From Plumapathes pennacea (taxonomy: Eukaryota; Cnidaria; Anthozoa; Antipatharia; Myriopathidae), in assembly GCA_964036295.1 (NCBI GenBank), contig OZ038465.1, forward strand, positions 19,190,831 through 19,254,830: 64,000 nt of DNA. The letters run 5' to 3'. The first letter of the stretch is position 1; each line of letters opens with the position of its first letter. The translations under genes and the position numbers were made by a program. Under the pieces are notes generated by a model, which worked only from the letters and a program-made list of their open reading frames with translations, was not told the DNA's origin and did no database searches. This document shows, in pieces, positions 1 to 64,000 of the stretch.

Positions 1-183
1 ACAAGAAACGAGCAATTCAATAGCCCACATCTCAAGTTGTTCGCGAAGTCATTTACGTCATCGCATGTCATGTGACAATGTGGACCAATCACCGTGAGCT
101 AATTCTCGACCCAGAAAATAAAACGGAAAATAAAAAAGAAGAATTTGCAATTTTAAGCTCGCCGCAGCTCCGCACTCGCGAGC

Positions 184-283
<100 letters not shown>

Positions 284-604
284 TTTACAGAGGGGACCAC
301 ACTCATCGGCAATGATGATTTTCAGGAGGGCCCTCAATTATAGTGCAAAATAAGGTACGAAAAGAAGAGCTAGAAAACTAAGTACTAAAAGTATTAAAGT
401 AAGAACCTAAAAAGCTACACACAATTAAAACATCTCGACTTCAGTTGACGCTTGAATTCCTCTACACAGCGATCTCCCTAATACCTATATCAAGTTCATT
501 CCAGGCATTGGAGCATTGGAATGTAGGTCTAAAAGTTCCCTTGTTAGTGCGCGAGGGTGGCTTACGTAAATCTCTCTTATATTTGGTGTTATGGTGTTAT
601 GAAT

Positions 605-715
605 TGAATCGAATTGAAACTAGCTGATTAAACTATTAATTCATCACTCATACATTTCCTTCTTAAATAGTGGTTGAAGGGGTAATTTGAAGTATAAGCT
701 TTGGGCAGAAAGTTA
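605..715. repeat. Degenerate MITE fragment of the CCCTTTCACTCCCAAG family
   Basis: The stretch with 'gctgattaaactatt', 'acatttccttcttaaa' and 'aagctttgggcagaaag' matches the right half of better copies at 34883-35095 and 37530-37711. It has lost its left terminal repeat. Same family as 15872-16247, 21045-21400 and 27340-27540. Confidence 0.6.
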
Positions 716-889
716 ACAGCTGTGTGTATCGTCGTACACGAGTGGTTGGTAAGCCAATTCTGAGGCAATTGTCTGCATCCAGCAATACGTTATCCATTTT
801 GTTTCTCATTAAAAAACCGACGCCGTCTAGAGACGGTTTAAAATAAATCCTGTTTTAGATTCTTCGGTACCTCGTTCAGACCAGGACTT

Positions 890-1110
890 GCTTAAACGTT
901 AAACCGTACCAGTTCCTCCTTATCTGGCCAAAGATCGTGTGCGAGTGAAAAATACACGCGTTTAAAACTCTGGAGTTCTTAAAAGTCTGGACACGAGCTG
1001 CGCGGAGCGAGGCAATAGGTCGAGCGACTTCTAATTCTCGAACTCGTTCATTTTTTCACTCGCGGACATGGTCTTTGGCCAGGAAAGGAGAGACTGGCAC
1101 AGCCTATTTA
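890..1110. repeat. Imperfect palindromic element (MITE-like)
   Basis: 'ctggccaaagatcgtgtgcg' on the left faces 'gcggacatggtctttggcca' on the right. 'gagtgaaaaat' likewise faces 'attttttcactc'. The two arms could form a ~200 bp hairpin. It lies in the intron just before the YWTD exon. No open frame or transposase is present. Confidence 0.6.
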
Positions 1111-1254
1111 AACGCTGACTTAAAGCTCATTTAAAAATTCTCAGTTCAAAAAACGCCCGTCAAGTAGTGTCCCCAACACTAGCAAATAACAGAACTGCTG
1201 AATGTTTCATTAAGATAAGGTATAAATGGCTAACTGAAACTGTATATTTTCCAG

Positions 1255-1658
1255 GTACCTGTTCTTCACACAAGTACGCGGCATTTTGTACGATCTTAAA
1301 CGTATAGGTTTAAATGGCGAGGGAAAAAAGACCCTGCTTCTTAATGTCCCGATGCTGGAACAGGGTCTTACCGTCGACGTATCGTGCAAAGAGATTATCT
1401 GGATCTCAGGTTCCCCGTTTACAATTCACGCTCTTGATTACGACGGGAACAACCGCAGGCAGATTTTCAGTCAATCCGATACATCTTTTGCTTCAGCAAT
1501 TCCGATAATGTTGGGTAGTTCACTGTATGTGGCCGGGATATCACGTACTCCCTCAATGTGGCGTTTCGACAAAAATGGAACTCTGGTACATCGTGTGGAT
1601 TTAAACGAGGTTCCATTTGGACTTGCTGCGTACGACAATTCCTCACAACCGGCTAAAG
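1255..1658 (+). CDS. YWTD/LDLR-type beta-propeller exon
   Basis: The acceptor is ttttccag and the donor GTATAG, ending in phase 1. The 134 codons begin YLFFTQVRGILYDLKRIGLN and include IHALDYDGNNRRQIF and SLYVAGISRTPSMWRFDKNG. These are blade-like repeats of the LDL-receptor YWTD propeller: a hydrophobic strand, a Y-D/W-x-D-like turn, then 'dG..r..i'. Only part of the propeller (about three blades) is here; the rest must lie upstream of base 1. In LDLR-family proteins this fold is an extracellular ligand-handling module. Confidence 0.7.
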
Positions 1659-4600
1659 GTATAGTATTTGTGAAATATAAAGATTAAGATATTTGCGCAG
1701 GCAAATTTGGACTTTTTTTTTTGTTTTAATGATCGGGTAATAGATTTTCCTTTCTTGGTATGTGTGATTTTGAATTTTGGGGGCAGGACTTGAAAACCTT
1801 CGATTCCTCTAGCATCGATTTTTTCTAATTTGCGCTATCTTTTGGTATCAGATTCACCGTCCATTAACTGCTCTACACCACAGAACCAGATAGTTGTTGA
1901 AGGGAATGTTTTGACTCTCGAGTGCCTGGTGACTACAGGTAATCCAGCTGCAGCAAATATTTCCTGGGTAAAACGTGGAGGAAGCAGCAGAAATTTCCCA
2001 AACGCAGCAAGACTGTCCTTCAACGCTGCCCGAGAAGACGCTGGAGATTACTACTGTGTTGCAGACAACGGGATTGGACAACCGGTGCAATCAAGAGATG
2101 CGTCCGTGAATATTTTGTGTAAGTTTTTACGTTTTGCTGCAGTTTTCAGGGTTAATACAGTCGATCCCCGCTATTTAGAACTCGGTTAATTTAAAGACCC
2201 CGTTATTTCGAAGTCAAGCCGAATTACCTTGGATTAGATTGACTAGCTTGACTAACTTGGTAATTTCGAAACTCCTCTATTTCGAACTCTTTTTTCATGT
2301 CCAGTCGAGACTTCGAAATAATAACAGAAACTTGGAAATCACCATTACCTGTAGCTACAGTGAAACCCCGCTATTTCGAAGTTGCACGGGACATGAAAAA
2401 ATAGTTTGACATGAGCGAAGTTTCGAAATTACCAAGCTAATCAAGCCAGTCAAGCTAATCCAAGGGAATTCGGCTTGACTTCGAAATAACGGGGAATTCG
2501 AATTAACCAAGTTCGAAAAGCGAGGTTCAACTGTAAACGGAAGTGCAGCCAACTCTCTTTAAGCGGACACCTCTATAAGGCGGACACTAAATGCTACAAT
2601 CAGTGACAAAAGTCTTCGGACACTCGCACAGTTTCAGTAATTTCTCTACTGTTTCAATTGAAAGACAACTCCCCTCCCCCCTTTCAATGTTGAAGTGGCC
2701 TGAACTTGTTTTCCCAAACACACGCAACATTGTACAGAGTGGAGGGGGGAGAAAAATGGTTTCGCGCCTTTCAGTACGCTTAGTCAATGACTTCTGTTTG
2801 AGATGCATCAATTTTTGAAAGTGCTCCAAGAACTTTTGTCACTGATTGTAGTCCCAAGGGTGTCCGCCTTGAAGATTTCCCTTTAGTCTTATGTTTATTG
2901 TAGGAGACTACTCTAAAACTAAATTTGCAGTTATATATTGAACCAATAATTTGTTTCAGGTGAAATATTACCCAAACAACTGCTGATCGCATTTCAATTG
3001 CTTTCAATAAAATGCGGCACTTCTAAGACGTATAAAACCTGAAAATGTACTGAATGGATAGTTCGTAGCCTCATAAATTTATCGGCCCGTGGTATTTTTT
3101 TGTAGATTCACCGTCCATTAACAGCTCGACGCCACAGAACGAGATAGTTGTTGAAGGGAATGTTTTGACTCTCGAGTGCCTGGTGACTGCAGGTAATCCA
3201 GCTGCAACAAATATTTCCTGGGTAAAACGTGGAGGAAGCAGCAGAAGTTTCCCGAACGCGACAACGCTGTCCTTCAACGCTACACGAGAAGACGCTGGAG
3301 AATACTACTGTGTTGCAGACAACGGGATTGGAGGACCGGTGCAATCAAGAGATGCATCTGTCAACGTTTTGTGTAAGTAGTAAAGCCATTGATTCTAAAT
3401 TTAGAATCTCAATTTGTAGAGGAAATAATTATGATGAATAGTTTCAGCAATTCTGACCGTCGATATTTTTCAAAACAACAGCGATTTATCGTGTCAGCAG
3501 CCACTGAGTTTTTCACTGGTTGAGTCGTCATTTTCCTCTTGTAAGTAACTTTATACAGAACAAAAAACAAAAAAAGAACTGAACGTTAGTTTAGAATTGA
3601 TCATAACTCACATTCACAAATGAATTGAGTTGAATTAATCCAATAATTGAGGAAGTACTGCGACGTAAAGCCCTGCCCTAAAAGAGAAATGACTTGGATA
3701 GATTCTGTTGCGCTGAGTTTTCTCTGTATTCTGTATCAGTTCCACCGTCCATCAACATTTCCACACCACAAAACAAGACAGTTGTTGAAGTGAACCTATT
3801 GACTCTCGAGTGTCTGGTGACTGCTAATCCAGTGGCAAACATTTCCTGGACAAAACGTGGAGGAAGCAGCAGAAATTTCCCAAACGCAGCAAGACTGTCC
3901 TTTAACGCTGCCCGAGAAGACGCTGGAGATTACTACTGTGTTGCAGACAACGGGATTGGTGAACTGGTGCAATCAAGAGATGCGTCCGTGAATATTTTGT
4001 GTAAGTTTTTACGTTTTGCTGCAGTTTTCAGGGTTAATACAGTCGAACCCCGCTATTTCGAACTCGATTAATTCGAAGACCCCGTTATTTCGAATTCAAG
4101 CCGAATTACCTTGGATTAGATTGACTAGCTTGACTAACTTGGCAATTTCGAAACTCCTCTATTTCGAACTCTTTTTTCATGTCCAGTGGGACTTCGAAAT
4201 AATGACAGAAGCTTGGAAATCACCATTACTTGTAGCTACAGTGAAAGCCCGCTATTTCGAAGTTGCACGGGACATGAAAAAATAGTTTGACAAGAACGAA
4301 GTTTCGAAATTACCAAGCTAATCAAGCTAGTCAAGCTAATGCAAGGGAATTCGGCTTGACTTCGAAATAACGGGGAATTCGAATTAACCGAGTTCGATAT
4401 AGCGGGGTTCAACTGTAAACGGAAGTACAGCCAACTCTCTTTAAGCGGACACCTCTATAAGGCGGACACTAAATGCTAGTCCCGAGGGTATCCACCTTGA
4501 AAATTTCCCTTTATTCTTATTTTTATCGCTGGAGACTACTCTAAAACTAAATTTGCAGATATATATTGAGCAAATAATTTGTTTCAGGTGAAATATTACC

Positions 4601-7600
4601 CAAACGACTGCTGATCGCATTTCAATTGCTTTCAATAAAATGCGGCACTTCTAAGACGTATAAAACCTGAAAATGTACTGAGTGTATAGTTTGTAGCCTC
4701 ATAAATGTATCGGCCCGTGGTATTTTTTGTAGATTCACCGTCCATTGACAGCTCGACGCCACAGAGCCAGACAGTTGTTGAAGGGAATGCTTTGACTCTC
4801 GAGTGTCTGGTGACTGCTAATCCAGTGGCAAACATTTCCTGGACAAAACGTGGAGGAAGCAGCAGAAATTTCCCAAACGCAGCAAGACTGTCCTTCAACG
4901 CTACACGAGAAGACGCTGGGGATTACTACTGTGTTGTAGACAACGGGATTGGTGAACTGGTGCAATCAAGAGATGCGTCCGTGAATATTTTGTGTAAGTT
5001 TTTACGTTATGCTGCAGTTTTCAGGGTTAATACAGTCGAACCCCGCTATTTAGAACTCGATTAATTCGAAGACCCCATTATTTCGAAGTCAAGCCGAATT
5101 ACCTTGGATTAGATTGACTAGCTTGACTAACTTGGTAATTTCGAAACTCCTCTATTTCGAACTCTTTTTTCATGTCCAGTCGAGACTTCGAAATAATGAC
5201 AGAAGCTGGAAATCACCATTACCTGTAGCTACAGTGAAAGCCCGCTATTTCGAAGTTGCACGGGACATGAAAAAATAGTTTGACAAGAACGAAGTTTCGA
5301 AATTACCAAGCTAATCAAGCTAGTCAAGCTAATCCAAGGGAATTCGGCTTGACTTCGAAATAACGGGGAATTCGAATTAACCGAGTTCGATATAGCGGGG
5401 TTCAACTGTAAACGGAAGTACAGCCAACTCTCTTTAAGCGGACACCTCTATAAGGCGGACACTAAATGCTAGTCCCGAGGGTGTCCGCCTTGGAGATTTC
5501 CCTTTATTCTTATTTTTATCGCTGGAGACTACTCTAAAACTAAATTTGCAGTTATGTTGAGCAAATAATTTGTTTCAGGTGAAATATTACCCAAACGACC
5601 GCTGATCATTTCAATTGCTTTCAATAATGCGTCACTTCTGAGACGTATAAAACCTGAAAATGTACTGAATGGATAGTTCGTAGCCTCATAAATTTATCGG
5701 CCCGTGGTATTTTTTTTTTGTAGATTCACCGTCCATTAACAGCTCGACGCCACAGAGCCAGACAGTTGTTGAAGGGAATGTTTTGACTCTCGAGTGCCTG
5801 GTGACTACAGGTAATCCAGCTGCAGCAAATATTTCCTGGGTAAAACGTGGAGGAAGCAGCAGAAGTTTCCCGAACGCGACAACGCTGTCCTTCAACGCTA
5901 CACGAGAAGACGCTGGAGAATACTACTGTGTTGCAGACAACGGGATTGGAGGACCGGTGCAATCAAGAGATGCATCTGTCAACGTTTTGTGTATGTAGTA
6001 CAGCCATTGATTCTTAATTTAGAATCTCAATTTGTAGAGGAAATAATTATGATGAATAGTTTCAGCAATTCTGACCGTCGATATTTTTCAAAACAACAGC
6101 GATTTATCGTGTCAGCAGCCACTGAGTTTTTCACTGGTTGAGTCGTCATCTTCCTCTTGTAAGTAACTTTATACAGAACAAAAAAACAAAAAAGAACTGA
6201 ACGTTAGTTTAGAATTGATCATAACTGAAGCTAAGTGAAGCTAATCCAAGGGAATTCGGCTTGACTTCGAAATAACGGGGAATTCGAATTAACCGAGTTC
6301 GATATAGCGGGGTTCAACTGTAAACGGAAGTACAGCCAACTCTCTTTAAGCGGACACCTCTATAAGGCGGACACTAAATGCTAGTCCCGAGGGTGTCCGC
6401 CTTGGAGATTTCCCTTTATTATTTTTATAGCTGGAGACTACTCTAAAACTAAATTTGCATAGAGAATAATACATGGGCGCGCGGAGATATGAAATTTATC
6501 TTCGAGTGTTCATCTCGATATCTTACGAGTGAGCGAAGCGAACGAGTGGGATATCGAGATGAACACGAGAAGATAAATTTCATATCTCCAAGCGTCCGTG
6601 TATTATTCTATTTATTTCATAAACTCTGGTGTGATACAGAGATTTTCGCCACTATGAAATGCAAAAACATGCAAGATCACTGCTTGGCTGATATTAACAC
6701 ACGTAAAAATATCGTATTTTTACGTGTGTTCAGATACGACATTTCTCAGTGGCGGAAATCTCTATATCACACCAGAGTTTATGTAATAAAGTTATATATT
6801 GAACGAATAATTTGTCTCAGGTGAAGTATTACCCAAACGACCGTTGATCATTTCAATTGCTTTCAATAATGCGGCACTTCTGAGACGTATAAAACCTGAA
6901 AATGTACTGAGTGTATAGTTCGTAGCCTCATGAATTTATCGGCCCGTGGTATTTTTTTGTAGATTCACCGTCCATTAACAGCTCGACGCCACAGAGCCAG
7001 ACAGTTGTTGAAGGGAATGTTTTGACTCTCGAGTGCCTGGTGACTGCAGGTAATCCAACAGCAAATATTACCTGGGTAAAGCGCAGAGGAAGCAGCAGAA
7101 GTTTCCCGAACGCAGCAACGTTGACCTTCAACGCTACACGAGAAGACGCTGGAGAATACTACTGTGTCGCAGACAACGGGATTGGAGGATCGGTACAATC
7201 AAGAGTTGCGGCAGTCAACGTTTTGTGTAAGTAGTAAAGCTATCGATTCTCAATTTGGAATATCAATTTGCAAGGGAAGTACAATGAATAGTTTCGACAA
7301 TTCTGACCGTTTAAAATTTTGAATTTCTAACAGAACACTGGCGATTTATCGTGTCAGTAGCCACGGAATTTTTTTACTGGTTGAGTCGTGATTTTCTTCT
7401 TGTGAGTAACTTTATACAGAGCAAAAAAAAAAAAAAAAGAATGAAATCAAGGTTGGTTTTGCTTTGATCAAAACTCGCATTCAGAAATGAATTGCGTTGA
7501 ATTGATCCAATTAATTGCGGAAGTACTGCGACATATAAGCCCTGTCCTGAAGAGAAAAATGGCTTGAATAGATTAGCTGTCGCGCTGAGATTTTTCTGTA

Positions 7601-10600
7601 TTCTGTATCAGATCCACCGTCCATCAACATTTCCACACCACAGAACAAGACAGTTGTTGAAGGGAACCTTTTGACCCTCGAGTGTCTGGTGACTGCTAAT
7701 CCAGCAGCAAACATTTCCTGGACAAAACGTGGAGGAATCAGCAGAAGTTTCCCAAACGCAGCAAGGCTGTCCTTTAACGCTGCCCGAGAAGACGCTGGAG
7801 ATTACTACTGTGTTGTAGACAACGGGATTGGTGAACCAGTGCAATCAAGAGATGCGTCCGTGAATATTTTGTGTAAGTTTTTACATTTTGCTGCAATTTT
7901 CAGGATATATAGTTACTAGTTTTGAGAGGGTAAAGATGGCACTTCTATTGGTCAAGAGTCCCTTGTACACAATACACTGATCATCATTTGAAACTTACTG
8001 CACCCGAAATCAGAGTAACCGTGAACGAACGTGGAGACTTATTAAGGGCGGACTGTACCCAAGGGGCAGAGGCAATGCAGTGCAATTCTTTCATCACGAA
8101 CATCATACATAACCTATGCCGTGCACCGGGAGCAACAGCATCGGATTTGGATTGCTCATAATTCATATTCTCAGAGTACTTGGGAGTACAATCAACTCTC
8201 TCTAAGCGGACAGCATGCAGATTTGGTCGTTACCAATTTCTACTTGCTTCTCTATAACTGAACTCTCTGTAAGTCGGACACTAAATGCTAGTCCTGTGGT
8301 TGTCCACTTAAGACTTTTCACTGTATTCATATTTTCGTCGACGAAGATTACTAAAACTAAAAAATCTAAAACTATACTTACAATTATATATTGAACGATT
8401 AATTAGTTTCGGGTGAGATAAAACCCAAACGACCGCTGATCATTTCAAATGCTTCCAATAAAATGCGGCACTTCTGAGACGCTTAACTTTTTACCGCGAA
8501 CATGTACTGAGTGTATAGTTCGTAGCCTTATAAATGTATCGGCCCGTGGTATTTGTTTGTAGATTCACCGTCAATGGACAGCTCTATGCCACAGAACCAG
8601 ACAGTTGTTGAAGGAAATGTTTTGACCCTCGAGTGTCTGGTGACTGCTAATCCAGCGGCAAACATTTCTTGGACAAAACGTGGAGGAAGCAGCAGAAGTT
8701 TCCCGAACACAGCAACGTTGTCCTTCAACGCTACACGAAAAGACGCTGGAGATTACTACTGTGTTGCAGACAACGGGATTGGAGGATCGGTGCAATCAAG
8801 AGATGCATCCGTCAACGTTTTGTGTAAGTAGTAAAGCCATTGAATTTGGAATCTTAATTTGTAAGGGAAATATGATGAATATATAGTTTCAGCAATTCTG
8901 ACCGTCGATATTTTTCAAAACAACAGCGATTTATTGTGTCAGCAGCCACTGAGTTTTTTTACTGGTTGAGTCCTCATTTTTCTCTTGTAAGTAACTTTAT
9001 ACAGAACAGAAAACAAAAAGGAACTGAACGTTAGTTTAGAATTGATCATAACTCGCATTTACAAATGAATCGAGTTGAATTAATCCAATTAATTGCGGAA
9101 GTACTGCGACCTAAAGCCCTGCTCAAAAAGAGAAATGACTTGGATAGATTCTGTTGCGTTGAGTTTTCTCTGTATTCTGTATCAGTTCCACCGTCCATCA
9201 ACATTTCCACACCACAAAACAAGACAGTTGTTGAAGTGAACCTTTTGACTCTCGAGTGTCTGGTGACTGCTAATCCAGCAGCAAACATTTCCTGGACAAA
9301 ACGTGGAGGAAGCAGCAGAAATTTTCCAAACGCAGCAAGACTGTCCTTCAACGCTACACGGGAAGACGCTGGAGATTACTACTGCGTTGCAGACAACGGG
9401 ATTGGACAACCGGTGCAATCAAGAGATGCGTCCGTGAATATTTTGTGTAAGTTTTTACGTTATGCTGCAGTTTTCAGGGTTAATACAGTCGAACCCCGCT
9501 ACTTTAAACTTGGTTAATTTGAAGACCCCGTTATTTCGAAGTCAAGCCGAATTCCCTTGGATTAGATTGACTAGCTTGACTAACTTGGTAATTTCGAAAC
9601 TCCTCTATTTCGAACTCTTTTTTCATGTGCAGTGGGACTTCGAAATAATGACAGAAACTTGGAAATTACCATTACCTGTAGCTACAGTGAAACCCCGCTA
9701 TTTCGAAGTTGCACGGGACATGAAAAAATAGTTTGACATGAGCGAAGTTTCGAAATTACCAAGCTAATCAAGCTAGTGAAGCTAATGCAAGGGAATTCGG
9801 CTTGACTTCGAAATAACGGGGAATTCGAATTAACCGAGTTCGATATAGCGGGGTTCAACTGTAAACGGAAGTACAGCCAACTCTCTTTAAGCGGACACCT
9901 CTATAAGGCGGATACTAAATGCTAGTCCCGAGGGTGTCCGCCTTGGAGATTTCCCTTCATTCTTATTTTTATCGCTGGAGACTACTCTAAAACTAAATTT
10001 GCAATTATATATTGAACGAATAATTTGTTTCAGGTGAATATCACCCAAACGACCATTTCAATTGCTTTCAATAATGCGGCACTTCTGAGACGTATAAAAC
10101 CTGAAAATGTACTGAGTGTATAGTTCGTAGCCTCATAAATTTATCGGCCCGTGGTATTTTTTTGTAGATTCACCGTCATTAACAGCTCGACGCCACAGAG
10201 CCAGACAGTTGTTGAAGGGAATGTTTTGACTCTCGAGTGTCTGGTGACTGCAGCTAATCCAACAGCAAATATTACCTGGGTAAAGCGCAGGGGAAGCAGC
10301 AGAAGTTTCCCAAACACAGCAACGCTGACCTTCAACGCTACACGAGAAGACGCTGGAGAATACTACTGTGTCGCAGACAACGGGATTGGAGGACCGGTGC
10401 AATCAAGAAATGTATCCGTCAACGTTTTGTGTAAGTAGTAAAGCTATCAATTCTAAATTTGGAATATCAATTTGCAGGGGAAGTACAGTGAATAGTTTCG
10501 ACAATCTGACCGTTTAAAATTTTGAATTTCTAACAGAACACTGGCGATTTATTGTGTCAGCAGCCACTGAGTTTTTTACTGGTTGAGTCGTGATTTTCTT

Positions 10601-13600
10601 CTTGTAAGTAACTTTATACAGTAACTTTATAAGATTACTCTAAAACTATACTTACAATTATATATTGAACGATTAATTGGTCTCGGGTGAGTTATTACCC
10701 AAACGACCGCTGATCATTTCAATTGCTTCCAATAAGTGCGGCACTTCTGAGACGCTTAAAATTTCCCGAAAATGTACTGAGTGTATAGTTCGTAGCCTTA
10801 TAAATGTATCGGCCCGTGGTATTTGTTTGTAGATTCACCGTCCATGGATAGCTCTACGCCACAGAACCAGACAGTTGTTGAAGGGAGTGTTTTGACTCTC
10901 GAGTGTCTGGTGACTTCAGCTAATCCAGCAACAAATATTACCTGGATAAAACGTAGAGAAAGCAGCAGAAGTTTCCCAAACGCAGCAATGCTGTCCTTGA
11001 ACGCTACACGAGAAGACACTGGAGAATACTACTGTGTTGCAGACAACGGGATTGGAGGACCGGTGCAATCAAGAGATGCGTCCGTGAATATTTTGTGTAA
11101 GTCAGTATTTGAGCCATTGATTCTTAATTATGGTATTGAATATAAATTGCAGGGGAAGACGTAATTCCGACCGTCAATTAAAGCCATCGTGTTAGCAGTC
11201 ACTGGAATTGTTGGTGTTTGAGTCGTGATTTTCTTCTTGTATGTACCTTAAGTAGAAAAAGCACACACTGCACGCACATGCGCACACTAAGAACTCAACC
11301 CACTGATTTCCCAAGACATCAACGCTTTTGCTTTCACAGTCCAGGTCCCTACCATATATATATTCATTGTTTGGAATAAATGTAATTCACCAAACAAAAA
11401 CAGTTTGGTTAATTGAGTTGATTGATTCCATTAAAGAAGCCATGTCTTTGAATAAAAATGGATGGATTGCTTTTGTCTGGCTGAGTTTCATCTATGTTGT
11501 TTATTTTAGTATTTCCAATTATCAGATCCACCGGACATTGACATCTCCACACCACAGAACACTACCGTTATCGAGGGGAAGCTTTTGACTCTCGAGTGTG
11601 TGGTGACTGGGACTAACCCAGCAGCAAATATTTCCTGGGTAAAACGTGGAGGAAGCAGCAGAAGTTTCCCGAACACAGCAACGCTGTCCTTCAACGCTAC
11701 ACGAGAAGACGCTGGAGATTACTACTGTGTGGCGGCAAACGGGATTGGAGGACCGGTGCAATCAAGAGTTGCGCCCGTCATTGTTTTGTGTAATTAGCCA
11801 AGTTGTCAATTCGATTACCATACTGCTATTTGTAGTTAACATCTTTTTTTTTTCTGCATGGGCGAAAAAGCTGCATATATATAGACACCCTTCGAACGTT
11901 TTTGATAGGCTATCAGTAGCGCCTGTCTAAAATTTCACTTTGTTCATTGGATTTACTCAGACCCGCCTGAAGTGATGGTATATTCGAATAGAAGCCTGAC
12001 AGTGAACGAAGGTGCAGGCGTCACTTTGGATTGTAACGTCACTGGTATACCTGTACCAACCGTCCGCTGGACCAAGGACAACGAAAGCAGCACAATACTT
12101 TCATCACAGAGCAATCTGTTTATACCCAGCTTCAACACTATTGACTCTGGAACTTATCACTGCACAGCAAACAACAGCATCGGTTCCCCAGCCAATGGGT
12201 CTGTGTTTGTCACTACTGCAGGCAAGTTTTGCACATTATTATTACAGACGAGCTTTCACGAACGGCCAGGTTTTTTTTTTTTTCGCCCCGGCCGTTGATT
12301 CATGCATTTATTTTTATTGAACACTTAAAAAATATATAACGCGTCACCGTGTAATATAGCCTCACCTAAGCACGCGGGAAGTTGGGAGAACACGAGAGTA
12401 GCGTGAAACCACGAGGCCGCCGAGTGGTTTCCGGCGCTACTCTCGTGTTCTCCCAACTTCCCAAGTGTTTAAATGAGGCTGTATTACACGGGAACCGCGT
12501 TATATATTTCTTTTATCAAATAATTAGTCAAGTAAAATACATCACGTACCGCGTCAGCATGTAATATACTCTCATATTACACGGCTACTTAGCCAATCAG
12601 AACGCGCGTAGTATCATAGTTATTTGATAATACCATATAACGAACACCTCTCGACAACGGTAACGGTCAGCAAATTGGTTCGCCAAACCCCAACATAACA
12701 TCTCCACAATGGCCACAGAATCCGCATTTCTAGTTACGATGCAAACTTGTTTCTTCGAAATTGATCAATTCCGTGTCAGGACAGGTTTTTATGAACTGCA
12801 TAGCGATTGCCTCTCGCGCTTGGTATCATTTTATACCCCCCCTCCCCTTCCTCTCTTCCTTCATTAATTAGCCGCCTCTCTGCAACGCTCACCATATTCC
12901 CAGGGCAGCCGCTGCAGAGAACCGATAAGTAGTTTTTATGGTTGAAAAAGGCGGGAAGATTGGTTGAACATTGCTCCTGAGAGAATAACTGTAGCATACA
13001 TTTTAGTTTCACAGCTTCTTGAACATGTCGGCTGAGTTATCTATATGTTCTTATTTATCAGCTCCACCGTCCATTGACAGCTCCACACCAGAGAACAGGA
13101 CAGTTCTTGAAGGGAGCGTTCTAACTCTCGAGTGCTTGCTGACTCGGGATAATCCAGCAGCAACTATTTCCTGGGTTAAACGTGGAGGAAGCAGCAGAAA
13201 TTTCCGAAACGCAGCAACGCTGTCCTTTAACGCTACACGAGAAGACGCTGGAGATTATTACTGTGTGGCAGAGAACGGGATTGGAGGACCGGTGCAATCA
13301 AGAGATGCATCCGTCATTGTTTTGTGTTAGTCAAATTCTGCAGAATCCTTGTCCATTGTTAGCGTCAATCAATTCAGCTTCTAAAAGCCTCTACAGAAGG
13401 CATTTAGTAGAATTTTACAAGGGAGATTCCTACTTTAAACCAATGCTTTTTAGGCTCCGTTTGCATTTGACAATTTTTTCGGATACAAATTATCCGGATA
13501 CAAAGCCGGTTCCCATTTTCAAGTCCGAATTTTGTTACTACAGTTGGGTCACAATGGTGGCTCTTTTAAGAACCTCAAGTAAAATGTACTTAATTTATAC

Positions 13601-15642
13601 TCCCTTATTCTGAAGAAAGACTTATTAGATTATAATTATGTTATTTAATATTGTTAAGTTATTAGCTAGACCCCATAAAAGACTAGGGAAGCTTATTAAC
13701 TGAGCAAGGTTGTTAGATGTGAGCACGCAACAACTTTAAACGCGATGTTTGCATGGACCTCAAACGTTCCAAGGGAATTTCCATAGTCTTTTATGCCAGA
13801 TTATAGCCCATCATTGAGCTTTCCCCCCCCCCTCCCCCCCACATCCGAAACCCTTTCAAAATTGGTGCTCCTGTTCTAAAATCGTGTTTGTGTTTTTTTT
13901 TTTCAATGGATTCTCAGACTCTCCTGACGTAATTCCCCAACCGGAAGTCATCGTGGACGAGGGTGATAACGTCACTATAGAGTGTAATGTCACTTCCAGT
14001 CCCGTACCAAGTGTACGCTGGACCAAATGCATTCCAGGAAGCGGAGTGCTTTCCACACAAAGGAAACTGTTCATGCGTAACGTCAACGAAAGTCACTCTG
14101 GGACCTACCACTGCACAGCCTACAACGGCGTCGGGCCACCAGCTACTGGATATGTGATTGTCACCGTTCGAGGCGAGTATTCCTCTCGCGTAATTTTATG
14201 GTGCAAAACCCGTGTAGTCCCACAGGGCGCAGAGGAATTCGCTTGCCTACCATTATGTAAAACCTATATAATGACCTTCATGAATGATACCGCAAGACGA
14301 TTTTATCGCGGGTGCGCGAAGGCGTAATACTGACCTGACGCGTATACGTATGCCTTCGCGCGCCCGCGTTGTAATTGTTTTGCGGTAACCTTCATGTAAA
14401 TCAATATATAGGGTTTTTCATATAAAGCAAGCAAATTCCTCTGCGCCCTGTGTAGTCTTATTCTAATGACTTATCTTCTAGAAGTAACAATGCTTTAACT
14501 TTCATGGAAGATGTGTATTTTACACGAGCGTGATTGCTGATTGCACATAGAGCGGTTTTTAGGATCGCTGTCGAAAAGTAAAACCAAGGTAATTACAGCG
14601 CTAATCGCAAGGGCTGTGAGAATGTTTGTGACTTTGGTTTGGACCAACCCGCACTGCGAGGAAACGTCATCGCCGCTTGCCGCTTGCGTGAGAAGGTCGC
14701 AATCTGTTCTTTCTTTAACTTGTTTCTAGTTGTCCAAGAATGCTGAAACTTGTTTGGACTAAACCAAAAGCGTAGCAACACTGAAGCAATGATAAGAGTA
14801 TTTGCAACAGACATTCGAATAGCATATATTTCACTTTTCTGTGTCTTCAATGTTGGGCAATTTACTTGGACAACTTAGGACGAGTTAAAGTGTTACAATG
14901 GAAGTCATTAGCAACTACATTAATTTGTTAGAAAATGCATATTTGCGTGGTAGTTCATCGGCAAAGATGCCTTACAAACGGAGAACTACACCCCTGGAGT
15001 CTATTTGGACAAAGTATAATGGGAGCTTGATGTTGTGTGGGGAGTGTTCAGTTGTTTGTTCAGTGTACTAATACTTAAATCACTCGACTCGAAATCCCCT
15101 CACAAGTTTCTAACATACGTCTCCCCACCATCTAGTGAAGAAAGTTACCAAGTCAGGGGCCAACAACAGTAAGTACTTTGGGATTATATATTTTGTTTTA
15201 TACTAGTGTATATTCATTCCTCATTTTCATAACTAAGTCGTTCATTATAAACGAGATGAAATCTGTTTTTGGATTTGCGAATGTTTGATGCTGGACATCA
15301 TATAATAGAAAGATGGTGGTAAACATTGCTACTTTATTTAAATGCAGATCTAATGGATTCGGGAAAAGTAGGGGGGTCAGCTTTCTCAGTCATCCCTATC
15401 TCTGTCCAACATTAATTAGACGCGCTCTTTTTTAGAATCCATTGGCTTTGGTGTCCTCTGGTTTGCAGTCTTCTCTTCCATAATTGGCTCCATGTACTTT
15501 GTTGACAGGTTGGTAAATGTTTTCTATGTACCTTATTTCTCTCTACGTTAAAACTAAGACAAATTAACCATTTATTTCTTTATTGTCAATAGTGCAGATT
15601 TAATACTGACATTGTCTATTTCTCGTTGTTTGTCAGGATCTA
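1255..15642 (+). CDS. YWTD-propeller plus 15-Ig single-pass membrane receptor (partial at 5' end)
   Basis: Spliced gene, open to the left. Exons: YWTD 1255-1658; Ig1 1852-2118; Ig2 3106-3372; Ig3 3740-4000; Ig4 4733-4993; Ig5 5724-5990; Ig6 6963-7226; Ig7 7612-7872; Ig8 8563-8823; Ig9 9186-9446; Ig10 10168-10430; Ig11 10833-11096; Ig12 11526-11789; Ig13 11961-12221; Ig14 13062-13325; Ig15 13918-14172; stalk 15136-15168; transmembrane 15436-15508; tail from 15636, stop 15640-15642. Every Ig exon starts and ends in phase 1, so any can be skipped or added without a frame change, except Ig10, which lacks one base. Each domain shows the Ig cysteine pair and core tryptophan (LEC...SW...DAGxYYC). 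It is probably a cell-surface adhesion or recognition receptor of unknown ligand. The very short tail argues against intrinsic signalling. I do not recognise a named orthologue; the YWTD-Ig combination is an inference from one partial propeller exon. Confidence 0.8.
1852..2118 (+). CDS. Ig domain exon 1 (mosaic)
   Basis: 267 bp, phase 1-1, donor GTAAGT. The 5' half (tract 'ggtaatccagctgca', WVKRGG) matches Ig2 and Ig5. The 3' half (NFPNAARLSFNAAREDAGDY and VNIL end) matches Ig3 and Ig9, with the switch near the GGSSR codons. The first codon, split with the YWTD exon, gives Asp. Confidence 0.85.
2156..2535. mobile_element. ~380 bp palindromic MITE, copy 1 (intron of Ig1)
   Basis: Left end 'cagtcgatccccgctattt' and right end 'gcgaggttcaactgtaaac' are inverted; the whole unit is strewn with 'tatttcgaa' and its complement. 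No coding capacity. Further copies are at 4035-4420, 5031-5410, 9484-9866, a right-end fragment at 6240-6322 and a diverged copy at 36025-36196. Confidence 0.8.
2597..2848. mobile_element. 252 bp MITE inserted at TA (Tc1/mariner-like)
   Basis: The ends CAATCAGTGACAAAAGT and ACTTTTGTCACTGATTG are perfect inverted repeats, flanked by TA on both sides (2595-2596, 2849-2850). Empty sites ('aaatgctagtcccgagg') exist in the sister introns near 4486, 5470, 6382 and 9924, so both boundaries are exact. A related element is at 57325-57545. Confidence 0.9.
3106..3372 (+). CDS. Ig domain exon 2
   Basis: 267 bp, phase 1-1. The 'alpha' type: it begins attcaccgtcc, encodes WVKRGGSSRSFPNATTLSFN and ends VNVL, then a short intron. 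Almost identical to Ig5. Confidence 0.85.
3740..4000 (+). CDS. Ig domain exon 3
   Basis: 261 bp, phase 1-1. The 'beta' type: it begins ttccaccgtcc, encodes TANPVANISWTKRGG and ends VNIL, then a long intron with a MITE. The closest relative is Ig9; the tract 'aatccagtggcaaac' is shared only with Ig4. Confidence 0.85.
4035..4420. mobile_element. ~380 bp palindromic MITE, copy 2 (intron of Ig3)
   Basis: 'cagtcgaaccccgctatttc' at the left and 'gatatagcggggttcaactg' at the right end. It sits at the same intron position as copy 1, so it was amplified with the exons rather than inserted separately. Confidence 0.8.
4733..4993 (+). CDS. Ig domain exon 4 (mosaic)
   Basis: 261 bp, phase 1-1. The upstream intron end and first ~60 bases are alpha type (attcaccgtcc, cacagagccagacag). 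From TANPVANISW onward, including the VNIL end and the following intron, it matches Ig3. An exchange inside the exon explains this best. Confidence 0.85.
5031..5410. mobile_element. ~380 bp palindromic MITE, copy 3 (intron of Ig4)
   Basis: Same ends and same relative position as copy 2, followed by the same 'ctctttaagcggacacctct' block (5420-5464). Confidence 0.8.
5724..5990 (+). CDS. Ig domain exon 5
   Basis: 267 bp, phase 1-1, alpha type, donor GTATGT instead of the GTAAGT of its siblings. The protein is nearly the same as Ig2. The following intron starts like the Ig2 intron but is spliced to a fragment of the beta-type intron near 6230. Confidence 0.85.
6240..6380. repeat. Right-end fragment of the ~380 bp MITE plus adjacent block
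   Basis: The intron after Ig5 jumps from alpha-type intron sequence directly into the middle of the beta-type intron ('aagctaatccaagggaattc'), a breakpoint of unequal exchange near 6230-6240. Confidence 0.7.
6478..6790. mobile_element. Compound hairpin MITE in the Ig5-Ig6 intron
   Basis: Two nested palindromes: 'gagatatgaaatttatcttc' faces its complement at 6570-6590, and 'cataaactctggtgtgatac' faces 'atcacaccagagtttatg' (6767-6784). An element with similar architecture and partly similar arms is at 33905-34235. It is absent from the sister introns, so it was inserted after the duplications. Confidence 0.7.
6963..7226 (+). CDS. Ig domain exon 6
   Basis: 264 bp, phase 1-1. Encodes AGNPTANITWVKRRGSSRSF and GGSVQSRVAAVNVL. 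The closest relative is the frameshifted Ig10. Confidence 0.85.
7612..7872 (+). CDS. Ig domain exon 7
   Basis: 261 bp, phase 1-1, beta type (TANPAANISWTKRGGISRSF; VVDNGIGEPVQ). The upstream intron end matches those of Ig3 and Ig9. The downstream intron lacks the ~380 bp MITE seen after Ig1, Ig3, Ig4 and Ig9. Confidence 0.85.
8563..8823 (+). CDS. Ig domain exon 8
   Basis: 261 bp, phase 1-1. It has an alpha-type start and VNVL end but a beta-like TANPAANISWTKRGG centre, so it may also be mosaic. Confidence 0.85.
9186..9446 (+). CDS. Ig domain exon 9
   Basis: 261 bp, phase 1-1, beta type, followed by a complete copy of the ~380 bp palindromic MITE (9484-9866). Confidence 0.85.
9484..9866. mobile_element. 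~380 bp palindromic MITE, copy 4 (intron of Ig9)
   Basis: Same ends, same intron position and same following block as copies 1-3. Confidence 0.8.
10168..10430 (+). pseudogene. Ig domain exon 10 with a one-base deletion
   Basis: 263 bp where siblings have 261, 264 or 267. Near its 5' end it reads attcaccgtcattaac; the siblings have a second c (gtccatt). Splicing at the conserved sites would shift the frame of everything downstream, while the rest of the exon is intact and encodes a normal Ig core (NITWVKRRGSS...YYCVADNGIG). Either the exon is skipped, or the allele is broken, or the base is an assembly error. Confidence 0.75.
10833..11096 (+). CDS. Ig domain exon 11
   Basis: 264 bp, phase 1-1. 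Encodes SANPATNITWIKRRESSRSF and REDTGEYYC, with a VNIL end. The upstream intron end matches that of Ig8. Confidence 0.85.
11526..11789 (+). CDS. Ig domain exon 12
   Basis: 264 bp, phase 1-1, acceptor ttatcag, donor GTAATT. Encodes LECVVTGTNPAANISWVKRG and YYCVAANGIGGPVQ. More diverged in its flanks than Ig1-11; its introns do not share the repeated blocks. Confidence 0.85.
11961..12221 (+). CDS. Ig domain exon 13 (divergent class)
   Basis: 261 bp, phase 1-1. A second Ig class: NEGAGVTLDCNVTGIPVPTV, WTKDNESS, SGTYHCTANNSIGSP. The only donor that keeps phase 1 is GCAAGT at 12222, a GC-AG intron. Paired with Ig15, which has the same class and donor type. Confidence 0.8.
12360..12625. mobile_element. 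Hairpin MITE in the Ig13-Ig14 intron
   Basis: 'gggaagttgggagaacacga' faces 'cgtgttctcccaacttccc' around a short loop. It is followed by a 'gtaatatactctcat ... gccaatcagaacgcgcg' block that recurs in a Cav3 intron at 56020-56100. Confidence 0.65.
13062..13325 (+). CDS. Ig domain exon 14
   Basis: 264 bp, phase 1-1, donor GTTAGT. Returns to the first class (LECLLTRDNPAATISWVKRG; CVAENGIGGPVQ). Its alternation with Ig13 and Ig15 suggests an older duplication of a two-domain unit (Ig12-13 and Ig14-15). Confidence 0.85.
13918..14172 (+). CDS. Ig domain exon 15 (divergent class, membrane-proximal)
   Basis: 255 bp, phase 1-1. Encodes VDEGDNVTIECNVTSSPVPS, RWTKC and SGTYHCTAYNGVGPP. The donor that fits is GCGAGT at 14173 (GC-AG). 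It is the last Ig before the stalk and transmembrane exons. Confidence 0.75.
14205..14462. mobile_element. Palindromic MITE in the Ig15-stalk intron
   Basis: 'ggcgcagaggaattcgcttg' at the left faces 'caagcaaattcctctgcgcc' at the right. The inner arms 'tttatcgcgggtgcgcgaag' and 'cttcgcgcgcccgcg' also pair. Noncoding. Confidence 0.7.
15136..15508 (+). CDS. Stalk exon and transmembrane exon
   Basis: Two exons. 15136-15168 (33 bp, donor GTAAGT) encodes VKKVTKSGANN. 15436-15508 (acceptor ttttttag, donor GTTGGT) encodes KSIGFGVLWFAVFSSIIGSM then YFVDR, a ~20-residue hydrophobic helix ended by Asp-Arg. Phases 1-1 and 1-2 join both to Ig15 in frame. This makes the product a type I membrane protein. 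Confidence 0.65.
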
Positions 15643-15696
15643 ATTGATGGCATAAGATCTCTGTCAGAGTTGGAAGGAAGTGTGGAAGGTTCGAAT
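15636..15696 (+). CDS. Terminal exon with immediate stop
   Basis: After ttgtcag, the split Arg codon is followed by ATC and TAA (15640-15642), giving a tail of only D-R-I. The exon-like segment has a good GTAAGT donor at 15697, so transcription may continue into a 3' UTR exon, or another acceptor may give a longer tail. I see no better tail. Confidence 0.45.
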
Positions 15697-15871
15697 GTAA
15701 GTGCACCATTTTGGTGTCACTGTTAGCTGAAGTGGCGCACAGTACATATTATTTAGTTGACTGCAACGCAATGCCATTGCACGAGAAGTTTCACAAACCA
15801 CTGAGGGCCGGCAGACACCGCGCAAATGCAATTTTGACGTCATTTCGGCTTGGTAAATTAGCAGCTTCTCT

Positions 15872-16247
15872 TTAGCCCTTTCACTCCCAAGAGTGATTAA
15901 CTTCAATTTTCTCCTTCAGTTTCTTACCAGATATTTATGACACAATAAGGGTGTAGGGTGCTCAGGTGGCCGAGCGATTAGCATGCCGGTCTTTCACCAA
16001 TGCGGCCCGGGTCTGATTTCCGGCTTGGGGATCTGACCCTGGCGCCGTAAGTGGGAAGGACTATGTTCCTTGTATGAGCTACCCTCCGTCCTTGGGTGGG
16101 GACGTTTGACATAAGGAGAACTTGGTTTTTTATAACTTCCTTAGATGATAGCTGATTAAACTATCAATTCTCACTACAACACTCGCACATTTTTTTTCTT
16201 AAAAGGCTGGAGAATCTATATTTTTGGTTTGGGAGGGAAAAGGTTAA
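15872..16247. mobile_element. MITE of the CCCTTTCACTCCCAAG family, split by a SINE
   Basis: The left end is 'agccctttcactcccaag'; the right end has decayed to 'tttgggagggaaaaggttaa'. Uninterrupted relatives at 34883-35095 and 37530-37711 run straight through the point where 15951-16110 is inserted here. Confidence 0.75.
15951..16110 (+). mobile_element. tRNA-derived SINE-like insertion
   Basis: About 160 bp with a good RNA polymerase III box A (TGGCCGAGCGATTAGC) and a weak box B (GGGTCTGATTTCC). It is flanked by 'ataagg' on each side (15945-15950 and 16111-16116), a likely target-site duplication. The cloverleaf is too degraded for a working tRNA. Confidence 0.65.
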
Positions 16248-16249
16248 GT

Positions 16250-18400
16250 TTGAACCACGCTGAGGCAGAGCCTTGTAAAACTTTACTTATCGGTCCTTTA
16301 AGCTTTTCACGGAATGGCGTTGCAATTCAGGTCATAATAGACAGGGCACCGAATTTCAACACTTCTTTCCTCACTTATGCTGAAAGATGACGTTCGATTT
16401 CCCAGAAATTTCAGAGCAAATTCCCGTTTGAGAATAGGAATGATGTCTAAGAAAGTGTTTGATTCTAGGTGAGTTTTAGACTCAGCTATGTCAAACATTT
16501 CTCAGGTATTTGTTGCCTATATCTAATCAACTATGCATTGTTTATTATACTTTTCTGTTTTGTTTAGATTGGTTACCATAATGATGTTTTTTTGTTCTCT
16601 TTGTTACCTTATAGCCTTCCTGTATTACTCAGTTATTTTACTCAGCAATTTATATACTGTTTTCATCAGTTATTTCTGACAGGACAGAGTATAACCAAAT
16701 ACCCTGCCTTTCAAGGTTTGCTTATATATATATAAATCTGCGTATTTCTTCTCGTGATGTTTGATGCCACAACGCACGTGAATGGAATGGTAACACTTTG
16801 CTATTTCACTCAGTTAGAGTGTCTTGTGATGTCAACACAGAAAAAGGAAACGCCCTGTTTGGAAACTCTGGTTGTTGTGGGTGAAAGACGTTTTCGCTCG
16901 TTTTATTGTAAGGACATTTATGTACCTGTTGCCAACCCTACACTGTGTTCTATTTGGCTATAACATACTAACCAATCCATTATGTTAGGCATAAGGGGAT
17001 AGTCTATGGTAACAATTTCAATTTCAACTTTGTTCACCCAAAGAAACAAGAGGGAACTCGGGACCGCTCGTGCTGACCAAATCTTTGAAAGCCTCTAATT
17101 TTATGTTCTGAGGTGCCGTTTATGTGGAGAAAAGTTGTACCGGGAACCAGGGGTACCCTTTCCTCCCGAGCCAAGTTTGCCGGGCGTTTATTGGCAAGGA
17201 ATGTCATCCCGCGCTGAATATTTAATGGCGTGTCCATAGTGACTAGGGGAGGAATCTAAGCCAAATTTTCTCCTTCTAAACGGGGCCTAAGATTATTGCG
17301 AGTGTTCCGACAGATTGAATAGAAGGATGAAAACACCTTGTAAATGACACTATTGTAATTGCCTCATGACTCAGTTTATTGCAGTAAATTTCTTGCGGAA
17401 ATTCGCTTGACAAGACAGGCAGGCTTCGTTGCACCTAGTGTTAAAGGCCTTACCATTTGACTAAACAGTTTTGTTTTGGTTCGTGCGGGCGGTGATCTCG
17501 AAACCGAAGGTTTCTGAAAGCGTATTAGGCGTGGCCTGCACTGGCGGATTTGCAGCGAGACGGTTATTCATCATCAGAATGTTTTTGTGAAATGTTCTCT
17601 TTCCGCGTGTACACAAGACCGCATGTTACACCGAACGATTTTTATCCAACAAAATCTCGCCGCATTAGTGCGCCAGTGTAGGGGTTTATGGTTCTATATT
17701 TCCCAATTATAACATTCTTGGCTTTTTATGTAAGGAAACGAATGGGTAATGATAGAATGACCTTTTGAAAGAGTTTTTTTTGTAGTGAATATAGACGGTA
17801 ATTTTTTTGACGTTTCTACGTCGAATAACTATTACAGTTAGTTATTCAATGTTATAGGACTTTGTAGAAAATAAAGGTCATTCCCAAAACTATCAGTGTC
17901 TTAATTTATGAACTGTTATAAGGATCTTGGGTGTTTTCCCCTAAAATTACACAAAGTTCAGAATTTTTGGTGGCCGTCAGTGAATGATTGGACCATATAA
18001 GTTTGTGACCTGTCGTGTATGCCTGGGAGGGGAGGGGGTGGGGGAATTTTTGACCCTATGTTAGACCTGTATCCCAAGATTATCTCCTTTTCAGACCTGT
18101 ATACCAAAATTTTCACCCTTTTGGCGGAGACCTGCACTGCCCAATCAAAATCAGCAAAACTTGTACCCTATTCCAGACCCAAGAGACAAAATCTGTATCC
18201 TATTTCAGACTAGAATGCTTGAAAACAATACTCTTTGGGGCGGTACATCACCTATGTGGCTTACATATAAAATTTGGCTTACATATAAAAAGAATTCCGT
18301 ACTGAAAGCAAAGAGTTGGCAATCTGAGTGGGTCTGAGTGGCTGTGACGGTTTTCGAAATAATCCAGCTCCAGAAATTATTTTTAACAGGTGGTTATTTT
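16250..18400. other. Intergenic, no gene seen
   Basis: No ORF with family resemblance and no convincing exon. 18040-18200 contains degenerate tandem copies of 'agacctgtatcccaa' on one strand, after a G-rich run at 18025-18045. Confidence 0.6.
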
Positions 18401-18404
18401 TGTT

Positions 18405-18955
18405 CGCCCAAAGAAACTTCCGAAGCGGCAGGAGCAGTGTTATAGTGCTTGTACAATGTTGCCTTTCTTTTGATTCGGCACCATTCCCCTGATCGTTACT
18501 TGTTACCGTTACCAGTCTTCTTTGCTGTCAGCTCGGTGTGGGGACTGGGGCCGTGGCCACAAGGAGGGGAACAAACGGGAAGAAGAACTTTACAAATTGA
18601 AAGCTGTATTTTACGTCATAACCTTGCAGGACCATGCCTTTGCCTGGAAGAGTTCTTCGACCGCACGAGGTATGTATGGTAGTCAAATATCTGATTCACA
18701 TAGCGGCTATAATTTGTAGAGTGACTGACAAACATGGCGGAATTATCAGAAGGTGTGAAGAAGAACTGCCCGACCAATGCAGGTCTGTCTGGAGTTTAAC
18801 ATGGCTGTAGATAATGACTGATTTTTCAGAACAAAGGGCCAGGGCCAGTGATCGTGGTACAATGGTCGTTTTACAACGTTGGGGAAATGTGAAGCACTCT
18901 AGTTTAAGATTGATCCGACCTGTTGCAGAACGTGGAATCAAAGTAATTACAACAA
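18405..18955 (+). repeat. Duplicated segment, copy 1
   Basis: Very similar to 23785-24370, offset about 5.42 kb, with small indels. Inside are exon-like pieces with conserved splice signals. One runs from 'gctgtcag' (18529) to the donor GTATGT near 18669. An ATG-led piece (MAELSEGVKKNCPTNAG) ends at GTCTGT. A third follows 'tttttcag' and encodes MVVLQRWGNVKHSSLRLIRP. I do not recognise the product; it may be the first exons of an unknown gene or pseudogene, or a promoter duplication upstream of CSN1. Confidence 0.7.
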
Positions 18956-21040
18956 GTTCTACTAGCTCCTTTTGTCCTCAACAAAGGTACTGCACTATTC
19001 TGTATATTCAAGTTATATTTCAGCATTATACAACAGAAATGAACAACTGATCGAGGCAAGGCCAATAACAGTCTCTAAATTTTAAAAACAATCTTTTACC
19101 ACAACACGCTAGTTTCTCGCTCTCTGATTGGTCGATTTACCGTGGTAAATAAGAGTCCAGAAAACGATGCTGACGCCAGCTGACGCCAGCATGTCACGTT
19201 TTGCAGTGAAATACAACGAAAGTTTCCAGTATATTTCTAAATGTTGTGGTAAAAAACAAATTTCCACGGCAAACCAGTGGAAATTTATTAATTTTTACCG
19301 CAACACACTAGTTTCTCGCTTTTTGATTGGTAGGTTAGCCGTGGAAAATAAGAGTCCAGAAAATTCGGAACTCCGGAAAATCTTGAAATCTAGATTCACT
19401 GAAACACCATTTCTTGCATTTTGACGACTCTTTTGAACAAATGTAAACGTTCAAACCAACAATTTCACTGACCGCACTTTTTGCGAAATGCACTAATACA
19501 CGTACTGTTGTCAGTTTAGGGGTAAAATCAGCTGACAGACTCGAAATCGGAAGATTTGTTGGAAGTTTGGCTCTCTAAAATGTTATTTCCCCGCCTTCTA
19601 AAGAATGAAAAATCAGTGATCTTCAATAAAATATCCTAACGTTTTAAAAATGTTCTTTACACCGGACGTTTTGCAAATATAGGACAATAAAGGGGAAAAA
19701 ACGGAAAGTTTGGAAGTTTACACTGCATGAAATGGCATTTCTTTTCAACCACATTCAGCCAGATAGAAAAACCTCCCAAAATCAAAATTGTGTCAGATAT
19801 CCCGGATATTTTCTAGACATCCCCATCCCGGTAAACATTTCCTGTCTCCCGATTCCCGGCAAAATTTTCAGCCCCTGGCAAAATTGTGCCGTTTTCCCGG
19901 AGCAGCGTTTGTTAGAGTTGGCAAGAGTAGAGTCTGCTGTGAATCTGCTGTTAGCTGGAAAAAGGGAAACGGCATCCAGACACAAGCGCACACGTGGTCA
20001 CACTATGTCAACAGATAAGTGAAACTTGTATGTGACTGTCACCTTAGCCAAAAAATCAAAGGCTCCTGTGAGCCAACTCGTGAATGAGAAACTCTAAAGA
20101 TCTTAACCTCTGTATATAGCATTGGAAAATGTAGCATTGAAGCCATACAAGTAATGTGGTTTTAGCCAACGCTACGGTATGAAAGGTGCTAAAAAGCCTT
20201 CGATCGATCGAACTGTAAATCTTGGTAAAGTCCGCAGTTCGATCATAATTTTCTATAACATGTGCCTTGAGAATCAAAGGACTCCAAATATAAAAGATCA
20301 GTTCATCGCTTTTGCGACACTCAACCTCGGTCGCAAACTGGCCGCCATTTTGTTTGCAAGGCCTGCGCCAGTGTTATGCACTGGTCAGCGGAACCCGCTT
20401 CCACCGGAAGTTTACACATGGAGCGAGCGAGCGATTTCCATCCGGCTCACAATAACTCGTTCATTGCTTCGCATTCACGAGTTAATGACAGCATTTGCGC
20501 TAAATTGACAAAAGATGCACACTGGTTCACAGAACTGATTTCGCTGTTGAAATTTGTACCAAACACGAAATTCGCTGTCGCGGGTTTAATTATTCAGTGT
20601 CGCTGGCGGAATTTCCTCCCAGCGCCTTGTCGTTCGTCGCTAGTTCGTAGTTTTCGTGTCGCCCGTCAAGGCCGTGTCGCCGGTTCGGAATTACCCCTTA
20701 CAGGGCCAGGGCCCGTCATATTTACTCCAGAGATATCCTTTGGCGACCTCTTTTCAAAAATGAAATGAAAGAGTTCCGGCGATGTTTATTTTTCGGAAAA
20801 ATCGCGAAAATCTGATCGCGCGCCAAAAGTGGCGATTTTTGCGATATCTTTTGTCTGGATTATGTGCGAAAGGAACATGTCACTGACGTCTACAGAGAAA
20901 TCCGATTCGATTCAAATTGCTCAGAGCAGCTAGACATTCTTCCTTTTACGTTTGAGACTATTCAAATTATCCGTATTGAATTAAACAACGATGATTCAAG
21001 ACATTTTTTTATTAAACACCACTTAAAACCGCCGAACCTA
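18955..21040. other. Intergenic with MITE-like repeats
   Basis: 'aacacgctagtttctcgctc' near 19100 recurs near 19300 with 'aagagtccagaaaa' after each, a direct repeat of ~190 bp. No supported gene. Confidence 0.5.
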
Positions 21041-21044
21041 TTGC

Positions 21045-21400
21045 TTAACCCTTTCACTCCCGAGGGATTAACTTCAATTTTCTCTTTTAGTCACCCACCT
21101 GGGCCCGGTTGTTCAAAGAGTGGATAACGCTATCCACAGGATAAATCCTTATCCTCTCGACTGAATTAAGCTTAATGGTTAATTCTATCCACTGGATAGC
21201 GACTTATCCGGCGAATAGCGCTATACACTCTTTGAACAACCGGGCCCAGAGATATATCATAAAGTATGGAGAATTTGACATTTGATACCTTGCTTAAACG
21301 ACAGCTGATTAAAACATAAAATCTCTTTTCATCATTCATACATTTCTTATTTTATGGTTGGGAGAATTTGTATTTTGAGCTTGGGAGTGAAAAGGGTAAA
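21045..21400. mobile_element. CCCTTTCACTCCC-family MITE split by a second hairpin MITE
   Basis: The outer element begins 'ttaaccctttcactcccgag' and ends 'tgggagtgaaaagggtaaa'. It is interrupted at 21107-21248 by a ~140 bp palindrome with ends 'tgggcccggttgttcaaaga' and its complement. The inner family recurs at 52610-52808 and 63158-63402. Confidence 0.75.
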
Positions 21401-21442
21401 AAATAGTCCATTTTCAACGCGCTTAAATACTATTTATCACAA

Positions 21443-21495
21443 TTTACGTCATCACATGATCAAACATTTTGACCATGTGATGACGTAAATCGTGG
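21443..21495. repeat. Perfect 16-bp inverted repeat with CRE-like cores
   Basis: 'tttacgtcatcacatg' and 'catgtgatgacgtaaa' separated by ~14 bases. Each arm carries TGACGTAA. Probably the core of a small MITE. Confidence 0.7.
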
Positions 21496-22029
21496 TAGAT
21501 TAGAGTCCACACCACGGCAATCCATTGGAAATTTATTAAATTACACTGATAGAAAATCTGAGGTGTTACAAGGACAAAGTTTCTAAGCGGTTTTAGGTTC
21601 TCCAGGCGCAGGGTATTCACAAAACATCAAGATGTCTGTTGCATCTGCCGAAAACGTTTCACAGTAATGATGTGATTCACAAACAACACAGTTGCTGCAC
21701 TGATGCGGCATTTTACTTAAAGTTAAATCGGTTGTACTCAACTGTAGTTTTGAATTACTGAAATGGACCAATTCTAAATGTCATTATTTTCTGTTGCACC
21801 ATTGTCTTCGGGGCCAACACTTTCTTGGATTGGGAAATGAAGATTAGCATTATTTACTTTATCCAGGTCTTGGTGCTTCAGCGGGACCACCTTCATCAAG
21901 ATGTGGATGACCAACAATACTATAATAATTAACAGCAGGTTTTTCTCAGTGATCAGATACTCCAGAGTATTCATCTGTGGGTAGGAAGAAACGAGCCTCA
22001 TATTAGATTGTTAAACTGCAAGTTCCATA

Positions 22030-22345
22030 TGGAAATATAACATCTCTTAGCAACACTGATTGCGAAATTTGAAAATTCGAGAAAGTAGGAATCGAGAATC
22101 GTTTCACTAATTCCAAGAACTGGTATCTTATTCGTTTTTAACTTCCGAGAACTGAAATCCACAATTCTCGGTAAATATGCAAACAACTTGTTTCCTTTGT
22201 ATATTTTACCGAGAATTATGAATGCTGTCTCACTGATTACGAGAACTGGTATATTATTCCGAGAACTGAAATCCACAATTCTCGGTAAATCAGTGGCTTT
22301 CCGAGAATTGTGGAATAATTCATATTCGGTTCTCGGAATTTGATA
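22030..22345. repeat. Direct and inverted copies of an 'ccgagaactgaaatccaca' block
   Basis: The block with 'attctcggtaaat' occurs at 22145-22178 and 22258-22290, and inverted at 22300-22340. Noncoding. Confidence 0.6.
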
Positions 22346-22840
22346 TACATATGTATAGTCCTTTCCCCACTAAAATTCTTCCTGACATCAAAATTTTTTA
22401 AATTTATTAGTACCATGCACCACCAATTCGTGGACTAAAAAGTGGTGTTTACACGAGTCAATTTGTGGGGCGCGCGTTGTACGATGTTGCACTAGTTCAT
22501 GTCATAAACACCCCAGCTCGTACAAAATTTCCGTCCGAAACCGACGAAGCACAGCCACATTGAGAACTGTGACGGGGAAGTTTGCAAGAGTGGATGGGCA
22601 AGTGGCATAAAACTGATGCACAAGATACGAGAGTCCCGTAGTCACGTTTGCACTTGAACTTCACAAAAATCAACGAGCAATTAGAGCAAATTGCCAACAT
22701 GTTACACCGACCTGATCAACACACCGCAAATTTGCGCAGCTATTTAAAGCGAATTTAAAAATAAATAGTTGGGATGGGGTGTTACACCTAAACACACCTT
22801 AGTGCAACAATAAATATAGGGCCGTTTATACGAGAGAAAT

Positions 22841-22972
22841 AAGACGCGTCTTAAATAAGGCGCGTCTTAAATAAGGCGCGTCTTAAATAAGGCGCGTCTT
22901 AAATAAGGCGCGTCTTAAATAAGGCGCGTCTTAAATAAGGCGCGTCTTAAATAAAGCGCGCCTTAAATAAGA
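22841..22972. repeat. 16-bp tandem repeat, 8 units
   Basis: The unit 'ggcgcgtcttaaataa' is repeated with almost no variation; first and last units have one or two changes. It sits inside a palindromic region: 'gtttatacgag' before it, 'atttatacgag' and 'ctcgtacaaatgg' after it. No spacers, so not a CRISPR array. Confidence 0.95.
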
Positions 22973-23784
22973 CGCGAAGTGACCCATTTATACGAGCGAC
23001 TCTTGTATAAGACGTGAAGTACTCGTACAAATGGTTCACGTCCTAGAATGTTGTTTTGAGCCACTAAAATACAGCTTAAATTTTCAATAAATATGTTTCC
23101 TGACGGAAAAGACGTGAATTGCTCGTAGTATTCGCAGTATCGTTGCAAATTGTCGCCGCAAATCGACCACTGTTACACCCGGCCGTGCACGTGTGATCTC
23201 GTGCCATTCACTTTTGTGGACTTACTGAACCAGTACCTTGCAGCTGCTGACTGTATTGAGGGAAATCTAGTTCTCTTAAGAGCTGGTATCACTCTGTGCT
23301 TAGGGAAGTTTGCTTCTGATCACTCTCCTGGATCAGAGAGTTAACTGAGGAAATAAACATTACATGACAGTGAGAATAGCTGTGAGACCGCCGCATCAAG
23401 ACATATCATGAACAGATGTTTATCAGTCGAGCAAAAGAATCGGGAAGAAAGGAAGTGCGGGAAAACTTACGATGCAATCACGCAGTCGATACCTCAGTGC
23501 TTATTCGGCCTGGTTCTGTGCGTTGAACTATTATGATGTATCCTCTGTTTCGACCGCACATTTTATCAGTTATGTGGCAGAGGTCAAGAGACCATTTCCG
23601 CCTCAGTTTGTGTATTTATAATACCGATTTCTCGGAATTGAATTTTGCGCTTCGATGCGGTAGAACGGTTTTCACTGGCGTACTGATGGCACGACTGAGG
23701 TCGAGTGACAAAATTACGGGGCGGGGGGAAGGGGGGCGGGGACGGGAGAAAAGAGTCTTGTCTAATAATTATTGTTATTACCAG

Positions 23785-24370
23785 ACGATTATTTTTGCTC
23801 GCCCATAGAAACTTGCGAAGCGGCAAGAGCAGTGTTATAGTGCTTGTACAACAACACTGTATAGCAAACACTTGCATCCGACATTGCCTTTCTTTTGATT
23901 CGGCACCATTCCCCTGATCGTACTCTTGTTACCGTTACCAGTCTTCTTTGCTGTCAGCTCGGTGTGGGACTGGGGCCGTGGCCACAAGGGGAACGAACGG
24001 GAAGAAGAACTTTACAAATTGAAAGCTGTATTTTACGTGAAAGTCGTAGCCTTGCCGGACCATGCCTTTGCCTGGAAGAGTTCTTCGACCGCACGAGGTA
24101 TGTATGGTAGTCAAACATCTGATTTACATAGCGGCTATAATTTGTAGAGTGACTGGCAAACATGGAGGAATTATCAGAAGGTGTGAAGAAGGACTGCCCG
24201 ACCAATGCAGGTCTGTCTGGAGTTTAACATGGCTGTAGATAATGACTGATTTTTTCAGAACAAAGGGCCATGGCCAGTGATCGTGGTGAAATGGTCGTTT
24301 TACAACGTTGGGGAAATGTGAAGCACTCTAGTTTAAGATTGATCCGACCTGTTGCAGAACGTGGAAGAAA
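23785..24370 (+). repeat. Duplicated segment, copy 2
   Basis: Partner of 18405-18955. It has a ~31-base insertion near 23848-23880 relative to copy 1. It keeps the same exon-like pieces and splice signals (MEELSEGVKKDCPTNAG; MVVLQRWGNVKHSSLRLIRP). The copies diverge after 'cagaacgtgga'. It lies 0.7 kb upstream of the first resolved CSN1 exon, so it may hold the CSN1 promoter or 5' UTR, but no frame joins it cleanly to 25078. Confidence 0.65.
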
Positions 24371-25077
24371 ATATAGTAGAACAGGAGAAGACTGCAAATG
24401 TATTACCAAAAAATCCTTCCTCTCTCCTTGATACCTTTAAGTGTCCAGTAGTAGTGTTTGAGAGTTATTAATGAGCTGTACATATGTGTATTAAAGGAGA
24501 ACTGTATGCAAATTAAATAACCAATTTTTGAGTGAATCTGGAAAGTACAGTCTGATAGATTTCCCAAGTTATTTGTTGCATGTTGTGGTTTCCGATTTTA
24601 ATATTGTTTTCTGTTCGATTTAAGAAGATACTTTTAGAATCTATGATGTCAGATACCAGGAACTGAGGTGGCATAACGAACAGACCATGCAAACTGCGTG
24701 TTACAAGACAAAAAAAGTCTTTTTGTCACATCATTTTGGTGAGCAAAAGGACTCGGTTCATAACTTACGGTACAGCCCAAAGAACTGGTCATGATTTTGC
24801 CATATGATGCATAGTTTACAAGTCCTTAACTCTTTCTTATCTTCCACCTCCGTTCCTCGTATCTGACGTCATACGTTTTAAAAACATCAGCTGACACGCG
24901 AATCCAGTGCCACAGTGTTTGTGACTCAAACCAAACATAAAACAATTTTTAAAATAATCTGAAAGTGCAACATGGAAAAAAGAACTTGGTAAATTGATCA
25001 TTCACACCTTCATTTAAAAATGTGAAAGGAGTGATGTCAAGTTACTGTACAGCTAAGTTGGTTCATATTTCTCACAG

Positions 25078-28000
25078 AACCCCGTGGAGCCCATGCAGGT
25101 TGACATGGGAGGGGAGGGGGAAGCTTCTTCTCCAGAGGATAACTTTGTGGTGGAGTCTTCGACGCTGGTGAGGGAAATATACTTCACAATTATGGGATGA
25201 TTAGTGTATGTTCATGATGATGCTCTGGAAGTTTAAGTAATGTGATGAGAATTGATTTTTGTATCATGCAATGTGCATGTATCAGATACCATATTCTCTT
25301 TACTGGGGAGAAAGCAGGTCTAATTACTGTAATTTTTTTGTGAGCTTGTCTATCAATCAATCAATCAAACTGTATTTATAGAGGGTAAAACTAAATAGTG
25401 CAGAGCACTAATAACCCCGTGGCCCTCATACAAACATTGTAAAAATCTAAAAATACCTACAGAACTAATTACTTTATACTAAATGCTAATAATAATACAT
25501 ACTGTAAATCGGTGAAACATGTACAGCTTTACCTGTAGATGAGCGCTGATTGAACAATCAATATTCTCAATACAGTACATAACTCAAATATTTTCTTATT
25601 TGTTGGGAGAATTTGTTTGATAAACTAAGGAGTGAGAGGGTAGATACAGTAATGTATTACTTTCTGCCCTGTTTGGTTGAGCATTGCCATATAATAATTA
25701 ACTTTTATTTGCTCTGCAGGATCTGGATGTGTATGCTTCAAATTTCACTGGTCTGACCAAACTGTCTAGATTGTTGTTTGTAGCAAAACACTGCCCAACC
25801 CTTGAGATCGATGCACTAAGGTAGAGTGAATGATGCTCTGTATTCAACGTTTAGTGTGTACATATACATGAAATTAATTGCTTAAGTATGTAAAACTACT
25901 GTATATGAGTTTAATAATTTTTTTGTTTTTGTTTTTATTTTTCAGAATAGCTCTCAATTATGTAAGACAGACATTTAATGTTCAACTATATCAGGACATT
26001 GCTGGAAAACTGAATGAAGCCTGGTATTTATAGCTGTTTGTTCTATGTAATAGTACTTAGTAGTTCTAAAGATGGACTTGGTAAAGTAGTCATAGTGTAC
26101 AGAAGTTAATAGTAGGAGTAGGAGTAGAAGCTGCAGTAGTAGAAGAGGAAGCGGAAGAGGAAGAAGCATGTCTTTGTCAATAATAGTTTAAATTAATACA
26201 ACTGCACAATTACTTGCAGGTTGATAAATTTGTGATGTTTCCCTCACTTGCGGTAACCACTATATTTGTACATGTTAGTGTTAAGATTGATTTTTGCTGG
26301 TTTTGATCTGTAAACAGCACTCGATCTGGGGAGGTAGAGGCGCCGTCCATTGACAATGCTTGGGTGGAAGCAACAAATAAAAGAGCAGCACTTAAGGTGA
26401 AGAGATGCTATTTATCCATTACTTGGGTGAACATACATGGTTTATGGTTCTGGTAGAAGAACTAATTTGTATGCTACAAACTATTCAATAAAATAGTGTT
26501 TAAAAGTTAAAAGCATTTGACTTCTTTACAGCTGGAAAAACTGGATTCAGATCTCAAACAGTACAAAAGCAATTCAATCAAGGAAAGCATAAGGTAGTGT
26601 AAATGTACATATTGCCAAGTCACAAGACTATTCAGAGTGTTTTTTCATGTGGGGGTAATATAAATCTCAATTTGTTGAATCTTGATTTGTTGATACCTGT
26701 ATCATTATTTTGCAGGAGAGGGCATGATGACCTAGGTGATCACTATTTTGATTGTGGTGATTTAAAGTAAGTTTCTGCCCAGTGTATAATTTGTTTTTCT
26801 TGCAGCATCCCTGTTTTCCTGCAGAGTTGAACAACGAGGCAGTACAAAGGGGTTATTACATGGGAAGGAGTGCAATACGGCGGAGTATTTTTACGGGTCT
26901 CGCCTGAAGCAGGCTTGAGAAAATAAAACTGATGAGTAAAAATACAGCCATATTGCACGCCTTTTCATGTAATAAATTGTTTATTATATGACAAGTGGAG
27001 CAGGGCCAAACGTTCTAGCCGCATGCAAAAATATGACGTAAACATTGCTTGTGAAGATTGATCATGTAAGCTAATAACCCAGTTGATCTGGTTCCTGATG
27101 AATGCAATACACTCCCATATTTGCACTTGTTTTGGCCTTTATTTGTGCTTGAAAATGTGAAGTCAAGTGTATGTGAAGTTGTGTAATGATCACAACATTG
27201 CTTATGATCTTCTCACTTTACAGTAATGCGCTGAAGTGCTATTCCAGAGCAAGAGACTACTGTACAAGTGCAAAACATGTAGTGAACATGTGTTTAAATG
27301 TGATAAAGGTTGGTGCAGTTTTGGGGGTTTGAGTAGGTTAACCCTTTCAAGCTCAAAATGCAGAATCTCCCAACCTTTTCAGAATAAAATGCATAAGTAA
27401 TGTAGTGGGAATTGATAGTTTAATCAGCTTCATCTCAGCAAGGTACCAAAGGCCAAGTTCTCCCTACTGTATCATATGCTTTTGGTGAGAAACTGAAGGA
27501 GAAAATTGAATTGAATCTATGTTGTGTGTGAAAGGGTTAAGAGTTGTTTTCAGATGACTGTCACAGGCACATTTTTCACTTTCAGGTCAGCATCCATCTT
27601 GGAAACTGGTCACATGTGCTGAACTATGTGAACAAAGCAGAGAATACTTCAGAACTGACAGAGGTAAAGAAAAGAGTGAAACCACTATACACTGACCAAG
27701 TAAACCTTTGTTTTAAACTTGAAATGGTCCATCTTGGAGGATGAAACAGATGTTTGAATAGGTTACCAGTGGAATGAGCCCACTGTCAAGTGGGTTCATC
27801 GCTGTGAGCCTATCGTCAGTTTTGATAGTTTGATTTACAAAGAACAAGTTTTTTTTATGCTAAAAGTACTTGATACAATGACATTTTGATTTAAAATAAT
27901 TATAATATAAAAAGAGAGAGAGAGAGAGGTAGAATTTGAACAAAAAAAAGCATCACTTACAGTAATCAAGTCCTTTTGCTGCCAACCCTTAATATGTACC

Positions 28001-31000
28001 TATATCTGTGAATTTACCAGTGAACAAATAGCGAAATCTAAATTTAGAAGAAGGTGGGTGCAAATTGAGGTGGGGAGAAATTTGTTAGTACTGTAGTTTC
28101 ACTAGGTACTTACACAATCATTTAGCTTTTGGAAAATGACAAACAAACATCCCTTTCTTCACAGCAAAAAGACAAAGGCAGCAACATGACAACCCTTACC
28201 AAACTAAAGTGTGCTGCAGGTAAAACTACAGATAGACACGGTTGTGTTGTGGCTCTTCCACTGATAAAGTGCTGTACTTGCTTGTACTGCTGTGTGCAAA
28301 TATTAGAAGCTTTGTGAGGGGATTGGATGGAGAATTGCAAGACAAGTTTCCTTTGGCTATAAGTCCGTTTTTGAGGATATGCTGTTAGATTCGTTTTCAT
28401 CTTCTCTCCTTTGTATTAGTTACATTTGCTTTTTCAGCCCATTTTTCGGCCCGTTTATTTTTTTGGATTTGTGTACATTTTTTGTCTTTTATATTAGATG
28501 TAGACTGGGACCTTGTAAGGGAGCATTTTTTGCACTGAGAGGTGTCCCTGCCCTTTTTGGCGAAGTTTGTAAATAAAATAGAATAAATAAATAAATAAAT
28601 GAAATGTAATAACACAGTACTATTGTTTGAGCATGCATGTCTACGTTCATCTGTAATGCAAGGAGCTGTTTTGAGTTAATGGACTCTCGGCAGCACTGTG
28701 TGCATTGAAATTCTTATTTCTCTCAATGCTCTTCACAGGGCTGGCAGAACTGGCCACCAAGAAATACAAATCAGCGGCTCGTAACTTACTCCAGGCGTCG
28801 TTTGATCACTGTGAATGTCCCGAGGTAAACCTGAACATACTGCATATAAACTTTAACATAATGCATGTTGGCGCTGGAATGTCACTAATTAGAGAGCCTT
28901 TTTGTATTTGGGGGTGTCAATCAGGGTTGCCGACTTTCCTGTGGGACTGGTGGATTTTTCAGACAACTTGCTCAGATTTGAACTATGGGCAAGCTGCTAT
29001 TTTATTTTCATTGCGCCTGACCTCCATAATATTACTCACGTTGTTTGTGTGCGTTTTTTTTTATTTAAAAAGTATATTTGCTAAATGTTTGCTCTAAGAG
29101 CACAGGCTGTGCTCATCCAGAGAGCTTACATCAATGAATTTGTTTGTTCGTTTGTTTGTTTGTACAGATACTGTCGCCAAACAACGTTGCTGTGTATGGA
29201 GGGCTTTGTGCTTTGGCGTCGTTTGACAGACAAGAGCTGCAGAAGAAGGTTCTCTCCAGCAGGTTCGCTAGTCAATCGTGTGTTCGCTGAAATTGTCGTC
29301 GTTACGTGTTCGATAGGTCGGTACGTACGTACAGTACGTGTAGTTGATGCATGAATGTGCGATCAATATGTGGTCGATTATCGTCGGTAAGTGCAGTTCA
29401 CTAGCTGGTTAGTTTAGTAAGTGGTCGACATGTGGTTATGCACCAGTCAGTTGTAACCCCCACCCCCCCCCCCCCCCCCCCCCCCCATAACATATGTGCT
29501 GACAAATCCCCCACATTGTGGGGCCAAAAACTTGGCAAAATCTTACAAGAGGCTTTGCACAGAAACTTCTCTCACGAACGAACCGCGTGGTCGAACTGGA
29601 CGAGGCCGCATTGCATCATATTTTCGGGCTTAAACACCTTTCAAATACGAAAAATGCCCCACATTGCCCCACCATTCCCCGAGGTGGGGGTGGGGTGGGG
29701 GTTACAATTGACTGGTGCATTACCCTGCGAGCAGTGGTTTCTCCTACGCCCAAAATCCCGCGAGCGAGAAACCACTGCTCGCAGGTTTTAAGATGTGGTC
29801 GAAAAGTGGTCGATAGGTGGTCGGTGCGTGATCGATATTTGGTCGGTACGTAGTTATGTCTAGTCGATATATAGTCGGTGTGTATTTGACATATGGTAGA
29901 TATGTGGTCGGTACGTACTGCCGCCATGTATAGTCGATATGTATTCGGTGCCTGGCCGATATGTAGTTGATATGTGGTCGGTAAGTGGTCGATGGCACAG
30001 TTTTAGAGCCGCTTGTTTTCTCAATATTCTCGTTGATTGTTGCTGCTTTGTTTCCAGTTCTTTTAAGTTGTTTCTGGAGCTGGAACCTCAACTCAGAGAT
30101 GTGCTGCACAAGTTCCATGAGTCCCAATACGCGTCCTGTCTCAAGCTACTGGGAGAGCTGAAGGTGAGATGTTAGGGATATTCAGGACAAGCACGGTAGA
30201 GACTCAGTCTGTTGGAGAGGTCTTTGGTCAAAAATCAACTTAGTGAAGAGCTTGTACAGAAACGCCCAATCTCCAGGTCTCCAGACTTGCTCCAAGAATT
30301 ATACCTTGAACAACTGGGCCCAGGTCTTTGCAAACGTATTTGAACCTCAAATCATTTAAGAAAAACCCTAACTGGTAGTTAAAACGGCCACAGAAGCGTG
30401 ATTTGATTGGGGGAGAATTGCTAGTATTAACTGTACGCTTGTGTTTCTTCACCTCCGACAGGACAACTTCATGTTGGACATCCACCTGGCGCCTCACGTG
30501 AACAAGCTGTACAGTCAGATCCGAAACAGAGCCCTCGTACAGGTGAGTCAGCAGTCTTCACAAACTCTACATTAGTTTTAACTAATGTACAATTTAAAAA
30601 AACACTTTTTACGTTTGATTTTTTCTGACATTTCTGTTAACAGTACTTTACTTGGTCCACGCTTTTAATAAATTGTTCCGGGCTACCCACTTGCAACTGT
30701 GAGGTTCTTATTCACTGTCATTTGCTTTGTTTCTCATTTCTGTCAACAGTACTTCAGTCCCTACGCTTCAGCTGACATGACGAAAATGGCTCAAGCGTTC
30801 AACACGAGCGTGACAGAGCTTGAAGATGAGCTGTCAAACCTGATCCTGGAGGGGCAGATTCAAGCCAGGATCGACTCACACAACAAGGTAAAGAGAAGTC
30901 GCTAATTGGGCTTCCGTTACAGCCGTTATTTGCGGGTGTTCTAACAGTGGGCCCTTTTCACCATTCAAGCACACATTACGTTATCTAGTTCCGGCGTTTC

Positions 31001-31916
31001 AGGTCTTTTCGTTTCAGGGTGTTTTCAGCTTTATCTGTGTACTAGCTTCGTATTGAGATGTTACACGATCTTCTTGTTGTGCCTTGTCATGTCGTGCCAT
31101 GTCGTGTTGTGTCGTGTCGTGTTGTGTCGTGCTGTGTCGTATCGTGTTGTATTGTGTTGTGTTGTATCGTGTCGTGTCGTGTCGTGTTGTGTCGTGTCTT
31201 GTTGTGTTGTGTCGTGTCGTGTCGTATCGTGTGTCGTGTTGACGTGTTGTCGTGCCGTGTCATGTCGTGTCTTGTCGTGTCGTGTCGTGCTGTGTCGTCT
31301 TGTGTTGTGCTGTGTTGTGTTGTGTCGTGTCGTGTCGAAAAGAGCCGTGTCGTGTCGAACGAGAATGTGTCGTCATGTGTCGTGCAGTGCTTTTTTGTCA
31401 GTTCGTGTCGGGTCGAGGAGAATGGGGTACTTTCAATATGCTTGCGTGAATAAGTGCATGTATATGTTTGGTCACTTGCACAGCGTGCTTTCCTTGCAGG
31501 TTTTGTACGCCCGTGATGTTGATCAGAGAAGCACAACGTTTGAAAAAGCCATCGAAATGGGCAAAGAATATGAGAAGAGGACGAAGGTGAGGCGGGCAGT
31601 GTTTTCTGCTTTACAGCTTCTGATTCTGTTGGATCACGTTTACGTTTCATCTCATCACAGGCTTTGATCCTGAGAGCTGCCATACTTCGTAATCAAATCA
31701 TAGTGAAGGTAAGAAACGTTTACGATGAACTCTACCGAGCGTGTTATCAGTCCAAAGCGTTGCACTTTGAACATGCCACTTTGATACTTTTGCTGAACAA
31801 ACAAACAAACAAACAAACAAACAAACAAACAAACAGACAATTGTATCAAATCCCTTTTATTCTTGCAGAACCGGGACAATAGCAGTGCAGAGATGGCAAT
31901 GCCTGTCACCAGATAA
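25078..31916 (+). CDS. GPS1: COP9 signalosome complex subunit 1 (first exon not found)
   Basis: CSN1 is the PCI-domain scaffold of the COP9 signalosome, which removes NEDD8 from cullin-RING ligases in nucleus and cytosol. Exons: 25078-25167, 25720-25820, 25946-26023, 26318-26396, 26532-26593, 26716-26766, 27224-27308, 27586-27663, 28165-28219, 28739-28824, 29168-29262, 30058-30163, 30462-30542, 30750-30887, 31500-31586, 31661-31708, 31869-31916. They join in one frame to 455 residues plus stop. Diagnostic runs: [74 protein letters not shown] (TPR-like part), then the PCI part [36 protein letters not shown] and [12 protein letters not shown]. The first exon found starts in phase 0 with [12 protein letters not shown], matching the early part of animal CSN1, so about 10-20 residues are missing. 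They may lie in 23.8-25.0 kb, or translation may begin at the internal ATG at 25093. Confidence 0.95.
25978..26023 (+). other. Split codon at CSN1 exon 3/4 junction
   Basis: Exon 3 ends LNEA plus two bases (TG), and exon 4 supplies C (Cys) then [20 protein letters not shown]. The region between the N-terminal helical repeats and IDNAWVEAT is much shorter than in vertebrate CSN1, where a Pro-rich stretch is present. Confidence 0.6.
26850..26985. mobile_element. Hairpin MITE in a CSN1 intron
   Basis: 'ttattacatgggaaggagtg' faces 'cttttcatgtaataa', and 'gtatttttac' faces 'gtaaaaatac'. Noncoding. Confidence 0.65.
27340..27540. mobile_element. CCCTTTCACTCCC-family MITE, reverse orientation, in a CSN1 intron
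   Basis: Begins 'ttaaccctttcaagctcaaa' and ends 'gtgtgaaagggttaa', the reverse of the copy at 34883-35095. Confidence 0.75.
29436..29790. mobile_element. MITE with C-rich terminal repeats plus adjoining hairpin
   Basis: 'gcaccagtcagttgtaaccc' at the left faces 'gggttacaattgactggtgc' at 29699-29718. The left end has expanded to a run of ~29 C with one A (29461-29486 region). Directly after it 'tgcgagcagtggtttctc' (29727) and 'gagaaaccactgctcgca' (29767) form a second hairpin. Confidence 0.75.
29790..29998. repeat. Degenerate tandem repeat of 'gatatgtggtcggt'
   Basis: About 15 loosely conserved units of 10-15 bases (gtggtcgata, gtcggtacgta) in the intron before the CSN1 exon at 30058. Similar units are also at 29340-29430, left of the MITE, so the MITE may have landed in the array. 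Confidence 0.8.
31082..31350. repeat. GTCGT/GTTGT low-complexity array in a CSN1 intron
   Basis: About 270 bases of nearly pure G, T and C on the + strand, made of 5-base steps gtcgt and gttgt. Open frames of up to ~200 codons here on both strands come from the repeat. They overlap real exon 31500-31586 only by read-through. Confidence 0.95.
31796..31835. repeat. (AAAC)n microsatellite
   Basis: Nine to ten AAAC units in the last CSN1 intron, 35 bases before the last acceptor. A similar run is at 34421-34448. Confidence 0.9.
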
Positions 31917-32600
31917 GAAGTGCTTCATCGGGCAGTAATGTACAGGCAGTAGTCGACTAGCGTGACGTGTCACGCACTAAATACTTGAGCTGGATTGTTG
32001 TTTGTTTGTTGCTGTTGTTGTTGTTTTCACTGTTCGCATATAAACTGCCTTATTCGGCTGTTTACATTGGCTGTGTCCGGTTCAGCTTTCTAAGGAACTA
32101 CTTACTATCACAGGATCTTCATATACAGTATGACCTTTGTTCTGTCACGCTCTCGTGTGCGCGTGTTTCACGCAACCAATAGTCTAACAAAGCTGTTACT
32201 CAACGGAAAGAAGCTGCCTGGGTGTCACGCTGTCCTTTAAGAAAACTGTCACGCGACGGGACGATTGTGGAGCCAGAAGGCTTGTTGTATCGTAGCAGGT
32301 GTCTGTTGCCTGGCAACGATTATGCCTTATACAATACCAACATCGCACGAACTCAGGGAATTAGTTATTCAACCGTTTGTGATTTTTGTCCGTCTCGTCG
32401 AGGAGATTGTGCAGGATCTATTGTACATTCTCCTGTACAGAACTGCTTAACAGGTCTATTCTTCAAATATTGATTGGAGAAATGTCCTCAGTAAGCAGCC
32501 TGAGTATAGAAAATGTTTGGGCATGAATTGATCTAGAGAAAGAAACGAAGCCTCAGGTATATGGGTAAAAATTGTCAAAAAAAAATAAACAGGTTTGCAG
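31917..32600 (+). other. CSN1 3' UTR (inferred)
   Basis: Follows the TAA at 31914-31916. The first canonical AATAAA is at 32584-32589 in an A-rich run. The UTR end is an inference. Confidence 0.5.
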
Positions 32601-33900
32601 TTTATAGGTTGTACATGTATAATTGTGGGGGTAGATAAACAGCTGGATAATCATGTTTACTAAACTGTGGGCGAGGAAAAGTTAGAATCTATGAATATTT
32701 TGTGTCGTACTATTTTACGTACATTTGACTAGGCTCATCACATGTGATTTATACAGAATCTCCGCTAGAAACAACTGCAATTTAATTTAAAAAAACTATA
32801 CAGAAATTTGAACTCGGTACGGGGTGCATGTCGCTAATAAGGAGGGAGCAATTGTGACCGATAAGCGTTAGACTGTAGCACCTGCTGCAAGTACGCAAGT
32901 ACTGGTCAATCAGCCCGACTCGCCTGTCGCCGCTTTATAAACAGACAAGCTACATTTGCATTAGACTTGTTCGGAGCAGCCTTCACAGCTGATAAATGTA
33001 GGTATACTACATCTGTGTTATTTTATTCCCAATCCTGAACGAAAAAACTGAGAATATCAAACAGCCGAGTTGAATACTTAACAAGGACTACTCGTTAATA
33101 TTTTAAACACTATTTCTTGCATTAAGATTGCACGGGTTCTTTTGATAATAGAACATGTCATTAGTGTTCTTGTTTTCTAAATATATCTGCGACTTCTTGT
33201 ACAGGTTTGGAGCTTTTTGTCTCTGAAGGTTTGTTGCGACATTTTAAGCCATGTGCACATGATTCAGACAGCCCGGCAGCCAATCAGTCTTGCCTATTTG
33301 CTTTGTTTTTGCACAAGTCGTCAGCGCGGCTTACCAATTACACGTTCCTCTTATGCCGCAGATCCTTCGAGAGAGTTCCTCGTTTTTGTAGAAGTGGCTT
33401 CTGTTCCAACTGCCGACGAGCTCAAGGTTAGTCAAAAGCCGAGTCATTTGTACAGTACTTATCTGTAGGCTTCTACTCTCCCTGCGACTCAGGCAGTTAA
33501 ATATTCTTTTAACCAGCGTTGCCATAGTGAACTATCTTGCATGTGTGAGTTACGTTTAGAAAATCATTCATGGACGATTGAGATCGGGTATTTTACGAGA
33601 TCGGAAAGGCTTGCAATAAAAGGCATTTTTAGTCGGTTGGCGATGAGTCAGCAGTTTGATATGAGAGTGGGCAGATTTCCATGTCGCAGTATTTTTTCCC
33701 ACACGTGTTTGGTGTTTTTAATGTTGAATCTAAATGTTATACTCTCTATTTTGGATTTCATTGCACCCTGCGTACAAAACTCCTAGATGTATTGTCAGTC
33801 ATTTTCGTACGCGACGGGAGCTGCCGGTTGCAACTTGTCAAAGTGTGTGCTTACTTCAAATTAGCAAAGGAGTCGGTTTTCCGCTCCGCTCTACATTTAT
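32600..33900. other. Intergenic, no gene seen
   Basis: A short open stretch at 33205-33465 has an acceptor-like 'gtacag' before it and 'aaggttag' after it, but no recognisable protein. Nothing else is supported. Confidence 0.5.
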
Positions 33901-33904
33901 AGAG

Positions 33905-34235
33905 GATATTACACGGCGGCGCGAAGATATGAATTTTATTTTCGAGTGGTAAAAACAATAGTTTACGAACGAGTTTGCGTGTGAGTAAAATATTGTTTTT
34001 ACCACGAGAAAATAAAATCCATATCTTTAAGCCGCCGTGTAATTTTCTTTTTATTATATTAGACACGAGTGTTTTACGAGAAATTGCACAAACAACCGTG
34101 CAAAAGCGGGAAATGATGCCAACGATATCCTCACTAGTGAGGATATGGAAAATACGCCATTCGGGTACCGGATGTAGTTTCGTATGGATTTTACACACGG
34201 TATATTTTCCAGTAAAACACTCGTGTCTATATAAT
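33905..34235. mobile_element. Compound hairpin MITE (architecture as at 6478)
   Basis: 'ttacacggcggcgcgaagat' faces 'atctttaagccgccgtgtaa'. An outer pair 'agacacgagtgttttac' and 'gtaaaacactcgtgtct' brackets the right part. Confidence 0.75.
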
Positions 34236-34239
34236 AAAT

Positions 34240-34882
34240 GATGTTATTTTCACTATGATATCGAAAAAGGTGACAATCTATTGAAACTCATCTGAAAAAT
34301 AGCATATCCCAGCAACGCGATTACCGAAATCGCGTTTTTTATTAAAGAAAAAGTTGCCAGCCGATTTTCCATTTACTTGCATAGCATTGGCGTTCTGTCA
34401 TAGAACAAAAGCACACTTGTCGACAAACAAACAAACAAACAAACAAACAGCATCCTTTCTGCGACTGCTGTAAACATGATTGTGTGCCTCTGTTCGTTGG
34501 AATAACCACTTGTCCATCTTTCATATTCCACTAATATGATTGAGTGAAATTTTTGTCTGTCCGGCCGTTTTTTTTTTGTTGTTGTTTTTTGTTTTTTTTT
34601 TTCTAAATGTGTGATGATATCAGTGCTTTAGTGGCATAAGTTGCGTGTTTGTTTTATTTGCTTATCTGCCCTTTACCTCGCCAAGGTCATTGTCATGCCT
34701 TGTTGTTTAGAAATCATTTCAGTGTTTATGGCTGACGTACTTTGCGGTTATCGTTTGTAGTTTCAAGACACGTACTATTTATGCCATGGAGATAGTAACT
34801 GATATGTACTCTCAGAAATGGGGTCTCTGATTTTGCTTCAAAAAAAATATTTAAGAAGGATGCGGCGCTGTATAAAAAAATG
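34240..34882. other. Intergenic, no gene seen
   Basis: T-rich runs near 34568-34602 and an (AAAC)n run at 34421-34448; nothing coding. Confidence 0.5.
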
Positions 34883-35095
34883 TTCAACCCTTTCACTCCC
34901 AAGAGTGATCAACTTCAATTTTCTCCTTGAGTTTCTCACTAGAAATATTTATCAAACAGTAAGGAGAACTTGGCTTTTGATAGATTGCTCAGATAGTAGC
35001 TGATTAAACTATGAATTCTCACAACATCATTGATATATTTTCTTCTTAAAAAGGTTGGGAGAATCTGCATTTTGAGCTTGGGAGTGAAAGGGTTA
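34883..35095. mobile_element. CCCTTTCACTCCCAAG-family MITE, best-preserved copy
   Basis: About 210 bp. The left end is 'aaccctttcactcccaagag', the right end 'cttgggagtgaaagggttaa', an almost perfect terminal inverted repeat. Use this copy as reference for the others. Confidence 0.85.
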
Positions 35096-36020
35096 AAGGG
35101 AGCTTCTACTGTCAGCCGAAGTCGTAGAGTAATGATCGAGTAAAATTTGAGGCCGCTCCCTGTCTTTCCCGCCGGATGAAAACTTGTTGAAACGGGCCAC
35201 AATTTTCGCCGTAAAAATAATAAAGCCTTTATGCTAAACGAGGACCAGGGTGGACTTCGAACAGCCTCGCTCTGATGTGCTATAACATTGAACGATTGAT
35301 TGCAAAGCATGCTGAGTAAAATGTTGGTTGACCATGGAAACCTGACTGACAAAAATGATGGCGACCATAACACGTACGACAAGCTTCAGCTAGGCTTTTG
35401 TACATTATGCTTTTATTTTTTCACTAAAATGCTAAAGCTTAATGCTCAAGTTTTCCACTAAAATGCTCGGCAGAAGACTCTAAAATGCTCCAAAAATACT
35501 GGTCCTTTTTTTTTCGTTTTATCGTTTTCTAGCCAGATCTGAAGCGGGCGGTGTTTTTAAGGTATCAACTATGCTTCTCTGAGAACTCGGTTCGCTTTCT
35601 TGTGTGAGAGTGCCATCGATTGAATATAAATGAGCTGCCAATTATTTATGACATTCAACAGAATATGACTTGTGCAACAAAATGGCTGACTCTTCAGTCG
35701 TGAGCATGTGACTCGACTGAAACCGCTGACCACCGTTTTACTAATTCCAGGTCCTATCGGACTTTTATTGATCGAAAACGTCACTTAAATGCCTGCATTA
35801 TGCTCAATGCTTTCAGCCAATCAATGCCTTTCTTTGCGTGAATATTTATACATTAGACGCGGGAGGATTGGCACATTTTGAGAGTTGGTGTTTCACATGA
35901 TCCCGGAAAGTGTGTTTTTCGCAAACATAACGATTTTCTATTTTCGCCTTTATTAGCACAAAGACGATATGATTATATGTGCATTACCCAAAATCCACAG
36001 GATATCGATTGTTAAAGTAC
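35096..36020. other. Intergenic, no gene seen
   Basis: No ORF or exon that I can support. Confidence 0.5.
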
Positions 36021-36024
36021 TCGC

Positions 36025-36365
36025 CGTGAGTTTTCGCTATTTCGAAATCCCACGGGACATGAAGAAAAGTTCGAAATACTGTAGCGGGGTTTCGAAACAA
36101 CCAAGCTAGTCAAGCTAATGCAAGGGGATTCAGCTTTACTTCGAAATAACGGGGACTTCGAATTAACCGAGTTCGAAATAGCGGGGTTCGACTGCAATTT
36201 TGTTATTATATATACATATAAAGACGTTGCCACCATTCATGTTCCAATGTACCCTGGGTGCCAGAGGTTTCTCGCTCTCGGAAGCTCGGAGCTGCGCGGC
36301 CGCGTAGGGCTGGGGGCGAAACCATGGGCGAAGTAGAGCTGGGGCGAGAGCGAGAAATCACTGGC
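36025..36365. repeat. Diverged ~380 bp-family MITE and adjacent palindrome
   Basis: 36025-36196 carries 'cgagttcgaaatagcggggt' like the Ig-intron elements. 36256-36365 is a separate palindrome: 'tgccagaggtttctcgctct' faces 'cgagagcgagaaatcactgg'. Confidence 0.65.
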
Positions 36366-37529
36366 ATGATATATATATTTTTTGTGAACTAATAGAAAAA
36401 TGTGGACATTGTATAAAAACGCAGACGTCACGGGTAACACCGCTTTAGGTGCAATCACGTTACTTTTGCCGCGTTTGGTTTCATTTTCCTTTTTCACCAA
36501 ACGTCGAGCATTGTTGTTTTGAAGAAGCACATCGCCAGAATGTGTTGTAGTGTCGAGTAAGCGCGCTGTAAATTGTCTTACATAGACACAGCGTATTAAC
36601 TTTTAATGATCTCTGTTGTATTCAAGCCACTGAGCAAACGTCTTGACAACAATAACATACTTTACTTTGCTGTTATGCTTGTTTGGATTTTCAAGGCTTT
36701 GGCGTCCTAGCCAGTTTTTAATCCGATAGGAACCAAGTTCATAAGAATTTTCAGATTTTCATTAAGGTAAGCTCTACTGAAAATATTCATGAGATGTTTA
36801 CATACTTTGTCTGAGGCATTCAAGTCTGCTTTTCCGCGAAACATTGCCAGCCAAAGCCGGCATTTGTATCTTTCGCAGTGTCTTTGTCTTGCCATCAATC
36901 TGTTTTTATTTTTTCCCACGATTCAGCAAAACACGGCTTCTTGCCTTTCATTCCTTAAAGATTTTGATAATTCTTTAGCTAATATTGAGATTCCACAAAA
37001 TATAAGAGTCTTACTGCTAGACACATTAGTGGTATAAAATACAACATGAAGCGATATCCCCGAGGTTTTCATGCTATGTCGCAACAGCTGCACCTTCCGT
37101 TTCTGAACTTCCCACTGAATGCGAACAGCCAAGAGATTTCAAAGGAATATCGAAGATATTCGGCTCCTTCTTTTCTCGGTTTGGCTCCCACTCTCTGCTC
37201 GGTTTGTGTAAATATTCTCGCACAAGAAAAATGTCGCTTGTTAAACATTTGTTCCATAATCGGGGACGCAGCATGAATTCTATTGATTGTGGTAAAATGA
37301 TTTGGTCCTGCGAGTGTGTGAGTCTATATGACAAAAAAACAAAAAAAAACAATGAAGAATTGCCGCGGCCATCTTGTGTGCCGTGGCAGGTCGTGGTTAA
37401 ATAGCGAAACTTACGGGATAGGGGTGGGGTAACGTTTAAAAGATGAGCGAGAAGATTGAGCTATTTACCACATCACCTGTTTTTACTCTTTACGTACCCC
37501 CCACCCCTCCCCCCCGCTCATCATCACTT
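36366..37529. other. Intergenic, no gene seen
   Basis: Short open frames only; no family resemblance. Confidence 0.5.
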
Positions 37530-37711
37530 AACCCTTTCACTCCCAAGAGCGTTCAACTTCAATTTTCTCCTTCAGTTTCTCAACAGTTGACTTTTGATGC
37601 CTTGCTCAGATGAAAGGTGATTAAGCTATCAATTTTCACTACATCCCTCAAACAGTTCCTTCTGAAAAGGTTGGGAGAATCTGTATTTTGAGCTTAGGAG
37701 TGAAAGGGTTA
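37530..37711. mobile_element. CCCTTTCACTCCCAAG-family MITE
   Basis: 'aaccctttcactcccaagag' to 'gcttaggagtgaaagggttaa'-type end, ~180 bp, slightly shorter than the reference copy. Followed by a C-run at 37750-37769. Confidence 0.85.
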
Positions 37712-40500
37712 ACACTCCCTCCTCCTACCTATCTTTACCTCTCCCACCCCTCCCCCCCCCCCCCCCCCCATCTGTACCCTTTACTTGTTTTAATATTGGA
37801 TGCAGTGGGCATATTAGTGAGGAGGTTCGACAAAGGGTTTGTGTACATTAAAGTACATCATGAATAATTTAGGATTTAACATATTCTTATCGTATTATGA
37901 TATCTTTTTATATTAGTGTTAGTTACTTGTTAACATTCTTCCATTCTGTTAGTGAAATGTGTGAAATGTCGAGATACCCAAGGCGACATAATAGTCAAAC
38001 GAAGAACACCTATCGAAAGCCGTGTTTTAAGTAACGATGTTTTAAGTGCTTCGGACGATCTGACTATACTATAATTATGCAGTTACTTTTTTGATTACTA
38101 CAGTACGATTTTATAGCCTGGAAAGTTGTGCCATTTTAATGTAACTCTAATTACTTTGAAAAGATGTGCGGTGGATGATGTGCTTCAGTTGAGCTTTTGT
38201 CTGTGATAAACAGCGTGATTGTTTGGGTTAAATGTCAAGTTACTATGACAATCCTAAGCGTTCGAGACAAACACTTTTCTGAAGGTGAGCCGTTTGCTTG
38301 ATTAGAATTTCACATGTCGCGAGGACATTGACGAAATCTCATTATTTTTCAGCTCTCAATATTAAAAAAAAGCAAATTAGATGTCCCCTAATCGTGTGTA
38401 GAAAGCACTTTTCTATGTTTGTTTCAGACAAGATCAACAAAAATTTGAAGTCCGCGATGGCCAGTACATCAAAGTGCGTTGAATGGTGAGAGGGAAAAAA
38501 AATCACTTTTTGCGTGTTCACCCAAATTATATAGGTCGTGCGACCGCTTTTTTGTCCCAGAGCTTTCTGGGACTATAACTTTTGCGTCAGCGACACCGTA
38601 TGAAGTGACATATGGAAATCGAATTAGTCTCTCGAGGGTTCCTTTTCTCAATAGCAATCGATTACCTTTGCATCAACAGGATTACCGAGTGTTTGCAAAA
38701 CGTGTGTCGATGAATACATGCTGGGTTATTGCATGTAAATCACGATGTAATTCAAATTGCAAATGAGGTTCACCTGATCCGAATTAAGCTCGAATTCAGT
38801 CCGTCGCTGTGATACACGGCGGAGTAATTTTCAGCTTTCGTGTTAGAAAATACCGTGACGCCAAAAAAAAAAAAAACAGGCGATATGTGTTAACTCGAGA
38901 CCAAGCAAGCAAAGGTAGTTACTTCTTTCTTTCTTTCTTTCTTTCTTTATTCCTTTCTTTTTTTTCTCTCTGTCTTGTTTGTTTTTTGCAATGGTGGTCC
39001 GTCTTGTATTTTGTTAAACAAGCCGTGTGATTGGGGTCGTTTTAAGACTTGGAAATGTGTCCTCGAATGCAGTTTGATTTACTCAATACCGCCCACATCT
39101 GTAAAATTGACTGTCGAGCAGCTCTTGTTCTGCGCTCTGTATTAAAAGGTCTCCCGTCACCCACGAAGGGATTTATACAATTGGCGGTCGTGCGGTTATC
39201 CAAATCTTTGCCGTTAGGACTGAACTACATCCTGCTTTTCTTACAACATTGTATGTTAGTTCTTCTTTGTTAATATAACTGTTAGAAATCTTTGACGAGA
39301 GCAGTTTTTCTAATTAGTGCAATAAAGTCGCGGCTGCGGCAAACTTCATAAGCAGCGACCGGGATAAAAATAGCTCTCAACGCCTGTTGTTTCTATGTTC
39401 GAGGTCTTTTATTGTTCTTCTCGCTCATTTCTGAAGTAGCTGAAGTCGTATGAAGTAGCTGAAGTAGCTCAGTAGTGTGTGCGATCGAACATAACGTGGT
39501 GTGACAAGTACAACGACCGTTTTCTCGACCAAACAACGTCCCAGAGTTTCGTACAATCTTCTTTAGTGGGATTTACAGTATTTGTGAAATTTATGAAATT
39601 CAGTTTTGTTCCTGTTCATTCAAATTGAAGTCGGAAATTGAGAATTACCAAAGAGCCTGAAGCACACTTGGCAAATAGATTTTTTAAGTGTATTATGCAA
39701 TAGTTTGTATAAACCACTCAATACATGATTCAACATTCATTTGATGTCGCTTCACTCGATCTGTATCGGTTTACTTCTGAAGCAATTTACAGTGGATAAA
39801 TTGTACCACGAAAATTCCTCGCGTCTGAATACTGTGAAATGATGTTCAAAGTTGTGTTGATAATAAAGCTACGTAGCTGTACATTGGTCTGCAAGAGATT
39901 TAAACATTTCGTTTGTTTACTTCTTTGCGGATTTCTTGTGCAAAAGCTGCGAAGTCCACATGACCACCTTTGCTTCGAGAAAAGCTTTGTTTGACTATTA
40001 TAAACAGCAATGCCCGGAAATATTCGCGCCCATGTGGGCCAACAAAGTCAATCATTTTAGTCCCGTTAGGGCGGTCCTATGCTGGAAGAGGAGTTTAGCT
40101 ATTAGTCACGTATTTCGGTTTGAAGCTGACTTGATCATGTATGGGCCTGTTTACATAGTTTTGGTGAAGGCATTCAATACAACACCCTTGACTAAACAAC
40201 AGTCAGGTTATCCCGGATAAATATACCTTAACAAGCGCACTAAAATTGTCAAGTGTTGGTTGAACGATCACTTTTGATATGTTCCGAGGTGGACATTACT
40301 ATTATTATTATTATTGGACTTATGTTTTTATTGGAGGCGTAAAACGAAACATACATACATCATCTCCGTTTAGACATGGAATTCTTATCATACAAATCAG
40401 TGATCTTTCAAAGATCCGTATGACTTTCGCTAATAATAATAACAGTAATAATAGATCTCTGTACAAGTGGACCATTCACTAAGGGTCATCCTCGCTTGTT
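37712..40500. other. Intergenic, no gene seen
   Basis: (CTTT)n at 38923-38949 and poly-A at 38862-38876. No supported exon. Confidence 0.5.
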
Positions 40501-40503
40501 GAC

Positions 40504-41168
40504 TGCCAGAATGTTTGTTTTCTTGTCGTTATCAGAATGTTTGTGCTGCTGTTTGTGTCAAATGATTAACAATAGAATGTTTGTATTGTTGTTTTATCAA
40601 ATGATCAACAGCAGAATGTTTGTGTTGTTGCTTATACCAAGTAATCATGACAGAATGTTTGTGTTGTTGTTTATACCAAGTGATCAATGAAAGAAAGTTT
40701 GTGTTGTTGTTTATACCAAGTGATCAATGACAGAAAGTTTGTGTTGTTGTTTATACCAAGTGATCAAAGACAGAATGTTTGTGTTGTTGTTTATACCAAG
40801 TAATCAATGACAGAATGTTGGTGTTGTTGTTTATACCAAGTGATCAATGACAGAAAGTTTGTGTTGTTGTTTATACCAAGTGATAAATGACAGAAAGTTT
40901 GTGTTGTTGTTTATACCAAGTGATCAAAGACAGAATGTTTGAGTTGTTGCTTATACCAAATAATCAATGACAGAATGTTTGTGTTGTTGTTTGCATCGAG
41001 TGATCAATGACAGAATGTTTGTTGTTGTTTGTATCGAGTGATCAAAAACAGAATGTTTGTTGTTGTTTATACCAAGTAATCAATGACAGAATGTTTGTAT
41101 TGTTGTTTATACCAAGTAATCAAAGACAGAATATTTGTGTTGTTGTTTGTATCGAGTGATCAACAGCT
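40504..41168. repeat. 40-bp minisatellite, about 16 units
   Basis: The consensus is two halves, 'gacagaatgtttgtgttgtt' and 'gtttataccaagtgatcaat'. Units are least regular at both ends (40504-40640 and after 40975), the usual pattern of an array growing from its middle. Noncoding; no unique spacers. Confidence 0.93.
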
Positions 41169-43763
41169 GACAACAGACTAGAGTTGTTTTGTCTGAGGTG
41201 GACCTCCCCCGCACGCTGAATTAAATAGCTTTATTACAAGGTTACTAATAATTTGTCTTCTCTGTTTCGTGCAATTTAAAAATTAAGAAATTAATCGTGT
41301 ATCTTCGCCACTCAATAACCTGAAGTGAACACTTGGGCATGGGTCACGATTATTGTCGAGACGTGCGTTTTTCGATCACTGGCTGTCAGTTGAGATTCAG
41401 TTGTATGACAAATCCTGCTCATTTGTGTCCCCCCACTCAACCCACAAATCAATTTCTGGGCAAAGGCGCAATTTTATTGGGAGCCTGAGTTTGACATAGG
41501 AGGAGCACATTAGACAATTTACTGTGACCTTGTACGCTCAAAGGAGACACGACCGCTTTTGTAAATCTGGCGGGTTTTTAGTAAAGACATCAGAAAAAAA
41601 CTGACTCGCATTCAAGCTCAGGATTTGTTGGCGAAGCGAGAAGTCGTTCTGCGGATGAGTTCTGCGTATGCGAAGAAGAAAGGCTGGTTGTGTGGTTTGC
41701 GATTGTAGTTTAGTGTGGTTATCGAGCGGTTGCTGAGTGGAGATAGGTGGCTGGCTTAAAAACTGTGCCAGCGAGTTAACAGGTTTAAGAGGTACTTGCC
41801 GATTAAGTCACAAGATATCCAGCCGATGTTCTATTTTAAAATATTAATATGTACAATTTATAGCCGGGCTTACGAATTTCCAGTCCACGATAGTTGTTGG
41901 CTTCCGATATATATGTTTCCACGTATGATAAATAGTGCCGTTATCTTTGGTAGATGTTTTACGCTTTGTGATATTTTCATGGGGCGTTTAGACACAAAAA
42001 TAATTGACAACTTATATAAAAATTGCACAGAAATAAAACTGTAAGCAGAACAAAATAGGGGAAATTGTGGTCAGGAAATTAATGTACGTTCATTCAGTTT
42101 CTAATATAAATGCAAATTTTAGTTCTCTTGGCCTGCATGCACGTGACAGTCGCGCCCTCGCGCGGTTTATGGCGGGAATAATCTCCAAACGTCATGACGT
42201 GTCTGTGGGGGAGGTGTGAGTCAATAGTTTAGTATTTTTAGCTTACTGTGGTGATCATTTACGTCACGTTTACAATGAATGTGTATAGGAGTGCCGGCCG
42301 TGTGATACTAAGTTTAAAACTGGCGGTGTCATCGCTGTTAAGAAAATTATTCATTTTGAAAGAAAGTCTTTGGACTATTTATGGAGTTGAGCTTTAGAAA
42401 CTTTAAACTAGCATTCTTACTGGTGTGTAGTGCGTATTTTCATATTCACCTGTTCTTAGCTGTTTGTTTCTGGTTTATAATTCATCGTTTTTCGTCTGAA
42501 GTATGGCTTTCATTTCGGTATTGAGTCTTCACGGCAAACTATGCTTTTGTTTAACAGCTTGTATTTTTATGTATGTGCTGTCGCCCTCGTGAATCTTCGA
42601 GTCTAGAGTCTGGAACATTTCTTTAGTGATTACCGGCACGTGCATATTATCTTCCATGTTATTGTTCGCTTGCCGTTAGTTCTGAACCTGTTTGCAGTTT
42701 CTTTTTTTTTCCTTTGGTTGTCATGGTTATTTACTGTCTGGAGGCTTTTAATAAAAACTGTGGTGTCCGAGAGCTAGCTGCATGTTTTATTTTTTGCCCT
42801 AACTTGCGAGAGCAGGTCTCTGAAAATAGAACAAATGAGATTCAATTGCGGCAGCCACTTTTTAATGACATAGCGAAATCACGTGACTTACAGGTGCTTG
42901 GCGATTGTAAACTCATTAGAATAAGTTGGACTCTTTTAGCCGCTTCGCCTGATCTCAGCCTGATCCTTGAGTTTGTGCCTTCACTAACCTTCCGCTCTAC
43001 TTACAGGCTTTTTAGTAATCTTCGAGTCGCGCAACGAGATATATTTTGGTCTCGTGCACGAGCTTCAGTTCCCGAGGTAAGGATTTATGATCGTGAATCA
43101 AATTTGCATACTGTCTTCGTCGTGAACACAGGTTTCTTGTATGAAGCACTAAAGCCTCAACTCGGCTATTTTTGCTATGTTATATCGATATAAGTTATCT
43201 TCTTGAGGAAAATACTCGCCCGTCACTGCTGGTCGACTTTCTGAAGGCTTGCTGTATTTTATGTGACAATGATCACGGCGCTAACTCAGCTTTTATACCG
43301 ACTATTCTGATGCGTTTTTTTTTTTTTTTTTAGTCTAACCGTGCAGTTTTGCTATCAGATAGGTCTTCTCTGAATGTTGTTGATCGAGCTCGTCTTGACA
43401 CAGCGCGGATCTATTGCTCAAAAGTTTGCCGGCTGTCGCCTCGCTTGCATGCGTCCATTTTCCCCGGGGTGAAGGCTTCTCATTTATCGTTTCTAGGATA
43501 CCTGTCAGTGGTCATACCTAACACGGGAGGAAGTACTACTCACAACGGTTTTGCAGGACGACATGAGTGTTCATTCCGTGTTTTAATGTGCAAGCTAGAA
43601 ATAGAGTGCCATGGGCTAACGGGCCTTATCAGTCGCTCCAGGTAACCGTCCTGAAACGAGGATGCGCCATTACTTGACGCTGGAGATTCCCACATTTGTA
43701 CAGGAAAGGCGTGAAGTTGTCGCCCGCCTGACCGCGCGGAGCAAGCCGGTTTTCTCACAAATT
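41169..43763. other. Region upstream of the Ca-channel gene
   Basis: Nothing coding that I can support. It must hold the Cav3 promoter and 5' UTR, but I cannot place the start site; no clear TATA box near a start. A T-run is at 43317-43332. Confidence 0.45.
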
Positions 43764-43781
43764 TAGGACTACGTTAAAGTT

Positions 43782-62289
<18,508 letters not shown>

Positions 62290-62990
62290 ATTTAAACGAA
62301 ATGAACATAGAGACAGCAGCTGGAAAAACACGACACGGTCAAAGGTGATTTAGCCTGTGAGGCGCTCAGGCCCAAGAATAAGGCTTACGACCGTCGACCC
62401 TGTAAAGGGACCATACAAATGTGGTCGCCATTGCACCGCATCAGTTTACGAAACCAACAAAGGTTTCTCTGTAAATGATACTTTTCTGTTTTATGAAGCA
62501 TTAACGGCATTGTAAGCATCGTACAGTTTAAATTGGAGCCAAAAGATGTATGTTATAGAGATTATTTTTGTAGAAATATCGAATTGTATTTCTGAAAGAA
62601 AACGTCCTAAGGTCGTCATGTGTGCCGCAGGCGAGTGCTGATTATATATTAATTCTATTAATAAATCCATGGAGTTTAATTCACAGTTATTACATTCAGG
62701 ACGCTAAAATACAACAGGTGAATGCGTTATCAATTTCAACTTCAACGACGAAGCCGTGGAAACGTTCTCATTAAAGCCGTGCTTGTGAAAATCAATTTTC
62801 CAGTGCTTTTCTGCTAACTTTTATTTGATTTCTTTTTGCTGTAGACCAATAGAAGTGTTTAAATAGTAAAACTATCGGCATCGTTATTACGCTCCGACGA
62901 GAGCTATTCATTTCTATAATGCTCGATTAAATAAATACAATTTCATGCTATACATCACTTTGTCGAAATGCTATTAAAGAAATAAAACTT
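62290..62990 (+). other. Cav3 3' UTR (inferred)
   Basis: Three AATAAA signals at 62660-62665, 62930-62935 and 62981-62986. The opposite-strand gene ends at 63007, so the two transcripts converge and probably overlap. Confidence 0.6.
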
Positions 62991-63006
62991 GGTTGGCCGG
63001 CGCTCG

Positions 63007-63600
63007 TTACGTCATCAGCTTCTGCAGGTCCTGGCAGACTCGGTCTACTTCTTCGTCCTCTCCCTTGTACGTCGCTGGATCGATTCCCATAACATGAGCG
63101 AGTGTTAACACCTGACGAGAAATGCTTCCCGGTTAGACAAGAAATGCTTGGAAACCTGGGCCCGGTATTTCAAAGCACGATTAGGCTAATCTTGGATTAG
63201 GTGGAAACTTTCTTGTCATTTATAAGCCTGAAAATGCGAAGGTTGTGTCCTGCAACGATTTCCTTGATACGTTTTCAGCTAAAACAAGCTTTTAAATCCA
63301 TATTTGAACAAAACCCTGCATTTTATCGGCAGAGAGGTCGTCAGGAAGAAATTCGTTAATCCTTGATTAGCTTAATCGGCTTTTGAAAAACCGGGGCCTG
63401 AGGGTTAGTATGTGGCAGCATCAAATTAATACTGTGCATTTATAGACGTAACCATTGTGTCACAGCTTGTAGCTTTAAAACCGTAGTCAGTACGTTGATA
63501 GCAGTTAACATACAGTCTTACTTTCATTTACACAATGGGCAAGTACTAACCTCTGGATTGTATTCACCGAAGTTCCTCAAAGCATACAGGCAGTGATGGA
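63007..63600 (-). CDS. Unrecognised gene, last two exons
   Basis: Minus strand, partial (5' part lies beyond the right edge). Exon 63551-63600 (acceptor CTAG, donor GTTAGT) encodes HHCLYALRNFGEYNPE. The last exon, 63007-63111 (acceptor CGTCAG), encodes VLTLAHVMGIDPATYKGEDE then EVDRVCQDLQKLMT and stop. The frame joins cleanly and composition is coding-like, with an acidic, helical C-terminus. I cannot name the family. A minus-strand AATAAA is at 62825-62820. Confidence 0.7.
63158..63402. mobile_element. MITE in the intron of the minus-strand gene
   Basis: 'gcccggtatttcaaagcacg' faces 'ggcttttgaaaaaccggggc'. Same family as 52610-52810. Confidence 0.7.
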
Positions 63601-63639
63601 CTAGGCAACAAAACAAACAAAAATCAGCACACAAGCCAG

Positions 63640-63935
63640 CGACTTTAGATAACTGTCGAAAATAATAGTGTGATTGCTTTAGATCGCGTTTCAGCTACAC
63701 TTTTGGATTGGTTCAAACACGTTTGCCAGCCTTCTTAGCCAATCAGGAACAAAAGCAAACTCCAATTGCGGTCTTCTCACGCAAGCAAGGTCGCTTCTTC
63801 AAAGTAAAACCAATCGTAAATTCCCGACTCTGGCTTCTGGTTGGTTGAAAGCGTTTCTTTCAGCCTCCCTAATTGGCGGTGTAATTATTACACCTTGGTT
63901 TTTGTTATACGAAAGTCGTCTGAAAACCGCTCAAA
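63640..63935. mobile_element. MITE, relative of 56829-57110
   Basis: Contains 'gactttagataactgtcgaa' at the left and 'cgaaagtcgtctgaaaaccg' at the right, with 'agccaatcaggaacaaaagc' inside. Confidence 0.65.
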
Positions 63936-63950
63936 AGTCAATACATTAGG

Positions 63951-63957
63951 CATCTAT

Positions 63958-63996
<39 letters not shown>

Positions 63997-64000
63997 TTTG
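63951..64000. repeat. (ATTT)n microsatellite at the right edge
   Basis: About twelve TTTA units running into the window end. Confidence 0.95.

Follow-up and report, generated by a model that had tools for sequence, protein, structure and literature searches.

A degenerate YWTD propeller exon ahead of fifteen immunoglobulin exons in a putative cell-surface receptor gene

The locus described here appears, with moderate confidence on our part, to be the larger, 3' part of a single gene encoding a receptor or adhesion protein of the cell surface. As a molecule it is of an ordinary kind, a multi-Ig surface protein; its head is unusual, and its array is young and changeable. The locus lies in a window (the whole 64,000-nt stretch that was analysed, C4:19190831-19254830) of a genome whose 290 Mb in 24 contigs were searched. 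Its features, numbered from the first nucleotide of the window, are as follows.

1255..1658, plus strand: C-terminal half of a degenerate LDLR class B (YWTD) beta-propeller, single exon with phase 2 at its start and phase 1 at its end (open frame, splice sites, homology)
1852..2118, plus strand: Ig1, phase 1-1, near-copy type (exon table, Pfam)
3106..3372, plus strand: Ig2, near-copy type (exon table, Pfam, phmmer)
3740..4000, plus strand: Ig3, near-copy type (exon table, Pfam)
4038..4417, no strand assigned: fold-back (MITE-like) element in intron 3, with 118-nt arms that are 90% complementary
4733..4993, plus strand: Ig4, near-copy type, mosaic (exon table, segment comparison)
5724..5990, plus strand: Ig5, near-copy type (exon table)
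6963..7226, plus strand: Ig6, near-copy type (exon table)
7612..7872, plus strand: Ig7, near-copy type (exon table)
8563..8823, plus strand: Ig8, near-copy type (exon table)
9186..9446, plus strand: Ig9, near-copy type (exon table)
10168..10430, plus strand: Ig10, 263 nt, frameshifted near its start and otherwise open, both splice sites kept (exon table, open frames)
10833..11096, plus strand: Ig11, near-copy type (exon table)
11526..11789, plus strand: Ig12, near-copy type, among the more diverged copies (exon table, pN/pS, tree)
11961..12221, plus strand: Ig13, divergent, GC donor, placed by the tree beside the final Ig of the C6 arrays (exon table, Pfam, tree)
13062..13325, plus strand: Ig14, near-copy type, among the more diverged copies (exon table, Pfam, tree)
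13918..14172, plus strand: Ig15, divergent, GC donor (exon table, Pfam, tree)
15136..15168, plus strand: candidate linker exon, 33 nt, phase 1-1 (splice sites and frame)
15436..15508, plus strand: candidate transmembrane exon (hydropathy scan and frame)

The Ig exon array is present in the sequence far beyond chance. The exon table bears out the fifteen Ig exons of the first-pass annotation, from Ig1 (1852-2118) to Ig15 (13918-14172): all are entered and left in phase 1, they measure 255-267 nt, and their lengths are divisible by three in 14 of 15 cases, Ig10 being the exception. The description of the exons as modular and symmetric is likewise supported (15/15 phase 1-1), phase 1-1 exons being the ordinary form for extracellular Ig domains. 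The splice sites, which had been called conserved, are usable in all fifteen exons and have GT donors in thirteen, but Ig13 and Ig15 carry GC donors. The curated cut-off of Pfam Ig_3 (PF13927) was passed by all six exons tested of the fifteen (Ig1, 2, 3, 13, 14 and 15), which places the protein in the immunoglobulin superfamily. When 13 exons were aligned to Ig2, with Ig10 left out, eleven gave 77-94% protein identity, Ig13 29% and Ig15 35%. Since the frame of Ig10 after the lesion also reads as a near-copy, the earlier count of thirteen near-copies holds.

A phmmer search with Ig2 returned Fc receptor-like protein 5 first and then, among others in the best 60 of 109 matches, Robo, neurofascin, contactins, titin and Dscam. 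Like such multi-Ig receptors and adhesion proteins, the gene has a chain of Ig domains; unlike them, it has thirteen recent near-copies with duplicated introns, and a propeller head. The fifteen domains hold 48 N-glycosylation sequons, whereas 500 shufflings of the residues gave 22.2 (s.d. 4.0) and at most 33; the significance of this excess is overstated because the Ig copies are not independent.

The exon at 1255-1658 had been read as a YWTD propeller exon, and its kinship to that family stands. Among sequences of solved structures, phmmer matches it to LRP4 (whole-sequence E 2.2e-21) and LRP2, and within its own genome it is 31-32% identical to two YWTD exons. One of these, at 31% identity (two-sequence E 3e-16), is the exon at C4:2984208, whose PF00058 score of 83 bits clears the cut-off of 21. 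The window's exon, however, misses PF00058, whether taken by itself or with a portion of the upstream exon attached, and it is half a propeller, not a whole one. Upstream, an open stretch at C4:19185258-19185668, ending about 5.2 kb before the window, matches LRP2 and LRP4. Its identity to the initial propeller exon of one LRP-like locus is 33%, and it ends at the same propeller position as that exon. The upstream stretch and 1255-1658 would together form one full propeller in two exons, like the LRP-like loci read. The 5,000 bases directly before the window are N, so the intron between the halves is not seen whole. Because the propeller exon lies below PF00058, the function of the head may be altered or lost.

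Between the propeller exon and Ig1 there are 193 nt, in which no further exon was called. Splicing of the one to the other is likely since the YWTD-then-Ig order is preserved at another locus of this genome. A misreading of two adjacent genes, one for the propeller and one for the Ig array, as a single gene would fit with a join that is predicted and with the run of N before the window, but we regard it as very improbable, given that the phases match at 1658/1852 and that the same order recurs at the second locus.

LDL receptor-related proteins have LDLa repeats and a cytoplasmic NPxY. The gene resembles the LRP4/LRP2/LRP6-type LDL receptor family in having a YWTD-type propeller in two exons, which matches solved LRP4 and LRP2, and LRP6 for the second half. 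It departs from that family in that the propeller, recognised as LDLR class B by phmmer to LRP4/LRP2, is too worn for PF00058, and in that Ig1 and the other Ig exons follow it, not an EGF-like exon. The more usual arrangement is seen at two other propeller loci of this genome, C4:3056001-3064000 and C5:26045001-26053000, where a two-exon propeller is followed by a cysteine-rich stretch, taken by eye to be EGF-like.

Propeller searches of the genome gave 68 matches with the C4:2984208 exon and 21, at E up to 1, with the 1255-1658 exon. Among the matches compared by eye, a propeller exon stands next to an Ig array only in the window and at C4:2.98 Mb; more such loci may exist, because 150 candidates were scored in each Ig search (150 of 339 and 150 of 729). 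At C4:2984208 the PF00058 exon is followed by 12 Ig exons forming a clade of their own, and a possible further Ig after this array gave no Pfam match. The search with Ig2 gave at least 134 matches (150 of 339 candidates scored). The 13 best, at 80% identity or more, are all in the window's array and the next best reaches 63%, so that among the candidates scored the near-copy type is confined to this array, and no second array close to it was found.

Arrays of the wider group are clustered at C4:16.98-17.77 Mb and C6:12.59-12.65 Mb. Genes with a discoidin (F5/8C) head were observed at C6:9.308-9.316, 12.589-12.597 and 12.636-12.650 Mb (L016-L025). In each of these three C6 arrays (9.31, 12.59 and 12.64 Mb) two F5/8C exons precede the Igs (confirmed by Pfam at the one locus tested, C6:9.31 Mb, where there is also a clear transmembrane segment). 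They are like the window gene in their related Ig array and in an Ig13-like last Ig, which matches Ig13 at 53-60%; they differ in the head, which in the window gene is a propeller. A tree built from 58 Ig sequences puts the 13 near-copies together with support 0.81 and the 12 copies of C4:2.98 Mb together with 0.98, while Ig13 and Ig15 cluster, at support 1.0, with the terminal Ig of the C6 arrays and that of L029 in the C4:16.98-17.77 Mb cluster. Because Ig13 and Ig15 group across loci and the near-copies group by locus, the Ig types nearest the membrane look ancient and common to the loci, and each locus seems to have built its own middle. This division into middle and end is not a strict one, since Ig14, of the near-copy type, sits between Ig13 and Ig15.

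The introns of the array carry the record of its growth. Introns 1, 3, 4 and 9 are 89-96% identical to one another, introns 2 and 8 are 91% identical, and introns 2 and 5 share 97% identity over their first 236 nt. Introns 6 and 7 are more diverged from the set of introns 1-5, 8 and 9 (75-85% over most aligned parts). The exons are mosaic: when they are compared in four segments, segment one of Ig4 is nearest to Ig10/Ig6, segments two and four to Ig3 and segment three to Ig9/Ig1, and Ig1 has four different nearest neighbours. Near-identity of introns (up to 97%) and mosaic exons point to recent growth of the array by tandem duplication of intron-containing units together with exchange between copies. 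Since the array would have changed in this manner, it is plausible that the number of Igs differs between haplotypes or individuals. The stretch of the intron 3 fold-back is also covered by the aligned parts of introns 1, 4 and 9 (in these three by alignment to intron 3). Intron 5 holds more fold-back repeats at 6463-6790, with 60-nt and 51-nt arms that are 90% complementary; these are probably a later insertion because that stretch aligned to no other intron.

The near-copies are under purifying selection and homogenised. Pooled over the 78 pairs of the 13 near-copies, pN is 0.091 and pS 0.218, a ratio of 0.42, with a bootstrap range over codon columns of 0.29-0.60 (the pairs are not independent). 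The ratio lies between 0.23 and 0.72 in eight Ig segments whose limits were set by eye, without a structure, the highest value belonging to the segment called BC by eye. Diversifying selection was seen in none of the segments, pN/pS being below 1 in 8/8. The pair Ig2-Ig5, with 5 replacement and no silent changes, runs the other way and is too small to weigh. Four chosen Ig sets from other arrays (8, 2, 5 and 6 sequences) gave 0.37, 0.13, 0.45 and 0.46.

These values bear on the first-pass suggestion that the Ig sequence varies as in a recognition receptor, which they do not support: purifying selection among the copies speaks against hypervariable recognition of the Alr type. The Alr proteins of Hydractinia are described as single-pass Ig-type surface proteins (PMC11067881). 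The window gene, too, predicts an Ig-type surface protein, and its array is plainly able to change copy number, as a polymorphic allorecognition-like receptor would require if Ig number and sequence varied between individuals and matching decided compatibility. Such a receptor is nevertheless improbable here, with purifying selection in all eight segments, copies homogenised and not diversified, and the near-copy type restricted to one array among the 150 candidates scored. Alr1 and Alr2 differ from the window gene in that the latter has direct Pfam Ig matches and no sign of diversifying selection among its copies; the comparison rests on little more than the shared Ig-type surface nature. The Alr family is marked by extracellular domains of high polymorphism and by sister genes that sit together in one complex.

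Ig10 requires separate comment. Its differences from Ig6 amount to 7 replacement changes over 190.7 sites and 7 silent changes over 61.3 sites, which makes the frameshift either a young one or an error of the assembly. Should the lesion be real, transcripts that retain Ig10 would terminate ahead of the membrane exon and those without it would stay in frame. The lesion, together with a worn propeller exon that has no PF00058 match and an uncertain membrane exon, could mean that the gene is on its way to becoming a pseudogene, and eight stop-bearing fragments at C4:16.98-17.77 Mb show that decay occurs in this gene group. We give this only a small chance, since 14 of 15 Ig exons are open, all fifteen have usable splice sites, pN/pS is 0.42 and the Ig10 lesion is, on the above count, recent or artefactual. 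The eight fragments have equal or near-equal match scores, lie ~60-165 kb apart on alternating strands and each contain an Ig match holding one TGA and one TAG. They look like an inverted segmental duplication or an assembly artefact, and the one copy read groups in the tree with the C6:12.64-Mb array.

In Dscam-type mutually exclusive exon arrays one exon per array is chosen in transcripts. Here, symmetric exons might instead be skipped in many combinations, so that splicing would yield many stalk lengths. All fifteen Ig exons have the phase 1-1 form that this demands, a transcript retaining the membrane end must skip Ig10 as it stands in the assembly, and the fold-backs (that of intron 3, and those that the alignments indicate for introns 1, 4 and 9) could pair and favour skipping. 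Symmetry alone is no evidence, however, phase 1-1 being ordinary in extracellular Igs, and we consider an isoform generator unlikely, slightly more so than decay and slightly less so than an allorecognition-like receptor.

At the 3' end, the transmembrane helix of the earlier annotation is retained as a candidate: the exon keeps the frame and encodes a hydrophobic stretch, which resembles the clear transmembrane segment of a paralogous gene no more than chance allows. The transmembrane segment of C4:2.98 Mb scores 75 against that of C6:9.31 Mb, reached by 0 of 200 shuffles, and 34 against the window's candidate, reached by 20 of 200; in a longer tail search an isoleucine simple repeat outscores the candidate. 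The product is likely to be single-pass. A secreted or lipid-anchored form is possible, because the transmembrane exon is without homology support. No tail shared with the paralogous loci was found, open reading frames downstream of Ig15 matching by eye only in repeat-like stretches, and no kinase or other signalling domain was noticed by eye downstream among those of at least 100 amino acids.

Other features of the neighbourhood were recorded. At 31061-31667 there is a strongly skewed low-complexity simple repeat with several frames open on both strands ([13 protein letters not shown] translation). The exons of an ion-channel gene occupy 47462-62289 on the plus strand; 3/3 open reading frames tested match PF00520 (Ion_trans), and by eye the channel has four domains and is of a calcium or sodium type. 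Roughly 18-25 kb before the start of the window, several successive open reading frames (L013-L014) resemble, by eye, repeated OST-HTH/LOTUS-type domains, MARF1-like.

Built on the exons with their phases and homologies, the duplicated introns, the purifying selection, the second YWTD-Ig locus and the discoidin-headed sister loci, an overall model can be proposed that we judge somewhat better founded than not: a surface receptor with an LRP-type propeller head on a long, conserved Ig stalk of recently copied domains. The gene would probably have arisen by phase 1 exon shuffling, whereby a propeller normally found before an EGF-like exon was joined to an Ig array. Its head would be the two-exon LRP-type propeller, one exon upstream of the window and the other at 1255-1658. 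Once spliced as predicted and placed at the cell surface, the head would bind a ligand from the tip of a long stalk, N-glycosylated and made of as many as 15 Ig domains, among them the older membrane-proximal types Ig13 and Ig15. The middle of the stalk would have been lengthened, and may be shortened, by unequal exchange of intron-containing units; symmetric exons would make a change in Ig number frame-neutral, selection would keep every Ig foldable, and stalk length could thus be polymorphic.

In a literature search that included the available parts of PMC11067881, PMC5119243, PMC6626399 and PMC10236652 and covered few subscription papers, no description of a YWTD-plus-Ig-array protein was found, which is weak evidence. 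The best reading of the locus and its relatives is a head-swapping family of surface receptors with an expandable, glycosylated Ig stalk. A bolder version, which we put forward as a long shot, assumes a family of animal, perhaps cnidarian, receptors whose heads (an LRP propeller or a discoidin pair) are swapped by phase-1 exon shuffling and whose Ig stalk length is fast-changing and heritable; individuals would then differ in reach and glycan load, a length code in contact or symbiont recognition. At present the locus has no bearing on allorecognition, its Ig copies being constrained and not diversified. It offers a clear case of an LRP-type propeller mounted on an Ig array with agreeing exon phases; comparators are at hand in the same genome, namely the second YWTD-Ig locus and the discoidin-headed relatives, and the locus provides a natural test of tandem Ig number as a polymorphic trait.
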